Source: Natrinema halophilum
Lineage (GTDB): Archaea; Halobacteriota; Halobacteria; Halobacteriales; Natrialbaceae
Reading direction: 5' to 3'
Assembly: GCF_013402815.2 (NCBI RefSeq)
Contig: NZ_CP058601.1
Location: 2,356,001 to 2,420,000, forward strand
Length of the DNA stretch: 64,000 bases
Within the stretch, counting starts at the first letter, position 1. Each line of letters begins with the position of its first letter. The notes beneath the pieces are model-generated. The model searched no databases. It was not told the origin of the DNA and worked only from the letters and a program-made list of their open reading frames with translations. The translations under genes were made by a program, and so were the position numbers. Of the stretch, positions 1 to 64,000 are shown in pieces.

Positions 1-2
1 TC

Positions 3-389
3 CGCGAGGTCATCGACGATGAGACCAATGGCGATGGAGTCGACCTCGTCCTCGAGAGCGTTGGCGACGACGTCTTCGAGCGCAGCCTCGATGCGATGGC
101 ACACTTCGGACGCATGGTCACGTACGGCGTCGCAAGCGGCGTCCCCGCGGAGGTCAGTAATCAGCGCCTGCTCTTCGAAAACAAGACCGTCAAAGGCTTC
201 CACCTCGGGCAGGCCGCCACGCACGATCCGGGACGAGTAATGCAGGCCGTGCCCGATCTCACGGAAGGACTCGCAAGCGGTGACCTCGAAGTTATCCTCG
301 GCAAGTCGTTCGCGCTCGAAGACGCCGCCGAGGCCCACCAGTACATCGAGGACCGGAAGAGTTCCGGGAAGGTCGTTCTGCAGCCATGA
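3..389 (+). CDS. Zinc-binding-type alcohol dehydrogenase / NADPH:quinone oxidoreductase, C-terminal part (5' end outside window)
   Basis: The reading frame is open from the left edge and ends at a TAA/TGA-type stop at 387-389, giving the last 128 residues of a protein whose start lies outside the window. The visible part has the second half of the nucleotide-binding fold (VDLVLESVGDDVFERSL, then a hydrophobic strand MVTYGVASG) and the usual MDR C-terminus ending FALEDAAEAHQYIEDRKSSGKVVLQP. This is the pattern of quinone oxidoreductase (zeta-crystallin-like) members of the medium-chain dehydrogenase family, which reduce quinones or enals with NADPH in the cytosol. The substrate cannot be told from this fragment. 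The next gene is convergent. Confidence 0.85.
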   Translation, partial: REVIDDETNGDGVDLVLESVGDDVFERSLDAMAHFGRMVTYGVASGVPAEVSNQRLLFENKTVKGFHLGQAATHDPGRVMQAVPDLTEGLASGDLEVILGKSFALEDAAEAHQYIEDRKSSGKVVLQP

Positions 390-537
390 GAGTGTGGGGA
401 ATCTACTTCGAGTAATCAAGTATACGTCCGCAACGCTTGTATACAATGCAAAGGCGGTACTGTGCGCCGAATCAGTACGCGAGGATTCTCGAGAAATTCG
501 ATTTCCTCGGCGAGACGCAGGGAACTGTTTCGAGACG

Positions 538-1068
538 TTACTGCCCCCTCGCTCCGTCAAACGAGACGCCCCACTCGAGGTCGGAGTCGACGAACGCGGC
601 TTCGTCCAGCGGCTCGCCGCCCTCGAACCGTAACTCCGCAGTGACAGATCGTCCCTCGAGGACGCCGGGCAGCCAGAGCCGGTCGTCCTCCCACATCTGA
701 TCGTAGGGCACCTCGTCGACGGGGACCCACTCCGGATGCGCCTCATCGGAGGATGTGGGCTCGCCGCCGAACGAGCGAGTTCGGTAGACGTGACAGAACG
801 TGTGGTCTTCGCCGTCGAGCAAAAACCGGAGTTCGCCCGCCTTCTCGAGGTCCCGTACCTCGAGACCGACCTCTTCGCGCGTCTCGCGGATGGCACACTT
901 CCGTGGGCCCTCCCCGGGTTCGCACTTGCCGCCAGGCCCGTTGTACCACCCCTCGCCCAGACCGCGGCGTTTCTCGATAAGGAGTACCTCGCGTAACGTG
1001 TCGCCGTCCGTGGCGGCACCCTCGCTATCGTCGTCACGGAGCGGGAAGCAAAGCGTCGCCTCGATCAT
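538..1068 (-). CDS. NUDIX hydrolase, MTH1/8-oxo-dGTPase-like
   Basis: A 176-residue protein with a complete NUDIX box at residues 47-69 (G47, E53, R61-E62, E65-E66, G68), which binds the metal and cleaves nucleoside diphosphate-linked substrates. The stretch before the box, LLIEKRRGLGEGWYNGPGGK, resembles the human MTH1 segment that recognises oxidised purine nucleotides, so a nucleotide-pool cleaning role is a reasonable inference. I start the gene at the ATG at 1066-1068. A longer frame reaches 1215, but its first 49 residues are Arg-rich and look like non-coding sequence. The gene stands alone between a convergent oxidoreductase and the agmatinase gene upstream on the same strand. Confidence 0.88.
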   Translation of the reverse strand: MIEATLCFPLRDDDSEGAATDGDTLREVLLIEKRRGLGEGWYNGPGGKCEPGEGPRKCAIRETREEVGLEVRDLEKAGELRFLLDGEDHTFCHVYRTRSFGGEPTSSDEAHPEWVPVDEVPYDQMWEDDRLWLPGVLEGRSVTAELRFEGGEPLDEAAFVDSDLEWGVSFDGARGQ

Positions 1069-1211
1069 ATCCGTCAGTTCGTTCGGAGCGAAATAAGGCT
1101 GTACGCTCGCTCGAGTCCGCCCAGCACAGCGGTCAGCGGTAACGTGATTCCGAAACGTCGTCACACGTACACTCGACGTGGACCGATGATCACGGCGACG
1201 AGTACGTCGGC

Positions 1212-2099
1212 TCACCCGTCGACGTGCGAAAAGACGAACTCCCGAACCAGTTTCGCGGCCAGTGCAGCGGCCTGCCCGTCGTCGCGGTCGTTCACTTCGA
1301 CCACGTCGAAGCCGTCGGCGTGTGGGGCGACTGCGTGCACGACGTCACGGATGTCGCGGGGCTCGAGTCCGAACGGTTCCATCGTCCCGGTTCCGGGCGC
1401 GTAGCCGGGATCGACGGCGTCGATGTCGACGCTCAGGTAGACGTCGCGATCCGCGAATTGCCCGTCGTGTGACCACTCCGCGACGTCCTCGGGCGGGACG
1501 ACGGTTACGTCGTCCGCAGCGGCTCGCTCCCACTCGGCTTCGCTCCCGGTTCGCACGCCGAGCAAGATCGCCTCCTCGATCGAATCGACGTCCTCGACGA
1601 TCCGTCGGGTGACGGCGGCGTGTGACAGCGGGTTGCCGTCGTAGACGTCGTAACAGTCGAGGTGGGCGTCCAGACAGACGAACACCTCGGGTTCGACCGC
1701 TCGGACACCCGCAAGGGAGACAGTGTGTTCGCCCCCAAGCAACAGGGGAATGCCATCGTTCCAGACGACCTCGCGAAGGGTGCTCGTCAGATACTCGAGG
1801 TACTCCGCGACGTCGTCCCACGCTCGAACGTCGCCGCGGTCGACGACACCGAGGTCGGAAAAGTGTCGGTCCGACCGGTGGTCATAATCGTCGAACGGCG
1901 CTGCAAAAGAACGGATCCGCTGGGGCCCAAAGCGGGTCCCAGGATGAAAGGTCGTCGTGGCGTCCAGGGGCGCACCGACGACCACGAAGTTCGCGCCGTC
2001 ACGGTCCGACTCCTGCCCTCCCGTGTCGGTGTGACTGCCACGGATGGCGTCGTCCGTCGCATCGGTCACCTCGCGTTCGTCGGTCGCCCCGGGAAACAT
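1212..2099 (-). CDS. speB: Agmatinase / ureohydrolase
   Basis: A 295-residue member of the arginase/agmatinase family, which removes urea from agmatine using a dinuclear manganese centre. The metal-binding motifs are present in order: GGEH (H125), DAHLD (D144, H146, D148) and SVDIDAVDP (D225, D227). The start codon overlaps the stop codon of the aIF5A gene by one base (TGATG at 2097-2101), so the two are very probably translated together. In haloarchaea agmatine metabolism feeds (deoxy)hypusine formation on aIF5A, and agmatinase has been linked to that modification in Haloferax, so the pairing suggests a dedicated modification role. The N-terminal ~35 residues are acidic and variable. Confidence 0.92.
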   Translation of the reverse strand: MFPGATDEREVTDATDDAIRGSHTDTGGQESDRDGANFVVVGAPLDATTTFHPGTRFGPQRIRSFAAPFDDYDHRSDRHFSDLGVVDRGDVRAWDDVAEYLEYLTSTLREVVWNDGIPLLLGGEHTVSLAGVRAVEPEVFVCLDAHLDCYDVYDGNPLSHAAVTRRIVEDVDSIEEAILLGVRTGSEAEWERAAADDVTVVPPEDVAEWSHDGQFADRDVYLSVDIDAVDPGYAPGTGTMEPFGLEPRDIRDVVHAVAPHADGFDVVEVNDRDDGQAAALAAKLVREFVFSHVDG

Positions 2100-2473
2100 C
2101 AGATAATCTTTCGCTGATTTTCCATCTCGAGATATTCAATATTCTCGTCGGGGGAGACGTCCGCGTCCTCGGGAATACGCATCGTGATCGTCTCGTAGGT
2201 CTCGAGGTCCATGACCTGCATGTCGTCGCCGTCGACGGAGACGACCTGGCCCTGTTTGCGCTCGATGATCGGGACCCAGATTTTCGCGTCCACGGGCTGG
2301 GAGAGCGAGCGCTTCTTGCCGTCGAAGACGCCTTCGGCCTCGACGCGGGCCTTTGCGCTGCCGTGTTTCCCGGGCTTCGCGGTCGAGTAGGAGTTGATCT
2401 TACACGCCGTGTCGTCGATCATGACGTAGCTTCCTTCCTGGAGATCGCGAACTTCGGTCTGCTGTTTCGCCAT
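2099..2473 (-). CDS. eif5a: Translation factor aIF5A
   Basis: A 124-residue protein of normal length for archaeal IF5A, the factor that helps ribosomes through difficult peptide bonds. The N-terminal SH3-like domain carries the exposed loop [11 protein letters not shown], in which K36 (in PGKHG) is the lysine that receives the hypusine or deoxyhypusine side chain. The C-terminal OB-fold follows from about residue 65. It is the first gene of a two-gene unit with agmatinase, joined by a one-base stop/start overlap. No deoxyhypusine synthase gene is seen nearby. Confidence 0.97.
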
Positions 2474-2852
2474 GTCCCGGGGTAATCAACCGACGTGCAT
2501 AAACCGTTTGGAATGGGCGCTCGAGCGCGTTCCCTGTGGGAAGGGAACTGCTCCAACGATCGATTTACGACGTGACTGATAAACACCGCCGATCGACCAC
2601 GAAACCACACATATTTTCACGCGTCTTACCGAAACCAGAAACCGTCCGGGCACGAAACTCACATCCAGGCTGGACCGGAGACGCCCATATCCATCCAGTC
2701 CAACCCGGACTTCTTCGATAAATGCGCCGTCTGAAAGGCCTACTGGCCAGTGATGACGCCGTCGAAATGCACACCTGTCACTTTTCCCGATCCGTTACGG
2801 GGCCGTGGGACCGGTAACAGCGACGCTGCCCACCGATATCGTCCGCCGATCG
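2474..2852. other. Intergenic region between aIF5A and the enolase-superfamily gene
   Basis: This 379-base gap must hold the aIF5A promoter just upstream of 2473. I see no convincing gene. Several frames are open on both strands, but their translations are Arg/Pro-rich and lack the acidic composition of the neighbours. A short inverted pair of related words (ccaggctggacc near 2670 and gtccaacccgg near 2699) is the only notable structure. Confidence 0.5.
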
Positions 2853-3926
2853 CTACCGGAATCCGACCGCCTCGGTCGGCGGTTCGAGCGGGCTCGGCGA
2901 CAGTCCGTCTCCCACGGCGGGATCGTTGTACGCCCGCGGTGCAACGTCGTTCGGCGAATCGGGATACCACATCGACGCAAGCGTCTGGATCTGGCCGCGG
3001 CCGACGCCGAGTTCGAACTGACCGCCGCCGTATAGCCGAACGTCGCGTTCTTCGCAGTACGCGATCGTCTCGCACAGCGACTCGAGCGATCCGAATCGCG
3101 ACGGTTTCACGTTCAGCCAGTCGGGCTCCCACGGAAGCGCCTCGACGTCCTCGAGGCCGTGGATCGGAGCATCCCAGGAAACCCGAGAGCGAACGTCGGA
3201 ATCGTCGAATAGCGGCCTCGTCTCGTCGGTCAGCGCCGGATCCTCGACGACCGCGTTTGGGAACGATTCGAGGACGAGTTCGTACAGTTCGGGGTCCGCG
3301 GGGACGTCGACGTCGGTCCCCTCGTACTGTCCTTTCAGATCGAGAATCCGGACCGCGTCCGTTCCGACCGATTCTTCGATAGCAGCGACGAGATCCGCGT
3401 TCCACTCGGGTGTTGGATCGAGTTTGAACGCGATATCCGGCACCCGCTCGCGCAACGCTTCGAGCCGATCGGTCGTCGGCGGCTCACCGAGGCGAGTACT
3501 GGCGACGAACCGAACCGGCTCGAGAGAGCGATCCAGCGCGGCCGCGAGATCCGTCTCCGCCTGCCGCAGGGCAAGGTCGAGTGCAGCGCTCTCGAGGCCC
3601 CACCGACGGTAGTTCCGAAAGACCTCGCGGTCGGGCGCGCCGGCCGGAAAGAGATCGAGGTTCTCGAGCCGCGTCGAAAACGAGTCCAGGGTAAACTCGC
3701 CCGTCAGATCGGGGAGGCCAGTCTCGGCGAGCGCATCGTGATCAGCGGTTTCGTAGGTGACGTCCTCGCCGCGTCCCGTAACCGTCTCGTCGTCGGCCGA
3801 TGATGGCCCTGTGAGCGAACATTCCGTCGTCACGCGAGTGAATTCGCTCGAAGTCTCGCGTTCGTGGCGCTTGGTCGACGTCGACTCGATCAGTAGCGGC
3901 AGATCGGCGATGAGATCGTACTCCAT
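2853..3926 (-). CDS. Enolase-superfamily protein
   Basis: A 357-residue protein with the C-terminal barrel motifs of the enolase superfamily: a lysine in FKLD (K168), an aspartate in LDLKGQY (D196), the acid pair EDP (E228-D229) and a second lysine strand LNVKPSRFG (K274). These match the lysine bases and metal-binding acids of the mandelate racemase/muconate-lactonising branch, which includes o-succinylbenzoate synthase. The N-terminal capping domain is poorly conserved and runs from about residue 30 to 130. The reaction is not identifiable from sequence. The family could act on menaquinone precursors or on an amino-acid derivative. It is transcribed separately from the kinase gene upstream. 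Confidence 0.75.
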   Translation of the reverse strand: MEYDLIADLPLLIESTSTKRHERETSSEFTRVTTECSLTGPSSADDETVTGRGEDVTYETADHDALAETGLPDLTGEFTLDSFSTRLENLDLFPAGAPDREVFRNYRRWGLESAALDLALRQAETDLAAALDRSLEPVRFVASTRLGEPPTTDRLEALRERVPDIAFKLDPTPEWNADLVAAIEESVGTDAVRILDLKGQYEGTDVDVPADPELYELVLESFPNAVVEDPALTDETRPLFDDSDVRSRVSWDAPIHGLEDVEALPWEPDWLNVKPSRFGSLESLCETIAYCEERDVRLYGGGQFELGVGRGQIQTLASMWYPDSPNDVAPRAYNDPAVGDGLSPSPLEPPTEAVGFR

Positions 3927-4006
3927 ATTGATCGTTCAGCCTCGACGCAAATAGAAGCTCGCCGCCCGACTCGGAGGACGGCGGGTTTTCGCGTCACGCC
4001 GCGCCG

Positions 4007-5716
4007 TCACTCCCTGCCCCGTCGCTGGCGCAGATTCTGGCGAGTGAACTGCGGTCGCGCGCCGATCGACTTGGGACCGCGGAACGACCGATAGAGCTGG
4101 ATCGTCAAGAGCACTGCAAAGACCGCCGCAACGATCGATCCCCGCGGCGCCTCGAGCGCATACAGCACCCCCGTCGAGAACAGTGCCATCGTAAGCAACA
4201 TGCCGTAAACCAGCCGCTTGGCGAGTTTGTCGAAGACGTTTTCCGAGTCCTCGACGCCGATTCGAACGAAGAGATCGTCGCGATCGAGTCGGTCGAGCGC
4301 CCGCTCGGTCTTGGGGGCGATCCGGGTCAGCGACTCGCCCGATCGTCGGAGTTGCTGGCTCGTCTCGTCTAGATACTGCCGAATGGACTCTTCGCGGTAC
4401 CCCTGTTCGGTCAGGTAGTCGGTAGCCGTCGAGATGAAATCGAAGTCCGGATCGAGCGTGACACAGACCCCTTCGACGACGGTCGCGACGCGAAGGACGA
4501 GTGCGAGGTTCTTCGGGAGCCGGAACGGGAAGACGTAAATCGAGTCCTCGATCTGGCCGACGATCTGGTTGACCCGGTACTGTTCGACGTCTTCGCCGCG
4601 GGCGTCCTGGATAGCGATCTCCATCACTTCGGCCATCACGCCGCGATCGGCATCCGGGCTGAGCGTCCCGATTTCGATCAGCGCGTCGAGGATGCCGTCG
4701 ATGTCCTGATTGGCGACGGCGACGTAGAAATCGACGATCTTCTCCTGGACGAACGGATCGACCCGCCCCGACATGCCGAAGTCGTAGAAGATGATTCGCC
4801 CCTCGTCGGTCACGGCGAGGTTGCCCGGATGTGGATCGGCGTGAAAGACGCCGTCGTCGATGATCATCTGCAAATACGATTGTTCCAGGTTTTCCGCGAC
4901 CCGCGTCCGATCGATCCCCTTGCGCTCGAGTTCGTCGATGTCGTTGATCTTCGTCCCCGCGACGTACTCCATCGCCAGTACGTGCGGCCCGGAGTAGCTT
5001 TCGATCACGTCCGGAACGACAAACCGGTCGTCGTCCGCGAAGTTGGCCCGGATCTCGGCGAGCATTTCGGCTTCGCGCTCGTAGTCCATCTCCTCTCGGA
5101 TCGTCTTCGAGAACTCCTCAGCGAGGTTCTCGAGGGAGAATGCGCGGGCGTCGTCGACGAAGTACAACAGGATCGGAAGCGACCACTTGATAACTCGCAG
5201 ATCGGCCCGGACGAGGGGCTTGATATTCGGCCTGCGGACCTTTATAGCGACGTCAAGACCGCTCTCACCGGACTGTTCGGTTCGCGCCGAGAGTTCGCAT
5301 TCGGGATCGAGGCGCGCCCGATAGACCTGTCCGAGGCTCGCGCCGCTTATCGGATCGGTGTCGAACGACGCGAACCGCTCGTCGACGGGGCCGAGTTCGT
5401 CCTCGAGGACGGTTTTCGCTTCGGACCAGGGCGCCGGCGGAACGTCGTCCTGTAAGGACGAGAGAACGTCGATGTACGCCGGCGGGAGGACGTCGGGGCG
5501 GGTTGACAGCAACTGGCCGAGTTTGATGAACGTCGGTCCGAGAGCCAGCAGCGACTCGAGTAATACCTCGGCCCGATGGCGGTGAGTGGCGGCATCGACG
5601 TGTCGAGGGCGACCGAAGAAGAGGAACCGGCGTCTATCGCGGGCGTAGGCGAGCAACAACGGCAGAAACTGCCGGGCGACGAGGACGAACCGTTTGTATG
5701 CGCGGAGTGAGGCCAG
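4007..5716 (-). CDS. ABC1/AarF/UbiB-type atypical kinase
   Basis: An ABC1-family protein with the diagnostic KxGQ motif (FIKLGQLLSTRPDVLP), the Ala-rich loop SGASLGQVYRA, the catalytic HADPHPGN and the DFG-like YDFGMSGR, followed by two C-terminal membrane segments (about the last 90 residues). Bacterial and mitochondrial relatives (UbiB, Coq8) support quinone or lipid metabolism through an ATPase activity at the membrane. Start choice is a problem. The first standard start on this frame is TTG at 5657-5659, but similarity-like sequence (LRAYKRFVLVARQFLP) continues upstream to a CTG at 5714-5716, with an in-frame TGA at 5723-5725. I extended to the CTG, but a true start elsewhere in this stretch or a sequence error is possible. 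Confidence 0.85.
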   Translation of the reverse strand: MASLRAYKRFVLVARQFLPLLLAYARDRRRFLFFGRPRHVDAATHRHRAEVLLESLLALGPTFIKLGQLLSTRPDVLPPAYIDVLSSLQDDVPPAPWSEAKTVLEDELGPVDERFASFDTDPISGASLGQVYRARLDPECELSARTEQSGESGLDVAIKVRRPNIKPLVRADLRVIKWSLPILLYFVDDARAFSLENLAEEFSKTIREEMDYEREAEMLAEIRANFADDDRFVVPDVIESYSGPHVLAMEYVAGTKINDIDELERKGIDRTRVAENLEQSYLQMIIDDGVFHADPHPGNLAVTDEGRIIFYDFGMSGRVDPFVQEKIVDFYVAVANQDIDGILDALIEIGTLSPDADRGVMAEVMEIAIQDARGEDVEQYRVNQIVGQIEDSIYVFPFRLPKNLALVLRVATVVEGVCVTLDPDFDFISTATDYLTEQGYREESIRQYLDETSQQLRRSGESLTRIAPKTERALDRLDRDDLFVRIGVEDSENVFDKLAKRLVYGMLLTMALFSTGVLYALEAPRGSIVAAVFAVLLTIQLYRSFRGPKSIGARPQFTRQNLRQRRGRE

Positions 5717-5732
5717 CCTCGGTCACCCCGTG

Positions 5733-6095
5733 TTAGCCGTCCTCATCGACGATGTCGATCGTCGTCTCGCCGCTGGCGCCTCGTTTTGGGAGCGTCAACT
5801 CGAGGACGCCCCGATCGACCGTCGCCGCAGCGTTCGCGTCGGAGGCGTCGTCGGGCAGCGGCATCTCGATGTCGAGAAAGAGCGAGCGATTCTCCTCTAC
5901 GTAGCGGTAGTCGTCGGCGGGCTCTTTCTCCCGGTGAGCGTCGATGAAGATCCGACCGTCTTCGATCGTTAGGTCGAGCGACTCGGCGGAGACCCCCGGA
6001 ACATCGAGGACGAGCAAGTAGGCGTCCTCGCTCTCGAGTAAGTCGAAGAAGACGTCATCCGAGAGATCCCGCAACGCGTCGCGCAGCGCTGACAT
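5733..6095 (-). CDS. Hsp20/alpha-crystallin family small heat shock protein
   Basis: A 120-residue protein with an alpha-crystallin-like beta-sandwich: LVLDVPGVSAESLDLTIEDGRIFIDAH, then a YVEENRSLFLDIEMPLP strand and the ELTLPKR segment near the C-terminus. This family holds unfolding proteins in solution. The ATG at 6093-6095 is preferred over an upstream ATG at 6185 because the intervening 30 residues are not acidic and look non-coding. It ends only 17 bases before the proposed start of the ABC1 kinase gene on the same strand, so the two may be co-transcribed. Confidence 0.9.
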   Translation of the reverse strand: MSALRDALRDLSDDVFFDLLESEDAYLLVLDVPGVSAESLDLTIEDGRIFIDAHREKEPADDYRYVEENRSLFLDIEMPLPDDASDANAAATVDRGVLELTLPKRGASGETTIDIVDEDG

Positions 6096-6187
6096 GGTCA
6101 CAGGTTCGAACGCCGATACGAAAAACCCCGCGGTCGCGGTCGATTCGTCGTCCACGCGTTTGGCTCCTCGAGACCGCCAGATCAAAC

Positions 6188-6254
6188 CGTTCGTTCCCCG
6201 GAATTCGATTCGTTCGTCCCCTGGAATTCGATTCGTTCGTCCCCCGGAATTCAG
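6188..6254. repeat. Tandem repeat, 23-base unit, about 2.9 copies
   Basis: Three head-to-tail copies of a 23-base unit start at 6188, 6211 and 6234. Each contains the words cgttcgt and ggaattcga and so carries an EcoRI-type gaattc site. Copies differ by one or two bases. The array sits between the divergent Hsp20 gene and a small membrane protein gene, just upstream of the latter's promoter. Confidence 0.9.
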
Positions 6255-6258
6255 CTCT

Positions 6259-6272
6259 GCATACTTTTATGA
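6259..6272 (+). promoter_or_regulatory. Probable TATA box for the small membrane protein gene
   Basis: The A/T-rich word atacttttatga lies 25-36 bases before the ATG at 6295, the spacing expected for a haloarchaeal promoter giving a nearly leaderless transcript. It directly follows the 23-base tandem array. Confidence 0.5.
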
Positions 6273-6294
6273 GCGGAGACGAGAATCGCGTCGT

Positions 6295-6471
6295 ATGGAT
6301 CGTGGTGTTCGTCGCCGCCTCGATGTCCTCATCGTCCTCGTGTCGGGTTTGCTCGGACTCGCCCTGACAGTGATATACGTCAGCGAACGAGCGGGCGGAT
6401 TCGTCCTTCTGATCTCGTCGTTCGTTACGGTCTGTATCGCCGTCTCGGCGCTGTGGTATGCGGAGGGGTGA
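6295..6471 (+). CDS. Small two-helix membrane protein
   Basis: A 58-residue protein with an Arg-rich start (MDRGVRRRLD) and two hydrophobic helices at about residues 11-29 and 35-54 joined by a short SERAGG turn, ending YAEG. The layout predicts both termini on the cytoplasmic side. A TATA-like box at the right distance supports expression and the ATG chosen. The function is unknown. Its stop codon lies about 200 bases before the MoeA gene on the same strand. Confidence 0.7.
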   Translation: MDRGVRRRLDVLIVLVSGLLGLALTVIYVSERAGGFVLLISSFVTVCIAVSALWYAEG

Positions 6472-6677
6472 GCAGTTCAATTACCGGATGGCTCGAATGT
6501 CCGCTGGCACAGTGGATTCGGTCAGCCACGTCAGGGCAGACGGCCGACAGTGCGCCCCGCGTGGCGGCTACTCACCCAGTCGATGCGGAGACCCCGTTTG
6601 GCCCGATTCCGCGACGAGGCGACGATTCGAGCAGCAGGTCCCCCATGCTTTTGGCGTCCGGCGACCCGAGTCAGGAT

Positions 6678-8018
6678 ATGGAAGGAGCCGACCGCGAGCG
6701 CACGGAGGCCGGGTTCAAGATTCGGACGCCGGTCGACGAGGCGCGCCGAATTCTCAAAGACGCAGTTGCGGGCAGTGGGGACGCCGGTGCGGACGTGCCG
6801 TGTGAGACCGGAACCGAGACGGTCGACGTCGACCGCGCAGACGGCCGGGTCCTCGCCGCACCCGTCGCGGCGGCTCGAGACGTTCCCCACTACCAGCGGG
6901 CGGCGATGGACGGGTACGCCGTTCGGGCCGCGGACACGTTCGGGGCCAGCGATCGGTCGCCGGAGGTGTTGCGGATCGCCGAGTCGGCCGACGGGAATAC
7001 GGGTAGCGATGACGGCGACCACGCCACCGCCGATCGTATCGATCCCAAAACGGCCGCGCGGGTCCACACCGGCAGTGCGCTTCCCGAGGGTGCCGACGCC
7101 GTCGTCATGATCGAACGCGTAACCGAACGCGAGTCGACCGGCGAACTCGAGGTCGAGGACGCGGTCGCGGAGGGGGAAAACGTCGCCCCCGTGGGTGAGG
7201 ATATCGAGGTGGACCAGCACCTCTACGACGCGGGCCACCGGCTCCGGCCCTCGGATCTGGGGCTCCTTCGATCGGCAGGGTACGGCCGCGTCGCGGTCGC
7301 CCGGCAACCGACGGTGGGAGTGATTCCGACCGGCGAGGAACTCGTCGCGGGCGACCCCGGCCCCGGCGAGGTGATCGAAACCAACGGGCTCACGGTCTCG
7401 CGGCTGGTCCAGCGCTGGGGTGCTCGAGTAACCTACCGCGACGTCGTCACCGACGATCCCGAATCGCTCCGGGTCGCCATCCAGCGAGACCTGACGAAGG
7501 ACGTAATCGTTACGACCGGCGGCTCCTCGGTCGGCGAACGCGACCTGCTGCCCGAAGTGATCGACGATATAGGCGAGGTACTCGTCCACGGCGTCGGGCT
7601 CAAGCCTGGCCACCCAGTCTGCCTCGGTATCGTACAGGATACACCCGTGCTCGCGCTGCCGGGCTACCCCGTCGCCTGCATCGTCAACGCCGTCCAGTTC
7701 CTCCGGCCGACCCTGCGCTGGCTCGAGGGAACGATCCCGGACCCACACCCGACCACGCGGGCCGTCCTCGAACGCAAGATACCGAGCGGGCCCGGGACCC
7801 GAACGTTCGCTCGAGTCCGACTCGAGAAGCGCGACCCGGCGGGCGAAGGGAGCGAACGTGACGAGCCGAAATACGCGGCGGTCCCGACGCGGACGAGCGG
7901 GTCGGGCATCCTCTCGAGCGTCGCCTTGGCTGACGGCTGGGTCGTCGTCAGCGACGATCGCGAAGGGGTTCCAGCTGGCGAGATAGTCGAAGTGGAAAAC
8001 TGGGAGTACAACGGCTGA
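6678..8018 (+). CDS. moeA: Molybdopterin molybdenumtransferase MoeA (copy 1)
   Basis: A 446-residue MoeA/Gephyrin-E protein, which inserts molybdate into adenylylated molybdopterin. Visible motifs are YQRAAMDGYAV (residues 72-82), the Walker-like TTGGSSVGERD and LVHGVGLKPGHP of the MoaB/Mog-type domain III, and LPGYPVA before the C-terminal beta domain. The frame is open further upstream to 6453, but the sequence before ATG 6678 does not resemble MoeA. The ATG at 6645 is an alternative. A second MoeA paralogue lies 3.9 kb away with a C-terminal extension. Haloarchaea commonly carry two, so one may serve molybdenum and the other tungsten or another step, but that is inference. Confidence 0.93.
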   Translation: MEGADRERTEAGFKIRTPVDEARRILKDAVAGSGDAGADVPCETGTETVDVDRADGRVLAAPVAAARDVPHYQRAAMDGYAVRAADTFGASDRSPEVLRIAESADGNTGSDDGDHATADRIDPKTAARVHTGSALPEGADAVVMIERVTERESTGELEVEDAVAEGENVAPVGEDIEVDQHLYDAGHRLRPSDLGLLRSAGYGRVAVARQPTVGVIPTGEELVAGDPGPGEVIETNGLTVSRLVQRWGARVTYRDVVTDDPESLRVAIQRDLTKDVIVTTGGSSVGERDLLPEVIDDIGEVLVHGVGLKPGHPVCLGIVQDTPVLALPGYPVACIVNAVQFLRPTLRWLEGTIPDPHPTTRAVLERKIPSGPGTRTFARVRLEKRDPAGEGSERDEPKYAAVPTRTSGSGILSSVALADGWVVVSDDREGVPAGEIVEVENWEYNG

Positions 8019-8027
8019 AGAGCTGCA

Positions 8028-8702
8028 TCAGCGGTTGAACTGGGAGGGATCGCCGGCATCTCGCCATCGATGCCGGAACGCAAGCCAGAGGCTGACGGCG
8101 AGCCCGACGAGTGCGCTCGCCGCGACGATGCCGAGCCGATCGGCGGCGGCAGACCCGAGAGCCGCAAAGAGAGAGTGCTGTCGGCCGAAGTAGACGATCG
8201 CGCCAACAGCCGTGTAAAACAGAATAGTGCCGACCGCCGTGTAGACGCCGAACCGAACCTGGGTCATTCCGGCGAGTCCGGCCGGAATCGAGACGACCGA
8301 ACGCAGCGCCGGTAGGAATCGACCCCACAAGACCGAGGAAGCACCCCAGCGATGAAACCACCGACGGCCGCGTTCGACCATCTCCTCCGAGACGTCAATC
8401 CGATCTCGAAGCCTCCCGAGCCCGCGAGATCCGGGGCCGCGAAACGCATAAAAGGGGACGAACGCGCCGACGGTACCTCCGATGGCCGCCGCCCCGACGA
8501 AGACGAGAAACGAGAGCGGATCCGTGATCAACAGCGCTGCGGCGCCCGGAACGACGACCTCGCTCGGGAAGAACGGAAAGAGCATCGACGTCTCGAGGAA
8601 GGTAAAGAGCAGGAGCGCAAGCGGGCCGTATAGTCGAACGAACCGCAATGCGGACGCGCCAAGGTCTTCCGTTCCAGGAACGACCACCCCGACAGCTTCC
8701 AT
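8028..8702 (-). CDS. DedA family membrane protein
   Basis: A 224-residue protein of the DedA/SNARE-associated (VTT) family, which includes flippases and transporters linked to membrane lipid homeostasis. The motifs are FFPSEVVVPGAAALL in an early re-entrant segment, the acidic/Gly GGTVGAFVPFYAFRGPG segment and RFLPALRSVVSIPAGLAGM, which carries the conserved arginine. About five hydrophobic stretches follow this pattern to the C-terminal RHRW. The ATG at 8700-8702 is chosen because upstream in-frame sequence is a translation of the tandem repeat array. It is convergent with moeA, with only 9 bases between the stop codons. Confidence 0.9.
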   Translation of the reverse strand: MEAVGVVVPGTEDLGASALRFVRLYGPLALLLFTFLETSMLFPFFPSEVVVPGAAALLITDPLSFLVFVGAAAIGGTVGAFVPFYAFRGPGSRGLGRLRDRIDVSEEMVERGRRWFHRWGASSVLWGRFLPALRSVVSIPAGLAGMTQVRFGVYTAVGTILFYTAVGAIVYFGRQHSLFAALGSAAADRLGIVAASALVGLAVSLWLAFRHRWRDAGDPSQFNR

Positions 8703-8777
8703 AGGCGGGGTTGGAGCCGACGACGTATCACGTGTCGGTCGGAGAACCCGACGACGGACGAGACAGTCGTCCGGCTC

Positions 8778-8864
8778 ATCAGAACGGTAATCGAGCCGTC
8801 GGCGGCACATCAGACGGCAATCGAGCCGTCGGCGGCACATCAGACGGCAATCGAACCGTCGGCC
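8778..8864. repeat. Tandem repeat, 30-base unit, about 2.9 copies
   Basis: Two identical 30-base units occupy 8791-8820 and 8821-8850 (beginning tcgagccgtcggcggcacat). A partial degenerate copy sits on each side. The array lies between the DedA gene and the stop codon of the serine hydrolase gene at 8868. It has no spacers of varying sequence, so it is a minisatellite and not a CRISPR. Confidence 0.92.
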
Positions 8865-8867
8865 AGC

Positions 8868-9995
8868 TTAGCGAAGCGCCTGCCGGACCGCATCCGCTAG
8901 CGCATTCACGCGAGTGACGTGTTCGTACGAGCCGTCGCGAACGCCGTTCGTTACGTACGAAAAGCCGACGTTCTCCTCGGGATCGGCCCAGCCGACGCTG
9001 CTCCCGAGACCGGCGTGGCCGAACACGTGTTCGGGGGAGAGGGACCCGTACGGTGCGACCGTCGTCCCGCCTTTCCAGAAGCCGAGCGCGAACCGTCCTT
9101 CCCGGCCGATGGTACCGTCCGCTTCCGTCTCGGCCTCGAGACGCGTCATCCGGTCGACGGTTTCCGGGTCGAGGATTCGCGTCCCTTCGAGTTCACCGCC
9201 GTTCGCGAGACACGCGTAGAACCGAGCCATGTCTCCCGCGGTGCCGATACCGTTAGCGGCGGGAATTACGGCGCGATGGACCGCCTCGGAATTGAACGGA
9301 GCCGCGACTTCGGTGTGGTCGCCGAGACCCTCGCCGGGGTCGCGACACCGATCGAACTCCTCGAACGCAACGAGCGTCGCCACGTCGTCGTCCTCGTCGT
9401 CTCGAAGGCCGATTCCGGTGTCGTCCATCCCGAGCGGATCGAAGACGCGCTCGGCCGCAGCGTGCTCGATCGGCGTTCCGGAAATGCGACGGACGATTTC
9501 GCCGACCAACCAGCCGAACGTGAGCGGGTGGTACGCGGGTTGCTCGCCCGGCGAGTAGACGGGTTCCATCTCCTCGAGTTTCTCGACGACTGCATCCCAG
9601 TCGCCCCAGAGGTCGGGACGTTCGTCGATTTCGCCCTGCGTTAGTCCCGCAGTGTGGCTGAGGATCTGACGGACGGTTATCTCGGCTTTTTCCGAGCCCG
9701 CGTCGGCGAACGTTGGCCAGTGGTCGATCACCCGATCGTCGTAGTCGAGTTCACCCTCCTCGACGAGGGAGTGGAGGGTCACCGCCGCGTAGGGTTTCGT
9801 ACTCGAGAAGAGAACGTGGCGCGTTTCACTGGTTTCGGCTTCACCATCCGGACCCGTGGCGCCGCCCGCGAGGTCGATCACCTGGTCACCGTCGACGTAA
9901 ACTGACAGCTGTGCGCCGTGGTGGAGTCCGACCGCGAGGTGGCGGTCGAAGAGGTCGGCGATGCGCTCGCGGTCTGAACTGGCAAGCCGTGACAT
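8868..9995 (-). CDS. Serine hydrolase, beta-lactamase/esterase family (class C-like fold)
   Basis: A 375-residue protein of the class C beta-lactamase/penicillin-binding-like hydrolase family. The catalytic serine lies in SSTK (the SxxK motif, FSSTKPYAAV), the YHP motif supplies the tyrosine (PAYHPLTFGW), and the C-terminal HAGLGSSVGW stands where the KTG-like motif falls in this family. No signal peptide or lipobox is evident, so a cytoplasmic esterase or peptidase is more likely than cell-wall lactamase activity, in keeping with the lack of peptidoglycan in haloarchaea. The substrate is unknown. The ATG at 9993-9995 gives a normal family length. Confidence 0.9.
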   Translation of the reverse strand: MSRLASSDRERIADLFDRHLAVGLHHGAQLSVYVDGDQVIDLAGGATGPDGEAETSETRHVLFSSTKPYAAVTLHSLVEEGELDYDDRVIDHWPTFADAGSEKAEITVRQILSHTAGLTQGEIDERPDLWGDWDAVVEKLEEMEPVYSPGEQPAYHPLTFGWLVGEIVRRISGTPIEHAAAERVFDPLGMDDTGIGLRDDEDDDVATLVAFEEFDRCRDPGEGLGDHTEVAAPFNSEAVHRAVIPAANGIGTAGDMARFYACLANGGELEGTRILDPETVDRMTRLEAETEADGTIGREGRFALGFWKGGTTVAPYGSLSPEHVFGHAGLGSSVGWADPEENVGFSYVTNGVRDGSYEHVTRVNALADAVRQALR

Positions 9996-10098
9996 GTTTC
10001 ATCACACTGGTGGCAGGATTGTAACCGTTCCGCACGGCACGAAAACGTGGTTACGGTCACGATCAGAACCGGACTCGAGCGTAGCGGGAGCGACTGAC

Positions 10099-11577
10099 CT
10101 AATCGTCCGGCGACGGTTCGGGGCGATACGCTCGGCTGATGACCTTCCAGTGGCCGGTCGTAAACCGGTAGTAGGTGACGATGGCGGGAACGAGTGTCTC
10201 GAGGATCAACGCGGCGTAGAGCGCGCCGATTCCGAGCGGCGTCACGGATTCGACGTACGGAAGGGGGACCGAAATCGCACCGACGAGTGCGACGGGGAGC
10301 GCAAATCCATACAGACCGAGCAGCTGGCCGTAAAACGGCCATCGAGTATCGCCGCTGGCGCGGAGGGGGCCGGTCGCACCACTGCTCACACCGCGAAAGA
10401 CGACGCTGACGCAGGCGACGGCGATGAACGTGGTCACGAGCGGCAGGACCGACGGGTCGTCTACGAATAGGCGACCGATCGGTTCGGCGAACACGAAGAC
10501 GATGGCCCCGCTGACGAGGTAGACGGCGGTCCCGAACCAGAGGACTTCGCGCCCGTAGGCGTCAGCGTCCCCTTCGTCCCCGGTACCCAGTTCCTGGCCG
10601 ACCAGACTGCTGGATGCGAGCGAGAAGCCCCAGCCGGGCGTATCCATCAGGTCCCGGGCGCGACGGGCGATGACGTAGGCGGCGAGGACGTTCGGTCCGA
10701 AGAGCGCGACGATCGCGAGCATCGGGAACTGGGCGCCCCGCCGCGCGACGTTCGTAAATACCAGCGGCGTTCCGATGCCGAGGACGGTTCGGATTTCGCT
10801 GAGCGGCGCGTGCGGTCTCGTGATATCGATCGTGACGGGAAAGTCGCCGACCAGCGGTAGCCGGCCGCGGGTGAAGCCGATCCCGAACGCCGAAAGGACG
10901 ACGACGTTCGCGACGACCGTTCCGATCGCCGCGCCGACGACGCCCAGTTCCAGAACGAATATCAACACTCCGTTGAGTCCCACGTTGACGATCGCACCGG
11001 CCGACCGCAGTATCATCGGCGTCCACGCGTCGTCGGCGCCGACGAGCGTCCGACTGGCCACGAGGTTGAGCCCGGCGAACGGCACCCCCACGGCGACGGT
11101 TCTGAGGTACTCCGCGCCGAAGGCGACCGCGGCGACGTCGTCGCCGATGAGCGCGATCAGGTGCTCGGACCCGACCACGTAGAGGGCCGCGAGCGGGAGC
11201 AGAATCGCGACCACGATGAGGCCGCTCGTTTTGACCGCCAGCGAGAGTCCCGTCGCCGTCCCGCCGCTGTATCGCTGTGAGACCAGACCGATGGTCGCGC
11301 CGGCGATTCCCCCGCCGACCGCGAACGCGAGCCCCCAGTACGGGGTCGCGAGTCCGACGCCGGCGATAGCCGCCGGTCCGAGCGCGATCCCGACCATGGC
11401 GACGTCCGCTGCGGACTTCGACATCCGAGCGATCCCCGTAACGATCCGAGGCCAGGCGAGGTCCGTCGTCCGCTCGACGCGTCGCAGATCGATTACGCCT
11501 GCTCGAGCGAGCAGATAGCCCACCGCCAGCAGGAGCCACCGGAAGGGGTTCGGGACGTCCCTCGGTCCAAAAGACAC
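10099..11577 (-). CDS. MATE family efflux transporter
   Basis: A 492-residue protein with about twelve hydrophobic helices arranged as two six-helix halves, characteristic of MATE exporters (for example IALGPAAIAGVGLATPYW and the second-half SLVGQELGTGDEGDADAYGRE, which matches the family's QNxGA-like helix end). Such transporters exchange sodium or protons for organic cations and drugs at the cell membrane. The ATG at 11575-11577 is the natural start. The gene is followed by the serine hydrolase 103 bases away on the same strand. Confidence 0.92.
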   Translation of the reverse strand: MSFGPRDVPNPFRWLLLAVGYLLARAGVIDLRRVERTTDLAWPRIVTGIARMSKSAADVAMVGIALGPAAIAGVGLATPYWGLAFAVGGGIAGATIGLVSQRYSGGTATGLSLAVKTSGLIVVAILLPLAALYVVGSEHLIALIGDDVAAVAFGAEYLRTVAVGVPFAGLNLVASRTLVGADDAWTPMILRSAGAIVNVGLNGVLIFVLELGVVGAAIGTVVANVVVLSAFGIGFTRGRLPLVGDFPVTIDITRPHAPLSEIRTVLGIGTPLVFTNVARRGAQFPMLAIVALFGPNVLAAYVIARRARDLMDTPGWGFSLASSSLVGQELGTGDEGDADAYGREVLWFGTAVYLVSGAIVFVFAEPIGRLFVDDPSVLPLVTTFIAVACVSVVFRGVSSGATGPLRASGDTRWPFYGQLLGLYGFALPVALVGAISVPLPYVESVTPLGIGALYAALILETLVPAIVTYYRFTTGHWKVISRAYRPEPSPDD

Positions 11578-11893
11578 GACGGGCGGTTCGCGATCGGACG
11601 ATAAAACGCTTGATAAACCGCTGGAACCTGGGGCGAGGTCGCACGTTCCGCCGGCGACATCGCCCTTCGGATGCCGCCTCCACGTTCAGTTCGAACATCG
11701 ACGCCGAGCGTTCCACTGTCCATCGCATTCCCGTCCACCGCAGTCCCCGCACATCGCGTTCTCCGCCCCACGCGGTCCCCCCACGTCGCATTCTCCGCCC
11801 CACGCGGTCCCCCCACGTCGCGTTCTCCGCCCCACGCGGTCCCCCACGTCGCGGTCGACCGACGTTTTTACTCTCGGCGATCGAAAGGCGGGT
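11578..11893. other. Intergenic region upstream of the second moeA, mostly a repeat array
   Basis: The region separates the MATE gene from the divergent moeA paralogue. It contains the 32-base tandem array described separately and a T-rich word (gacgttttta at 11861-11870) about 25 bases before the moeA ATG, which is a plausible TATA element. No gene is supported here, because the open frames only translate the repeats. Confidence 0.6.
11724..11850. repeat. Tandem repeat, 32-base unit, 3 close copies plus 1 degenerate copy
   Basis: Near-identical copies begin at 11755, 11787 and 11819 and share the core ctccgccccacgcggtcccc. A diverged copy precedes them from 11724. The last copy lacks one C. 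The array lies in the space between the MATE gene and the MoeA-type gene, ending 44 bases before the MoeA ATG, so it overlaps the place where an activator or repressor would bind. Confidence 0.92.
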
Positions 11894-13858
11894 ATGAACC
11901 GCAAGGAATTCCGTGATCTCGCCTCACCCGACGAAGCCAACGAGGCGATCGAATCGCTCTCGCTCGAGGCCGGGATCGAACGCGTCCCGCTCGAAGACGC
12001 GCGCGGCCGGGTACTCGTAGCGCGACTCGATGCCGAACTCGACGTCCCGGGGTTCGATCGGGCGAGCCTCGACGGCTACGCTCTTCGAGCGAGGGACACC
12101 TTCGGCGCGGACGAGGCAGACCCCGCTCGACTCGAGGTCGTCGGCGAGGCCCACGCCGGGCAGAAACCGGGGGTTTCCCTCGACGAGGGGCAGGCGGTCG
12201 AAATCTCGACCGGCGCGGTGATGCCCGACGGGGCCGACGCGATGGTGCCGGTCGAGCGCACGGACCGCGTCGACGGATCGTCCGCAGACCAGGGTACCGG
12301 TCACATAACGAATGCAAACGCGGAGCGGGAAGCAGCGAACGCGGACGCCGACGTAGTTCTGATCCGCACCTCGGTCGCCCCCGGCGACAACGTCATGTTC
12401 GCAGGGGCGGACGTCGCGGCCGGCGAGCGCGCACTCGGTCCCGGGACGCGGATCACGCCCCGGGATGTCGGCCTCCTGTCGGCGCTCGGGATCCGCGAAG
12501 TTCCCGTGCGAGCACGACCGCGCGTCGGCATCGTCTCGACAGGTGACGAACTCGTGCGGCCGGGTGAGCAACTCGACAGCGAACGCGGGGAGATTTACGA
12601 CGTCAACAGCTATACCATCGCCGCAGGCGTCGAAGACGCCGGTGGCGAGGCGGTCCTCTACCCGCACGCCGGAGACGACCGTGACGAGATGGAGCGGATT
12701 CTTCGGACCGCGGCCGACGACTGCGAACTCGTGCTCTCGTCGGGCTCGACCAGCGCGAGTGCGGTCGACGTTATCTACCGCGTCATCGAAGAGCAGGGAG
12801 AACTGCTGGTTCACGGCGTAAGCGTCAAGCCGGGGAAACCGATGCTAATCGGTCGGTTGGACGATTCCGCGTACATCGGTCTTCCGGGCTACCCCGTCTC
12901 GGCGATGATGGTTTTCCGAACGTTCGTCGCGCCGGCGATCCGTCGCGCTGCCAGCATTCCGGAGCCCGCGTCTGCCACCGTCACCGGGCGTCTGGCTCGG
13001 CAGGAACGCTACGGAGAGGGGCGCCAACGACTCATGCCGGTCGGGTTGGTCGAGACTGCAGACGGCGAAACGCTCGTCTACCCCGTCGACAAGGGTAGCG
13101 GCGCGACGACCAGCCTCGCCGACGCCGACGGCGTCGTTGAGGTCCCTCCCGAGACAGACTACCTCGAGGACGGCGAGCCGGTCACCGTCACCCTGTTTTC
13201 GCCGGACGTTCGACCGCCGACCCTGTTCGGCGTCGGCGAGGACGACCCGACAGTCTCCCGAGCGCTCGACCGTCTCGAGAACCCGCGCTACCTTTCGGTC
13301 GGTACCCGGCCCGGGCTGCGGCGGCTCCGGGACGGGGTCCCCGACGTGGCGGTTGCAGCGGGGCCGCTGGAGCGCGACGAAGGGGCAACAGCCGCCAAAT
13401 CGGAACGGGAAGGCGGACACGGGGGCGACGCGGTCGAACTCGGTCGCTGGGAGCGCGACTGGGGCCTGATCGTCCGAGCCGGCAACCCCGACGAGATCGA
13501 GGGGCTCGCCGATCTGGTCGATCGCGATCTACGGTTCGTCAATCGAACGACCGACTCCGGGTTGCGCTCGAGTCTCGGCGCTTCGATCGCCGACCTCGCA
13601 GCCGACCGCGGAACGGACCGGCACGTCCTCGAGGACGCGATCGAGGGATTCGACCTCGGATTGCGCGCCCACGAGAGTCCCGCCCGCACGGTCATCGCCG
13701 GAGATGCCGACGCCGGTCTCGGTCTGCGCGAGACCGCCGAACGACTCGATCTTGGCTTCGTCTCCGTCGGCAAGCAACCGATACGAGTGCTCGCGAATCA
13801 AGATCGAGCGGACAAGAAGGGTGTACTGGAACTCGAGGAAGCACTAGAGAGGGTATAG
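11894..13858 (+). CDS. moeA: MoeA paralogue fused to a C-terminal PBP-like substrate-binding domain
   Basis: A 654-residue protein. Residues ~1-400 are MoeA-like (FDRASLDGYALRARDTFGA, SSGSTSASAVDVIYRV, LLVHGVSVKPGKP, LPGYPVSAMM). After ~residue 420 comes a periplasmic-binding-protein-like domain of the type often found behind archaeal MoeA and ModE proteins (TLFGVGEDDPTVSRALDRLENPRYLSVGTR onward, ending KKGVLELEEALERV). This second domain is thought to sense molybdate or tungstate or a pterin. Compared with copy 1, the usual AMDGYA motif is changed to SLDGYA. The start ATG 11894 is close to a TATA-like word. It is the second MoeA in the window. Confidence 0.9.
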   Translation: MNRKEFRDLASPDEANEAIESLSLEAGIERVPLEDARGRVLVARLDAELDVPGFDRASLDGYALRARDTFGADEADPARLEVVGEAHAGQKPGVSLDEGQAVEISTGAVMPDGADAMVPVERTDRVDGSSADQGTGHITNANAEREAANADADVVLIRTSVAPGDNVMFAGADVAAGERALGPGTRITPRDVGLLSALGIREVPVRARPRVGIVSTGDELVRPGEQLDSERGEIYDVNSYTIAAGVEDAGGEAVLYPHAGDDRDEMERILRTAADDCELVLSSGSTSASAVDVIYRVIEEQGELLVHGVSVKPGKPMLIGRLDDSAYIGLPGYPVSAMMVFRTFVAPAIRRAASIPEPASATVTGRLARQERYGEGRQRLMPVGLVETADGETLVYPVDKGSGATTSLADADGVVEVPPETDYLEDGEPVTVTLFSPDVRPPTLFGVGEDDPTVSRALDRLENPRYLSVGTRPGLRRLRDGVPDVAVAAGPLERDEGATAAKSEREGGHGGDAVELGRWERDWGLIVRAGNPDEIEGLADLVDRDLRFVNRTTDSGLRSSLGASIADLAADRGTDRHVLEDAIEGFDLGLRAHESPARTVIAGDADAGLGLRETAERLDLGFVSVGKQPIRVLANQDRADKKGVLELEEALERV

Positions 13859-13925
13859 CGGACGGCCCCGGAGCCGAGCAGCCGACGCATGGATCGAGCA
13901 GCCACTCGCCGGTGTTGCCGGCGGA

Positions 13926-14105
13926 TTACTCCTCACCGTCGCCGCTCGAGGCGGCCTCCTGCCACGACGACTCACCGAAGAACGACTGCAGTGCCATCAG
14001 GACGCCGACGTACGTGCCGCCAGCGACGACGAGGAACGGAACGATCAGCGAGAGCACCAGCCCGCCAAGGGGATTTACACCGAACAGCTGAAGGGGAACG
14101 GCCAT
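13926..14105 (-). CDS. Small single-span or two-span membrane protein
   Basis: A 59-residue protein (MAVPLQLFGVNPLGG...) with one long hydrophobic segment at about residues 14-40 and an acidic C-terminus ending SSGDGEE. The ATG at 14103-14105 is preferred to an upstream start because the preceding residues are not membrane-like or acidic. The pattern of a hydrophobic helix followed by a charged tail is common in small haloarchaeal proteins. I do not recognise a named family. It is convergent with moeA and divergent from the cobalamin-binding-type gene. Confidence 0.65.
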   Translation of the reverse strand: MAVPLQLFGVNPLGGLVLSLIVPFLVVAGGTYVGVLMALQSFFGESSWQEAASSGDGEE

Positions 14106-14248
14106 ACGCGTTGCTGAGACTTCGGGCTGAAATAGGGGTTCCGAATCGAGCAGTGATCCCGTGCGACGCGGGAATGGGGGTCGGAACGCGGGCCCCGGGG
14201 CCATCGCCGGGAGAGGGCCTTTTTCATCTCGCGGTTCTAACGGCTCGT

Positions 14249-15277
14249 ATGCGAATCGTCACGACGCTCCCGTCGGCGACTGAAACGGTCGCCGCGCTCG
14301 GGGCCGAGCCGGTCGGCGTCTCCCACGAGTGCGACTACCCGCCGAGCGCGGCGAAAGCCCCTTCGATCACTCGGTCGAGAATCGACGCGGATGAGTCGGC
14401 TTCGAGCGCCGAGATCGATCGCGAGGTCCTCGAGACCGCCGAATCCGGCGACGGTGTCTACGATATCGACGTCGAGACCCTCGAGGCCCTCGATCCGGAC
14501 GTGATCGTCACCCAGGGGATGTGCGACGTCTGTGCGGTCGACGTCGCAGTCGTCGAAGCAGCCGTCGACCGGATTTCGGCCGATCCGGAGATCGTTCCGA
14601 CCGATCCACACACCGTCGACGACGTACTCGCGGATGTCACGCGGATCGGCGACGCGATCGACCGGGCGGAGCGTGCCCGCAAGGTTCGACAGGATCTCGA
14701 GTCCCGAATCGACGCGATCCGAAATCGCACCGCTGACCTGCCGACCGCGGACCGGCCGCGCGTGGCGATTTTCGACTGGACCGATCCCGTAATGATCGCG
14801 GGCCACTGGACGGCCGAACTCGTCGACTGGGCGGGCGGCGCGTACGGCCTGGCGGACATCGGCGATCGCTCCCGGCCGCGCGAGTGGGAGGACATCCGCG
14901 CGTACGACCCCGAGGTTTTGATCGTCGCGCCCTGTGGCTTCGGACTCGAGCAAATCGCCCGAAACAGCGAGGACCTCCGCCAACGAGACGGATGGGAGGA
15001 TCTCACCGCGGTTCGAGAAGACCGCGTCTGGGCGATGGACGGCGACCACTTCCTCAACCGCCCCGGGGCGCGACTCGTCGAGACGCTCGAGGCGCTCGCC
15101 CCGATCGTTCGCCCCGACCGCTTCGACACCGAGGAAACGCTCGAGGGCTCAGCCGAACCGTTCGGCGAAACGACGATTTCGTTCGATGAAATCGCGATCC
15201 CGTTCGACGACCTCGATGGACTCGACTCGGCGACCGAAGAGACCGATTCGCGAACCGAACTTGACCCGAAGCCGTGA
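14249..15277 (+). CDS. Cobalamin-binding-type periplasmic-binding-fold protein (BtuF-like), without signal peptide
   Basis: A 342-residue protein of the helical-backbone metal/cobalamin receptor fold (MRIVTTLPSATETVAALGAEPVGVSHECDYPP, then VIVTQGMCDVCAVD and the C-terminal FLNRPGARLVETLEALAPIV). The family includes BtuF, which hands vitamin B12 to the BtuCD importer. Here there is no signal peptide or lipobox and no permease gene nearby, so it may be a cytoplasmic cobamide- or metal-binding member rather than an importer component. The ATG at 14249 starts exactly at the conserved RIVTTLPSATE strand. Its stop overlaps the GTG start of the desampylase gene by four bases (GTGA, 15274-15277). Confidence 0.85.
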   Translation: MRIVTTLPSATETVAALGAEPVGVSHECDYPPSAAKAPSITRSRIDADESASSAEIDREVLETAESGDGVYDIDVETLEALDPDVIVTQGMCDVCAVDVAVVEAAVDRISADPEIVPTDPHTVDDVLADVTRIGDAIDRAERARKVRQDLESRIDAIRNRTADLPTADRPRVAIFDWTDPVMIAGHWTAELVDWAGGAYGLADIGDRSRPREWEDIRAYDPEVLIVAPCGFGLEQIARNSEDLRQRDGWEDLTAVREDRVWAMDGDHFLNRPGARLVETLEALAPIVRPDRFDTEETLEGSAEPFGETTISFDEIAIPFDDLDGLDSATEETDSRTELDPKP

Positions 15278-15717
15278 TCGTCCTGCCAACCGCCGTTCGC
15301 GAGGCGATCCTCGAACGCGCTCGGGAAGGGCGACCCGAAGAAATCTGCGGGATTCTCGGCGGAGAGTACAGGCCCGACGGCCGGAGCCGCGTACAGGGAC
15401 AGTACCCGGCCGAAAACGTCGCCGAAACCCCCCGGATGCGGTACGAAATCGATCCCGAGAAACAGCTCGCGGTCTTCAAACGTCTCGAGGACCGCGGCGA
15501 GGAAATCGTCGGCTTCTATCACTCCCACCCGCGCGGCCCGGCGCGACCGAGCGAAACCGACGTCGCGGCGGCGACCTGGCCGGATCGCTCGTATCTGATC
15601 GTGTCGCTCGACCCGCTCGAGATCGGCTCGTGGCGCTGGCGGACGGACGGCGAAGACGATGCCGGCGGGGATGGCGTCGACGAGCGATTCGAACGCGAGC
15701 GGATCATCGCCGACTGA
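15274..15717 (+). CDS. JAMM/MPN+ metalloprotease, desampylase-like
   Basis: A 147-residue protein with the full JAMM zinc motif: a glutamate in PEEICGIL (residues 21-28), then H83-S-H85 in FYHSHPRG, S93 and D96. This matches archaeal desampylases such as HvJAMM1, which remove ubiquitin-like SAMP proteins from their targets, and also the bacterial-type enzymes that release sulfur-carrier or siderophore-linked groups. SAMPs serve both protein modification and molybdopterin sulfur transfer, which is of interest with MoeA and MoaE genes in the same window. The start is GTG at 15274, overlapping the preceding stop codon by four bases, so the two are translationally coupled. Confidence 0.9.
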   Translation: MIVLPTAVREAILERAREGRPEEICGILGGEYRPDGRSRVQGQYPAENVAETPRMRYEIDPEKQLAVFKRLEDRGEEIVGFYHSHPRGPARPSETDVAAATWPDRSYLIVSLDPLEIGSWRWRTDGEDDAGGDGVDERFERERIIAD

Positions 15718-15857
15718 GTGGCTGGGTGCTCTTACCGGACCACGGGCCCGGTCACGAATTCGACGCCGGATAAGCGGTTCTCATCGGTGGAGACAAGCCA
15801 CGGCTACTCCGCCGATTCGCACCCCGTTGGCAGACACGGTCTATTCGGGCGCGCCGT

Positions 15858-16304
15858 CTACCCGTCCGCGCCGTCTTCGAGTTCGTCGGCTTTCTCCCGC
15901 GCTTGCGCCGCCTGCGTCCGGAACTCCTCGATTCGCTGGTTCAGCTTCTTCCCCGCGGTGTATCTGAACTCGTCGGGCATCATCCCGTACTCGATGTCGA
16001 GCGTGATCATCGTATCACAGCCCTCGACGATTTCGGGTGCCCAGCTTCCCTGCGCCAGTTTCGACTCGTCCGTGACCACCGCCTCCCCGTCTTCCACGTC
16101 GATGAACGCGGACACGATGTTCCAGATGTTCGGATTGCTCGAACTCGCCTCGTCGAACAGCCCCTCGAGACGCGAGTCGGTGAGCTCCTCCTCGCGTAAC
16201 TCTTCGAGCAGGTCCTCGAGCGCGTCGGCGATTGCCGCGCATTCGGCGGCTTCGTCTCGAAGGTCAGCCGGTTGCTCCGTGGCGTCGTCACCGTGGCTCG
16301 TCAT
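15858..16304 (-). CDS. Conserved haloarchaeal hypothetical protein
   Basis: A 148-residue acidic protein (MTSHGDDATEQPADL...) with a predicted coiled-coil at its start (residues 15-45, AAECAAIADALEDLLEELREEEL) and at its end (residues 118-148, KKLNQRIEEFRTQAAQAREKADELE), around a central beta-rich stretch IVEGCDTMITLDIEYGMMPDEFRY. No catalytic motif is seen. The acid content and the ATG at 16302-16304 support a real gene. The function is unknown. It lies on the strand opposite to the desampylase and just downstream of the sulfatase. Confidence 0.75.
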   Translation of the reverse strand: MTSHGDDATEQPADLRDEAAECAAIADALEDLLEELREEELTDSRLEGLFDEASSSNPNIWNIVSAFIDVEDGEAVVTDESKLAQGSWAPEIVEGCDTMITLDIEYGMMPDEFRYTAGKKLNQRIEEFRTQAAQAREKADELEDGADG

Positions 16305-16442
16305 CGGGTCCCCTCCCGTTCGTCAGTATCGGCGTTCATGTACGGCCCTATCGGCTTCGGAACTGTAAACGTACGCTTCCATTCGGTAGCCCCCGTTCAG
16401 TGGCTGCATACGGATACGCGAGGTGGTCGACAACGAGAGCGG

Positions 16443-17930
16443 TCACGATGCGTTCTCGAGTACGTCCGTCACCCAGACGCGGTTCGGATCGTCGGTATCG
16501 TCCATCCACGCGGCCAGTTGCGTTCGCATATCTACTCTGACGTCTGCGTACTCGGGGTGGTCGATCAGGTTGTGCAACTCGGCGGGGTCGGCCTCGAGGT
16601 CGTACAGTTCGTCGATGTCGGGGCCGTTGTAGACGTACTTGTATCGATCGGTCCGGACCATCCGCTGGCTGTAGAGACCGAACTCGTCGCCGTGGTACTG
16701 GGCGAAAATCGACCGGGACCACTCCTCGTCGGCGGGGAGGTCGCCGCCGTTTTCCAGGAGCGAAACGAGACTGCGCGAATCGAAGCTGTCGGGGACAGCA
16801 ACGTCGGCGATCTCGAGGAAAGTCGCTGCCAGATCGTGCAGGTGAACCGGGACCGAAGAGCGCGAACCGGCGTCGACTACCCCCGGCCATCGAATCTGGA
16901 GCGGGATACGGTACGTATCGTCGTACATCAGCGGTCCCTTGTTGAACTGGCGGTGGTGTCCGGCGAAATCGCCGTGATCCGAGGCGTGGACGACGACCGT
17001 TTCCTCAGAGACGTCGTGCTCCTCGAGGGCGTCGAGTATGCGCTCGAGTTGATGGTCGATCATCGTGATGAACCCCCAGTACTTCGCGATCGCTTCTGCC
17101 CAGATGTCCCAGTCGAAGCCTGAGACACCTCGGTACGCGAGGTAGTTCTCGTGGACCCGCGGCTTCCCGTCGAAGGTCTCGAGGTAGCTTTCGGGCGGCT
17201 CGATCGCGTCTGGATCGTACATCGAGGCGTACGGCTCGGGAACGACGTAGGGGTGATGGGGGCCGTAGAAATCCACTCGATGAAAGAACGGACTGTCCTC
17301 GTCGTCGGCGTGTTCCGTGATCGAATCGATCGTCCGTTCTGCCAGGAAGTACGCACGCGTCTCCTCGACGTCGATGGGCGACTTCGCGGCGACGAACGTG
17401 CCCTCGCTGCCGTCTCGCGGATCGTCACCGGTGTAGATTTCGTCCTCCAGTGAGACCTGATCGACCGGCTCGTCTCGGTAGTCGCGGTACTCGCGGAACG
17501 CTTCGTCGATGTCGTCGTGGTGGACGTCGCTACCCCCGAGATACGAGAAGCCGAAGTCGGCGGGGGTCTGATCGCGACCGGCGTGCCACTTCCCCGTGTA
17601 CGTCAGCTCGTAGCCGGCCGCGACGAGGTGCTCAGAAAACGTCGGCAGATCGGCGGGCAGGTTCGGCTGCAGTGCATCCGGTTCGTGGCAGTTGTTCAAC
17701 ATCCCGTGGCCGTGGGGAAACTGTCCGGTCAGCAGCGACGCGCGAGCACTCGAGCAGATACTTATCGGTGTGAATGCCTGTTCGAAACAGATTCCGTCAC
17801 TGGAGAGATCGTCGATCGTCGGCGTTTCGACCGGCGGCCCATCGGGAGCACTGCAGTCGTATCGTTCCTGGTCGGTTAAGACGAGCAGAACGTTCGGACG
17901 GGTATCGGTGCCAGCGTCAGCGTCGGCCAT
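16443..17930 (-). CDS. Sulfatase-family hydrolase
   Basis: A 495-residue alkaline-phosphatase-superfamily sulfatase. The metal-binding N-terminus NVLLVLTDQERYD (D20, Q21) follows the choline-sulfatase/phosphonate-hydrolase variant, where the second Asp is Gln. The formylglycine site is C59-S-S-A-R63 followed by ASLLTG. The usual CxPxR proline is Ala here, so the maturation motif is off-consensus. Further motifs TGKWHAG and ASDHGDFAGHH (metal and sulfate binding) are intact, and the C-terminal domain ELYDLEADPAELHNL is standard. The protein probably hydrolyses sulfate esters, but the substrate is unknown, and no sulfatase-modifying enzyme is nearby. The ATG 17928-17930 is preferred to an upstream ATG at 18032. 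Confidence 0.88.
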   Translation of the reverse strand: MADADAGTDTRPNVLLVLTDQERYDCSAPDGPPVETPTIDDLSSDGICFEQAFTPISICSSARASLLTGQFPHGHGMLNNCHEPDALQPNLPADLPTFSEHLVAAGYELTYTGKWHAGRDQTPADFGFSYLGGSDVHHDDIDEAFREYRDYRDEPVDQVSLEDEIYTGDDPRDGSEGTFVAAKSPIDVEETRAYFLAERTIDSITEHADDEDSPFFHRVDFYGPHHPYVVPEPYASMYDPDAIEPPESYLETFDGKPRVHENYLAYRGVSGFDWDIWAEAIAKYWGFITMIDHQLERILDALEEHDVSEETVVVHASDHGDFAGHHRQFNKGPLMYDDTYRIPLQIRWPGVVDAGSRSSVPVHLHDLAATFLEIADVAVPDSFDSRSLVSLLENGGDLPADEEWSRSIFAQYHGDEFGLYSQRMVRTDRYKYVYNGPDIDELYDLEADPAELHNLIDHPEYADVRVDMRTQLAAWMDDTDDPNRVWVTDVLENAS

Positions 17931-18057
17931 CGACCATCGTACGTCGACTGCCCAGTTAATACCGGGACCTGCACGAGGGGTAGTCCCCCGAGATGGGTGA
18001 TAAGAGCCCGTGGTGTGAACCCCATCGTTCATTAGACTTCCGTTCGACGATCCAGGC

Positions 18058-18276
18058 GTGCCACGGGCGTACTGCGGTGACTGTGAGTGGATGCACCGAG
18101 TCGACGGTGACGATCCGGCCGAACTCAGTCGGGCGATGATCGACCACTTCGTCGAAACCGGTCACTCGCCGATCGAACGGTGTGATGCGGACGAGCGACG
18201 GCAAGCCGCTAATCGGGCAGAACCGGCGAATGAAACGCCCGAACGCGATCGAAAGACCCCGCGCGGTCGGAAGTGA
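18058..18276 (+). CDS. Small zinc-finger-like protein
   Basis: A 72-residue protein starting at GTG 18058. It has a Cys pair (C6-x2-C9) followed about 21 residues later by two histidines (DHFVETGH), a C2H2-like spacing seen in many small haloarchaeal zinc proteins. The rest is a basic, low-complexity tail (PERDRKTPRGRK). The zinc-binding residues and the hydrophobic helix SRAMIDHFV support a real gene. The function is unknown. It is divergent from the sulfatase gene. Confidence 0.65.
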   Translation: MPRAYCGDCEWMHRVDGDDPAELSRAMIDHFVETGHSPIERCDADERRQAANRAEPANETPERDRKTPRGRK

Positions 18277-18351
18277 TCGCTCCGTAATTGACGGGATCGT
18301 ATCGGGTATCGAAGAACCGAGGGCGGGTATGGGGCCGCACATCCCGTTCGC

Positions 18352-18886
18352 TCAGCCGAACAGGTAGCGCAGCCGCGGCCGCTGTTGTACGAACTCGGTC
18401 TGCTCGAGGACGGCATCGACACCGAGGATGCGGCCTGCGGCGAAGGCACCGATGATCACGAACAGCAACAGACCGAGCAGGTCCCCGTTGACGTAGCCGT
18501 GCGCCCAGTCTGCGTTGCCCAGGTAGAACAACGTCATGAGGACGCCGCCGAAGAAGGCGGCGAGGCGCACGAGTACGCCCAGGATGAGTCCCAATCCGAT
18601 GAGGAACTCACCGAGAGGGATCATCACGTTGGTGAACTCGAGCAGCCAGGGCGTCCCGGCGACGAACTCGAAGAGCCCCCGCGATCGGCGACTGGGCGTT
18701 TTCCAGGTAGCCCGCCGTACTGAACGACTCACCCGAGACGAACGCGAACTTTCCCCACCCGGAGTGGAGAAACCAGTATCCGACGAGGAGCCGTACCGCG
18801 ACCAGCACGTAGCCGGCGACCGAATCTGCGTACTCGAACTCTTCCTGCCTTCCGAGCCATTGAATGGTGGCTTTATTAGTGGACAT
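18352..18886 (-). pseudogene. DoxX family membrane protein, frameshifted
   Basis: Two overlapping frames together make one DoxX-like protein. The N-terminal part (ATG at 18884-18886) runs to GYLENAQSPIAG, and the C-terminal part continues with GLFEFVAGTPWLLEF, about 177 residues in all. The sequences join if one base is removed from the run of five C (five G on the coding strand) at 18676-18680. DoxX proteins are four-helix membrane proteins linked to terminal oxidase or thiol/quinone chemistry. The four helices are present across the two halves. Either the gene is broken by a one-base insertion or the read has a homopolymer error. An undisturbed upstream region suggests recent damage. Confidence 0.85.
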
Positions 18887-19044
18887 TGATCGTCACCTCA
18901 CAGATAGAGATTGGTCGTCTGAGACGATAATACCGGTCAAAATTCCGAGTAACAGGAATCGTTGAAGATGTCACTCCGTACAGGGAGTATTTAAATAGGG
19001 TAACGAGCGAAATAGTGCTGGAGGAATAGCGCCGAGAGGAACCC

Positions 19045-19425
19045 TCAGGCGACGTCCTCGAGGATCGTCCGATCGATGCGGTCGGATCCGCCCATTTCGA
19101 CGAGAAACCAGACTCCGCAGACGAAACCGAAATACGCCAGCCCGAACCCGAAGACCGCCACGCCGACGCGAAGGCCGTCAGATATCCCCTGCACGATCGA
19201 AATGACGGACAACGTCGTTACGCCGGTGAAAACGGTACTCGAGATACTTCCAGGCGTGCTCATCAGCCGACGGATTTCCGGCCGGAGGTACACCGCGATC
19301 CCAATGGTGTATAGTTGCCCGATCCCCGCGAGGAGAAACGGTGAAGTATCGGTCGCTCCGGCGAGCCCGGCGACGATTGCCCCGCCGACGAGAATCGCGA
19401 CGGTATAGCGTGTCGATCGTCTCAT
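19045..19425 (-). CDS. Four-helix membrane protein of unknown function
   Basis: A 126-residue protein with four hydrophobic segments at about residues 8-28, 33-48, 64-84 and 92-112, and basic or acidic loops between them. It starts MRRSTRY at ATG 19423-19425, which places positively charged residues before the first helix, as expected for a cytoplasmic N-terminus. I do not recognise a family. It sits between the DoxX remnant and the HisRS gene on the same strand, but the gaps are about 100 bases, so no operon is implied. Confidence 0.65.
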   Translation of the reverse strand: MRRSTRYTVAILVGGAIVAGLAGATDTSPFLLAGIGQLYTIGIAVYLRPEIRRLMSTPGSISSTVFTGVTTLSVISIVQGISDGLRVGVAVFGFGLAYFGFVCGVWFLVEMGGSDRIDRTILEDVA

Positions 19426-19519
19426 GGAAAAATCATTCTCGACCACCACCGTAAATACCTCACCAGTTGCACCTACATGGCATTTCGAGCGAATCGAAGC
19501 CTGCGTCGATACCGGGTGA

Positions 19520-20818
19520 TCAGGAGATATCCTCGAACGTCGGTCGCTCGAGATCCCCCGGGAACTCGTCGACCGGTACCTGTGCTTGATCGCCCGATTC
19601 CATGTCCTTGATCGTGACTTCGTCGTTTGCGAGGTCCTGTTCGCCGACGATAACGACCGTCTCGGCGTTGATCGAGTCGGCGTACTCGAGTTGTGCGCCG
19701 AACGAGCGGCCCGCAACGTCGGTCTCGACGACGTGGCCTCGGTCGCGGAGGTCGCGGGATATCCGGGCCGCTTCGGTGCGCGTCTCGCCGATCTGCAGGA
19801 CGTAATAGTCGGTCGTCACTGCTTCCTCGGGCCAGACGCCGGCCCGCTGTAACAGGAGGGAAAGCGTCGCGTGACCCGGAGCCACGCCGACGGCGGGCGT
19901 CGGCTGTCCGCCGAAGCTCTCGATGAGGTCGTCGTAGCGGCCACCGCCGAAGATCGAACGCGAGACGTCGCCCGCCGAATCGAAGCACTCGAACACGACG
20001 CCGGTGTAGTAGTCCAGTCCGCGGGCCGTCTCGAGCGAGACGGTACAGTGCTCGCGAGCACCGAAGTCATCGGCGGCGGCAAGCACGTTCTGGAGGTTCT
20101 CGACGGCCGCCGTCACGCGCTCGGTATCTGCAAACGCTTCGACCGCCTCGAGGTCGCCGCCCGCGATGAGGTCGTCGAACTCCGCGGCCTGATCCGCCGT
20201 CAGTCCCGCATCTATCAGCAGATCGTGATATTCGATGTCGGAGATTTTGTCGGATTTATCGACTGCGCGGATCGCCACCTCGGTGTCGACCGAAGCGTCG
20301 TAGCTCTCGAGGACGCCGCCGAGAATGTCGCGGTGGGAGATCCGGAACTCGAAGTGATCGCCGGTGAGGCCGAGACCGGTCAGCGCATCGGCGGCCCACG
20401 CGAGAATCTCGGCGTCGGCTTCCGGTTCCGACGAACCGAAGATGTCGACGTTGGTCTGGTAGAACTCGCGCTGTCTCCCCTGCTGAACCTGCTCGTAGCG
20501 CCAGAACGGTCGCGTGGAGAACCACTTGATCGGCTTCGATAGTTCCTGCTGTTTCGCGACGACCATTCGGGCGACAGTCGGCGTCAACTCGGGTGTCAGC
20601 GTCACGTGGCGTCCGCCCTGATCCTCGAACGAGTAGAGTTCGTCGACGATTTCGTCACCGCTCTTGTCGGTCCACATCTCCGCTCGCTCCAGGGCTGGCG
20701 TTCCGATCTCGCGAAAGCCATACTCGCGGGCGGTCCCCTCCAGGACGTCGATGGTGGCCCGCCTGGCGGCCATCTCGCCGGGATAGAAGTCACGAAAGCC
20801 CTTGATCCGGTCGTACAT
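19520..20818 (-). CDS. hisS: Histidyl-tRNA synthetase
   Basis: A 432-residue class II synthetase that charges tRNA-His. The conserved motifs are present: motif 2 RPFWRYEQVQQGRQREFYQ, the HisRS-specific ARGLDYYTGVVFEC (histidine A motif) and GGGRYDDLI near motif 3, followed by the C-terminal anticodon-binding domain from about residue 330. The ATG 20816-20818 matches the standard N-terminus (MYDRIKGFRDFYPGEM). It is divergent from the histidine kinase gene. Confidence 0.97.
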   Translation of the reverse strand: MYDRIKGFRDFYPGEMAARRATIDVLEGTAREYGFREIGTPALERAEMWTDKSGDEIVDELYSFEDQGGRHVTLTPELTPTVARMVVAKQQELSKPIKWFSTRPFWRYEQVQQGRQREFYQTNVDIFGSSEPEADAEILAWAADALTGLGLTGDHFEFRISHRDILGGVLESYDASVDTEVAIRAVDKSDKISDIEYHDLLIDAGLTADQAAEFDDLIAGGDLEAVEAFADTERVTAAVENLQNVLAAADDFGAREHCTVSLETARGLDYYTGVVFECFDSAGDVSRSIFGGGRYDDLIESFGGQPTPAVGVAPGHATLSLLLQRAGVWPEEAVTTDYYVLQIGETRTEAARISRDLRDRGHVVETDVAGRSFGAQLEYADSINAETVVIVGEQDLANDEVTIKDMESGDQAQVPVDEFPGDLERPTFEDIS

Positions 20819-20992
20819 GACAGGTCGTTCGGCGACGCCGGACTTCTATCCTTCCGTTCGTCGCGACCGCGATATCCCCAGCGGTGGCGACCCAGTCTTT
20901 CGTTCGGTTCATGGGAAATTACCATTAGTTGCACATTTTCGAAGCTGAGACTGTCCCGTAGCTTGATAGGTGCGTACGTCCAGAGTGGGACC

Positions 20993-22042
20993 GTGCAACG
21001 CGTGGCCGACGAAGACGATTGGATCGCGGAACTCGGCGAGCAGTTGCCGGTTTCGCCGCTGTCGGCGCTGGGGCTGTTTCTCGCCACGATTATCGGGACG
21101 CGAATCGCGCTCGAGCACGTCACTACCCGGGTATTGCTCGAAAGTATCTTTCCGCTGCTGGCCGCGACGGCGGTTGTACTCGCCGATCGCTGGCTCGTCG
21201 CTCACGACGTATCGCTCCGGGATCGGCTCACCGTTTTCGGCTACGGTCTCGGCGGATTCCTGGCAGCCGTCGTCGTGACGGCGCTTCACCTATACGTGCT
21301 GTATCTCGAGGAAACCGGCGCAAGAGCGCCCCTGTATTTGCTTCTGATGGGCGGAACCGTCGGTGTCGGTGCGGGCACCGTCGCCGGCATCTACGAAATC
21401 CAACAACGGGCTGCCGTCCGGGAAGCCGAACGGCAGAGCGCCCGGCTCGAAGAGTTCGCGAGCGTCGTCAGTCATGACCTGCGAAATCCACTCGGCGTCG
21501 CTCAGGGTCGGCTTCGAGCGGCGTTTACCACCGGGGAAGCACAACACCTGCAGGAGGTCGATGCGGCGCTTGCGCGAATGGACGAACTCATCGAGGAGAC
21601 GCTGTCGGTCGCTCGTAACGGCACGCAAGTCGAGGATGCCGCCGACGTGGCGCTGGTCGAACTCGCGAGCGAAGCCTGGACGAGCGTCGACACGGAGACG
21701 GCGACCTTCGAAACGGTCGGAAATCGGACGCTGCAGGTCGATCCCGTCCGAGCGAAACAGCTCTTCGAGAACCTCTACCGGAACGCAATCGATCACGGCG
21801 ACGAAGACGTTCATGTTCGCGTCGGCCCGTGCGACGGCGGCTTCTTCGTCGCGGACGACGGCCCCGGAATCCCTGAGGTCGAACACGACGAGGTCCTCGA
21901 GCACGGGTACTCGACGACGGACGAGGGCTCGGGCCTGGGCCTCGCGATCGTCCGCGCCATCGCCGATGCCCACGGCTGGCAAGTAGCGGTCGGGGAAAGC
22001 AAAGACGGCGGAGCGCGGTTCGAATTTACACGCGGGACCTGA
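20993..22042 (+). CDS. Membrane sensor histidine kinase
   Basis: A 349-residue kinase. The N-terminal ~135 residues hold four hydrophobic segments (for example LSALGLFLATIIGT and APLYLLLMGGTVGVGAG), followed by a linker and the dimerisation/phosphoacceptor box SHDLRNPLG with H161. The C-terminal catalytic domain has N (LFENLYRNAIDHG), G1 (DDGPGIP) and G2 (GSGLGLAI) boxes. It should autophosphorylate and pass phosphate to a response regulator, but none is next to it and the signal is unknown. GTG 20993 is the first start that avoids the antisense of hisS, and it begins MQRVADEDDW. Confidence 0.9.
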   Translation: MQRVADEDDWIAELGEQLPVSPLSALGLFLATIIGTRIALEHVTTRVLLESIFPLLAATAVVLADRWLVAHDVSLRDRLTVFGYGLGGFLAAVVVTALHLYVLYLEETGARAPLYLLLMGGTVGVGAGTVAGIYEIQQRAAVREAERQSARLEEFASVVSHDLRNPLGVAQGRLRAAFTTGEAQHLQEVDAALARMDELIEETLSVARNGTQVEDAADVALVELASEAWTSVDTETATFETVGNRTLQVDPVRAKQLFENLYRNAIDHGDEDVHVRVGPCDGGFFVADDGPGIPEVEHDEVLEHGYSTTDEGSGLGLAIVRAIADAHGWQVAVGESKDGGARFEFTRGT

Positions 22043-22070
22043 GAGATGGAGCCGGCGATCCGAATCGCCG

Positions 22071-22661
22071 CTAGCGAACGTCCGTGACGTAGGTCTGGTC
22101 GTGATCCGGAAAGTATTCTTCGACGGCTCGAGGTCCGTCCTCCTCTGCGATGGTCGCTCGAAGTTCGGCCTCGTAATCGGCCCTATCGATCTCCTCGCTC
22201 GGCCCGACGATCACTTCCAGACGCGCCTCGACGAGTCGATCGACGGCCGACCGACCGAACCCGGACAGCGGCGCGATGTAGTCGATGTGGTGGCGATCCT
22301 CGAGGCTCTGGGCCTGTGCCCGCGAAACCGTCGGAACGCGGTCGTCGCGACGTGTGCCGTCGGCGATTGCATCGAACTCTCGAGACGCGAGTTGCTCGAG
22401 AGCGTGCTTGTGGACCAGTTGGATGCCGTTTCGAGGGAAACCGTCCTCACGAATCCTGTCGACCGCTTCGCGGGCGATGTCGGGATCACATTCGAGTCGC
22501 TCGAACGCGAAGTCGGCTCGGTCGGCCGTCTCGCGGGCGTGTTTCCAGTCGTCGCTAATACCGAAGTGAGCCGTCAATAGCGTGACATCGTAAAACTCCT
22601 CGAGCAACAGTGCAGCGAGCGTCGAGTCTTTGCCACCGCTGTAGAGCAGTCCGAGTTCCAT
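22071..22661 (-). CDS. PP-loop ATP-binding protein (adenine nucleotide alpha hydrolase-like)
   Basis: A 196-residue protein with a clear PP-loop SGGKDS (residues 8-13), the pyrophosphate-binding signature of ATP-activating enzymes such as diphthine-ammonia ligase and tRNA thiolases. A later DGTRRDDRVP and the alternating helices fit the family core. No zinc-binding or RNA-binding extra domain is seen. The substrate is unknown. Its ATG (22659-22661) overlaps the PDCD5 stop (22661-22663) by one base, so it is coupled to PDCD5 and probably to S19e upstream. Confidence 0.85.
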   Translation of the reverse strand: MELGLLYSGGKDSTLAALLLEEFYDVTLLTAHFGISDDWKHARETADRADFAFERLECDPDIAREAVDRIREDGFPRNGIQLVHKHALEQLASREFDAIADGTRRDDRVPTVSRAQAQSLEDRHHIDYIAPLSGFGRSAVDRLVEARLEVIVGPSEEIDRADYEAELRATIAEEDGPRAVEEYFPDHDQTYVTDVR

Positions 22662-23011
22662 CAGCGTCGCTGGATGTCGAAGCTTTGCGAATCGGGTTTG
22701 AGCTCTTTGAGGAGCTGTTTCATCTTCTCGTCGTCGATCTGGCCCTGAATCCGGCCGCTCCGGGCGAGGCTAACGACCTGTCGCTCGACCTGTTCGCCGA
22801 ACTGGGGTTTGCTCATCTTGACGGTATTGAGCCGCTTGCGAGCGTCGTCGGTCAGGTGCTGGCGCAAGAGCGCGTTCTTCTGGGCTTCCGCCTGTTGCTG
22901 GGCGGCCTCCTGACCACCCTCGCCTTGCTGGGACTCGGCGCGATCCTGTAGCTGTTCCATCTTCTGCTGTCGGAGCTCCTCGAGTTTTTCCTCGTCTGGT
23001 GAACCGCTCAT
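22661..23011 (-). CDS. DNA-binding protein of the PDCD5/TFAR19 family
   Basis: A 116-residue protein with the Gln/Glu-rich N-terminal helix and the C-terminal three-helix core ([38 protein letters not shown]) of the archaeal PDCD5 family, which bind nucleic acid. The core pattern RLxxVKxSKPxFxxQVE is diagnostic. In archaea this gene usually lies next to the S19e gene, as here (101 bases apart, same strand). Its stop overlaps the start of the PP-loop gene. Its exact cellular role in archaea is not settled. Confidence 0.93.
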
Positions 23012-23112
23012 AGGTATCTCTGCTAGCTAATTCTCGCGCAGGTGGGAAAATGATTACGGACAACGATAGCGACGGCTCTCAGCGGTAAAGCCGGCACGAA
23101 AACGAGTTCGAA

Positions 23113-23568
23113 TCAGGCGTACCGTTCGAGTTCCGGGCGGTCGAGTTCTTCGAGGACGGACCCCGCAGTGTCGTCGAGCAGGCTTCGGCCCTCGGCGGTG
23201 ATCCGACGGCCCTCTCCTTCGGCCGTCTCGACGAGGTCTTCTTCTTCGAGTTGCTGGAGGATGGTGCGGATCAGATTTTTCGAGCCGTCGGTGCGGCGGT
23301 TCGGCGCGACCTGGTAACGGTTCGAGCCGCCCTTTGCGCCGCCGTACTCCGTCGAGAGTCGTTCGACACCAACGGGGCCGCGGTCGGCGACCTTGCGCAG
23401 AAGACTCGCAGCGCGCGTCGCCCAGAAGTCGTCCTGTTCGGGCGGAAGCTCACGGTCGACGCCGGTTTTAGCGAACTTCCCCCACTCCGGTTCTTCGAGT
23501 CGATCCGCGAGATCGTCGGCGAGCGCCTCGATGAGGTCGTCCGCCGGAACGTCGTACATCGTAGCCAT
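23113..23568 (-). CDS. rps19e: 30S ribosomal protein S19e
   Basis: A 151-residue archaeal S19e, a component of the small ribosomal subunit. The strongly conserved core DDFWATRAASLLRKVADRGPVGVERLSTEYGG and the winged-helix C-terminal half (NLIRTILQQLEEEDLV) are present. I use the ATG at 23566-23568, which gives the family's standard N-terminus MATMYDVPADDL, although the frame extends upstream through antisense of thiL. PDCD5 and the PP-loop gene follow on the same strand, a cluster known from many archaea. Confidence 0.96.
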   Translation of the reverse strand: MATMYDVPADDLIEALADDLADRLEEPEWGKFAKTGVDRELPPEQDDFWATRAASLLRKVADRGPVGVERLSTEYGGAKGGSNRYQVAPNRRTDGSKNLIRTILQQLEEEDLVETAEGEGRRITAEGRSLLDDTAGSVLEELDRPELERYA

Positions 23569-23661
23569 TGGGGTTTGGTTCCCGGTGGCGGCATTTAAGA
23601 GCATCGTATCGTTGCGGGCGCGGCCCGGACCGTTTTTCGCCCTCGAGTCGAAACGGGAGGT

Positions 23662-24564
23662 ATGGACGAACGCGCCGCCCTGCGGCTCCTGTCGGACGAA
23701 CTCGCTGCGGTCGGCGACGACGCGGCCGTGGTCGATGGCCTGGTCGTAACGACGGACATGCTCCACGAGCGGACGGACTTTCCGGCGGGAACGACCCGCT
23801 ACACCGCCGGCTGGCGCGCTATCGGCGCCTCGCTTTCGGACGTCGCTGCGATGGGGGCCGAAGCGACGGCCGCAGTTGCTGCCTACGCTGCACCCAGGTT
23901 CGACCGCGATGAACTGCTCGAGTTCATTCGCGGCGCAGCCGACGTCTGTGAACGCGTCGGCACGGAGTACGTCGGCGGCGACCTCGACGGGCACGAGGAG
24001 TTCACCGTCACGACGACGGCGATCGGCCGGACCGACGATCCCGTTCGCCGACGCGGCGCGACCGCCGGCGACGTCGTCTGTGTCACCGGCACGCTCGGGC
24101 GAAGTGCAGCCGCCCTCGAGTATTTCGAACGGGCGACTACAAGCGACACGGCAGACGATCGGCTGGTCGAACGCGCGAACGACCTGTTTCGGTTTGCCCC
24201 CCGAATCCCGGCCGGCCAGGTACTCGCCTCGCGTGCGACCGCGATGATGGACTCGAGCGACGGGCTCGCCCGCTCGCTCCATCAGCTTGCCGAGGCCAGT
24301 GACTGCGGGTTCGCGATCGAGTCCGATCGGATTCCGATCGACGACTCGGTTCGCGAGGTAGCCGCCACCGACGACGAAGCGCTCGAGCTCGCGACGACCT
24401 TCGGCGAGGACTTCGAACTCGTCGCGACGCTTCCCGAAACCGCCCTGTCGGCAGTTCGGGAGGCGGCCGACGTGCCGGTGTCCGTGATCGGATCGGTTCT
24501 CGAACCCGATGCGTCGATCACCATGGACGGCGAGCCGCTGGCGGATCAGGGGTATACCCACTGA
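23662..24564 (+). CDS. thiL: Thiamine-monophosphate kinase
   Basis: A 300-residue ThiL, which phosphorylates thiamine monophosphate to the pyrophosphate cofactor in the cytosol. Motifs include the N-terminal VGDDAAVVDG metal-binding segment, the GGDLDGHEEFTVTTTAIG strand, and the MMDSSDGLARSLHQLA segment that binds nucleotide. The family (AIR synthase fold) is clear and the length is normal. It is divergent from S19e, with 93 bases between the starts. Confidence 0.95.
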   Translation: MDERAALRLLSDELAAVGDDAAVVDGLVVTTDMLHERTDFPAGTTRYTAGWRAIGASLSDVAAMGAEATAAVAAYAAPRFDRDELLEFIRGAADVCERVGTEYVGGDLDGHEEFTVTTTAIGRTDDPVRRRGATAGDVVCVTGTLGRSAAALEYFERATTSDTADDRLVERANDLFRFAPRIPAGQVLASRATAMMDSSDGLARSLHQLAEASDCGFAIESDRIPIDDSVREVAATDDEALELATTFGEDFELVATLPETALSAVREAADVPVSVIGSVLEPDASITMDGEPLADQGYTH

Positions 24565-24600
24565 GAACGAGCACCGATGGGTCGGACGCGTCGGTCGTGA

Positions 24601-25764
24601 TCAGCCGACGACCTCGACCGGCACGGGCATGAAACAGAGCAGGCCGATGCCGAACGTGACGATGCCGAGGACGAACCGGCCGCGTCCGAGCGATTCGTCT
24701 CGGATCGGCGTTGCCGGCCCCACCGAGGCGACCAGCGTCGTCAACACACCCCAGATGATCCAGACGGCGACCGTGTTCAGGCCGTAGTCCTGTACGTAGT
24801 AGAGATACGCGGCGAGTGCAAACAGCGCGCCCGGGACCACCGCCGCGATCGTCTCCTGAAACTCGCCGGTCATTGCCCGCAGGATGTGCCCCCCATCGAG
24901 CTGGCCGACCGGGATCAAGTTGAGGAAGGTGACGAACATCCCGACCCACGCGCCGATGACGACCGGGTTTACTCCCGTCGTCGGGTCGTCCCTGTACAGC
25001 GGCTGATCAAAGCCGGCGGCGAGCAACTCGAGCAGCGGCGGATATCCCAGTTTTATCTGGATTGCATCCGGATGCTGCAGTAATGAGGGATCGAAGGTCA
25101 CGGGCGGGAGGTGAAGCCCGACTACAGCGACAACGACCGTCGCAACCAGCCCTGCAAGCGGGCCGGCGACGCCGATATCGAACAGCGCCTTTCGATCGGG
25201 CATCCGGCCTTTCATCCTGATTACCGCCCCCATCGTCCCGATAAGCGTCGGAACCGGAATGAAATATGGCAGCGATGCGTCGACCTGGTGGTACCGACTC
25301 AGTACGTAGTGGCCCATCTCGTGAACGCCGAGAACACCGAGGATCGCCAGCGAAAAGGGCCACGCGTATATGATTTCGATCGGGTTCGCAAACGGATCGA
25401 CCGACGGATACCACCACCACGCACCGACGAACAACGTCGAAGCGACCGTCGCTAACAGCAAGAATACGTTCGTCCACGGAACGCCGTCGATGCCGACAGA
25501 CCTCGGTTCGGCAACGAGGACGTACTCGCCGTGGCGGGTTTCGAGGGTCGTATCGTACCCGCGGTTGCGGAAGTCGGACCAGAGCTCGCTCATCACCCGC
25601 TGTGGGTGGGTCAGTGGATCGCCGTAGTAGACCAGTTTCTCGTTCTCACGCCGAACTTCGTAGACCGCGAACACTGACTCGATGCGGTCGATCGGGGGTC
25701 CGTCCTCGAGGGAGCGACTGTCCGGTCCCGCAGTACCGAATCCGGACCGATCGACATCTTCCAT
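24601..25764 (-). CDS. Site-2 protease family (M50) membrane metalloprotease
   Basis: A 387-residue protein. The first ~120 residues form a soluble domain, then the zinc motif HEMGH (in GVHEMGHYVLSR) lies in the first of several helices, with FxNLIPVGQLDGGH later as the third-ligand motif. This is the S2P architecture, which cuts peptide bonds inside the membrane and often releases transcription factors or clears signal peptides. The start is ATG 25762-25764. A GTG one codon upstream is possible. No obvious substrate gene is adjacent. It is convergent with thiL. Confidence 0.92.
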   Translation of the reverse strand: MEDVDRSGFGTAGPDSRSLEDGPPIDRIESVFAVYEVRRENEKLVYYGDPLTHPQRVMSELWSDFRNRGYDTTLETRHGEYVLVAEPRSVGIDGVPWTNVFLLLATVASTLFVGAWWWYPSVDPFANPIEIIYAWPFSLAILGVLGVHEMGHYVLSRYHQVDASLPYFIPVPTLIGTMGAVIRMKGRMPDRKALFDIGVAGPLAGLVATVVVAVVGLHLPPVTFDPSLLQHPDAIQIKLGYPPLLELLAAGFDQPLYRDDPTTGVNPVVIGAWVGMFVTFLNLIPVGQLDGGHILRAMTGEFQETIAAVVPGALFALAAYLYYVQDYGLNTVAVWIIWGVLTTLVASVGPATPIRDESLGRGRFVLGIVTFGIGLLCFMPVPVEVVG

Positions 25765-25844
25765 CACCGTTCATTTAGAATCTGCCAGTATAAAATGGCT
25801 GCCGTCGGCACGGCCGGCCGATTGTAACTGGGCCCTGGGACCCT

Positions 25845-25945
25845 GGACCGGTTTAACAGCGATGCCACCGCTGGATACCGGATGAAAATCCACTGGCGGC
25901 CGACTCAGTGGGCCGAGGTGGGTGAAACCGGCGTCAGCAGGATGC
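25845..25945. ncRNA. Candidate structured RNA (three hairpins), strand not determined
   Basis: A two-tier hairpin pairs CCGGT (25848-25852) with ACCGG (25877-25881) and, inside it, CAGCG (25857-25861) with CGCTG (25869-25873). Unpaired TTAA and GAT lie between the two stems. Next, CCACTG (25890-25895) pairs with CAGTGG (25906-25911), and a weaker GCCG/CGGC stem follows near 25912-25932. Stem, internal loop and stem resemble the pocket of an H/ACA guide, but I cannot find the full H/ACA consensus. No covariation evidence is available in this window. Confidence 0.3.
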
Positions 25946-25995
25946 ACGCCAATCAGGGTTCGTGTCGGATACGTCGGTAACGCATCGGCGCGGAA

Positions 25996-26053
25996 GTGCG
26001 TGAGGGGTGTACGAAGGGTGCGTGAGGGGTGTACGAAGGGTGCGTGAGGGATG
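25996..26053. repeat. Tandem repeat, 22-base unit, about 2.6 copies
   Basis: Copies begin with gtgcgtgagg at 25996, 26018 and 26040 and share the word gtacgaaggg. The array lies between the M50 gene and the stop codon of the DUF7123-like gene at 26097. The unit is identical in the first two copies and diverges in the last. Confidence 0.88.
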
Positions 26054-26096
26054 CCACCGGGTGCGGGCGGCCGTGATCGGTCGAGAGTGTGGACAG

Positions 26097-26336
26097 TCAG
26101 GCGGGTGCGACGCGCCACGTCGTCGCGCTCGTGTAAGACCATTTCTCGATCTCGAGGTCGCTAACCGAGTCCGAGAGCTTGACCATCAGCGCGCCGATTT
26201 CTTTCGGGGACATACCAACGTCTTCTGCGATGAACTTGCCTTTGAAGTACAGTTCGCCATCTTCAGCACGGTCGCGAAGGTAGCGTTTCAGGCGGCTTTC
26301 CTTGCTTTCTGTGGAGGGTTGGGCTGTCGTACTCAT
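26097..26336 (-). CDS. DUF7123-like small haloarchaeal protein
   Basis: A 79-residue protein (MSTTAQPSTESKESRLKRYL...) with a charged helix at residues 11-25 and a winged-helix-like core (GKFIAEDVGMSPKEIGALMVKLSD), ending in WSYTSATTWRVAPA. It matches a family common in halobacteria, probably DUF7123, with a likely nucleic-acid-binding role. The ATG 26334-26336 is used. A second ATG two codons upstream (26342) is equally close to the TATA word at 26361-26372, and the true first codon could be either. Confidence 0.75.
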   Translation of the reverse strand: MSTTAQPSTESKESRLKRYLRDRAEDGELYFKGKFIAEDVGMSPKEIGALMVKLSDSVSDLEIEKWSYTSATTWRVAPA

Positions 26337-26360
26337 CGACATCTCACCCTTCCGACGGAG

Positions 26361-26372
26361 ATTTGTTATAAA
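26361..26372 (-). promoter_or_regulatory. Probable TATA box of the DUF7123-like gene
   Basis: On the minus strand the word TTTATAACAAAT is read. It ends about 20 bases before the ATG at 26342 and 25 before the one at 26336, so the transcript should be nearly leaderless. Confidence 0.6.
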
Positions 26373-26592
26373 GGAGGGATGGTTAGCGGCATTTCGATTG
26401 TGTTCAGCTATTTGGGGGGTAAGAGAGTTTTTACCACCGTTTATATGCGTATTAACTGCCGGCTTAGACCACCGGAGACGTTTTAAAACACCACCTAACT
26501 CATTATCTCTGGTCAAACACTCACAATAATTATAGAATCCTCCTTTCCGACTGTTTCACTATTTCAACCGGATCGATGAACGAACGGAACGG

Positions 26593-27432
26593 TCATGATC
26601 GGTCGTGGACCCAGAACTCGTCCTCGACCGTCACTTCCTTCTTGAAGAGAGGAACCTCGTCTTTCAAGCGGTTGATTCCGTCTTCGACTGTCCGAAAGGC
26701 CTCTTCCCGGTGGCCCGCGAGGACGACGACGAAGACGATGTCCTCGCCGTCCGCCACGACGCCCGTCCGGTGGTGGAGTTCGACCTCGAAAACGCCGTCG
26801 CGCGCCTCGAGGTCCGTCTCCAGAGCCGCCATCCGTTCGTCCGCGACGCCCTCGTACTTCTCGAACTCGAGGTGGTGGGTGCGCGCGTCGTCTTCGCTGT
26901 CCTTCCCGCGGACGCGGCCGGTGAACGTCGCGATCGCACCCGCCCGGTCGGCCTTTGGCGATCGTTTGACGCGGGCGACGATCGACTCGAGAGTCTCGTA
27001 TGGCTCGGTCGCCTCGAGACGTTGGACGAGCGCGACGTCCGCGAGTTCGCTCGGCGAGTCGACGGTTGCGATGACGTTTTCCTCAGAGTCCGTTTCCGTG
27101 ACGGAGTCAGTGTCGGGACCGACTACGACCGACGGATATCGCAGCCCGGAGACGCCGACGACGATACCGTACGCGCAATCTGATGCCAGACGGTCGAGTG
27201 CATCGTCGACGGTCATCCTGGTTCCCGAGGCGGCCCAATCTCCGTCGGCGCCGAGTTCGAAGGTTACGTCGCCGCCCATCGATTTTCGCACCTGCGTGCC
27301 ATCTGCGATCGTCGCGTCGTACCTGACGACACCCACTCGCCCATGCTCCGAGAGTCGATCGACGGTCTGGTCGACGATTCGCTCGACGGTGTCGCCAGCC
27401 GCACCACCGTCACGAATGCCGAGTACGTTCAT
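26593..27432 (-). CDS. Molybdopterin synthase MoaE with an N-terminal MobB-like domain
   Basis: A 279-residue fusion. Residues ~1-125 resemble MobB (guanine dinucleotide attachment accessory protein), but the P-loop is degraded: GGAAGDT replaces the GxxGxGKT-like pattern, with no lysine visible. Residues ~140-279 are MoaE, the large subunit of molybdopterin synthase, with HHRTGVV, GHREEAF and the active-site lysines in PLFKKE. MoaE joins sulfur from MoaD to precursor Z. The partner MoaD is not seen here; in haloarchaea ubiquitin-like SAMP proteins can take that part. The gene fits the Mo-cofactor theme of this window. The ATG at 27430-27432 is clear. Confidence 0.9.
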   Translation of the reverse strand: MNVLGIRDGGAAGDTVERIVDQTVDRLSEHGRVGVVRYDATIADGTQVRKSMGGDVTFELGADGDWAASGTRMTVDDALDRLASDCAYGIVVGVSGLRYPSVVVGPDTDSVTETDSEENVIATVDSPSELADVALVQRLEATEPYETLESIVARVKRSPKADRAGAIATFTGRVRGKDSEDDARTHHLEFEKYEGVADERMAALETDLEARDGVFEVELHHRTGVVADGEDIVFVVVLAGHREEAFRTVEDGINRLKDEVPLFKKEVTVEDEFWVHDRS

Positions 27433-27570
27433 ACGTGATCCAAGGGCTGGTTCGACTTTGTAGCTGTCGCCGCGAACGGCTCGCGACTGGGCGCGGGCAT
27501 ACTAGACGGACTCGGTAGTGTCACGCCCTGACCCGCCCGGGATTTTGCGCCTGGAGACCGAACTATCGGT

Positions 27571-28587
27571 ATGCCCCTTCGAATCGGTTTCACGGGCGAC
27601 GTCATGCTCGGGCGCCTCGTCGACGATCGTCAACAGCGTCGGTCCATCGATGCCGTCTGGGGAACTGTCCGCGAGCGACTGCGAGAACTGGACGGACTGG
27701 TGATCAACCTCGAATGCTGTCTCACGACACGAGACCGGGAGTGGCAGCGGACGTATCGGCCGTTTCACTTCCGAGCCGATCCAGACTGGGCCATCCCCGC
27801 GCTCGAGCATGCCAGCGTCGATGCCTGTGCGCTGGCTAACAACCATGTCCTCGATTACGAGGAAGTGGCACTTGAGGATACGATCGAGGCTCTCGACGAG
27901 GCGGGAATAGTTCACACCGGTGCGGGACAAACGATCGACGAAGCGCTCGAGCCCGCGGTCTGGACGATCGGCAACGGTACTTCTGGCATCGATGTGGCGA
28001 TGGTTTCGTTCACGGACAACACGCCGGAGTACGCTGCTGCTGAGAACTCACCGGGGACGGCCTGGATCGAAATCGACGTCGACGAGCCGGAAACACGTCG
28101 CTGCGCGCGAGAGGCACTCGAGCGCGCACGACAGGCGAAACCAGACCTACTCATCGCCTCCCTGCACTGGGGGCCAAACATGGTCACGGAACCGCCGGAC
28201 GCGTTCCGGCAGTTCGGCAAGTGGCTGATCGAGGATGGTGTCGACGTCGTCCACGGACATAGCGCCCACGTCTTTCACGGGATCGAGGTCCACGAGGGGC
28301 GCCCGATCGTCTACGACGCCGGGGACTTCGTCGACGATTACAGGGTCGACCCGGAGTTGCGAAACGACCGGAGTTTCCTGTTCGTGCTCGCGGTGGCCTC
28401 GGACGGGAGGCTAACTGAACTCCGACTCCACCCAACCGAGATAGACGGCTGTTCGGTCACCGAGGCGAGCCCGGCGGCAGCCAGGTGGTCGCGCGACCGA
28501 ATGCGGGGGCTATCCGCCCAGTTCGGCACCGAATTCGAACGAGACGGCGAGTCGCTCGTCCTGTCGCTCGAGGACGACGAAGCATGA
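27571..28587 (+). CDS. CapA family protein (metallophosphatase-fold)
   Basis: A 338-residue member of the CapA/PgsA family, related to calcineurin-like metallophosphatases. The metal-binding words are GDVMLGR near the start, NLECCLT, ALANNHVLDY and a C-terminal HGHSAHVFHG. In bacteria CapA takes part in poly-gamma-glutamate export, and some haloarchaea make that polymer. There is no capB or capC gene here, so a hydrolase role is equally possible. No signal peptide is evident. ATG 27571 begins directly at the first strand (MPLRIGFTGDVML). Confidence 0.85.
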   Translation: MPLRIGFTGDVMLGRLVDDRQQRRSIDAVWGTVRERLRELDGLVINLECCLTTRDREWQRTYRPFHFRADPDWAIPALEHASVDACALANNHVLDYEEVALEDTIEALDEAGIVHTGAGQTIDEALEPAVWTIGNGTSGIDVAMVSFTDNTPEYAAAENSPGTAWIEIDVDEPETRRCAREALERARQAKPDLLIASLHWGPNMVTEPPDAFRQFGKWLIEDGVDVVHGHSAHVFHGIEVHEGRPIVYDAGDFVDDYRVDPELRNDRSFLFVLAVASDGRLTELRLHPTEIDGCSVTEASPAAARWSRDRMRGLSAQFGTEFERDGESLVLSLEDDEA

Positions 28588-28869
28588 TCGCGGCGAATTC
28601 CGTGGCGTCGTTCACGCTGGACCACGACGACAGGTCGAGACGGCGCTCGTAGTAGTCCTCGCCTGCGCGATCCTGGTCGATGCTACCGACTGGTGACGGA
28701 CGGATCTGTTCGACGTCAAATTCGAGCAAGAGGACGAATTACTCGTCCTGACGCTCGATGCAGGAACCGAACCCGAACCGAAGACGGTCAGTCGCGCAAG
28801 CGGTTTGTCACCACGACGTCCGGGCAGTTGGCAACCCTTAAGATAGCAACTCCGCTACACCGGGGTAGT
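28588..28869. other. Intergenic region, possibly with a gene remnant
   Basis: The gap between the CapA-like gene and pyrH includes a plus-strand stretch at about 28707-28805 that translates as the acidic sequence FDVKFEQEDELLVLTLDAG and more. It is interrupted upstream by an in-frame stop at about 28694-28696. This could be the relic of a small gene, but it has no start codon or recognised family. The pyrH promoter should lie in the last 40 bases (taagatagcaac near 28840). Confidence 0.35.
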
Positions 28870-29595
28870 ATGAAAGTGGTCGTCTCTATCGGTGGAAGCG
28901 TCCTCGTACCCGAGCCCGGCGGGGACCGGGTCGCCGAGCACGCTACCGTTATCGAGGATCTCGTCGCGGACGGCTGTCGGATCGGCGCCGTCGTCGGGGG
29001 CGGCGGCGTCGCCCGTGAATACATTTCGGCCGCTCGCGATCTCGGGGCGAACGAAATAGAACTGGATCAGCTGGGAATCGACGTGACGCGACTGAACGCA
29101 CGGCTTCTGATCGCCGCGCTCGGCGAGGAGTCGGTCACGGCACCGGCGAAAGATTACGAAGAGGCCAGCGAGGCACTCCGCCGTGGCGACGTCTGCGTTA
29201 TGGGCGGCGTGGCACCGGCACAGACCACAGACGCAGTCGGGGCTGCGCTTGCGGAGTACATCGACGCCGACTTGCTCGTCTACGCCACGAGCGTCCACGG
29301 CGTCTACAGCGACGATCCGAACGAGACCGACGATGCGACCAAGTACGACGAGCTGACCGCGACGGAACTGGTCGACGTCATCGCCGGCCTCGAGATGAAC
29401 GCCGGAGCCTCCGCACCCGTCGACCTGCTGGCGGCGAAAATCATCGAGCGCTCCGGCATGCGCACCATCGTCCTCGATGGCACCAACCCGGATCGGATCG
29501 CTCGCGCGGTCCGCCACGGCAAACACGACGGCACCGATATCGTACCGGACGGAGTCGGCGCGGTGCCGACCTACTGGGCGAGCGACGATCGATGA
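28870..29595 (+). CDS. pyrH: UMP kinase
   Basis: A 241-residue archaeal uridylate kinase of the amino-acid kinase fold, making UDP from UMP. It begins MKVVVSIGGSVLVP with the family Gly-rich strand, contains VVGGGGVARE and QLGIDVTRLNA, and ends NPDRIARAVRHG. The frame reads upstream past 28870, but the ATG at 28870 gives the exact conserved N-terminus. The stop overlaps the start of the LysRS gene by four bases (ATGA at 29592-29595). Confidence 0.95.
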   Translation: MKVVVSIGGSVLVPEPGGDRVAEHATVIEDLVADGCRIGAVVGGGGVAREYISAARDLGANEIELDQLGIDVTRLNARLLIAALGEESVTAPAKDYEEASEALRRGDVCVMGGVAPAQTTDAVGAALAEYIDADLLVYATSVHGVYSDDPNETDDATKYDELTATELVDVIAGLEMNAGASAPVDLLAAKIIERSGMRTIVLDGTNPDRIARAVRHGKHDGTDIVPDGVGAVPTYWASDDR

Positions 29596-31298
29596 GTCCC
29601 GATACCGACGCCGAGGACGGAACGGCGGACGCTCCAGACCCAGACGCGATCAGTCCCTACACTCTTCAAGACGACGGCGCCGACGAGACGCGACACGCGT
29701 TCTGGGCCGACACGGTCGCCGACAGGGTAGAAGATCGGGATCCCGAGGAACCGATCGTCGTCAAGGGCGGCATTTCGCCCTCAGGGGTCCCACACCTTGG
29801 CAACGTCAACGAAATCATGCGCGGCTACTTCGTCGCCGAGGTACTTCGGGACCGGGGATACGACGTCAGACAGGTGTTTACCGCCGACGACCGCGACCCC
29901 CTCCGAAAGCTCCCGCGTACCCTTTGTGACCTCGAGGGAAACCTGGTCGATCTGGGGGACGTCGATGCCGGTGCACTCGGCCGAAACCTCGGCGCACCCT
30001 ACACCGACATCCCGGATCCATTCGGCTGCTGTGATTCCTACGGCGACCACTTCTCGAACATTATCCAGGACAGCGCCGACGCCGTCGGCGTCCCGATTGA
30101 CCTCGTCTCGAACACGGAGCGCTACGAATCAGGCGGATTCGAGGACGTGACTCGATTCGTCCTCGAACATCGTGACCGCGCACGGGAGGTCCTCTCGCAG
30201 TACCAGGACAAAGTCGACGAGGAGTACGTCCCGTTCAATCCGATCTGCGAGGAGTGTGGCAAGATTACCGAGACGGTGACGAGCGTCGATCTGCAGACCG
30301 AACCGCCGACCGTCGACTACGAGTGTACAGACATGGACGCCGGTGACCGCACTATCGAGGGCTGCGGTCACGAGGGCACCGCGACGCTGCGCGAGGGGAA
30401 ACTTCCCTGGCGCTTCGAGTGGCCCGCCCAGTGGCAGTTACTCGACGTCGACTTCGAACCCTTCGGCAAGGATCACGCCGAAGGCTCCTGGCCCAGCGGC
30501 CAGGACGTCGCTCAGAACGTCCTCGAGATCGAGCCGCCGGTGCCGATGGTCTACGAGTGGTTCACGCTCGAGAACGAACCGTTCTCCTCGTCGGCAGGCA
30601 ACGTTATCCTCGTCTCGGACGTCCTCGAGTTGCTCGAGCCGGAAGTCTTGCGCTATTTCTTCGCGAAAGACCCCTCGAAGGCGCGGGACTTCAGCATCGA
30701 GCGACTCGATCAGCTAGTCGACGAGTTCGACCGGTTCGAGGCGATCTACTTCGGCGAAGTCGAAGCGAGCGAGGACGAAACGGCCTTCGCCGAACGGGTG
30801 TATCCGTTCGTCGTGGAGGAACCCCGCGAAGACCGAATCAGGCTGCCCTACACCTTCGCCGCAGTACTCGGAATGACCGACGATCCAGACCTCCGCGAGG
30901 AAATAGCCCGCCGCGAAGGTCACATCCCGGAGGATGCCCCGGAGTGGGCCGTCGAGGGTGCACTCGAGCGCGTCGAGCAGGCCCGCAACTGGGCCCGCCG
31001 GACCGAAAACGCGTTCGACTACGAACTCAAGCGCACCGAGATCCCGACCCACGAGTTCGAGGCGGAGACGGAAGCTGCGCTCGAAGATTTGGCCAATTTC
31101 ATCGAAGAAGGACACGATCCCGACGAAATCCAGGGCGAGATCTACGAGGCCGCAAAGCGCCACGACGTCGGAGTCGGCGACTTCTTCGGCGCAGGCTACC
31201 GGCTGTTCTTCGACGAAGAGCAGGGTCCCAAGCTTGGCCCCTTCCTCGCGAAAGTCGATCGGGAGTTCGTCGTCGACCGTTTGCGACGGGAGCGGTGA
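29592..31298 (+). CDS. lysS: Class I lysyl-tRNA synthetase
   Basis: A 568-residue class I LysRS, the archaeal alternative to the class II enzyme. The first signature appears as HLGN (in GVPHLGNVNE) and the second as the KMSKS-equivalent EPFSSSAGNVI. Between them lies a zinc-binding insert with CEECGK and CGHEG cysteines (around residue 220-260). The C-terminal ~200 residues are the tRNA-binding helix bundle. The start codon lies inside the pyrH stop (four-base overlap), so the genes are coupled. The length is standard. Confidence 0.96.
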   Translation: MSPDTDAEDGTADAPDPDAISPYTLQDDGADETRHAFWADTVADRVEDRDPEEPIVVKGGISPSGVPHLGNVNEIMRGYFVAEVLRDRGYDVRQVFTADDRDPLRKLPRTLCDLEGNLVDLGDVDAGALGRNLGAPYTDIPDPFGCCDSYGDHFSNIIQDSADAVGVPIDLVSNTERYESGGFEDVTRFVLEHRDRAREVLSQYQDKVDEEYVPFNPICEECGKITETVTSVDLQTEPPTVDYECTDMDAGDRTIEGCGHEGTATLREGKLPWRFEWPAQWQLLDVDFEPFGKDHAEGSWPSGQDVAQNVLEIEPPVPMVYEWFTLENEPFSSSAGNVILVSDVLELLEPEVLRYFFAKDPSKARDFSIERLDQLVDEFDRFEAIYFGEVEASEDETAFAERVYPFVVEEPREDRIRLPYTFAAVLGMTDDPDLREEIARREGHIPEDAPEWAVEGALERVEQARNWARRTENAFDYELKRTEIPTHEFEAETEAALEDLANFIEEGHDPDEIQGEIYEAAKRHDVGVGDFFGAGYRLFFDEEQGPKLGPFLAKVDREFVVDRLRRER

Positions 31299-31363
31299 CG
31301 AGAGTCGGCCACCGTGGTTCCCAGACAAAAGCCATTTGAGAATGCCACTCGGAGTTAGTACCG

Positions 31364-33205
31364 ATGGAACACGGCCCCCCTGCTGTCATCTCGCCCCCCG
31401 AAGTATACGGATCGGAGCTTCTGACGTGGGTCCTGCTCGGTCTCTTGCTTTACTGGGTCGGAATCATCGCGCTCCAGAACACGGGCCGATTGCCCGACTA
31501 CGTCGGTACCCAGGGTCCCATTCTCACGTTTCATACGAAGTACGGTCGCGAATTGCTCGACAAACTCGCCCAGCCGAAGCGGTTCTGGCGGGCATGGTCG
31601 AACATCGGCGTCGGGATCGCCCTGGTCGTGATGGTCGGAATGTTCCTGTTTCTCCTGCAAGCGGCCATGGCCGTGCTCTCCTCGCCGCAGCCGGCGGCCT
31701 CCGCCGTTAGCCAGCCGCGCAACGTCCTCGTCATCCCCGGCGTCAACGACTTTCTGCCGCTGTCGGCGACGCCCGGAATCGTCTTCGGGCTACTCGTCGG
31801 GCTCGTCGTCCACGAGGGCGGTCACGGACTGCTCTGTCGCGTCGAGGATATCGACATCGAATCGATGGGGATCGCGATGCTCGCCGTCCTCCCTATCGGC
31901 GCGTTCGTCGAACCCGACCAGGAGAGCAGCAAGTCGGCCTCTCGAGGCGGCCAGACGCGGATGTTCGCCGCCGGAGTCACGAACAACTTCGCGATTACGC
32001 TCCTCGTCTTCGCCCTCCTGTTCGGTCCTGTCGTCGGCTCGATCGCCGTCGCATCCGGGGCCGCCGTCGGCGGTGTCGCACCCGACTCCCCCGCTGCTGA
32101 TGCCGGCATCGAACCGAACGACCGAATTACGGCGATCAACGGGACCCAAGTCACGGAGAACGGCGATCTCGCGGAGCAGCTCGAGTCGACCGATGGCGAG
32201 CAGGTCTCGGTCCAACTCAATGGCGAACGGACGGTGACCGTCGATCGAGCGTTACTGGTTACAGCGACGATGGAAAACGGCCCGACGCAGCTTTCGACCG
32301 GCGACAAAATCCGCGCCGTCGACGGGCAGCGCATCGCGACCGAACGCGGCTTCTTCGCCGCCATCGGCGACAACGAAACGGTTACGCTGACGGTCGACTC
32401 CGGGGACAGCGGCGAGCAAGTCGAACGCGACGTGGCGGTCGGCGCGGCGGTCTCGATCGTCGAGGGCGAGCCACTCGAGGCACAGACCGGCTCGACCGAG
32501 GAAACCTTCGTCATCACCCATTTCGACGGCGACCGGATTCACAACTACGAGGAGCTCGGATCGGCACTCGAAGACAGCGAACCCGACCAACAGGTCGCCG
32601 TGACGGGCTATTTCGGCGATGAACGACGACAATACAACGTGACGCTCGACGCTCACCCGCGGTCCGATAGCGGATTCCTCGGGATACAGGGGCATCCGGG
32701 CGCCTCCGGCGTCGCAGTCAGCGACATCGGCGTGCAGCTCTATCCGGCAGCGGAGTACCTTTCGCTGCTCGGCGGAAACGGCGAGACGCCGTTCGGGCCG
32801 ATCGGCGGTACCTTCCTCGGGCGGATCGTCGCCGCACTGTTCCTCCCGATAGCCGGCGTCATCGGCGTCATGCCGTTCAACTTCGCCGGCTTCACGGGCG
32901 GGATCCAGAACTTCTACGAGGTGCACGGCCTCCTCGGTGCGTTCGGCGACGGAACCGTCTTCCTCGTCGCAAACATGTTGTTCTGGACCGGGTGGATAAA
33001 CGTCCAGCTCGGCTTTTTCAACTGTATCCCTGCGTTCCCACTCGACGGCGGACACATCCTTCGAACCAGCACGGAAGCGATCATCTCTCGGCTGCCGATC
33101 GACGCCACCCGCGGAATGGTCCGCGTTGTGACGACGACGGTCGGAGTGACGATGCTCCTGAGTTTCTTCCTGATGCTATTCGGACCGCAACTGCTCGGCG
33201 GGTGA
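31364..33205 (+). CDS. Membrane M50 protease with internal PDZ domains
   Basis: A 613-residue site-2 protease of the PDZ-containing type. The zinc motif is HEGGH (in VHEGGHGLLCR, residue ~150), the third ligand is in IPAFPLDGGH near residue 560, and two PDZ-like domains sit between them (GIEPNDRITAINGTQVTENGD and SFGDKIRAVDGQRI regions). Relatives cleave membrane-bound regulators or cell-surface proteins, and the PDZ part gates access. The stop codon (33203-33205) lies inside the first unit of a 19-base tandem repeat. It follows the LysRS gene by 65 bases on the same strand. Confidence 0.93.
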   Translation: MEHGPPAVISPPEVYGSELLTWVLLGLLLYWVGIIALQNTGRLPDYVGTQGPILTFHTKYGRELLDKLAQPKRFWRAWSNIGVGIALVVMVGMFLFLLQAAMAVLSSPQPAASAVSQPRNVLVIPGVNDFLPLSATPGIVFGLLVGLVVHEGGHGLLCRVEDIDIESMGIAMLAVLPIGAFVEPDQESSKSASRGGQTRMFAAGVTNNFAITLLVFALLFGPVVGSIAVASGAAVGGVAPDSPAADAGIEPNDRITAINGTQVTENGDLAEQLESTDGEQVSVQLNGERTVTVDRALLVTATMENGPTQLSTGDKIRAVDGQRIATERGFFAAIGDNETVTLTVDSGDSGEQVERDVAVGAAVSIVEGEPLEAQTGSTEETFVITHFDGDRIHNYEELGSALEDSEPDQQVAVTGYFGDERRQYNVTLDAHPRSDSGFLGIQGHPGASGVAVSDIGVQLYPAAEYLSLLGGNGETPFGPIGGTFLGRIVAALFLPIAGVIGVMPFNFAGFTGGIQNFYEVHGLLGAFGDGTVFLVANMLFWTGWINVQLGFFNCIPAFPLDGGHILRTSTEAIISRLPIDATRGMVRVVTTTVGVTMLLSFFLMLFGPQLLGG

Positions 33206-33257
33206 CGGTCTGTTCGGCAGGTGACGGTCTGTTCGGCAGGTGACGGTCTGTTCGGCG
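33201..33257. repeat. Tandem repeat, 19-base unit, 3 copies, starting at a stop codon
   Basis: Copies of ggtgacggtctgttcggca begin at 33201, 33220 and 33239, the last with one change. The first copy holds the TGA stop codon of the M50 gene, and every unit contains the same tga triplet, so loss or gain of a copy would leave the protein end unchanged. Confidence 0.92.
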
Positions 33258-33303
33258 GGAGACACCGAATTCACGTCTTCCGTCTTGGACCGAAAGACGT
33301 GAA

Positions 33304-33831
33304 CTAGGACCCGTTTGGTTCAATTCCGTGGCGGTCGTAGAACTCCGCCGGCGTCTCCTCGAGGCGGTCGAACGTGGTGTCGAAGTAGTGTTCGTGGTGA
33401 CGGACGACCTGTTCGACGACCCACCGGCTGAACTCCTCGTCGAATCGCCATTCGCCTTCCATCTCACAGAGGTCGAAACGATCGTCCGTCGAGAAGGCGG
33501 CGTAGACGTGAAAAAAGCCGAGAATAACGTCGGCGAAGTCGCTCGCTTTCTCGCAGCCGCTCTCACGGCGGTCTTCGAGTTCTGAGTAGCCGCCATCGGT
33601 GAGTTCGAAATATTTCCTGTCGGGTTCGTCCTCGCGTTCGATGCGCTCAGCCCACCCTTTCTCCTCGAATTTGTAGAGAATCGGATACACCGATCCGTAG
33701 GACGGCTCCCAGTGACCGCCGCTAATCTCGCGAATTTCCTTGAGGATCTCGTATCCGTACCGCGGTTTCTCCTCGAGGAGTTCGAGGACGAGATAGGCGA
33801 TGAGTCCTTTTGGCGGCCCACTTTTCCGCAT
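33304..33831 (-). CDS. PadR family transcriptional regulator
   Basis: A 175-residue winged-helix regulator: N-terminal LIAYLVLELLEEKPRYGYEILKEIRE and the recognition wing SYGSVYPILYKFEEKGWAER are typical PadR sequences, followed by a C-terminal dimerisation helix bundle (about residues 90-160). PadR proteins usually repress nearby genes and respond to a small molecule. It is divergent from the PitA-like gene with 168 bases between the starts, so PitA is the likely target. ATG 33829-33831 was chosen because upstream residues are non-regulatory and the next base string is A/T rich (catatatatcg). Confidence 0.88.
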   Translation of the reverse strand: MRKSGPPKGLIAYLVLELLEEKPRYGYEILKEIREISGGHWEPSYGSVYPILYKFEEKGWAERIEREDEPDRKYFELTDGGYSELEDRRESGCEKASDFADVILGFFHVYAAFSTDDRFDLCEMEGEWRFDEEFSRWVVEQVVRHHEHYFDTTFDRLEETPAEFYDRHGIEPNGS

Positions 33832-33999
33832 ATATATCGTGGATAAAACGGGCGGCGGTAAATGGTTTCGGTCACCGGATGAATCGACAGGAAGTCGACC
33901 GAGCGGAGCGAGGGTGATCGTCCCGAATGGGGGGACGCCCCGGCGATGGAGCCAGGTCGAAACCCGGCCCTTCTTAGCCTCGCCGTTCCAACTTCCGCT

Positions 34000-35511
34000 A
34001 TGGAACGACGGCGACCGCCACAGACCGAAGAGGGCTGGTACGTCCTGCACGACTTCCGGTCGATCGACTGGGACGCCTGGCGTGGGGCCCCCGAACGACG
34101 TCGCTCACAGGCGATCGAAGAAGGAATCGACTACCTCGACGCCTGTGAGGCCGTCGACGACGCGGACGAAGGGGAGTCCGCGACCTTCGCAGTGCTGGGA
34201 CACAAAGCGGACCTGCTCGTCCTCCACTTGCGGCCGACGCTTGCCGACATTGACACCCTCGAGCGGCAGTTCGAACACACCGCGCTCGCCGAGTTTACGA
34301 CGCGAGCCGACTCCTATCTCTCGGTGACGGAGGTCTCGGGCTACATGTCCGAGGAATACTTCGACGAGGACGCGACGGTCGAAGACACCGGAACCGCCCG
34401 ATACATCGAATCGCGCCTCAAGCCGGAACTGCCCGACAGCGAATTTCTGAGTTTCTACCCGATGAACAAGCGTCGCGGGCCCGACCACAACTGGTACGAA
34501 CTGCCCTTCGACGAACGCGCGGACTACCTCTCGAATCACGGTGAGATCGGCAAGGACTACGCCGGCCGCGTAACTCAGATCATCTCCGGCAGCGTCGGTC
34601 TCGACGACTTCGAGTGGGGCATCACCCTGTTCGGCGACGATCCGACCGACGTAAAGGAACTACTCTACGAAATGCGCTTCGATCCCTCGAGTTCCCGTTT
34701 CGCCGAATTCGGGCGATTCCTCTCGGCCCGTCGGTTCCCGCCGGCAGACCTCGGGGCCTTCCTCGCGGGCGAACGAATCCCACGAGAAGGCGAGAGCGTC
34801 GACCATCCGCACGTCCGTCGCGAGTCCGCGGGTCACCACGGCGGCTCCGATGGACATCACCACGGTGGCGGCGATACGGGGGGCCACCCGCACGGTGACG
34901 ACGGCTCCGACGACGAGGAAGAAGAGTTCCGTACCGAACTCGAGGAAATGGGCGTCTACGCGGGCCAACCCCACGGCGAAGACGTCCACGCCGTCGTCCT
35001 CTACTCCGCCGCAGACGCCGACGAACTCTTCGACGAAGTCGACGGACTGCGCGAGAACTTCGACCACTACGATACGCACGTAAAGACGGCCGTCTACGAG
35101 CCACGAGACGAGAGTAGCGAAACTGCCATCGTCAGCCTCTGGGAAACTGACCGCGCGGCGAACACGGCAGCCGGGTTCCTTGCCGACCTCCCGGACATCG
35201 TCCGTCAGGCGGGTGCTGACGAGACGGACTCGTGGGGAACGATGGGCATGTTCTACACCGTCAAACCCGACCATCGGAACGACTTCACCGGCGCATTCGA
35301 GGATGCCGCCGGCCTCCTCGCAGACATGGACGGCCACCGAAAGACCGACCTGCTGGTAAACCGTGAGGACGAAAACGACATGTTCATCGCCAGCCGCTGG
35401 GACTCCCGCGAGGACGCGATGCAGTTCTTCCGAAGCGACGCCTTCTCCGAAGCCGTCGAATTCGGCCGCGACGTCCTCACGGACCGGCCCCGACACGTCT
35501 TCCTGGCCTGA
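34000..35511 (+). CDS. pitA: PitA-like protein: chlorite-dismutase-type heme domain fused to an antibiotic-biosynthesis-monooxygenase domain
   Basis: A 503-residue fusion matching Haloferax volcanii PitA. The first ~255 residues are chlorite dismutase/coproheme decarboxylase-like. The sequence SNHGEIGKDYAGRV carries H180, the likely proximal heme ligand. Residues ~269-302 form a flexible linker very rich in His and Gly (for example GHHGGSDGHHHGGGDT). The remainder is an ABM-type ferredoxin-like domain, present in two related halves. Related single-domain enzymes make heme from coproheme. The PadR regulator upstream suggests conditional expression. ATG 34000 begins the conserved ERRRPPQTEEGWYVLHDF. 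Confidence 0.9.
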   Translation: MERRRPPQTEEGWYVLHDFRSIDWDAWRGAPERRRSQAIEEGIDYLDACEAVDDADEGESATFAVLGHKADLLVLHLRPTLADIDTLERQFEHTALAEFTTRADSYLSVTEVSGYMSEEYFDEDATVEDTGTARYIESRLKPELPDSEFLSFYPMNKRRGPDHNWYELPFDERADYLSNHGEIGKDYAGRVTQIISGSVGLDDFEWGITLFGDDPTDVKELLYEMRFDPSSSRFAEFGRFLSARRFPPADLGAFLAGERIPREGESVDHPHVRRESAGHHGGSDGHHHGGGDTGGHPHGDDGSDDEEEEFRTELEEMGVYAGQPHGEDVHAVVLYSAADADELFDEVDGLRENFDHYDTHVKTAVYEPRDESSETAIVSLWETDRAANTAAGFLADLPDIVRQAGADETDSWGTMGMFYTVKPDHRNDFTGAFEDAAGLLADMDGHRKTDLLVNREDENDMFIASRWDSREDAMQFFRSDAFSEAVEFGRDVLTDRPRHVFLA

Positions 35512-35545
35512 CGGATCGAGGATCGATTTTTCGTCTCGGGTTTCG
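35512..35545 (+). terminator. Possible transcription terminator of the PitA-like gene
   Basis: A T-run (gatttttcg, about 35525-35533) follows the stop codon of the PitA-like gene within 25 bases. Archaeal terminators are often simple T-tracts, so this is only suggestive. Confidence 0.3.
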
Positions 35546-35557
35546 AAAGCCGAGGAC

Positions 35558-35746
35558 TCAGATACGGGCCTGCTCGGACGTCTCGTCGTAGAAAAAGTAC
35601 GCGGCGATACCGGCCAGTCCGAACGCCAGCGTCACGAACGGCCACTTGCCGGCGTCCCGGCCGGTCATAAACGCGTGTACCGTCACGAACATCGCGAACC
35701 CCACGTGAGCAGCGAGCGTCGCAGCGAGAAACGCCTGCGCTTCCAT
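35558..35746 (-). CDS. Small two-helix membrane protein
   Basis: A 62-residue protein with two hydrophobic helices at about residues 4-25 (LAATLAAHVGFAMFVTVHAF) and 34-53 (WPFVTLAFGLAGIAAYFFYD), ending in the charged tail DETSEQARI. The ATG at 35744-35746 gives this layout. An upstream ATG adds MTRRRISQS. It is convergent with the PitA-like gene. The function is unknown. Confidence 0.65.
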   Translation of the reverse strand: MEAQAFLAATLAAHVGFAMFVTVHAFMTGRDAGKWPFVTLAFGLAGIAAYFFYDETSEQARI

Positions 35747-36192
35747 TGACTGTGAAATTCTGCGCCGCGTCAAAACCGTTTCGAAGCCGACCGGAAGAAA
35801 CCGGACAGGAGGGGACGAAGCTATGGCCAGGGCTGTCGCTCACCGCACTTCGGTGAAGCGCCTGCCCCGCTGAAAGAGCAAGCCTTTCCCAGCCTCGCGG
35901 AAGCCAATTCCTGCTCAAAGAGGACCGGACTGTTCGGTGAGAACGACTGCGAGCGGACTGACCACTGCTGTGAGGGAACCGAGCAGTGAGGAGTATTTTG
36001 ATCACCCGTATACGAGGGGCATCGCAACGAGGTACGTCGCACTTCGCTCGCAGTAGACTGCAGTCCGTGAGCACAACGCTCTCCCGTCACCGAGCGGGAG
36101 TAAACACTCCGCGAAGGTGAAAGGATCCGTACGGCTCTGTTACCGATCACGACAGACGGGGAGCGTCTGTCAAACGACGGCGTTAACGGTCG
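35747..36192. other. Intergenic region, possibly decayed mobile-element or gene sequence
   Basis: This 446-base region has no supported gene. A plus-strand frame from about 35823 reads Gly/Pro/Cys-rich sequence (for example PHFGEAPAPLKEQAFPSL) and then a stop at 35986-35988, but it lacks a start codon and the acidic bias of the chromosome. It could be a remnant of a transposase end, but I cannot identify one. The GC content is lower than in neighbouring genes. Confidence 0.35.
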
Positions 36193-36576
36193 TTAGAAGT
36201 CGTGATCCGGATCGTCTTCGACTTTGCGTTTCATCGAGTCGCGACGGGATTTCGCGTCCCGGCCAGTCGCCTCGAGGAGAAAGTCGTTTTTGGCGTCGAC
36301 GGCTTCACCGGCAGCCTCGAGCTCGTCGGGGCCGAGTTCGGTGGGATCACGTTCGTGGAACTCGACGGCGAGTTTGTCCTTCTTGCCGGAGTACTCGACG
36401 GCTCCGACGATGATCTTCTCGAATACGGGGTTGTCGGGCTCCTCGATGAGAAAGAGGTCGCTTCCCCTGAACTCGTGGGTGTCGGTGATGGGGCCGAAGT
36501 ACTCCTCGACGGTCGACTCCATATCAGGGATTCGTTCCTCGAGATATTCACCGCGACGCATCTTGTACTCCTTCAT
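36193..36576 (-). CDS. DUF5611-like haloarchaeal protein
   Basis: A 127-residue acidic protein beginning MKEYKMRRGEYLEERIPDME. It matches a small family common in halobacteria (DUF5611) with an N-terminal beta-rich core (residues 20-75) and a C-terminal region containing NDFLLEATGRDAKSRRDSM, where the basic residues cluster. No catalytic motif is seen. ATG 36574-36576 is chosen for the conserved start, although an in-frame ATG exists 13 codons upstream. The function is unknown. Confidence 0.78.
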   Translation of the reverse strand: MKEYKMRRGEYLEERIPDMESTVEEYFGPITDTHEFRGSDLFLIEEPDNPVFEKIIVGAVEYSGKKDKLAVEFHERDPTELGPDELEAAGEAVDAKNDFLLEATGRDAKSRRDSMKRKVEDDPDHDF

Positions 36577-36849
36577 GATTCGAAGAAACACGGGGGAGTG
36601 TTTACCTCTTTTCATAGCCGACGTTTCGGGTGTCTGATTGGTTGACGGGGTCGGTAACAGACGATATTGCAAGCCGGCGAACGATCGCTCGAGAAGAGAG
36701 TGGCGTCTGTAACCGTCGGTCCACGCGATCGGACGTGGGCGCTGGAGGGGAAGAAAAAACGAACCGAACGGTGAGAGAAGCGAAACTCGGGGGTCACAGA
36801 CCGAGAGCGGTTGATCGTGGTTCGGCAACCCTGGAGCGGGGCGCTACTG

Positions 36850-37863
36850 TTATCGCTTGCGTTCGCTGAGATAGCCCTTCCGACAATCGGGACAGATGTC
36901 GCCTGCACGTAACGAAGCGCGGTCACCGGCGGCGACGAAGTCGCACCGCGGACAGTAGTACTCTGTCGGCGCGTTGTCGGCGGAGCGACTCGCGCTCTCG
37001 GTCGGGGTCGGCGCCGACTGAGCTCGTTCGATTCCGGTTCCCGGATCCGGCGTGGATCCAGGCCCCGAAGCAGTAGTGTCCTCTGTGGCAGGGCTCGTCG
37101 TCACCGACCGGGCGTCCGTTGCGGCCGCAGTCGCTCCACGAGCGGCACCGTCACCGTCACCGTCACCGTCACGGTCACCGTCACCGTCACCAGCACGGTC
37201 ATCAGCCGAGGGGTCGTTCTCGAGGACGACCGCGTCATCCGTGTTTTCGTCCGGGTCGAGGTCCCCGTTTCCGGCATCGGACTCGCTGTCTCTCTCGTCC
37301 GGCCACTTGGCCGGGTCCGATTCCGCGCCGATCGGGGGGCCGACGTCGTCCGAGTCGGGCCACTCGCCGTGATCTCGGTCCCGGTCGGGTTCGGATGCGT
37401 CGTCCGTGAGAATTTCGCCGTCGTCGGTGACGGGGTCGCCGTTTTCGTCGGTCGGAAGTTCGTTCTCATCGGCTGCGTCGGCAGCCGCGGCCGCAGACGG
37501 TTCCGTTTCGGGCGCACTAGCTTCGCTCGCTTCGACGGCATCGGCGTCGGCGATGTCGGCAGACGCATCGTCAGCGGCGTCGGCATCGATGAATTCGGCG
37601 TCCGAGGTCGGTTGGTCTTCGAGAGCATCTGTCTCGAGTGTCGATTCTGGCAGATCTGTGTCATCGTGGGGCGCGTCGTCGTCCGTCCCGGCAGAGAGAC
37701 TCGTCACTTCGGTGTTCTCGCTGATGACGTGTTTCTCGCCACAGCGGGAACACTCCTCGTATTCCTGGACGGTAACGACGACTTCACTGCCCCGTTCCTC
37801 GCGCTCGCGTTCGACGTCGGGTTCGCCGTAGTCGTGTCCGAGCAGCGAACATCGCAGGACCAT
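36850..37863 (-). CDS. DUF7093-like protein with N- and C-terminal zinc-ribbon motifs and a long acidic linker
   Basis: A 337-residue protein. The N-terminus MVLRCSLLGHDYGEPDVE has a CxxCG pair further on (CSRCGEK), the last 45 residues form another zinc ribbon (YYCPRCDFVAAG ... DICPDCRKGYLSERKR), and the ~230 residues between them are almost all Asp, Glu, Ala, Ser and Thr. A six-base repeat encodes an Asp-Gly-rich run around residues 223-238. The two ends look like nucleic-acid or protein-binding zinc modules joined by a disordered linker. ATG 37861-37863 precedes the conserved end. Confidence 0.75.
   Translation of the reverse strand: MVLRCSLLGHDYGEPDVEREREERGSEVVVTVQEYEECSRCGEKHVISENTEVTSLSAGTDDDAPHDDTDLPESTLETDALEDQPTSDAEFIDADAADDASADIADADAVEASEASAPETEPSAAAAADAADENELPTDENGDPVTDDGEILTDDASEPDRDRDHGEWPDSDDVGPPIGAESDPAKWPDERDSESDAGNGDLDPDENTDDAVVLENDPSADDRAGDGDGDRDGDGDGDGAARGATAAATDARSVTTSPATEDTTASGPGSTPDPGTGIERAQSAPTPTESASRSADNAPTEYYCPRCDFVAAGDRASLRAGDICPDCRKGYLSERKR
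37148..37192. repeat. Hexanucleotide repeat within the DUF7093-like gene
   Basis: About seven copies of ccgtca (with a few cggtca variants) run through 37148-37192 on the plus strand. On the coding strand they encode alternating Asp and Gly (with Arg), so the repeat is in frame and lengthens the acidic linker. Such arrays vary by slippage. Confidence 0.88.
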
Positions 37864-38070
37864 TGTCCCACCGTACCGAGCCATCCCATAAAAAACGTAC
37901 TGCCTGTTTGTCTTCCGACCATGACAGTCGCTCGAACTGTCCGTTTGCCCAGAACGTGACCCGAGGTGGTGGTCGCGCCATCGACCCACACAGGAGCCGA
38001 ACGTGATTCCCCGAGTGGTACCCGTCGGAACGACAAACGTCAAATCCCATGTGGTCGAATGGGTATACGG

Positions 38071-38367
38071 ATGAGAGCAAAGCGGGAGTACCGGAACCGA
38101 GAGAGGACGGAGGTGGCGGTACTCGATGCGCTGGTCGATCGCGCCGAGGATGGAATGACCGTCTTCGAACTCCGGGCGGCCGTCGAGGTCGACATCGACG
38201 AGCTCGAGGAGGCGCTGTCCATGCTCAAAGAAGACGGCCTGATCGTCGTCGAACCCGGTAACGAGACGGTGATCAAGCCCGACGAACGGGTCGTGCCGGA
38301 CCAGCCGTCAGACGAGGACGATGAGCAATCGATCGGCGAATGGCTTCGGGAGCGAATTCCTTTTTGA
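38071..38367 (+). CDS. Small winged-helix-like haloarchaeal protein (DUF6432-like)
   Basis: A 98-residue protein. After a basic start (MRAKREYRNRERTEV) a helix-turn-helix-like unit spans residues 14-66 (VLDALVDRAEDGMTVFELRAAVEVDIDELEEALSMLKEDGLIVV), and an acidic tail ends in WLRERIPF. It looks like a small DNA-binding or adaptor protein of a family conserved in halobacteria (probably DUF6432). ATG 38071 is preceded within 10 bases by cggtatacgg. The function is unknown. The gene is divergent from the zinc-ribbon protein and followed by the YgfZ-like gene 39 bases downstream. Confidence 0.7.
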   Translation: MRAKREYRNRERTEVAVLDALVDRAEDGMTVFELRAAVEVDIDELEEALSMLKEDGLIVVEPGNETVIKPDERVVPDQPSDEDDEQSIGEWLRERIPF

Positions 38368-38406
38368 ATCGAAACGCCTGAGGCGTTCAGGCCCCAGAAC
38401 GTACCC

Positions 38407-39498
38407 ATGAGCGTCATCGAGTCCATCCACACGGACCACGGAGCCAGCTTCGGCGAGCGCGCCGACAGAACGGTCGTCGAACACTACGGACGACCGGAGC
38501 GGACCCACCGCGCCGTTCGCAACGGCGTCGGACTGCTCGAGATGGCATACGGGGTGATCGTCGTCGAAGGCTCGGATCGTCTCGAGTACGTCGACAACGT
38601 GGTATCGAACCGCGTCCCGACCGAAGACGGGCAGGGATGTTACGCACTGGTCCTCGATCCACAGGGTGGAATCGAAGTGGAGCTATACGTATACAACGCG
38701 GAAAATCGTCTTCTCCTCTTTACGCAGCCCGACACGGCCGAGGAGCTCGCAGAGGAGTGGTCCGAAAAGGTATTCATTCAGGACGTCGACATCCGCGTCG
38801 CGACCGACGACTACGCTGTCTTCGGGATTCACGGCCCACAGGCCACCGAAAAGATCGCAAGCGTCCTCAACGGCGCGGCCTCGCCCGACGAGCGGTACGC
38901 TTTCGTCCGCGGAACGATGGGCGACGAGGGCGTCACCGTCATACGTACCGATGCCCTCACCGGCGAGGAAAGCTACGAGGTGATCTGCGGGGACGACGAC
39001 GCTGAAGCGGTATACAATACGTTGCTCACGCAGGGGTTGAACGCGGCCCCATTCGGCTACCGAACCTTCGAGAGTCTCGCGCTCGAGGCCGGTTCGCCGC
39101 TCTTTCACACCGAACTCGAGGGGACGCTTCCGAACGTCCTCGGCCTGCGCAACGCGCTGGATTTCGAAAAGGGTTGTTACGTCGGGCAGGAGGTCGTCTC
39201 CCGGGTCGAGAATCGCGGCCAGCCGAGCAGACGGCTCATCGGGCTGATGCTCGAGGGGACAGCCGTGCCCGATGGGGGCGCAGCCGTTTTCGATGGCGAC
39301 GCGTCGGTCGGCGAGGTGACCCGCGCCGGCGAGAGCCCGCTTCGCGAGGTCGTCATCGCGCTCGCGCTGGTCGACTACGACCTCGAGAGCGACGACCTGA
39401 CGGTTCGAGTCGACGGCGTGGAGGTAGATACGACTCCGACCGACCTACCGTTCGTCGAAGGATCGGATCGATCCGATCGACTTCCCCAGTATCAATAA
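38407..39498 (+). CDS. Folate-binding YgfZ/GcvT-like protein
   Basis: A 363-residue aminomethyltransferase-fold protein. The short signature KGCYVGQE (in FEKGCYVGQEVVSRV) is characteristic of the YgfZ/IBA57 branch, which uses tetrahydrofolate in iron-sulfur cluster maturation and tRNA modification, rather than of the glycine cleavage T-protein itself. The N-terminal two-thirds resemble GcvT (ATEKIASVLNGAASPDERYAF) and the C-terminal beta domain completes the fold. The full length supports a functional protein. It lies near a small wHTH gene and divergent from TrmB downstream. Confidence 0.88.
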   Translation: MSVIESIHTDHGASFGERADRTVVEHYGRPERTHRAVRNGVGLLEMAYGVIVVEGSDRLEYVDNVVSNRVPTEDGQGCYALVLDPQGGIEVELYVYNAENRLLLFTQPDTAEELAEEWSEKVFIQDVDIRVATDDYAVFGIHGPQATEKIASVLNGAASPDERYAFVRGTMGDEGVTVIRTDALTGEESYEVICGDDDAEAVYNTLLTQGLNAAPFGYRTFESLALEAGSPLFHTELEGTLPNVLGLRNALDFEKGCYVGQEVVSRVENRGQPSRRLIGLMLEGTAVPDGGAAVFDGDASVGEVTRAGESPLREVVIALALVDYDLESDDLTVRVDGVEVDTTPTDLPFVEGSDRSDRLPQYQ

Positions 39499-39555
39499 CG
39501 CAGAGACGGCCTCGCGGCTGTTTCGGGGTTACGACTCGTCGCCGGGACCGAGAAC

Positions 39556-40368
39556 TCAGCCACCCGGATCATCGGTGGTCGGTAGCCCTGCCGTCACCAA
39601 TCGGCGAAGCAATACGACGATCCCGTTTTCGAGACCCCGGGCGAAGATAGCTTGCTCGGTCGATCCGCCGGTCGCGTTCGGATAGTACGACCCGATAAGG
39701 AGCGTCTCGCGGTCGACGAGCAAGATTCGACTGATTGCTACTTCGTTGCCGCTCTCGATGCCGGTGAGCCAATCGAGACCGGTTTCGAACACGTGGGTCG
39801 ACGCGGTTTCTGTCCCGAGCGTCTCCGTAATTGCGTCAGTCTGTCCGCCCAGAAGGAGAGAGATGTCCCGAGAAGCCGCCGTCTTCAGGCTGTCGAATAG
39901 CACCCCGGACAGGATATCCTCGTCGACGACGAGGAGTGCGATTTCCGACTCCGCTTCGTCGAGGAGATCGATCGTCCGCGACTCGATCGCGTCGTGACCG
40001 GTCAGCGACCAGACCTCCTGAACCTGATCGTCCTCCTCGACGTCTTGGACGTCCGTGTTTTTGAGGTGCGTCTCGAGCGTTTCGATGCGGTCGTTGTACT
40101 TCTTCCGCAACGTCTGTGTGGCCTCGTCGATGTCGACCGCGCGGTACACCTGCGGACTCGTGTGTTGTACTTCGACCAGTCCTTTCGATTCGAGAACGCG
40201 AATCGCGTCATACACTCTCGTCCGCGGCACCTCGGAGATTTCGTGTATCTCCTTTGCCGTTCCGCTGGGACGTTTGTTCAGCGCCATAAAGCAGCGCGCT
40301 TCGTACTCCTGAAGCCCGAGGTCCTGCAGCAGGCTAATCGCCTCCGTTGTCGTTTCGTCATTTTTCAT
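39556..40368 (-). CDS. TrmB family transcriptional regulator
   Basis: A 270-residue TrmB-type regulator with an N-terminal winged helix (residues ~14-66: LGLQEYEARCFMALNKRPSGTAKEIHEISEVPRTRVYDAIRVLESKGL), a coiled-coil linker (~residues 75-105, ATQTLRKKYNDRIETLETHL) and a C-terminal phospholipase-D-like effector domain that in sugar-responsive members binds ligands. These proteins commonly regulate sugar metabolism in haloarchaea. The start ATG at 40366-40368 opens with MKNDETTTEAISLLQDL, as in the family. It is convergent with the YgfZ-like gene and lies next to a long intergenic region. Confidence 0.85.
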   Translation of the reverse strand: MKNDETTTEAISLLQDLGLQEYEARCFMALNKRPSGTAKEIHEISEVPRTRVYDAIRVLESKGLVEVQHTSPQVYRAVDIDEATQTLRKKYNDRIETLETHLKNTDVQDVEEDDQVQEVWSLTGHDAIESRTIDLLDEAESEIALLVVDEDILSGVLFDSLKTAASRDISLLLGGQTDAITETLGTETASTHVFETGLDWLTGIESGNEVAISRILLVDRETLLIGSYYPNATGGSTEQAIFARGLENGIVVLLRRLVTAGLPTTDDPGG

Positions 40369-40989
40369 GGCCCAACCACGAATTCGGATATCCGAACATG
40401 CGGGATTCAGGTCGCGGAAGGAAAAAGGATTCGTGTATTCGTTCATCGGCACACCATCTATTCAGTCGTGACGGGCCGGATTATTCTATTCACTCGAATT
40501 GTCACACAAGCTACTTGGGTGTACGTTCGATAGGGGGAATCGGCGAGTTCTGTAAGGCCCAACCACACGGGACTCGCCGGCTGCCACCTTCGGGTGGCAT
40601 CTGAGAGCGTGTCCGGGTGATTCAGGTATCGAACTGTCGATTTGAGAGCGACGCACGACGTATACGCGTGGCTCGCGAGGACGAGAGAGTAACCGTGGGA
40701 TCGGCGGGACCGCAGGGGCACTGGTCGGTGCTGTTCGAACGCCTCGACGGTCGAAACGAACACCATTCACGACCCGGGTTACGTCACGGAGGCGCTAGCG
40801 TCGACGGTTTTTGCAAGGATTCTCGATCGTGGGTGTTTCTCTCGGCGTCGGCGAACCGAGTATCGATCCAGTCGGTGCAATACTGGTACGAGAGGAACGA
40901 CAACGGCTCTTGTGACATCGATGCATCGGTACGGACAGCCACCACTCGGCTTCCTCGAGCAGAGCGCCGCGGGTGAACGACAGAGAAAG
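40369..40989. other. Long intergenic region (about 620 bases) between TrmB and a DUF7344-like gene
   Basis: No protein gene is supported here. The open frames on both strands have the Arg/Ser/Pro-rich composition of non-coding sequence. It includes the TrmB promoter next to 40368, the UUCG-hairpin candidate RNA at 40542-40598, and a GC-poorer stretch from 40700 to 40980. An inverted-repeat search by eye finds no transposon ends. Confidence 0.5.
40530..40620 (+). ncRNA. Candidate structured RNA with a UUCG tetraloop
   Basis: Two perfect helices lie in series. GGCGAGT (40542-40548) pairs with ACTCGCC (40572-40578) and encloses a 23-base loop. GCCACC (40583-40588) and GGTGGC (40593-40598) close a TTCG loop, which as RNA is the very stable cUUCGg tetraloop in the plus-strand orientation. 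That orientation and the perfect pairing argue for a plus-strand RNA rather than an incidental terminator. A promoter about 30 bases upstream (tagggggaat) is weak. There is no homologue in the window to test for covariation. Confidence 0.4.
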
Positions 40990-41310
40990 TCACATATTGA
41001 GGGTATCGGCCTGTGCCACCTGTACCTCGCGCAACTGCTCCAGGATCGGCCGGATATCCGCGAAGCGATCACCCGCTTCGACGGTGTTCGTGCGCTGGTT
41101 CCAGTCGATAAACCCGTAGTCGTCTAATTTGGGGAGATGGACGTGGTGACACTCGATGCTGGCTATGTTCTGGCCGCCAGCAGTGTCCGGGGGTACATCG
41201 ATGCAGATCGGGGACTCACCCTGCCGCTTCCGGTCGATCAAGCCGAATAGAATTCGTCGTCGGTGTTCGTTTGCCAGGGCTTCGAATAACGCATCGTATA
41301 TCTGAGACAT
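40990..41310 (-). CDS. DUF7344-like winged-helix protein
   Basis: A 106-residue protein: MSQIYDALFEALANEHRRRILFGLIDRK is a first HTH helix typical of ArsR-like haloarchaeal proteins (DUF7344), then ECHHVHLPKLDDYGFIDWNQ is the wing. The domain probably binds DNA. The ATG 41308-41310 is closest to a TATA-like stretch at 41311-41330 (ctcataatatatacg on the plus strand). Further in-frame starts exist upstream (to 41358). It is divergent from the E1-alpha gene. Confidence 0.75.
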   Translation of the reverse strand: MSQIYDALFEALANEHRRRILFGLIDRKRQGESPICIDVPPDTAGGQNIASIECHHVHLPKLDDYGFIDWNQRTNTVEAGDRFADIRPILEQLREVQVAQADTLNM

Positions 41311-41315
41311 CTCAT

Positions 41316-41330
41316 AATATATACGTCGCA
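41316..41330 (-). promoter_or_regulatory. Possible TATA box near the DUF7344-like gene
   Basis: The A/T-rich word aatatatacgtcg lies just upstream of ATG 41310 on the minus strand. Only about ten bases separate it from the ATG, which is short for a TATA box. If the gene starts at an upstream ATG the box falls inside the coding part, so this call depends on the start chosen. Confidence 0.35.
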
Positions 41331-41477
41331 TCTCCGTATAAGTACGTGACATTTTCATCCTGCGTCGGGTGTTGATTAATCGGGTGAATGAAGATAGCGT
41401 TCAGAACCATCCCATCGGGTACCGACGAATCCGTTTTCGGAGCTACTGTTATGTGGTCCCAACCCAATGAACAATTT

Positions 41478-42605
41478 ATGACAGGAGATGCCCTCGAGCA
41501 TGACCTCCTCGAGCGAGAACCCGACGATCAGGTTCAGGTACTCGATGCCGACGGGACGGTCGTTGCGCCCGACCTGGAACCGGACCTCGAGGTGGAGACC
41601 CTGCGGTCGATGTATCGAGATATGCGGTTTTCCCGGCGGTTCGACGAGCGGATGATCAGTCTCCAGCGACAGGGGCGACTTGGAACGTACGCTTCGCTGG
41701 CCGGCCAGGAAGGGTCCCAGATCGGTTCGACGTACGCGCTCGCCGACGACGACATGCTCTCCTTTCAGTACCGGGAACACGGCGCGATCGCCGCGCGAGG
41801 GCTCCCGTGGGAGTACCTGCTGTACTGGATGGGCCACGAGGACGGTAATGCCGCGCTGGCGGACGTCAACGTCTTCCCGCTCAACATCTCTATCGGCGGA
41901 CACCTCCCGCACGCGGTGGGTTGGTCGTGGGCTGCGAAGCTAAACGAAGACGAGCGCGTGGCAGTCGTTCACTTCGGCGACGGTTCGACCTCCGAGGGCG
42001 ACTTCCACGAGGCGATGAACATCGCGGGCGTCTTCGACACGCCGACGCTCTTTTTCTGTAACAATAACCAGTGGGCCATCTCCGTCCCGCGCGAGCGCCA
42101 GACCGCAAGCGCCACCATCGCCCAGAAAGCCCGCGCCTACGGCTTCGACGGCGTACAGGTCGACGGGATGGACCCGCTCGCGACCTATGTCGTCACCGAG
42201 GCGGCGCGGGAGAACGCGCTCGAGGCCGACGGGGATCGGGCGCGGCCGATACTGATCGAAGCGGTCCAGTACCGGTACGGAGCACACACGACGGCGGACG
42301 ATCCAAGCGCCTACCGGGACGATACGGAGGTCGAACGATGGCGCCAGCGGGACCCGATCGATCGGTTCGAGGCCTACCTGCGAGCCGACGGCGTTCTCGA
42401 CGACGACCGGATCGACACGATCGAAAGCGAGATCGACGACACGCTCACGACCCTGGTCGACCGCGCCGAAACCATCGACGGGGAACCCGGCGAGATGTTT
42501 GAATACACCTACGCGGAGCCGACCCCGCGACTCGAGGATCAGCGAGCGTCTCTCGAAACGCTACGTGAAGACCACGGCGACGATGCATTACTCGAAGACG
42601 GGTAA
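41478..42605 (+). CDS. 2-oxoacid dehydrogenase E1 component, alpha subunit, without an adjacent beta subunit
   Basis: A 375-residue thiamine-diphosphate enzyme subunit. The motif GDGSTSEGDFHEAMNIAGVFDTP and the following FFCNNNQWAIS strand form the TPP-binding site of E1-alpha proteins that decarboxylate pyruvate or branched-chain 2-oxoacids. In a standard locus the beta subunit, E2 and E3 follow. Here the next genes are a small membrane protein and a gamma-carbonic anhydrase-like gene. Either the partner lies elsewhere or this is a paralogue with another oxidation role. ATG 41478 is used. Upstream ATGs at 41388 and 41451 are possible but unlikely. Confidence 0.88.
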   Translation: MTGDALEHDLLEREPDDQVQVLDADGTVVAPDLEPDLEVETLRSMYRDMRFSRRFDERMISLQRQGRLGTYASLAGQEGSQIGSTYALADDDMLSFQYREHGAIAARGLPWEYLLYWMGHEDGNAALADVNVFPLNISIGGHLPHAVGWSWAAKLNEDERVAVVHFGDGSTSEGDFHEAMNIAGVFDTPTLFFCNNNQWAISVPRERQTASATIAQKARAYGFDGVQVDGMDPLATYVVTEAARENALEADGDRARPILIEAVQYRYGAHTTADDPSAYRDDTEVERWRQRDPIDRFEAYLRADGVLDDDRIDTIESEIDDTLTTLVDRAETIDGEPGEMFEYTYAEPTPRLEDQRASLETLREDHGDDALLEDG

Positions 42606-42683
42606 ATCCAGCCGCAAGCGGAATAAAACAGCCAGTGTGACAGGCCAACGGCTATCCGATTCTCGCACAGAGAAGCGATCGAT

Positions 42684-43178
42684 ATGCAACTCGAGCAGCC
42701 GTCCCAGGGGACAGCACGGACCTGGAGCGGTACGGTGCCGAGCGCGGTCGACCCGCGAGTACTTGGCCTGATCGTCGTGACGGCCGGTCTCGCGGCATCG
42801 ATAAACGTTCCCTACGGAGGATGGCCGGCAGCGGCCGCGGCGTTCGCGCTGCTTTCCGGCGGTGGTATCGCGCTTCACGTACTCGGCGAGCGGAAACTCC
42901 GCCGAATCACCGACGGTCTCGTCGAACGATGGGATACGGCAGGTGGACGGATCGAGGACGTTACCAGGTCTTCGAACGGCATGCAAACGGAGTGGCGGGT
43001 ACACACTCCCGACGGTGAGATCGTCATCGGCGGAATCGCACTGATTCCGATAGCCCGGCTGACCATCGAGTGGCGCGGTATTGGCGATACGATGGCAGCG
43101 AGTGAAGCCGAATCGAACCTCGATCAGCTCGCGGCGGGGCTCTATCGCGAAATCTTCGAATTCGATTCGACTCGCTGA
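42684..43178 (+). CDS. Hypothetical protein with two N-terminal membrane helices
   Basis: A 164-residue protein. Two hydrophobic stretches near residues 26-42 (VLGLIVVTAGLAASINV) and 46-66 (WPAAAAAFALLSGGGIALHVL) are followed by a soluble domain (residues ~70-164) with alternating strands (WRVHTPDGEIVIGGIALIPIARLTIEWRGIG). I do not recognise a named family. The acidic tail and the length support a real gene. It starts at ATG 42684, 78 bases after the E1-alpha stop, so co-transcription is possible. Confidence 0.65.
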   Translation: MQLEQPSQGTARTWSGTVPSAVDPRVLGLIVVTAGLAASINVPYGGWPAAAAAFALLSGGGIALHVLGERKLRRITDGLVERWDTAGGRIEDVTRSSNGMQTEWRVHTPDGEIVIGGIALIPIARLTIEWRGIGDTMAASEAESNLDQLAAGLYREIFEFDSTR

Positions 43179-43234
43179 TCAGATCCCAGTTCGCCGCCGT
43201 TCCGTGCGTACCGTCGGTTCATCCGTCCGAGCGG

Positions 43235-43753
43235 CTACTCGAACACCTCTTCGTGGCGCTGTGCCAGGTCAGTGTACTCGCCAGATGAATACGACTCGAA
43301 GATCGACGCTGCGTCGATTCCAGTCTTCTCGAGCGGCGTGATATCGGCGGGGACGCCGCGAACGAACGACTCCGGCGGGATCGAGTACCCGTCGGGGACG
43401 ACGGTCCCCGCGGCGACGATGCTCCCGCTGCCGATCGTGACGTCGGTGTTGATCGTCGCGTTGAACCCGACGAGCGCCTGCGTTTCGACGATCGTTTCGT
43501 TAAGGATGGCCCCGTGGCCGACCATCACCTCCGCGTCGAGTTGCGCGGCGTGAAGCGTCGCGTTGTCTCCGACGTGCGTCTCGCGACCGATCTCGACGGG
43601 ACCGACGTCGCCGCGACAGACCACACCCGGCCAGATGCTCGCGTCCGCGTCGACCGTTACGTCTCCGACGAGTATCGCGTCCCGGCTCACCCGGGCCGAC
43701 TCGTCGATCGTGGGCCGCTCCCCCTCGAACGCGTAGGTTCGACTGTCGTCCAT
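43235..43753 (-). CDS. Gamma-carbonic anhydrase-like hexapeptide protein, one zinc ligand absent
   Basis: A 172-residue left-handed beta-helix protein with many hexapeptide turns (VSRDAILVGDVTVDADASIWPG). Gamma-carbonic anhydrases bind zinc through three histidines. Here the first (H68 in LHAA) and second (H80 in VGHG) are present. The third, expected in LHGC, is replaced by N85 in ILNETIV. The protein may therefore bind metal differently or act as a noncatalytic hexapeptide protein. The ATG at 43751-43753 is preferred to an ATG five codons upstream. It is convergent with the hypothetical membrane gene. Confidence 0.85.
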   Translation of the reverse strand: MDDSRTYAFEGERPTIDESARVSRDAILVGDVTVDADASIWPGVVCRGDVGPVEIGRETHVGDNATLHAAQLDAEVMVGHGAILNETIVETQALVGFNATINTDVTIGSGSIVAAGTVVPDGYSIPPESFVRGVPADITPLEKTGIDAASIFESYSSGEYTDLAQRHEEVFE

Positions 43754-43867
43754 GGGCGATCGGACCACGGACGAGAGTATAATACCGGATCGTCCCGACG
43801 GCGACTGTCAGTCAGACCGGACGGTTCGAGTACCGGAACGGAGGCGACAACGCCGTGCGAGGTCGAA

Positions 43868-44137
43868 TCAGGATTCGATTTCGTCGACGATCTCTTTCGC
43901 CTGTTCTTTCGCCTTGTCCTCCCCGACGTGTTTCTCGATCAGGACGCTCGTAACCTCCCAGTCGTCTTTACCCTCGAGTTTTCCCGTCCTGACCTCGCTG
44001 CCCTCGGATACCGACTCCGCCGGATTTTCCGCCCACTCCGGTGTCCGGATCTCGTCGTATCGATCCGGGTCGCGAAAGCGAACGTGAATGTACTCGTCTT
44101 CGGTCTCGACCGCGTTGACGTCTGGCGTGTCGGCCAT
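43868..44137 (-). CDS. Small haloarchaeal protein (hypothetical)
   Basis: An 89-residue acidic protein beginning MADTPDVNAVETEDEYIHVRFRDPDRYDEIR. The middle alternates strands and turns, and the C-terminus is a charged helix (DKAKEQAKEIVDEIES). It is common in halobacteria and of unknown function. The motif FRDPDRYDEIRTPEWA is highly conserved in my memory of the family. The ATG at 44135-44137 fits the conserved start. A longer frame upstream (to 44593) is an antisense artefact of the metallophosphoesterase gene. Confidence 0.75.
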   Translation of the reverse strand: MADTPDVNAVETEDEYIHVRFRDPDRYDEIRTPEWAENPAESVSEGSEVRTGKLEGKDDWEVTSVLIEKHVGEDKAKEQAKEIVDEIES

Positions 44138-44290
44138 AGGTGATCGTCCGACAGCGGTGCATCTAAAGAACGGCCCTGAATCTGCCTCCAGCCCACCGCG
44201 ATGGTCAGCGAACGAAGGAGCCGTACTGTCCGCTCGGCTGGCGGCACGTCGGGCCGGCGACGATTTCCGACTCGCGCTCGAACGAACCAC

Positions 44291-44935
44291 ATGCTCGTCC
44301 TCGGCGACGCCCACGCTGCCGACTCGGATCGACGGAAAACTCTCCTCGAGTTGTACCGAACGCTCGAGCCGGATCGCGTCCTCCAGGTCGGCGACCTCGA
44401 GCGGTACGATCTGCCGGCCCCGACCTGGTTCGTCGCCGGTAACAACGAGGACTTCGACGTCATCGACGCGCTTCGTGCAGGCGATGCGTCGGGAACGACG
44501 AACGTCCACCTCCTCGCGAGCACGGCGGCCACACTCGAGGGACTCCGGATTGCCGGCCTCTCGGGAAATTTCGCACCGACCAGGTACGATCACTCACGAG
44601 CGGACCTGTCGGACGACCGTCGTCGCCACTTTACCCACGAGGACGTCGAACATGCAGCCAAACTCGAAGACGTCGACGTCTTCCTCACCCACGAAGCACC
44701 GACCGGGCTGCTGTCGTACGGTTACGATCCCGGCTGTGAACACGTCGACGAACTGCTCGAGGCGCTCTCCCCGTCGCTCTGTCTGGTCGGTCACCATCAC
44801 CGCCACCGAACGGCCGACATCGGCGGGTCCCGCGTCGTGAGTCTCGCACCGGCCTGGGAACGCTACTACACGCTCGATCCGGAAACGCTCGCGCTCGAGT
44901 CCCACGACCACGAGCTATCGACGAGCGAAGCATAA
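44291..44935 (+). CDS. Metallophosphoesterase (calcineurin-like)
   Basis: A 214-residue enzyme with the core motifs of binuclear metal phosphoesterases: MLVLGDAH at the N-terminus, QVGDLE, GNNED, THEAPTG and a final GHHHRH. The family splits phosphomono- and diesters, including cyclic nucleotides and RNA. The substrate is unknown. The ATG 44291 starts directly at the first metal-binding strand. An upstream frame to 44201 is Arg/Ser-rich and unlikely. The gene ends just before a tandem repeat, 114 bases from the convergent glutamine synthetase stop. Confidence 0.88.
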   Translation: MLVLGDAHAADSDRRKTLLELYRTLEPDRVLQVGDLERYDLPAPTWFVAGNNEDFDVIDALRAGDASGTTNVHLLASTAATLEGLRIAGLSGNFAPTRYDHSRADLSDDRRRHFTHEDVEHAAKLEDVDVFLTHEAPTGLLSYGYDPGCEHVDELLEALSPSLCLVGHHHRHRTADIGGSRVVSLAPAWERYYTLDPETLALESHDHELSTSEA

Positions 44936-44946
44936 GGAGTCGGCGA

Positions 44947-45010
44947 CAGTCGGCAGTCGGCAGTCGGCAACAGTCGGCAGTCGGCAGTCGGCAACAGTCG
45001 GCAGTCGGCA
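44947..45010. repeat. Tandem repeat, 24-base unit built from a 7-base word
   Basis: Three cagtcgg words plus caa form a 24-base unit, present at 44947-44970 and 44971-44994, with a partial third copy to 45010. A two-level repeat of this kind is a typical slippage product. It lies between the stop codons of the metallophosphoesterase and glutamine synthetase genes. Confidence 0.92.
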
Positions 45011-45049
45011 CCAAAAACGAAGCTGTGGATCGACCCTCCGTCCAGTGGC

Positions 45050-46405
45050 TCAGAACGTCTCGAGGTAGCGGTCGAGCTCCCACTCGGAGACGTCGACCAG
45101 GTAGTCCTGGAACTCCTGGCGCTTGGCTTCGACGAACTTCGAACTGACGTGATCGCCAAGTGCGCTGTAGATCGCTTCGTCTTCTTCGAGAGCGTCGACC
45201 GCCTGCCCGAGGTTCGACGGGAGCGTGTCGATCCCGTACTCTTCTCGCTTCTCCTCGTCGAAGTCGTAGATGTTCTCGCGGACGGGGTCCGGACACTCGA
45301 GGTTCTTCTCGATCCCGTCGAGTCCGGCGTGGATCATGACGGCGAGCGCGAGGTAGGGGTTACAGGACGGATCGGGCGAGCGCAGTTCCACGCGCGAAGC
45401 CGCGGGAGTACGCGCTGCAGGCTTGCGGATCAGCGCAGAGCGGTTCCGGTCGGACCAGGCGACGTAAACCGGCGCCTCGTACCCCGGAACCAATCGCTTG
45501 TAGCTGTTGACCGTCGGATTCGCGATCGCCGTAATTGCGGGCGCGTGCTCGAGGATCCCCGCGGTGAAGGCGTGGGCCTCCTCGCTCAGGTTGAACTCGT
45601 CGTCCTCGTCGTGGAACGCGTTCTCGCCGTCTTCGGTGAACAGCGAGATGTGCGTGTGCATTCCCGAGCCGTTGATTCGCGGGATCGGCTTGGGCATGAA
45701 CGTCGCGTGCAAGTCGTGCTGTGCGGCGATCGCCCGAACGACGGTGCGGAAGGTGCCGACGTTGTCGGCGGTCGTCAGCGCATCGTCGTAGGTGAAGTTG
45801 ATTTCGTGCTGGCCCTCGGCGACTTCGTGGTGGCTGGCCTCGACCTCGAAGCCCATGCTTTCGAGCCCGTAGATGATGTCGCGGCGGACGTCCGACGCGA
45901 GATCTTTCGGTGCGAGGTCGAAATAGCCGCCGGCGTCGTTGGTCTCGACCGTCGCGCGACCCTCCTCGTCTTCCTGGAAGAGGAAGAACTCGGGTTCGGG
46001 CGCGGCGTTGACCGTATAACCCATCTCGTGAGCGCGCTCGAGGGCGTTTTTGAGGACGCGACGCGGATCGCCCTCGAACGGCCTGTCAGTGGAGGTATCG
46101 TAGACGTCACAGATCATTCGGGCGGCTGCGCTCTCTTCTTTCTGGCGCCACGGGAGAATTGCGAAGGTGTCCGGATCGGGCTTGAGTCGCATGTCCGATT
46201 CTTGAATCCGAACGAACCCTTCGATAGACGACCCGTCGAAGTAGATCCCTTCCGTAAACGCCTTCTCGGCCTGGCGGGCCGGTACGGAGACGTTCTTGAC
46301 CGTCCCCAGAATGTCCGTAAACTGCAGTCTGAGGAAGTCGACGTCCTTTTCCTCGATTTCGTCGAGTACCGCCTGTTCCGTTTCAGAGAGGTTTCCGCTT
46401 GTCAT
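45050..46405 (-). CDS. glnA: Glutamine synthetase, type I
   Basis: A 451-residue type I glutamine synthetase, which makes glutamine from glutamate, ammonia and ATP. Active-site words are EPEFFLF, the EGQHEINF segment, [10 protein letters not shown], the [26 protein letters not shown] region and a C-terminal helix. No Tyr adenylylation loop of the bacterial type is evident, as expected for archaeal enzymes, so control is probably transcriptional and by small GlnB/GlnK proteins. It is divergent from lrp with 126 bases between starts. ATG 46403-46405 is used. Confidence 0.96.
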
Positions 46406-46531
46406 CTTTCTCGTCGTGCTATCCTCGTAACTCTGCTACTAAAACACTACTGCTCCATGCAATTCTTCCATCTCTCGTAGGAAAGTGCATATTCGTAAAG
46501 TTCTAAAGGCTCCGGTGAGAGGGTAGATGTG

Positions 46532-46996
46532 ATGACGTATGAAAATCTCGATGCAAAACTAGTAAATGCACTTCTCGGCGATGGCCGAGCGAGCCTTCGC
46601 AGCCTCGCCGAAGAACTGGATGTTTCGGTTACGACCGTCTCGAACCACCTTTCCGCTCTCGAGGAACAGGGTGTGATCGACGGCTACACGCCGAAAGTCG
46701 ATTACGATGCGGTCGGGTACGACGTGACCGCGATTATCCAGCTTCAGGTCGAGGGGAACGCGTTACCCGACGTCACCGACACGCTACGCGATCACCGCCA
46801 GATGACCAGCGTCTACGAGGTCACCGGCGACTACGACGTAATCGCCATCGGGAAGTTCACGGATACAGATGGAATGAACGACCAGATCAAACAGTTGCTG
46901 ACCGACCCTGACATCAAGGCCTCGAACACGAGCGTCGTTCTCAACGCCGTAAGCGAAAACGAGCAGTTCGAACTCGAAGTCGAGGAGAACGACTGA
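46532..46996 (+). CDS. lrp: Lrp/AsnC family regulator
   Basis: A 154-residue Lrp/AsnC protein: an N-terminal winged helix (residues ~15-60, [33 protein letters not shown]) and a C-terminal RAM ligand-binding domain ([20 protein letters not shown] and [19 protein letters not shown]). These proteins form octamer-like complexes and respond to amino acids. It is divergent from glnA, an arrangement found in many halobacteria, and probably regulates that gene and itself. I start at the ATG 46532 rather than the GTG one codon upstream. Confidence 0.92.
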
Positions 46997-47192
46997 ATCG
47001 AAATGGTAGTCAGAGACGGAACCGAACGCGGATACTGATCGTACTTCTCGGCGCGATGTCCCGTCTCGTAGTGGCGGTTTCCGGCCGACTGATTTTGATG
47101 AGTCAACAGACTGTTCAGCCTCCGTGACTCGCAAACGGCCTGCTTGCGAAGCCGAAGCGTTGACAATCTCGCCGCCGAAAAGGGAGGACAGA

Positions 47193-47381
47193 ATGGACGA
47201 CAGTTCCGAGACGCAGTCCGCACAGCCCCAGAAAGCACGCCCACCGTTGCCGGGCGAAAATGCGATGGTCACTGATGAATACCAACACGGAGACGAATTG
47301 TGGTTCGTTGTAACGAGCATGTCGACGCCGCTGGTCGAATTCCACGTTCGCGAAGCCGACCTCGAGCCGATCAACGGGTGA
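47193..47381 (+). CDS. Small haloarchaeal hypothetical protein
   Basis: A 62-residue protein beginning MDDSSETQSAQPQK, with a hydrophobic core WFVVTSMSTPLVEFHVREADL in its second half and no known motif. A purine-rich word gggaggacag lies 5-12 bases before ATG 47193, so it has a possible Shine-Dalgarno-type site. The gene may be real, since the length and start are in a normal range, but the homology is uncertain. It follows lrp by 196 bases. Confidence 0.55.
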   Translation: MDDSSETQSAQPQKARPPLPGENAMVTDEYQHGDELWFVVTSMSTPLVEFHVREADLEPING

Positions 47382-47687
47382 CGACGAACCGGTCGATAGC
47401 GACCACACGAGTGACCTGACTGCGACCGATCGGGACGCAAGATTTTCCGTCCGGTGCGTTACGGTGACCGGGAGAACACTGAGTCGTCGGTGGTGCATCG
47501 GCGAACATGGTAGCCGATCGTATTCCGCGAAAGCGAATGGTCACCCGCTGCTGATAAGCAAATAATATTACTTACGGATATATTTTTATGAGTGCTAGGT
47601 GTACGCACACTGCCGGAGACGGGAAATAGCCGGAGACGGGAGACGGTCGGTATCGGCTGACGACTATATGTGAAGGAGGTACAACAC
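47382..47687. other. Leader and promoter region of the Nal1-like protease gene
   Basis: The 306-base gap holds a TATA-like stretch at 47575-47592 (ggatatatttttatg) and then a ~90-base leader ending in a strong ribosome-binding word ggaggt (47675-47680), 7-8 bases before ATG 47688. Haloarchaeal mRNAs are mostly leaderless, so the leader is unusual. A short direct repeat (gccggagacggga) occurs twice at 47612-47641. Further upstream nothing is recognised. Confidence 0.6.
47575..47592 (+). promoter_or_regulatory. Probable TATA box of the Nal1-like protease gene
   Basis: The word gatatatttttatg is the most A/T-rich in this gap, about 95 bases before the protease start. A haloarchaeal promoter here would give a leader of about 65-70 bases containing the ribosome-binding site. 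Confidence 0.55.
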
Positions 47688-48959
47688 ATGGCACAGATTG
47701 ACACAATGGAAATCCCAGACTCGGTCCGAGAGGACCTCGAATCGACCGAAAATGTAACCGGAACCGCGTTCGGGCTAAAGCAAACTCGGGAAGAGGGGAT
47801 CACGGATCGAGAAGCGATCGTCGTCTACGTCGAAGAAAAGCGCCCCGAAGAAGAGCTGGCCGACGAAGACATCCTGCCCAAGGAGCTCGATATCGACGAC
47901 GAAACCTACAAGATCGACGTTCAGGAGTCCGGAGACGTAAAGATGCTCGAGCAGGCGATGCGGCCGTCGGAGCCGCCGATGGAGATGGCCGAAGCGGAAC
48001 CGGAACTCGAAGCGATTCCGCCGAGCCTCTCGAGAAAGGAGAAGTGGCGACCGGCACCGGCCGGCGTCTCCGTCGGTCACCCGGACGTAACCGCTGGGAC
48101 GCTTGGAACGCCACCGTTGCGGACGACCGACGGGCGAACCGTTTTCCTCACGAATTCACACGTGGCCGCTGATAGCGGAGACGCGAGCGACGGCGACGAC
48201 GTGTATCAGCCCGGCACGTACGATGGCGGCAGTTCGAGCGACGTGATCGGCACCCTCGTCGAATTTAGCGAGATTTCGACGAGCGGGAACAACACGACCG
48301 ACAGCGCCCTCGTCGAGGTCAGACCGGATCACCTCCAGTCGGATATCTTCGAACTCGGTTCGGACCTCCGGGCGTTCACCGACGCAGAGATCGGGGAACG
48401 GCACACGAAAAGCGGCCGGACGACCTCGGTGACGAACGGCAAGTGCACCGCCCGCAACGCCACGTTCAACGTGGGGTTCAAGCACGGGACTGCCCGGTTC
48501 GTCGGACTCGACGTCTTCGAGCCGATCGCGTCCGGCGGCGACAGCGGAAGCCTCATCGGCGTCGAGCGGCCCGACGGGTTCTACGGGTCGAGTCTTCTGT
48601 TCGCCGGAAGTAGCAGTCTGACGCTCGGAATACCGATGGACGCCGTCCAGCAGTTCCACGGCCGCCTCGAGCCGATGACCGGGAGAGAACTGGTCGACCC
48701 GGACGATATGCGGATCACAGGGACCGCGTTCTCCATGAGCCTCAACGCCGGGCAGTCGGCCTACCGGTGGAGCGGCCCCTGGCACGACCGCTACAGCGTC
48801 GATTTCGATGCGATTCCCGAAACGGCGGGTGGATGGGTGAGTAGTTCGGTCGAGTCGGCGTACAAGACAACCAGCGGCGTCTACTACCGGGTTCGCATAC
48901 AGAATAAACGAACCAACGCATCGGTGGACTGTGACGTCAAATACGCCGTCAGACGGTAG
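47688..48959 (+). CDS. Nal1-like trypsin-fold serine protease
   Basis: A 423-residue protein in which residues 21-85 resemble the N-terminal part of bacterial Nal1-like peptidases (NVTGTAFGLKQTREEG ... EKRPEEELADEDILPKELD). A chymotrypsin-fold domain follows with H158 (LTNSHVA), D205 (NNTTDSALV) and S286 (SGGDSGSLI) as the likely catalytic triad. No signal peptide is present, so it acts in the cytoplasm. The substrate is unknown. A 73-base purine-rich leader with a good ribosome-binding site precedes the start ATG 47688. A small acidic gene starts nine bases after the stop codon. Confidence 0.8.
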   Translation: MAQIDTMEIPDSVREDLESTENVTGTAFGLKQTREEGITDREAIVVYVEEKRPEEELADEDILPKELDIDDETYKIDVQESGDVKMLEQAMRPSEPPMEMAEAEPELEAIPPSLSRKEKWRPAPAGVSVGHPDVTAGTLGTPPLRTTDGRTVFLTNSHVAADSGDASDGDDVYQPGTYDGGSSSDVIGTLVEFSEISTSGNNTTDSALVEVRPDHLQSDIFELGSDLRAFTDAEIGERHTKSGRTTSVTNGKCTARNATFNVGFKHGTARFVGLDVFEPIASGGDSGSLIGVERPDGFYGSSLLFAGSSSLTLGIPMDAVQQFHGRLEPMTGRELVDPDDMRITGTAFSMSLNAGQSAYRWSGPWHDRYSVDFDAIPETAGGWVSSSVESAYKTTSGVYYRVRIQNKRTNASVDCDVKYAVRR

Positions 48960-48968
48960 TGACACACG

Positions 48969-49214
48969 ATGGAAATAACAATATCGACCCACGAGACGGA
49001 GGCCGTCGACGTCGCCACCGAATCGGCGGAGACGGAGGAACGGCAAGCTGATGTACAGCCGCCGGAGGACTCGCCGTCGGGAACGGTCGTGCCGCCGCCG
49101 ACGGAATACCAGCCGAATCGGCAGAACGAGCAGACGGCGACCGAACTCCCCACCGGCGACCGTGAGAATGTCGTCACGGCGCCCCGGGAATTCGGACCGC
49201 CGGGATCGATGTAG
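48969..49214 (+). CDS. Small acidic protein downstream of the Nal1-like protease
   Basis: An 81-residue protein beginning MEITISTHETEAVDVATESAETEERQADVQ, rich in Thr, Glu and Pro, with no hydrophobic segment and a low-complexity middle (PPEDSPSGTVVPPPTEYQPN). It starts nine bases after the protease stop on the same strand, so it is probably co-transcribed. It could be a substrate, inhibitor or partner of the protease, but only the spacing suggests it. Because the sequence is low in complexity, the reading frame could also be accidental. Confidence 0.45.
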   Translation: MEITISTHETEAVDVATESAETEERQADVQPPEDSPSGTVVPPPTEYQPNRQNEQTATELPTGDRENVVTAPREFGPPGSM

Positions 49215-49331
49215 GCGGCCTCAGTGGAGCGTCGCGCGTCGGGTGCTCGACAATCCGCACTGACGCTCCGATCGCGGGCCGTGTTTTTAGCGGTGGTGCG
49301 AACGGCAGAAAGCGGTTGCGCCGAACCGATC

Positions 49332-51011
<1,680 letters not shown>

Positions 51012-51565
51012 AGTCGGATGGATGATTGATTGTGATTCTATATAAATATTTCTCTATCACCTCGACCAGCGTCGAGCGATCGAACAGTCATCGTCGGAGA
51101 GAAACCGTGGCAATGCGGGACAATTTCGTCGGTTTGCGGCGGTAGATTTCGAACGCCAATAGTTCACAGTCCAACAGGAAGAGGCTCTTTTTATAATGGT
51201 ATACGAAACACGCTGTCGGTCCGACACCGCGCTCTCTTTGCGCCGCCGACGACGGGTGCCGATGGAGAGATTGTCAGCAACGCAGACTGGTCACAACTGG
51301 TAGTCCAATCGCAACTGGGTGCGTTGATTAGTCTTACCGATGCAAAGCGCAACGGAGAGGAGCAACCAAGTTAGACTGAACGTCAGGCCAACCAACGCAT
51401 GGATCGATGAAACGATATGATAACGAGACAGGCGAGAACTGAATCGGCGAGTTCCGTCTGCAGTGTACGCCATGACAGAGGCGGCCACCGAGACAATCGT
51501 TGACTCGGTGCCGAGTCAACGCAACGGAAGAGTTATGACGGTAGTCACGTATTACCACTCGATCA
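51012..51565. other. Long intergenic region upstream of the thermosome gene
   Basis: The 554-base gap holds the thermosome promoter and one other A/T-rich word (ctctttttataatgg at 51185-51199 on the plus strand) that could be a promoter for an unannotated RNA. I see no plus-strand gene behind it before 51566. A minus-strand frame (51291-51488) with one hydrophobic segment is open but has no acidic bias. Heat-shock promoter elements may lie here, but I cannot define one by eye. Confidence 0.5.
51036..51060 (-). promoter_or_regulatory. Promoter of the thermosome gene
   Basis: On the minus strand the word AAATATTTATATAGAA lies with its centre about 33 bases upstream of the ATG at 51011, the normal distance between a haloarchaeal TATA box and a leaderless start. 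Confidence 0.65.
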
Positions 51566-52330
51566 ATGGCCGAGTCTCCGCCATTTTCCGAAACGTTCGA
51601 CGATCCCCGAATCACTGCTCAGTTCTGCCGCCGGCTTCCGGGTATGGCGGGCGACCTCGTTCTCCTCGGCGTCGTCCACGATCACCCCGCAAGTATCGCC
51701 CGCGTCCAGCACGTTCTCGAGCGCGTCGAGCCGAAAACGCTCGCGCTCGAGCTCCCACCGGCAGCGCTGCCGCTGTACCGGGTCTACGCTCGTAACGGCG
51801 ACGCCGACGGCTCGACACCGCCGCGTTTCGGCGGCGAGATGAGCGCCGCGATCCGTGCGGCTCCGGATGCGGATCACGTGGGCATCGACGCACCGAACTG
51901 GTCGTTCCTCCGAGAGCTCCTTACTCGACTGGTAGCCGATCGCGTCTCTCCCGGAACGGCTCGACGCGTCATCTCGAGTCTCGGGGGTGCAACGCGCGAA
52001 GCCCTCGCCTGCCGTGTCGCCGCGACGATGACGCACGCAACCTCGATGACTGTCGCCCCGGACGACCCGATCGAGTACGACTGCGACGTCGACGATTCGC
52101 CGGAACGACAAGCCGCACACGAGCGCTCGCACGTCGCCGGCGTACAGGCATTACTGGGAAGTGTCGATACCGACGGAAGTGCACTGGCGTACCGAGACGA
52201 GACGCGCGAGCGCTGTATGGTCGGCCGTCTCGAGGAGATTCGTTCGGAACCGGGTGACGTCGTCGCCGTCGCCGGCGTCGATCACCTCGAGCGACTCGTA
52301 ACGGGGCTCTCAGAGCGAAGCGACGAGTGA
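51566..52330 (+). CDS. TraB/PrgY-like domain protein
   Basis: A 254-residue protein with the TraB family pattern: GVVHDHPASIARVQHVLERVEPKTLALELPPAAL near the N-terminus (the GxxH and ExP words), a central helical region and C-terminal AGVDHLERLVTGLS. The metal-binding GxxH words occur at both ends. Related families include TIKI proteases and the PrgY proteins that block pheromone response. The function in haloarchaea is unknown. ATG 51566 follows a run of A/T-rich bases. It is divergent from the thermosome gene. Confidence 0.8.
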   Translation: MAESPPFSETFDDPRITAQFCRRLPGMAGDLVLLGVVHDHPASIARVQHVLERVEPKTLALELPPAALPLYRVYARNGDADGSTPPRFGGEMSAAIRAAPDADHVGIDAPNWSFLRELLTRLVADRVSPGTARRVISSLGGATREALACRVAATMTHATSMTVAPDDPIEYDCDVDDSPERQAAHERSHVAGVQALLGSVDTDGSALAYRDETRERCMVGRLEEIRSEPGDVVAVAGVDHLERLVTGLSERSDE

Positions 52331-52445
52331 AAATCGGGACGCACGGACCGCGTTCCGTCGCGCGGTTACCGGTCGGCGTGAAGATAAACGTCGTTGGGTC
52401 GTCAGGGCCGGCGATAGTCAGCGTGCCCGGAGAAAACGAGTGCGG

Positions 52446-52760
52446 TTAGCGGCGGGCAGGCGGTTCGATCACGATCTCGCCGGTACCGCTGACGCGGACG
52501 TGGTATCCGTTGACGTGGAACGAAAGCGTCGCGCCCGACCGCGGCGTGCCGTCGTGGCGCGGCCGGAAGAGTTTGTCGAGAGCGTCAGGATCGACGGAAT
52601 CGTAAAGCGAGACGCGGCTGTCGGTTACGTCCACACCCATACAATCAGCCAGCGCGTGAATGACAGTCGTACTGAGCGTGGCCGGGCCCGTCGGGTCGTG
52701 CGTGGCGCGATACACGGATGGAGAGCGAGACTGCGAGGCAGGGGATGCATATCCGGTCAT
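52446..52760 (-). CDS. HalOD1 output domain protein
   Basis: A single-domain protein of ~104 residues. VYRATHDPTGPATLSTTVIHALADCMG and DSRVSLYDSVDPDALDKLFRPR match the HalOD1 signalling domain that is often fused to receivers or transducers in halobacteria. Here it stands alone and so may be a signal-output adaptor. An ATG at 52779-52781 seven codons upstream (MDRRRTV) is the alternative start. It is convergent with the TraB-like gene. Confidence 0.8.
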   Translation of the reverse strand: MTGYASPASQSRSPSVYRATHDPTGPATLSTTVIHALADCMGVDVTDSRVSLYDSVDPDALDKLFRPRHDGTPRSGATLSFHVNGYHVRVSGTGEIVIEPPARR

Positions 52761-52996
52761 AACGGTTCGTCTTCTATCCATCTCTGTTTGAACACCAAAA
52801 GCGTAATCGTTGCTTACCGGACCAATTCGTCAGATTGAGCGGTGCTCTCTCGTCAGTATTGGTGAATTTCACCGAAAAGGGAACGAATCGTGAATATCCG
52901 TCGGCTGCGGTCTGCCTTGCTGACCCACGCTCACCACTCGACAGACCTCGGTCGAACACGTGGGTGAGACGCGACACCGGTATCACCGAGTGGCGC

Positions 52997-53326
52997 TCAC
53001 TGCCGGAGCCCGGAGATGCAGTTCCAGCAGTACGTAAACGTCTGGTCAGTCGCGTTGGGTGCTCCACAGTGGGGACAGCGTATCGACTCGCTCCCTCCCT
53101 CGAGGTCACGGCCGTCGCTCCCTGGATCAGCGTCACCGACCTCGTCGGCAGATCGCTGAAAACGGTCAGAACCGGGTGCCGACCGAATGCTGGCGCGGTT
53201 AGGGTCGGCAAACGATGGCGTGCGATCGTTGTCGCCATCGTCGCGACGGGCGTACAGATAATACAGTAACAGGTGAAGCAGGGCAAACAACGCCACGTAA
53301 CCGATGAGCCAGCCCCAGAGCTCCAT
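52997..53326 (-). CDS. Membrane-anchored zinc-ribbon protein
   Basis: A 109-residue protein with one N-terminal transmembrane segment (MELWGWLIGYVALFALLHLLLYYLYARR), a charged linker and a C-terminal zinc ribbon RCPHCGAPNATDQTFTYCWNC. The layout suggests a membrane-bound zinc module facing the cytoplasm. Such DUF7577-like proteins are frequent in haloarchaea, but their role is unknown. ATG 53324-53326 gives the hydrophobic start directly. Confidence 0.8.
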   Translation of the reverse strand: MELWGWLIGYVALFALLHLLLYYLYARRDDGDNDRTPSFADPNRASIRSAPGSDRFQRSADEVGDADPGSDGRDLEGGSESIRCPHCGAPNATDQTFTYCWNCISGLRQ

Positions 53327-53399
53327 CGGTGTGAGATACGTTCTCGAGGCACTTGGGTATTCCCCGCATTACGATTCGATGAGAATCACGAAACGGTGA

Positions 53400-54299
53400 C
53401 TATCGGGATGAGTGAAAATCGCGCTGGAATTCGTCGAAGACCGCGAGGTCCTCGGGAAGTTCGTACTCGAGGTGGCGTTGCTCCTGTCGGTTGACGCCGG
53501 CTTCCTCGACAGGAATAGCAACGTCTTCCCATCCGGGTTTGATCTTGACGCTGTTTGCGGGCATGCCGACCGCGATATGATGGGGCGGGATGTCGTGCTG
53601 GACGATGCCACGCGCGCCGACGATCGCGTTTTCACCGACCTTGTTTCCCGCGCGGACCATCGAGTCGTAGGTGAGTCTGACGTCGTCTTCGACGATGGTG
53701 TGATAATTTCTGACCTCGGTCTGGTCGACGACGTCGTGATCGTGACTGTAGATGTGAACGCCGTCCGAGATCGACACCCGATCGCCGATGGTCAGTTTAC
53801 CCCGATCGTCCAGGTGGACGTCGTCGTGGACGACGACGTTGTCGCCGATCGTTATGTTGTGGCCGTACGTGAACGAAATGCCTTTGAAAAACCGACAGTT
53901 TTCGCCACAGTCTTCGAACAGGTAGTCCGCGAGCATCCGCCGGAACCGCAGCGCAAATTCGACGTTATCCGCGATCGGTAGACTGTCGAACTGACGCCAG
54001 AGCCACTGGAGATGTTTGGACGTTCGGAACTTCTCTTCGTCTTTTTCGGCGTAATATTCGCTCTCGAGAGTCGTGTTACATGGATCGTAACTCTGGAGAC
54101 GAACGCGCTCAGCCGGCGTGGCCGACGCGCCGTTTTGCCACCGTTCGTAGGCTTCCCGATCCCCCGAGAGGTCGATCAGAACGTCCTCGACGACCGAACA
54201 GGTGTCCTCGTCGCTCGACAACCGTCGGTCGACTTCGTCGATGAACTCGCGCATCCCCGCCTCCGCCTCGTTGGGGAGCGAGATGTACCGCTTTGTCAT
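53400..54299 (-). CDS. Left-handed beta-helix acyltransferase
   Basis: A 299-residue protein. After a ~120-residue helical N-terminal region, hexapeptide repeats run from about residue 135 (ITIGDNVVVHDDVHLDDRGKLTIGDRVSISDGVHIYSHDHDVVDQ) with a loop His pair (SHDHDV) typical of trimeric acetyltransferases related to maltose/galactoside acetyltransferase. These transfer acetyl or other acyl groups from CoA. The substrate is unknown. ATG 54297-54299 is chosen over a longer upstream frame. The gene is downstream of a small membrane gene on the same strand. Confidence 0.85.
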   Translation of the reverse strand: MTKRYISLPNEAEAGMREFIDEVDRRLSSDEDTCSVVEDVLIDLSGDREAYERWQNGASATPAERVRLQSYDPCNTTLESEYYAEKDEEKFRTSKHLQWLWRQFDSLPIADNVEFALRFRRMLADYLFEDCGENCRFFKGISFTYGHNITIGDNVVVHDDVHLDDRGKLTIGDRVSISDGVHIYSHDHDVVDQTEVRNYHTIVEDDVRLTYDSMVRAGNKVGENAIVGARGIVQHDIPPHHIAVGMPANSVKIKPGWEDVAIPVEEAGVNRQEQRHLEYELPEDLAVFDEFQRDFHSSR

Positions 54300-54405
54300 A
54301 CAGCGGAGTATAGTCCGCCGAGTTGATAGTGGTTCGGTTGTGTGGTCGAGATTGCCGGTCCCACTGGCATGCACGTTACGTGAACCGATTAGTAGCTAAT
54401 CGGTG

Positions 54406-54612
54406 TTACTCTTTCTCGTCCGCTGACTGCCACTCGGAAAGAATTAGCGCGGGTAACACGAGCGCGAGGCCGACCAGTGCGACACCGAGCACGACCGCCC
54501 CACCCGTAATGCGGTCCCGCGGGAGGTCCAGCAACGCGACGCCGAAACCGACGACCGCTACGAACGCGACGACGGCGAACAGGGGGAGGTTCCGCTGACG
54601 GGACTCGTCCAT
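54406..54612 (-). CDS. Small two-helix membrane protein
   Basis: A 68-residue protein with two hydrophobic helices at about residues 10-29 (LFAVVAFVAVVGFGVALLDL) and 37-59 (GGAVVLGVALVGLALVLPALIL), ending in the acidic tail SEWQSADEKE. The start MDESRQRNL is at ATG 54610-54612; an upstream ATG at 54621 adds three residues. The function is unknown. It is on the same strand as the acyltransferase, 106 bases upstream, and divergent from the aldo/keto reductase gene. Confidence 0.7.
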   Translation of the reverse strand: MDESRQRNLPLFAVVAFVAVVGFGVALLDLPRDRITGGAVVLGVALVGLALVLPALILSEWQSADEKE

Positions 54613-54773
54613 ACGCATCACTGTTCGGCGGAGTCAAAGAGCGGTTCGACTTGAACCGTGGCCCCAATCCGGATCAGGCCAGGACCCGTCCCCAGTCCGA
54701 TTCCCGAACGGGTTCGGATCGCCCGTTCGAGCGTTCCGTACACCATAAGTTCCCCCGCTCCGAAGGGGCGAGT

Positions 54774-55829
54774 ATGCAATACAGCGAACTCGGCGAATCC
54801 GGCGTCGGCGTCAGTGAGGTTGGCTTCGGCGCGTGGGTCGTCGGTACCGACTGGTGGGGCGATCGATCCGAAGAGGACGCCCTCGAAATGGTCCGGTACG
54901 CCGTCGATCAGGGAATCACCTACTTCGACACGGGCGACGTCTACGGCCACGGCCGAAGCGAGGAATTACTCGGTCAGGCGCTGTCGGAAGTCCGCGACGA
55001 GGTCACCGTCGCCACGAAAGTCGGCTACGACTTCTACACCAACCCACAGGCCGGCCACGGCGAACTACCCAAGGAGGTCGACCCCGACTATCTCCGAGAC
55101 GCCGTCGAGAAGAGCCTGGACCGGCTCGGAATGGACTCTATCGACGTCCTCCAGCTTCACAACGCCAACGTCGAAGAAATTACGCCTGCCGTCCTCGAGT
55201 TGCTGGACGAACTCGAAGCGGAAGGCACGATCGACGCCACGGGACTCGCGCTCGGCCCCTCAATCGGTTGGCTCGCCGAAGGCGACTTCGCGATCGAAGA
55301 AGAATTCGATTCCGTCCAACTCGTCTGGAACGTCCTCGAGCAAGAAGTCGGAAATCACTTCCTCGAGACGATCGAACGAACGGGTTCCTCGACGAGCCTC
55401 ATTCCCCGCGTTCCTCACTCGTCGGGCATCCTCAACGAGCAGGTCACCCCCGATACCGAACTCGGCGAGGGCGATCACCGCGGCTTCCGTCCCGACGAAT
55501 GGTACGAGACGGGCTGGGAGAAACTCGAGAAACTCCGCTTCCTCGAGCGAGACGGCGAGCGGACGATGGGGCAAGCGGCTATCGCGTGGTTGCTCTCACA
55601 CGACCCGGTCGCCAGCGTAACGCCGACGTTCCGCACGAAAGCCGACATAGACGAGTGGGCGGCCGCCAGTGACGTGCCGAAGCTTTCTGACGAAGAGATG
55701 GCCCGCGTCACGGAACTGTACGAAACCGACTTCGACATCGACCGGGACGACGGGATGGACGCGCTGCGCTCGTCAGTCAGCGGCGAGGACATCGAATCGG
55801 CCGGTCTGGACAAACTCACGGCCGACTGA
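54774..55829 (+). CDS. Aldo/keto reductase
   Basis: A 351-residue NADPH-dependent oxidoreductase of the AKR family. The catalytic residues are visible: D and Y in FDTGDVYGHGRSEELLGQ, K in VATKVG and H in LQLHN. The family reduces sugars, aldehydes and ketones in the cytosol. The ATG 54774 opens the standard MQYSELGESGVGVSEVGFGAW. The upstream open frame to 54651 is not similar to AKR proteins. It is the last gene before the IS element. Confidence 0.93.
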   Translation: MQYSELGESGVGVSEVGFGAWVVGTDWWGDRSEEDALEMVRYAVDQGITYFDTGDVYGHGRSEELLGQALSEVRDEVTVATKVGYDFYTNPQAGHGELPKEVDPDYLRDAVEKSLDRLGMDSIDVLQLHNANVEEITPAVLELLDELEAEGTIDATGLALGPSIGWLAEGDFAIEEEFDSVQLVWNVLEQEVGNHFLETIERTGSSTSLIPRVPHSSGILNEQVTPDTELGEGDHRGFRPDEWYETGWEKLEKLRFLERDGERTMGQAAIAWLLSHDPVASVTPTFRTKADIDEWAAASDVPKLSDEEMARVTELYETDFDIDRDDGMDALRSSVSGEDIESAGLDKLTAD

Positions 55830-55885
55830 TCGGTCCCGGATTCGAATCAAGCAGTCATCTGACCTATCTTTTTCAAGGAGAGAAT

Positions 55886-55903
55886 CCCGGCGTTTACGCC
55901 GGG
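55886..55903. repeat. Perfect hairpin in the left end of the TnpB element
   Basis: CCCGGCG pairs with CGCCGGG around a TTTA loop (seven base pairs). Hairpins near the ends are the typical recognition feature of IS200/IS605 elements, which move as single-stranded DNA. A related but less perfect hairpin occurs at 61567-61580 on the other copy. Confidence 0.85.
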
Positions 55904-55948
55904 CGTGAATCCGACGACTCATTCACACACCACCGTCGATGGCAGGCC

Positions 55949-55962
55949 GGATATTTAATACC
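55949..55962 (+). promoter_or_regulatory. Possible promoter word for tnpB
   Basis: The A/T-rich word atatttaatacc lies 41-54 bases before the tnpB ATG at 56003 and is a fair match to a haloarchaeal TATA box. Confidence 0.4.
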
Positions 55963-56002
55963 AATCCGCACTATTAAGTAGGATTGTCTACATAGACTAT
56001 GT

Positions 56003-57331
56003 ATGGCGATTCAGGTCACTCACACCTATGTTGCTACCATTCGCAACCAGCAACAGGTGCAGAGTGATCTGGACTCGCTTGGGTTTGCCGCCGCAAAGCT
56101 CTGGAACATCGCACGCTGGACGTGTGACCGCATCTGGGGTGAAACAGGGACAATCCCTGAGGATGGCCCACTCAAGGCATATCTGAAGAATCACGAACGC
56201 TATGCCGACCGTAATTCTCAGTCGAGTCAGCGAGTCATAGAAGAACTCGCTGAAGCGTTCAGTGGTTGGTATGCTAAACGCCGAAACGGGGACGACCGCG
56301 CAAACCCACCGAAGTATCGGAAGAACGGCGACGATCACCCACGATCGACAGTTACGTTCAAAGAAGACGGGTTCAAACACGACGCAAAGAATAATCGGAT
56401 TCGACTCTCTAAAGGTCGAAATCTGAAAGAACACTGGTCAGACTTCATCCTCTGTGAGATTGAAACCCGACCAGACGTGACGATCGAGAACGTTGGCCAA
56501 GTGAAAGCAGTCTGGAACGATTCTAAAGGCGAATGGGAACTTCACATCGTGTGCAAACACGAAATCGAGGCCGAATCTCCCGGCGACGAAACTGCTGGCA
56601 TTGACCTCGGTATCTCAAACTTCGCCGCCGTCTCGTATTCTACGGGCGACCACGAGTTGTATCCGGGGAACGCTCTCAAGACCGACGAACGGTACTTCGC
56701 TAAGGAGATTGCGAAGTGCAACTCATCTCGCTCGAACAATGCCTTGAGACTCCGCAAGAAGCGTTCTAAGCGTCGGTCACACTACTTACACGCCGTCACG
56801 AAACACATCGTTGCAGAGTGTGTTGAACGAGGTGTTGGGACAATTGCTGTCGGCAACCTCGAAGGCATCCGCGAAGACGACGAGACTGGTGAGGCTCGGA
56901 ACTGGGGCGACCGTGGCAACGAAGGCTTGCACGGATGGGCGTTCGACCGCTTCACGAACTTACTCACATACAAGGCGAAAGCCGAAGGTATCACTGTGGT
57001 CATAGTGAGCGAGCGAGACACGTCGAAGACGTGTTCGCGTTGTGGGCAGAAACGAGACGCCAACCGTGTTGAGCGAGGCTTATACGTCTGTCGTGAGTGT
57101 GAGGCCGTGATGAACGCCGATTCGAATGGTGCGGAGAACATTCGGTGTCGGTTAGACCAAGCAGAAAAGGTAACTCTGAATCCTCGATCTACAGAGGATA
57201 GGAGTAGCGGGCGTGTGGCACGTCCAGTAGTCAACCTGTTCCGTCGTGGAGAATACGACCATAGTCGTGGACAGGGGACGTTCGCTGAACAAGCGAGCAG
57301 CTGCAAACCACAAATATCCCAACTGCGGTAG
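56003..57331 (+). CDS. tnpB: TnpB, RNA-guided endonuclease of an IS200/IS605-type element
   Basis: A 442-residue TnpB. The split RuvC-like nuclease has all three acidic residues: D201 (GIDLGISN), E287 (GNLEG) and D373 (NADSNGAENI). A zinc ribbon C344/C347/C363/C366 (CSRCGQK...CRECE) lies between the second and third. TnpB proteins use a guide RNA made from the element's right end to cut DNA. The scaffold is visible after the stop codon as a stem with two hairpins. Codon use is less GC-rich than in neighbouring genes. With the catalytic residues intact the protein should be active, but this has not been tested. Confidence 0.93.
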   Translation: MAIQVTHTYVATIRNQQQVQSDLDSLGFAAAKLWNIARWTCDRIWGETGTIPEDGPLKAYLKNHERYADRNSQSSQRVIEELAEAFSGWYAKRRNGDDRANPPKYRKNGDDHPRSTVTFKEDGFKHDAKNNRIRLSKGRNLKEHWSDFILCEIETRPDVTIENVGQVKAVWNDSKGEWELHIVCKHEIEAESPGDETAGIDLGISNFAAVSYSTGDHELYPGNALKTDERYFAKEIAKCNSSRSNNALRLRKKRSKRRSHYLHAVTKHIVAECVERGVGTIAVGNLEGIREDDETGEARNWGDRGNEGLHGWAFDRFTNLLTYKAKAEGITVVIVSERDTSKTCSRCGQKRDANRVERGLYVCRECEAVMNADSNGAENIRCRLDQAEKVTLNPRSTEDRSSGRVARPVVNLFRRGEYDHSRGQGTFAEQASSCKPQISQLR

Positions 57332-57416
57332 GGAAGCCTCGCCGTCGTCGGGCTCTGCCCGACTGCCTGAGGGATCTTCGATCCCTCTCCGTTCACGGCG
57401 AGGAGGATGTCACACC
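57332..57416 (+). ncRNA. Right-end RNA of the TnpB element (guide-RNA scaffold)
   Basis: Just after the tnpB stop a nine-base stem (CCTCGCCGT, 57337-57345, with ACGGCGAGG, 57395-57403) encloses two hairpins. GTCGGGC (57347-57353) pairs with GCCCGAC (57357-57363), and GAGGGATC (57369-57376) pairs with GATCCCTC (57380-57387). TnpB guide RNAs end with a scaffold in the element's right end, followed by the guide copied from flanking DNA. The guide would start just after 57413. The same fold recurs in the solo copy at 61.2 kb with different loops and one compensatory change. Confidence 0.75.
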
Positions 57417-57685
57417 GACTCTGACGACGTTTCCGTAAGCCGGAACTCGAACTCGAGTTTCCCATCCGTCTTTACGTTCACACCGCCGAGTTCGTCCGAC
57501 AGTTGCTCTCGTGCTCGAGAACTCGGCTCGACGGTTACGGAGACGCTATTACTGTTTGCGTTGTACGTGATGTTACCGACAGCAACGTCGAAGCCGAAGA
57601 AGTCCGGAACGTCCTCTCTGAGTTGTGTCCGGACGTGGTCGACGTCCGACCGAACGTCAGCCATTTCGTCGTTCAGCGAGCCCAT
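57410..57685 (-). CDS. Hypothetical protein ending at the transposon boundary
   Basis: A 91-residue acidic protein (MGSLNDEMADVRSDVDHVRT...) with a helical N-terminus and a beta-rich C-terminal half (residues ~36-85). No family is recognised. The stop codon at 57410-57412 and the last residue lie at the right end of the TnpB element (shared bases gtgtgacatcc on the minus strand). The element may have trimmed the end of an originally longer gene and supplied its stop codon. The ATG 57683-57685 is used. An upstream frame is basic and unlikely. Confidence 0.6.
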   Translation of the reverse strand: MGSLNDEMADVRSDVDHVRTQLREDVPDFFGFDVAVGNITYNANSNSVSVTVEPSSRAREQLSDELGGVNVKTDGKLEFEFRLTETSSESV

Positions 57686-57873
57686 TTGCAGTGGTAGATA
57701 GTAGCACAGTATAACCGTTCGCCATGAACTGTACAGTGGACCAAACCCGCTCCGGGAAACGCGTATTGACGTCCTCCTGCACCGAAAGGCGCGGGTATGC
57801 GCTCCCACTGTGTCTCACGCTACTTTCGCTCCTCACGACGGCCAGCTACGCCACGCTATACCGGCAGACAGAG

Positions 57874-58245
57874 CTACGACGGCATTCGGAGCGCATACAG
57901 GATAGTGAGTAGACCGGTCACCTGGCTGCACTGGCCGAGAACGGCGGCGATCGGTTCCGAAACGAACGGCAGTGCTACATAGAGCAACAATAACAGGAAT
58001 GGCACGGCGAGCGCAAGCGCAAACCCCACGGCGATAAACAGCATCGGCCGACTGTCGTTTCGCCGGTAGCCACGATAGGCCTGATACGCGATGAACAATC
58101 CGATGAGCGCGCTCAGGACGTCAGTCGCCTGGACGAACGTCGCGATCCACTCCGGCGGCAGCGACGCGTCCCAGAGCTGGAGCGGCGGCGGTCCCAGATC
58201 AGAAAGTGACACGGGTCCAAGGTCGGGCAGTGGCGTCGACCTCAC
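57874..58245 (-). CDS. Membrane protein, DUF7521-like
   Basis: A 123-residue protein with three hydrophobic segments (residues ~35-57, 69-96 and 100-120) and a Pro-rich N-terminal part (MRSTPLPDLGPVSL). Such small membrane proteins are often found next to a small winged-helix regulator in haloarchaea, as here: the regulator gene begins upstream on the same strand and ends one base before this gene starts. The function is unknown, but the pair is likely transcribed together. Confidence 0.75.
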   Translation of the reverse strand: MRSTPLPDLGPVSLSDLGPPPLQLWDASLPPEWIATFVQATDVLSALIGLFIAYQAYRGYRRNDSRPMLFIAVGFALALAVPFLLLLLYVALPFVSEPIAAVLGQCSQVTGLLTILYALRMPS

Positions 58246-58246
58246 G

Positions 58247-58591
58247 TCACATCCCCTCGATTAGTTTCGTAAACCGATCAGCGATATCTTCGCGACGGTC
58301 GAGGTGGAGTGACAATCCGTCGTCCCCGAGTTCGACCGTGATTCGTTCCAGATTCGTCGCGTAAACGGTCCGGTGGTGACCCCGGTTGGGGTCGGGTTTG
58401 GTCCGCTCGATGAGGAGTCCGCATTCGCGGAGGTCCTCCAGCCGTCGATACACCGTGGGTTTGGACGCGTCGCAGTGATCGCTCAAGGTGTTCGCTGTCA
58501 TGGGTTCCTGGCTCGTCTGGGTGAGGATCGTCCGCACCGTCGGGTCCTCGAGCAAGGCCCCGATCGTTTCGACGTCGACCTCCTCACTCAC
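58247..58591 (-). CDS. Winged-helix transcriptional regulator
   Basis: A 114-residue protein: TANTLSDHCDASKPTVYRRLEDLRECGLLIERT is a winged helix-turn-helix with a basic recognition helix, followed by a C-terminal region with LDRREDIADRF. GTG 58589-58591 is chosen as start (MSEEVDVETIGALLEDP). The frame stays open upstream to 58705, but with a non-acidic leader. The gene is coupled to the membrane protein downstream on the same strand (one base between). Its signal is unknown. Confidence 0.75.
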   Translation of the reverse strand: MSEEVDVETIGALLEDPTVRTILTQTSQEPMTANTLSDHCDASKPTVYRRLEDLRECGLLIERTKPDPNRGHHRTVYATNLERITVELGDDGLSLHLDRREDIADRFTKLIEGM

Positions 58592-58698
58592 GGTTTCCGT
58601 GTGTACAGAGAACGCACATAAAGGGATTTTCGCCACTGCAGGTGCTGCAGTTGTGCCAGCCGGTTTTTTCTCCCACGTCCCGTCGGTCCCGATAGACG

Positions 58699-59139
58699 AT
58701 GACACGGCATCACCTGTCGGATGCGCTCGAACGGTTTGTCGAACGAATTCGTCTCGGAACGTCGCGGGCGGGGGCGCTGTGGACGAGTTCCACCGGCGGT
58801 CGGCTCCGCCCGACCGGCGGTGGCGGGCTACTCGTCGTACTCACCAGTGCTGCGGTGAGTCTCGCGTCGGCCCAGGCACTCGGAGACAGCGTCCGCATCC
58901 GCTGGAGCGTCGGCGCGTACTACGGCCCCGAGTACGCGCCGACGCCGCTCGCGCTGGCGGCGTTTCCGGTGCTCATCGCACTGATGTATCTCGGATTGCG
59001 GGGGCTCGCGCTGGGCCTCGAGCGTTCCGTCGCGTTCGACCCCGATTACACCCGCGGGCTGTACGAACTGTGCGTACTGGCGACCCTGATAGCGCTCCTC
59101 GTTGGACAGCTGGCGTTCGTCGTCGCGAATCTCCTGTGA
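58699..59139 (+). CDS. Membrane protein of unknown function
   Basis: A 146-residue protein with a charged N-terminus (MTRHHLSDALERFVERIRLG), then hydrophobic helices at about residues 42-62, 80-102 and 120-146 (VLATLIALLVGQLAFVVANLL). I do not recognise a family. It is divergent from the regulator gene with about 108 bases between starts, so the regulator could control it. ATG 58699 is the natural start. Confidence 0.65.
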   Translation: MTRHHLSDALERFVERIRLGTSRAGALWTSSTGGRLRPTGGGGLLVVLTSAAVSLASAQALGDSVRIRWSVGAYYGPEYAPTPLALAAFPVLIALMYLGLRGLALGLERSVAFDPDYTRGLYELCVLATLIALLVGQLAFVVANLL

Positions 59140-59170
59140 GGACGAGCCCGAACGGCGCGGGTCGCAGCGA

Positions 59171-59947
59171 TCACTCGAACCGGGATTCGGCCCACTCGTC
59201 CCACGTCACCGTTCCGTCGGCTCGATCCGGACAGGTCGCCTCGCCGGCGCGGAACCCGGCGGCGATCGACCCCGGAAGCGGTACTCGGACGACCGGCCGT
59301 CGCAATCCCTTCGCCCCGCGGTAGCTCCGTGCGAGATCGCCGACCGTTCGCACTTCGGGACCGCCGACGTCGGGCGTGCGACCGCGTGGTTCCGTCGTCG
59401 CACACTCGACGACTGCATCCGCCGCTTCCCCGACGTCGATCGGCTGGAGCCGAAACGCCGTCGGTAACGGCCAGATAGGTAGTCGCGATACCATCTCGAG
59501 CAGCTCGCCGACGAACGGGTGGAACTGCGTGATGCGGCGGATCGTCGACGGTACCTGGCTCGCCTCGACGGCCCGCTCGGCCGCCAGCTTGTGCTCGTAG
59601 TACGAGTACGGAATGTCGTCGATGCCGACGATCGAGACGTACACGAAGTTCGAAACCGCGGCATCGGCGGCTGCCTCGAGTAGTCGCTCGGTGCCGCGGA
59701 CGTCGACGGCCTCGCTATCCCCGCGAGGCGCGCTGGCCGCGTGGACGACGACATCGACGTTCTCGAGCGCGGCTCGGACGCCCGTTCCGTCGATCAGATC
59801 TAGAGCAGTCCACGAGACGTCGTCATCGTCGCCAGCCGGGGGTGAGCGACTCGCCGCGCGAACGTCGTGTCCCGCATCGCATAATCGAGGACGCAACGCC
59901 GTCCCGAGCGTCCCGGTCGCGCCCGTGAGAAGCGTTCGAGTGGTCAT
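59171..59947 (-). CDS. NAD(P)-binding epimerase/NmrA-like protein (SDR family)
   Basis: A 258-residue Rossmann-fold protein: LLTGATGTLGTALRPRL has the extended SDR glycine motif, and YSYYEHKLAAE carries the catalytic Tyr/Lys pair. It belongs with NmrA-like or epimerase-type proteins that act on nucleotide sugars or sense NADP. The C-terminal half lacks membrane segments. The substrate is unknown. The ATG 59945-59947 is clear. The frame stays open upstream, but the upstream part overlaps the divergent regulator gene. Confidence 0.88.
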   Translation of the reverse strand: MTTRTLLTGATGTLGTALRPRLCDAGHDVRAASRSPPAGDDDDVSWTALDLIDGTGVRAALENVDVVVHAASAPRGDSEAVDVRGTERLLEAAADAAVSNFVYVSIVGIDDIPYSYYEHKLAAERAVEASQVPSTIRRITQFHPFVGELLEMVSRLPIWPLPTAFRLQPIDVGEAADAVVECATTEPRGRTPDVGGPEVRTVGDLARSYRGAKGLRRPVVRVPLPGSIAAGFRAGEATCPDRADGTVTWDEWAESRFE

Positions 59948-60031
59948 AGCGGGAATTTCGATCCGAAGTAGGTAAGCATACGTGCCGGATTCGTCTGTGG
60001 GGTTTAAGTCAACGAGGGAGACAGATGTCTC

Positions 60032-60691
60032 ATGAAACACGTTCGGGTCACGCTCGACGCGAACGGCCGCGAAGCCGAGATACACCCGATGTACGACGTC
60101 CTCGCGAATGCGTCGTACGTCGAACGAGCGACGGCGATGCACTGGAACGTCGCCGGCGACGAACTCGGTATCATGCACTACGTCGTCGGCGACCGCGAGC
60201 CGTTCGTGGCGGCGATGGAGTCGATTCCCGAAGTGCTGGCGTACGAACTCACGTCGGCCGGTGACGACGCGTTCTACGTCTACATACGGGACGCGACGAA
60301 CGAGCCGATGCGAGAACTCTTCGACGCGGTCACGCGAACGCCGATCGTCGTCATCCCGCCGATCGAGTACGAACGCGACGGCACCGTCTCGTACTCGGCG
60401 TTCGGCCCGTCGGACGCGATCCAGACCGCACTCGAGGAGATTCCGGATCCGATCGCGGTGACGATAGCCGAGATCGGCGGTCTGGCGGCGACGCCCGGCG
60501 TCCTCGAGTCGCTGTTGAGCGAGCGCCAGCGCGAGGCGATCGACGCGGCGTTCGACCTCGGGTACTACGAGATACCTCGTGAGGCGAATCACGAAGCAGT
60601 CGCGACTGCGATCGACTGTGCTCCGAGTACGGCCGCCGAACACCTGCGAAAGGCGGAATCCAAACTCCTCCGCTCGGTCCTGACGGGATGA
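60032..60691 (+). CDS. Bacterio-opsin activator (HTH-10) family regulator
   Basis: A 219-residue protein whose C-terminal ~55 residues are the HTH-10 domain (LSERQREAIDAAFDLGYYEIPREANHEAVATAIDCAPSTAAEHLRKAESKLL). The first ~150 residues contain a beta-rich sensory region typical of these haloarchaeal regulators. They respond to light, oxygen or redox in some species, but the signal here is unknown. ATG 60032 gives MKHVRVTLDANGREAE. It is divergent from the SDR gene, its possible target. Confidence 0.85.
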   Translation: MKHVRVTLDANGREAEIHPMYDVLANASYVERATAMHWNVAGDELGIMHYVVGDREPFVAAMESIPEVLAYELTSAGDDAFYVYIRDATNEPMRELFDAVTRTPIVVIPPIEYERDGTVSYSAFGPSDAIQTALEEIPDPIAVTIAEIGGLAATPGVLESLLSERQREAIDAAFDLGYYEIPREANHEAVATAIDCAPSTAAEHLRKAESKLLRSVLTG

Positions 60692-60890
60692 GCGTTACGT
60701 TCGTCGACAGCCCCGTCGGTGGACGGAAACCGGCACGAAATCGCCGCCACCCAGTCCAGCCGCGTTGAAATCGAGGACAGCACGGGACCGGAGGTGACCG
60801 CGAGGCCATATATACGTCCCTCTATATCTGGGTACCCCCCCTATGCGAAGAGAGACCATAGAGTAACTGAGGAATCCCCTCCCGAGACCA

Positions 60891-61025
60891 ATGAAACCGT
60901 ACGAATTCACGTGCCCGGATTGTGGTCGAGAGATCCCCGTCACGGGACCGATGCGCGAGGCAACGCTGGCGAACGGGTGCCCCGTCTGTGGGCGATCGGT
61001 GACCTCCGACAACTTCGCGATGTGA
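60891..61025 (+). CDS. Small zinc-ribbon protein (44 residues)
   Basis: A very short gene: MKPYEFTCPDCGREIPVTGPMREATLANGCPVCGRSVTSDNFAM. The two Cys pairs CPDCG and CPVCG are a zinc ribbon, common in tiny haloarchaeal proteins (DUF7560-like). It is too short for most gene-finding length limits but has a start ATG at 60891, a stop TGA at 61023-61025 and perfect metal ligands. A purine-rich word is about 35 bases upstream. Its function is unknown; such proteins often act in regulation. Confidence 0.75.
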   Translation: MKPYEFTCPDCGREIPVTGPMREATLANGCPVCGRSVTSDNFAM

Positions 61026-61149
61026 GCGGCTGTCGAATCGTCGCTATACGGGGACCCTGAACGGCCAGAAAAACAGAATCATACCCTGAGAACGGACCGC
61101 TGAAACGAGTGCGACGGCAAAACGTAAGCGAAATGGAGCGGTCAGTGTG

Positions 61150-61232
61150 ACATCCTCCCCGCCGTAAACGGAGAGGGACCGTCGGTCCCTCAGGCAGTCG
61201 GGCGTCGCCCGACGACGACGGGGCTTCCCACC
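61150..61232 (-). ncRNA. Solo right-end RNA scaffold, related to the TnpB guide RNA
   Basis: Read on the minus strand, a closing stem (CCCCGTCGT, 61223-61215, with ACGGCGGGG, 61165-61157, one G-U pair) contains GTCGGGC/GCCCGAC and GAGGGACC/GGTCCCTC hairpins. Compared with the copy at 57337-57403 the first hairpin stem is the same with a different loop (gac against tct). The second stem changes a T-A pair to C-G and has another loop. The pattern supports the fold as an RNA selected for structure. Confidence 0.65.
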
Positions 61233-61327
61233 GCACCGCACGCGGTTGATTTGGGAACCTCGGGTTCGTACACCGACGATATACTGGGAGTGCCACGCCC
61301 CCGTTATCCCTATCCCACACGGGATTC

Positions 61328-61386
61328 GGGAGTATCTTGCTTGTTTTCCGTCGGTATCCGACTCGTTCTCTTGGCAGGATACTCCC
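61328..61386. repeat. Inverted repeat inside the solo element
   Basis: gggagtatcttg (61328-61339) is matched on the other strand by the complement at 61375-61386 (caggatactccc), with one mismatch. The arms are 12 bases and the loop 35 bases. Nothing similar was found in the interior of the TnpB-bearing copy. Confidence 0.7.
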
Positions 61387-61649
61387 AATGAATGCGGACG
61401 GAATCCCGATATTGTCCGATTGTCCCGACATGGGGGCGGATGTACCGCCTCGTGGCGTACCTTTCGTTCCAATTCGATAAAAATTTAATGAGAGTACTCG
61501 ATTCACGCCCGTCCCCAGAACGCTATGCGTTCTGGTGTGCGAACGAGACGCTTCGCGTCACGTCAACGCCGTAACCGGCGGGATTCTCTCGCTGTTTAAA
61601 GATAGAACTCGAGTCCGCATCCACGCTCGAGCAAGCACCTGCGCTCGAG

Positions 61650-62057
61650 TCAGTTGCGGCTGCTATCGTACGTGTCCAGAAAGGCCCGTTCACGGCGCAG
61701 GAGTTCTTCGACACCGTCTTCGAGGATACCGTCACCGAGAACCGTCGCTCGGTAGTATGCATACAGTCCGTCGCCGTCCCGTTCCGTTCGGACGCGTTTC
61801 TCGATCAGCCCCACGTCGCGGAGTTCGTTGAGGTGGTAGTGAAGCGTGCTATCGTCGACATCCATCACTGCATCGAGCTCGGTGGCCGTCATCTCACCGG
61901 TATGAGAGAGCCGGTACACGATCTCGAAGCGCGTCCGGTTCCCGATCGCAGCCTGCATGTCGAGATACTCGTCGAGGGAGAGAACGCTCATCTCTGGGAG
62001 GAATTCGTTCGGGTCGTCCGGAACGTCGTCGGCGATCCTGGTACGTTTCGTCCCCAT
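61650..62057 (-). CDS. ArsR-like winged-helix regulator
   Basis: A 135-residue protein with a central winged helix (residues ~35-85: IGNRTRFEIVYRLSHTGEMTATELDAVMDVDDSTLHYHLNELRDVGLIEKRV) and a C-terminal helical region rich in Glu/Arg. It resembles haloarchaeal ArsR-type regulators. The ATG 62055-62057 is natural (MGTKRTRIADDVPDD). It is divergent from a broken gene, whose disrupted state suggests the regulator may have lost its target. Confidence 0.85.
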   Translation of the reverse strand: MGTKRTRIADDVPDDPNEFLPEMSVLSLDEYLDMQAAIGNRTRFEIVYRLSHTGEMTATELDAVMDVDDSTLHYHLNELRDVGLIEKRVRTERDGDGLYAYYRATVLGDGILEDGVEELLRRERAFLDTYDSSRN

Positions 62058-62100
62058 CTTGTCTCGCGATACTCGCTCTCAGCTTTTAGCCGTTGTCGAG

Positions 62101-62586
62101 CCAGCATTCGCTGAAAACACTACCTTTTATTTTCGAAAACTCTTCCAGAACGAAGACGCGATAGACGAAGCGAAAGCGCTACTCAGGCGTGTTCAAGGCC
62201 ATCTTCGGACAGATCCGGGAGTGAACGCGTTTCTCGCAGTCGACGTCGATGTCGACACGGAGCAGGTCGATGCCGTGACGCAAAGGATCAAATACGCTCG
62301 TCACTCGAATGCGACGGTATTCGTCGTTCCGTTCCTCGGACACAATTTCGGGGTCGGTGAAGAAGCGGGGAGTATCCTCGAGAACGTGGCTGACACACAC
62401 GGCGAGAGGATCGTCTTCGTACACGAAGCGAACGTCACCAGCGAGATGATCCGGTCAGCGCGAACCAGATGAGACCTCCGAATCGAAACGTACGAGACGG
62501 CAGACGAATTGGTCGACACGGTGAGACGGTTCGTCGTAACTACAATGAATCGCGAACAGTTCGGTACGCTCGACTCTCGCGAGTAA
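62101..62586 (+). pseudogene. Decayed DUF7509-like gene
   Basis: A plus-strand frame from about 62101 encodes an acidic protein (NEDAIDEAKALLRRVQGHLRTDPGVNAFL ... NVTSEMIRSARTR) with a stop TGA at 62470-62472. Past it the same frame continues with DLRIETYETADELVDTVRRFVV and runs to TAA at 62584-62586. Both parts match one family (DUF7509-like, from memory). The TGA may replace a TGG tryptophan codon. The N-terminal end of the family is missing and no start codon precedes the homologous region, so the gene is probably inactive on two grounds. Confidence 0.7.
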
Positions 62587-62650
62587 CCGGTTCGAGTCAG
62601 ATTCGTCGAGAACGTTCCGAGAGCGGACGGCCTGCTGAACGGACATGACG

Positions 62651-64000
62651 TCACTTCGAGAGGGCGCGTTCGACAGCCTCCGCAACGCTGGTCGCTTTCT
62701 CGGCTAGCTCCTCGGAAACGAGGCCATCATCGACGGCGTCATCGAGATCGTCCCTATCGACGACGTCCACTGCCCCATCGGCGCCACGAATAACGTCGAC
62801 ATAGAGATCGACGTATCGTACGGCGTCCGGAAACAGTTCGACCGGCGTACAGACGTTGACGTAGGTTCCTTTCGACGTCCCGTCAGCCGCCTTGTACGTC
62901 GTCGGGTACCACCATCGGCCTTCGCGGAACTTCGTTACGGCGACGTCACCCGCCTCCTTGGGGACGCCGAGCGCGTCGTACTGGCCGCCACCGCGCATCG
63001 AGCGCTCGAGGGTCACGTTCCCCGCTGGATTCCAGTCGGTTACGGTGCCGCGTCCGAGGGAGACGAGCCGTCCGTCGGGTTTGCCGTGACCGATCTCGAG
63101 CCGATCGCCGCCCGTCGGGCCGAACTGGCGAGCCACCGTCCCAAACGGGAATTCTGAGTCGACATCGCCGCCGTTCGTTCCGAACGACCCGCAAACGGTT
63201 TCGGCGAAGTCGACCGCCGCGCTCGCCGCTCGATCCGCAGCTTTCGTCCGGTGATGTCCCGGCATCGTCGTTTCGACCCGCCGTCGAACGCCGTCCAGTG
63301 CGAATCGTGACTCCCGGCCGAACCAGCACCACGCTGTCGTCTCCGGTGCAGCGAGCAGAGCCGGTCCGCTCGGTTCGGCCGATGCATCGGCGAGCGCGTC
63401 CTCGAGCGATTGCGCCCGATCCGCAGCATCCTCGAGGGCAGTTTCCATCGCTCCGAGGTCCGCGTCGGCCGCCGCGTGCTGCCAGCGTATTCCCCAGTCG
63501 TCCGGAACGTCGACCGAGAGGAGATCCGTCATACCGACGAGTTCCTCGGCTCGGTCACCGCGAAGCGCCGCCGTAACGCCGCTCCGACCGCGCGAAAGGG
63601 TACACAGACCGCCATGGATCTCGAGGGTCGGTCGGACGAGCGGCCGGTCGTCATCCCACGGCGGCGCGGGCTCGTGGACCTGGACTCGATATCGGTTCCC
63701 ATCGTCCACGTAGCCGTCGACGTCGTCGTAGTTCAGGAATCCGCGGCGGCCCTCGCCGAGGTCGACGACGGCACCGCCGCCGCCCCCAGCCTCGAGCACT
63801 TCCGCGTCAAACACCGCCCCGCGAGCGACGTCGGTCGGCCAACGGAACGAGTCGATCGCGAGCGCCTCGAGTTCGGTCGCAACTACCTCGACCGCATCGG
63901 CTGCGCCCGAAACCGCGACGCCCTGTCGGTCGCGGGTCGTCTCGACCGAAACGTCGGCCGGCGCGGCGTCGAACGATCGGTCGAACCGGTCGCGGATCGG
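62651..64000 (-). CDS. FAU-1-type RNA-binding/ribonuclease protein (5' end outside window)
   Basis: The frame is open through the right edge, giving 449 residues with the start outside the window. The N-terminal visible region has an S1-like beta structure (GAVFDAEVLEAGGGGGAVVDLGEGRRGFLNYDDVDGYV) of the RNase E/G family, and the C-terminal half is the DUF402-like domain (FREGRWWYPTTYKAADGTSKGTYVNVCTPVELFPDAVRYVDLYVDVIRG). This is the layout of archaeal FAU-1, an RNase E/G-type protein that binds AU-rich RNA and trims 5S rRNA precursors in thermophiles. It ends just after the pseudogene on the opposite strand. Confidence 0.85.
   Translation of the reverse strand, partial: PIRDRFDRSFDAAPADVSVETTRDRQGVAVSGAADAVEVVATELEALAIDSFRWPTDVARGAVFDAEVLEAGGGGGAVVDLGEGRRGFLNYDDVDGYVDDGNRYRVQVHEPAPPWDDDRPLVRPTLEIHGGLCTLSRGRSGVTAALRGDRAEELVGMTDLLSVDVPDDWGIRWQHAAADADLGAMETALEDAADRAQSLEDALADASAEPSGPALLAAPETTAWCWFGRESRFALDGVRRRVETTMPGHHRTKAADRAASAAVDFAETVCGSFGTNGGDVDSEFPFGTVARQFGPTGGDRLEIGHGKPDGRLVSLGRGTVTDWNPAGNVTLERSMRGGGQYDALGVPKEAGDVAVTKFREGRWWYPTTYKAADGTSKGTYVNVCTPVELFPDAVRYVDLYVDVIRGADGAVDVVDRDDLDDAVDDGLVSEELAEKATSVAEAVERALSK

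Follow-up and report, generated by a model that had tools for sequence, protein, structure and literature searches.

A probably mobile TnpB-only element of Natrinema halophilum with a double-hairpin mini-element inside its right-end hairpin

Fungal mitochondria harbour double-hairpin elements, for which Paquin, Laforest and Lang (2000) is cited there. They are described as adjacent paired hairpins, rich in G+C, and are called potentially mobile in the parts of the literature drawn on here (PMC10085805). Among haloarchaea, Haloquadratum offers two related systems. The PATEs are TnpB-less and have near-terminal palindromes like those of IS605-type transposons, and the SMR-A repeats measure about 110 bp and bear prominent inverted terminal repeats; in the sections of the 2011 Haloquadratum paper considered here, the movement of SMR-A was called enigmatic (PMC3119063). 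As regards the nuclease, an alternative glutamate position before the zinc ribbon is reported for Fanzors and some TnpBs in the relevant part of PMC10711439.

Here we analyse a tnpB locus within a 64,000-nucleotide stretch of the Natrinema halophilum genome, which is referred to as the window. The nuclease belongs to a known kind of TnpB, and the insert found beside it varies the known theme of SMR-A-like short repeats. In the reading that we favour and regard as probable, the locus is a mobile TnpB-only element, the nuclease of which is likely active via D201, E337 and D373, and the right-end hairpin of which has been invaded by a mobile 47-bp unit.

The TnpB protein and its RuvC glutamate

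An uninterrupted reading frame at positions 56003–57331 of the forward strand encodes a TnpB of 442 amino acids. That the gene is intact had been predicted, and domain searches agree: the product matches the Pfam families OrfB_IS605 and Cas12f1-like_TNB and reaches 210.8 bits with the NCBIfam model guided_TnpB (cut-off 100). Pairwise dN/dS values against six close relatives range from 0.084 to 0.125 and support the notion that TnpB is kept under purifying selection. The zinc ribbon, which was also foreseen, is formed by C344, C347, C363 and C366, all of them present in 70 of 70 aligned relatives. Both the domain content and the zinc ribbon are those of an IS200/IS605 nuclease.

The RuvC acids had been assigned to D201, E287 and D373. 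Whereas D201 and D373 are kept in 68 and 69 of the 70 aligned relatives, respectively, position 287 is a glutamate in just 42 of them. In a structure alignment, the glutamate of chain 8j3r (motif MED), which we take to be a Cas12f-type nuclease and which is entered in the table as an IS605 OrfB-domain protein, falls on G284 of TnpB. This canonical column is occupied by serine in 36 and by glycine in 34 of the 70 relatives. The residue E337, located six residues ahead of the first CxxC cysteine of the zinc ribbon (C344), is a glutamate in all 70. E287 was thus rejected as the RuvC glutamate, the canonical site being G284 and the invariant acid E337. A D-E-D triad at the canonical places is absent, and an alternative arrangement with E337 is present. 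The other motifs are spaced in agreement with the second search expression of PMC10711439, and TnpB membership stands because the E337 arrangement occurs in a subset of TnpBs according to the part of that paper used here. Most likely, the active site is complete through D201, E337 and D373, which departs from the earlier assignment and changes the choice of the residue to be mutated in cleavage tests of haloarchaeal TnpB.

Element ends and the right-end hairpin

The ends of the element were recognised by comparison with copies elsewhere in the N. halophilum genome. On the basis of the end consensus and of empty related loci, the element spans about 1545 bp (55869–57413, forward strand). It has a TnpB, near-terminal palindromes at both ends and, as had been stated before, no TnpA frame, and is thus an IS200/IS605 TnpB-only (IS1341-type) element. 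Its left end is abutted by CTATC (55864–55868, forward strand; boundary approximate), a conserved 5-mer and candidate target or TAM, which precedes most of the related left ends, the flanks of which are otherwise unrelated. Elements of this group insert beside a short target and do not duplicate it. The left-end near-terminal palindrome (55886–55903, forward strand) is without an insert here, as judged by direct reading and by the left ends of relatives. In TnpB elements the flank 3' of the right end supplies the guide; by this rule, positions 57414–57433 (forward strand) are the predicted guide source.

In order to look for empty sites, the right flank was compared with 125 genomes of the family. 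Matches were obtained in 51 of these; 30 loci were retrieved, 18 of which were inspected. The element is absent from 17 of these 18, where only some tens of bases separate the left flank from the right; since the related flanks are only about 80% identical, the junction can be placed only approximately. From these comparisons, the element appears to be mobile and not fixed at the locus, and the suggestion that the nuclease is kept for another function is not supported as far as a fixed, co-opted role at this locus is concerned. A small gene on the reverse strand (57410–57701), which is conserved in relatives, terminates exactly at the element, and its stop codon is now built from the terminal bases of the element.

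The right end contains a stem in which 57337–57344 pairs with 57396–57403. This hairpin (57337–57403, forward strand) is uninterrupted in relatives and is taken from the fold to be the conserved guide-scaffold hairpin, here split by a 47-bp double-hairpin insert (57345–57391, forward strand) with stems of 7 and 8 bp and loops of 3 nt. The stem is followed by the terminal AGGATGTCAC (57404–57413, forward strand), in which GGATGT may pair with ATATCC at 57314–57319 as a pseudoknot; among 67 related right ends, 59 match both motifs exactly. The predicted stem with two hairpins just 3' of the stop codon is well borne out, as positions 57331–57412 fold with −42.1 kcal/mol (z = −3.2) and none of 200 shuffled sequences was equally stable.

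The original prediction had regarded this structure as typical of TnpB right ends, which is not the case, as 62 of 67 parsed relatives have a single hairpin. For this comparison 70 of 76 related loci were submitted, and 67 right ends and 62 left ends could be read. The right end measures 35 nt in 61 cases, 34 nt in one and 82 nt (35 + 47) in four (L051, L067, L069 and L090), where the 47-nt unit sits at the identical point of the loop. For the remaining one, L047, the automated parse was wrong and the end is a simple hairpin. Three of the 70 loci were not parsed, among them L070, which carries the insert. In a decayed copy from Natronorubrum thiooxidans (L114), the hairpin is plain and the 3' stretch of tnpB is near-identical to that of the window copy. 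Of the left ends, 48 measure 32 nt and eight have other lengths, one of these (L045) owing to a faulty parse; the other six (L040, L043, L069, L086, L087 and L099) contain a different double hairpin, 51–57 bp long, at a single site within the palindrome. Most probably, then, a double-hairpin mini-element of 47 bp has entered the conserved right-end hairpin of the window copy. What endures of the earlier observation is the TnpB, the two-hairpin fold and the absence of TnpA, but neither E287 nor the reading as a normal right end.

Spread and mobility of the double-hairpin units

In the N. halophilum genome (4.84 Mb, 3 contigs), the first hairpin of the insert occurs at 12 places, all of them inside right-end matches. 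Searches of the 125 family genomes with the hairpin pattern gave 72 matches in 38 genomes (reversed control, 1), reaching 16 of the 29 genera searched. The loop has 3 nt in 71 of the 72 although 2–8 were permitted. Of 30 matches read, 28 lie, by eye, in element ends and two in one dehydrogenase gene; within the 1.5 kb fetched, eight have a TnpB upstream, 20 are without, and two are the dehydrogenase cases. General dispersal of the inserts was rejected after 464,000 bases of N. halophilum (the window and 20 further stretches) had been scanned for double hairpins that are perfect and have 3-nt loops, of which there were two. As both lie in element ends within the window and one shuffle contained none, the inserts are not scattered repeats. 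Viral contigs had no exact match to the hairpin pattern, and Rfam gave no match within the window at gathering scores. Similarity to the right end of the window copy was detected in 15 of 72,556 plasmid records, which, among the matches listed, are all haloarchaeal by name.

A gain is seen in the insert-bearing gene, presumably that of a dehydrogenase E1-alpha-like protein to judge by its motifs. Thirty loci were fetched, 25 of which were readable: 23 are empty, six of these being paralogues of about 70% identity, and two are filled. L218 and L219, the nearest relatives with 95 and 94% identity over the probe, are without the insert. The filled copies (L188 and L189, around position 1500), from two species of one genus, have in common a unit of 45 bp that contains an in-frame TAG, and represent one event. 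Because the gene holds the insert while its closest relatives are empty, the insert is mobile. Filled and empty sites thus show that the 47-bp mini-element moves, and its locations show a preference for the palindromes near the ends of these elements. One of the filled copies is a decaying pseudogene, in which the frame is lost past the insert and 213 gap positions separate it from the other copy. For that reason, removal of the insert at the RNA level or its translational bypass was rejected for this gene; for tnpA (L039), the in-frame TAG of which had likewise prompted the idea, it may still apply.

One might suppose that whole right ends, including the insert, are swapped by recombination and that the insert itself rarely moves. 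L021 and L022 indeed have right ends of 97% identity whereas their TnpBs share 57%. Yet the insert is found in two types of right end, one terminating in GTCAC and the other, seen in L051, in GTCAT; each type agrees with the lineage to which it belongs, and the occurrence of the insert outside right ends, in the dehydrogenase gene, likewise argues against such an exchange, which we consider unlikely.

Pairing within the insert was assessed in 40 distinct 47-mers, filtered for the frame of the unit. Stem positions are paired in 96.2% of cells compared with 91.5% in shuffles, and double-sided changes occupy 22 cells against 6.0, a value that none of 500 shuffles attained. Further pair types number 10 against 8.2, which was reached by 57 of 500. 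Since the first stem belonged to the search pattern, its pairing is partly there by construction, and it is the variation of the second stem that counts. The second stem appears to be maintained by paired changes. The 3-nt loops of the first hairpin are hypervariable, with 17 types in the 40 distinct copies and some triplets occurring along with their reverse complement; beside them, the sequence of the first stem is almost fixed, partly through the search pattern.

A mini-element without TnpB is located in the window itself (61147–61600, reverse strand). It has 454 bp and, by end comparison, the same ends as the TnpB element, and is 96.5% identical to another copy, L026. A double-hairpin scan and reading of the ends placed a double-hairpin insert in its right end (61169–61215, reverse strand), and a pattern search placed a 57-bp double hairpin of a second family in its left-end palindrome (61510–61566, reverse strand). 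This second family has 23 matches in 17 of the 125 genomes, the control giving none. Ten of the 23 are positive in a strict left-end test; among the rest are another type of right end and sites within reading frames. By eye, CG directly precedes the unit in 23 of 23 matches, and the unit ends in CG in 22 of 23. The second double hairpin is unrelated to the 47-bp unit in sequence and has the same insertion habits. At L249, L264 and L251, double hairpins of 57 bp lie within reading frames without a stop and add about 19 residues; we presume that two of the host frames are IS transposase-like and one is TnpB-like.

Of 18 right-end matches in the N. halophilum genome, 14 have no TnpB of this family ahead, one of them, L038, following a broken TnpB of 25% identity. 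In the 95-bp element L031, the left end is joined to the right end around a double hairpin, and L034, for which no right end was found, resembles it by its left end. With 14 of 18 right ends lacking a family TnpB ahead, one of them in the window, the TnpB-less copies could be orphan guide RNAs that arm TnpB in trans at many sites. We demoted this idea, and now hold it to be rather improbable, because the upstream motif ATATCC is present at all four TnpB-linked right ends of the genome but at none of the 12 TnpB-less ones read (12 of the 14, with L037 and L038 left out). It is also at odds with the mere 95 bp of L031 and with L034, which is alike by its left end. Among the 30 family insert loci, 12 also have ATATCC upstream. 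As ATATCC occurs in 0 of 12, the TnpB-less copies of N. halophilum probably keep their ends for movement rather than as guides.

A further reading, the earlier view, is that the two hairpins are the normal guide scaffold of this TnpB and not independent. They do fold stably and are found in four TnpB elements of the genome, three with open frames and one with a TAG. We nevertheless deem this view very improbable, as they are missing in 62 of the 67 parsed relatives and in L114, there beside a near-identical gene stretch, and the presence of the unit inside the unrelated dehydrogenase gene contradicts it.

The distribution of the insert was also mapped onto a quick TnpB tree of 70 rows, to which 84 candidates were reduced by the loss of short or doubly broken sequences, including L067. 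The 13 insert rows need 10 changes, at least three of which are forced by well-supported branches. Shuffled labels need 12.1 on average and 25 of 500 were as low as 10, which indicates some clustering in a biased sample: five of the 13 rows were picked for carrying the insert and four are from N. halophilum itself. For long left ends, present in nine rows, nine changes are required. While the tree count alone does not separate gains from losses, an ancestral insert that was lost many times is the least credible scenario of all, since losses would repeatedly have to rebuild an identical 35-nt hairpin and the dehydrogenase gene displays a gain.

Transposase supply, proposed mechanism and known systems

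It had been suggested that an autonomous copy elsewhere keeps the nuclease. A whole-genome search for the Y1 TnpA family, proposed together with that suggestion, yielded a single locus at E ≤ 0.001, and inspection by eye shows this sole Y1 tnpA to be interrupted: it contains a stretch that has two hairpins and an in-frame TAG (L039:1451–1505). Part of this stretch has three weaker matches elsewhere in the N. halophilum genome. Since the only TnpA is interrupted, the present mobility of the N. halophilum copies is doubtful. From the original interpretation, a selected TnpB with a right-end scaffold survives, and neither upkeep by an autonomous copy nor a co-opted, fixed function at this locus is supported. 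Y1 genes are found in 93 of the 125 family genomes, namely in 33 of 38 insert carriers versus 60 of 87 others (two-sided Fisher test, p = 0.045, counted by hand); five insert carriers have none. The link is weak and may reflect a general load of mobile DNA. At L262, a 57-bp double hairpin sits in a left end of this type, downstream of which an open frame encodes a Y1 TnpA; this TnpA is a candidate transposase source in its genome.

According to our model, the right end would be transcribed as a guide RNA with its 3' flank as the guide. TnpB would cut copies of the site that are without the element, and recombination would then restore the element at the cut. The double-hairpin units may move as folded single-stranded DNA by means of trans-acting enzymes, of which a Y1 (HUH) TnpA is the most likely. 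In elements moved by Y1 enzymes, the bases before the target resemble the end of the element. We infer the Y1 mechanism mainly because the CG before the target matches the CG at the end of the unit; this mode of movement as a whole is suggested by the two hairpins, the lack of inverted terminal repeats and an end like the pre-target bases.

This is a small unit, delimited by filled and empty sites, with an architecture common to at least two sequence families and with the guide-RNA hairpin as the preferred landing place. Two questions thereby become testable: by which enzyme a two-hairpin DNA of some 50 bases is moved, and whether the guide RNA works after its terminal hairpin has been invaded. 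In the open-licence literature searched, no description of a 45–57-bp double-hairpin class in haloarchaea was found. That the units form a distinct haloarchaeal class of this size, in which unrelated sequence families have the same two stems and hypervariable 3-nt loops, and which inserts after CG, is parasitic on the palindromes of TnpB transposons, is moved as folded single strands by the Y1 enzymes of its hosts and tunes the nuclease via the guide hairpin, is a tentative idea to which we give little weight.

With regard to the nuclease, TnpB shares with Fanzors and alternative-glutamate TnpBs, as characterised in the part of PMC10711439 drawn on, the glutamate six residues before the first CxxC and a replaced canonical glutamate. 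Its RuvC1 motif is DLG (201–203), whereas Fanzors and pro-Fanzors have DPG in the description available to us; their combination of DPG and alternative glutamate is therefore not seen here. The element resembles the haloarchaeal IS1341-type elements with omega or sotRNAs, in so far as these are presented in the portion of PMC12558985 used, in combining TnpB with a putative RNA scaffold at its 3' right end that includes a hairpin; it differs in the 47-bp insert within this hairpin.

Like the PATEs, in the account given by the sections of PMC3119063 referred to above, the mini-element of the window is without TnpB and has near-terminal palindromes of the IS605 type. In the same account, SMR-A repeats are tiny and also enter PATEs and IS605-type elements at their near-terminal palindromes, which is where all 12 own copies and 28 of the 30 family loci read are located. 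Whereas SMR-A has about 110 bp and inverted terminal repeats, the units described here are double hairpins of 45–57 bp, the ends of which, by eye, are not inverted repeats. With the double-hairpin elements of fungal mitochondria, as far as their architecture is laid out in the part of PMC10085805 compared, the units have in common two adjacent hairpins and signs of mobility, but their host is archaeal and they strongly prefer transposon palindromes.

Follow-up and report, generated by a model that had tools for sequence, protein, structure and literature searches.

A TnpB-less IS200/IS605 element of Natrinema halophilum with a complete, covarying omegaRNA scaffold

Results

The window analysed here, a stretch of 64,000 nt from the genome of Natrinema halophilum (contig NZ_CP058601.1), carries a tnpB element (L001) and, on its minus strand, a TnpB-less element of 459 nt (L007, 61147-61605) in which TAM, left end and right end are all present (Table 1). 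Minus-strand positions 61147-61231 match plus-strand positions 57329-57413, which form the right end of L001 (hereafter the 57.4-kb copy). A reading made from the sequence alone had recognised a TnpB-less copy at 61144-61610, which is borne out by the lack of TnpB similarity upstream. That reading took it for a solo right end, and this view does not hold, since CTATCTT is followed downstream by AGAGAATCCCG (61579-61589, minus strand), the same start as in the tnpB element at 55879. By its sequence organisation, L007 is a complete non-autonomous IS200/IS605 element belonging to the PATE class of haloarchaea.

PATEs (palindrome-associated transposable elements) were described in Haloquadratum walsbyi and treated as repeats mobilised in trans (PMC3119063). 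L007, which is too short for a transposase gene and has no TnpB, resembles them in lacking both such a gene and terminal inverted repeats, in its near-terminal palindromes of the IS605 type, in a terminal oligonucleotide that serves as target sequence, and in having further small repeats lodged within the palindromes. It differs from the published description by a complete covarying omegaRNA scaffold. Its two ends match those of tnpB elements in the same genome, and near-identical copies lie at unrelated sites: L006, L007 and L015 share 96-97.5% identity within unrelated flanks and an identical left boundary, the right end of L006 stops at the same base as that of L007, and that of L015 is truncated. 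For L003 and L012, two other copies of the family, a TAM-like oligonucleotide (TAYCTT or CACCT) is present at the site in relatives that lack the element; the element-free site that matches L007 in one relative (G053) has diverged in sequence. The left-end hairpin of L007 holds an inserted two-hairpin cassette (hairpins at 61547-61559 and 61515-61535, minus strand). No Rfam family matched above its gathering score anywhere in the window, and the predicted guide ACTGACCGCTCCATTT has no other match in the genome at up to two mismatches, with matches at chance level at three.

Table 1. Features of the TnpB-less element and of its candidate partner (positions in the window)
Feature	Position	Strand	Remark
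TAM / target-derived terminal oligonucleotide CTATCTT	61599-61605	-	Common to copies with unrelated flanks
Left end AGAGAATCCCGCCG...GGGCGTGAATC	61500-61590	-	Left-end frame shared with the tnpB element at 55879
Non-coding interior	61363-61499	-	Common to L006 and L015, partly to L034
omegaRNA helices A0 and A, TCCC GAA TCCC GTGT GGGA TA GGGA	61307-61331	-	Covariation among TnpB-less copies
omegaRNA hairpin B, GGGGGCG TGG CACTCCC	61286-61302	-	Loop GTGGCA (61291-61296) is the pseudoknot 5' strand
omegaRNA hairpin D, GTATA...TGTAC (L006: GTACA...TGTAC)	61268-61284	-	5/5 pairs with compensatory changes
Helix C, TTCCC (61253-61257) with GGGAA (61225-61229)	61225-61257	-	95.5% of cells paired, nearly invariant
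Right-end hairpin, closing stem 61215-61223 with 61157-61165	61157-61223	-	Covariation
Inner hairpins H1 (61197-61213) and H2 (61173-61191), cassette in right-end hairpin loop	61173-61213	-	Structure covaries
Terminal hexamer TGTCAC, pseudoknot 3' strand, last bases of the scaffold	61147-61152	-	Changes in step with the hairpin B loop from element to element
Predicted 16-nt guide ACTGACCGCTCCATTT, flanking DNA	61131-61146	-	Adjoins the right end
TnpB (442 aa) of L001, candidate trans partner	56003-57331	+	Left end at 55879, right end 57329-57413
Hairpin B of L001, GGGCGTG TGG CACGTCC	57209-57225	+	Lies in the tnpB coding sequence; its pairing partner is TGTCAC 57408-57413

Sixteen strong right-end copies are found in the genome. 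Four of them (L001-L004) have tnpB, and the reading frame of L004 is broken, leaving three autonomous members with an open tnpB. Upstream of L005-L009, L011 and L013, TnpB similarity was looked for and none was found, and L010, L012 and L016 are preceded by tnpB fragments only. The TnpB of L001 has the Pfam domains OrfB_IS605 and Cas12f1-like_TNB and aligns with solved TnpB/Cas12f-type nucleases (PDB) across the conserved C-terminal motifs. Only one TnpA (Y1 transposase) domain was detected genome-wide (G000:C1:3443176-3443484), and it contains an in-frame TAG. As a side observation, the TnpBs of L001 and L002 are 54% identical and their right ends 96%, which suggests that right ends are exchanged between TnpB lineages or strongly constrained. 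Besides, in the element of ~100 nt at L011 (G000:C1:1417006-1417090), among the smallest derivatives seen, the left-end sequence passes straight into the right-end hairpin.

The scaffold of L007 has the right-end hairpin close to its 3' end. Its 5' part shares homology with the tnpB 3' end, and conserved structure continues for ~100 nt before the right end begins. The sequence-only reading had invoked selection on RNA structure and proposed to look for covariation in a larger alignment; such covariation was found, and the signal is stronger than that reading saw, the whole scaffold and the pseudoknot being kept and covarying in TnpB-less copies. Column shuffles and slid structures served as controls, and hairpin B was tested on curated alignments. 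In a set of 46 right ends drawn from many haloarchaea, pairing holds in 95.6% of cells against a shuffled mean of 91.1, with 50 double-change cells (shuffled 14.1) and a covariation score of 0.134 versus 0.046. Among 17 TnpB-less copies, 93.8% of cells are paired versus 86.7 after shuffling, with 16 double-change pairs versus 8.7, and the covariation score is 0.238 versus 0.109 (slid controls at most 0.076). For the 5' part of the scaffold alone, the same set gives 88.2 versus 76.1 paired and a score of 0.417 versus 0.206. As the sequences are related, none of these shuffle counts is to be read as a probability. When no structure was given, RNAalifold recovered A0, A, B, D, the closing stem, H1 and H2 from the mixed alignment, with 17 compensated pairs, and predicted the loop-to-right-end pairing from the TnpB-less set alone. 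The energy of single-sequence folding is weak, with z values of -1.88 for one strand and -1.62 for the other, and it is covariation that carries the argument; a large alignment of a single lineage was too conserved and added little of it. The RNA fold of the TnpB-less scaffold is strongly supported, and selection on it is supported.

The pseudoknot joins the loop of hairpin B to the six bases that close the element, as it does in L007, and forms 6/6 pairs in nearly all copies. Its versions covary (GUGGCA/UGUCAC, GUGGCC/GGUCAC, AUGGCA/UGUCAU and UUGGCA/UGUCAA), and a further one is GUGACA/UGUCAC. The GUGGCC/GGUCAC version was seen in TnpB-less copies only, across many genomes: a search for GGTCAC ends in 125 family genomes returned ~48 right-end-like elements, of which none had an intact tnpB upstream and one a partial fragment. 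The pseudoknot is damaged in L133, L192 and L150. In a published virus-borne PATE (L229:602-1089, Halorubrum tailed virus DL1), inspection by eye indicates that GTGACA could pair with the TGTCAC end.

Compared with the 57.4-kb copy, the inner stems of L007 stay paired while their loops differ, just as the sequence-only reading had described: the H1 stem GTCGGGC/GCCCGAC is the same in both (loop TCT versus GAC), and H2 has the loop TTC versus GAC, with one pair that is T-A in one and C-G in the other. Pairing of the closing stem through a G-U had also been rightly noted (C-G versus U-G), but a second compensatory pair (T-A versus C-G) was missed. The two inner hairpins had in addition been emphasised. 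An essential scaffold role for the double hairpin was dropped, since in otherwise homologous elements (L246, L262 and L268 among others) the flanking scaffold is the same but the right-end hairpin is plain and has no cassette. Sequence comparison thus assigns the closing hairpin, the upstream stems and the pseudoknot to the conserved core scaffold, and the inner hairpins to a dispensable cassette of ~46 nt.

The same cassette also occupies the right end where an element's TnpB is less than 30% identical to the close relatives, and is tandemly duplicated in L061. It resembles the SMR insertions in near-terminal palindromes (PMC3119063), SMR-A being small inserts in such palindromes of PATEs and IS605 elements; this likeness is one of description, and SMR-A differ in being ~110 bp long with terminal inverted repeats, whereas the cassettes here are double hairpins of ~46-56 nt, that of the right end having ~46 nt and two hairpins. 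Other double-hairpin cassettes were seen in hairpin B (L130, L149, L150, L117, L251, L285 and L287), in the left end (L119, L143 and window 61512-61565) and in the right end (L124, L132 and L135). These differing cassettes may make up a group of small inserts that target palindromes.

Within a PATE family, homology spans the entire element, including the same TnpB-less interior, so that differences within a family arose without tnpB. Against a null with the same kinds of substitutions placed at random in the stems, pairing was kept in excess in 10 of 15 within-family comparisons (P<0.03), which are not independent because they overlap; L005/L008 and L147/L160 displayed no excess of preserved pairing over this null. 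Between L006 and L007, six substitutions fall in stems and none in loops, and 5/5 changed pairs are kept. The scaffold (A0, A, B, D, C, right-end hairpin and pseudoknot) is therefore maintained by compensatory changes in TnpB-less copies, some of which occurred after the loss of tnpB. In a full-length alignment of one lineage with the GGTCAC end, conservation is 0.88-0.96 over the final ~230 columns, where the omegaRNA lies, and 0.70-0.82 over the interior. In the same lineage, TATTTAA or TATATAA stands at a fixed place ~70 nt inside the left end in 23/29 elements examined, much as in the tnpB element L001; the family of L007 itself is without the clear TATA box of this larger lineage. A close TnpB (best E <1e-200) is present in 10 of the 15 genomes with such PATEs versus 32 of 110 others (Fisher P 0.007), a co-occurrence that could come from shared acquisition. 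Only clearly more distant TnpBs (best hits ~54-58% among the matches listed) are found in the remaining 5/15.

Discussion

The hairpin loop/3'-end pseudoknot is known from the omegaRNAs of ISDra2 (PMC10097598) and Halobacterium salinarum (PMC12558985). The scaffold reported here shares with these omegaRNAs (or reRNAs) its location at the 3' end, a right-end hairpin near the 3' end, the pseudoknot and a guide, here a predicted one, in flanking DNA. It differs by the absence of tnpB from the element, by extra helices and by the double hairpin that some elements carry in the right-end loop. PATE transcripts have already been reported (PMC10544981), and no description of complete covarying omegaRNA scaffolds in TnpB-less elements was found in the open-access papers. 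PATEs and omegaRNAs being both known, the complete covarying scaffold without tnpB appears to be the new part within the open-access literature.

We consider it fairly probable that PATEs make omegaRNAs which the resident TnpB would use in trans against element-free alleles; use in trans had already been raised by the sequence-only reading and would fit the data. L007 combines the TAM and both ends with a short non-coding interior and a complete omegaRNA scaffold, and its RNA would be transcribed toward the right end; one PATE lineage has a conserved TATA box. As scaffold and pseudoknot match, the TnpB of an autonomous copy may bind the PATE RNA, with ~16 nt of flanking DNA acting as the guide. 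Its cutting of the element-free allele beside the TAM would lead recombination to favour retention of the element, and mobility of the PATE would need TnpA in trans. In one case of the published PATE transcriptome, most reads are antisense to an ORF starting in the right end (PMC10544981); they would be antisense to the omegaRNA as well, which counts against this proposal, as do the in-frame TAG in the one TnpA found, the lack of the clear TATA box in the family of L007 and the five PATE genomes with only more distant TnpBs.

The hairpins could instead be kept for mobility at the DNA level, with no role as RNA, since TnpA recognises single-stranded hairpins at both ends. Both ends are indeed conserved, the copies are mobile, and G-T pairs on one DNA strand mimic G-U pairs. 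However, the covarying helices and the 5' strand of the pseudoknot lie ~120-185 nt from the element end, a reach exceeding what IS200/IS605 TnpA is known to need, going by IS608. Moreover, the covarying stretch is the tnpB 3' end in autonomous copies, and the pseudoknot matches the published omegaRNA type. Taken with the within-family pairing, the GGTCAC-end search, the conservation within the lineage and the TATA box, which argue against a DNA-only as well as a relic origin of the signal, these points make this alternative unlikely.

We also give little credence to a decoy or regulatory function, in which the PATE omegaRNA would titrate TnpB or guide it to a regulatory target, with no retention by cutting. 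The scaffold evidence fits this option equally, and an inverse expression of omegaRNAs and tnpB in H. salinarum is cited in PMC12558985. Yet the guide of L007 has no second target in the genome, and PATEs occur at many sites, so guides vary per copy as expected from targeting of the element's own site. Least probable is a relic origin, in which the compensatory changes date from parents with tnpB and became fixed in place when tnpB was deleted, the PATEs now decaying: several PATE families derive from tnpB-like elements and three pseudoknots are damaged, but pairing-preserving changes occurred inside families with a common TnpB-less interior, one pseudoknot version was found only in TnpB-less copies, across many genomes, and the omegaRNA of one PATE lineage is more conserved than its interior.

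Returning to omegaRNAs supplied by PATEs, we would advance with more hesitation, as a possibility somewhat short of an even chance, that whole TnpB-less lineages persist as guide-RNA-only parasites. They would have their own promoter and an omegaRNA that co-evolves, along with its pseudoknot, so as to remain usable by TnpBs encoded elsewhere in the genome, and the trans-acting nuclease would hold their sites.

TnpB, from which Cas12 descends, is usually viewed as a partner of the guide RNA encoded by the same element. Should guides come in trans from non-autonomous elements, many short elements would be exploiting TnpB as a common resource. Such an arrangement would resemble CRISPR, where nuclease and guide are separate, and would explain why PATEs keep sequence beyond the needs of transposition. 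Finally, reading this sequence as a scaffold yields simple pairs of PATE guide and TnpB that can be tested.
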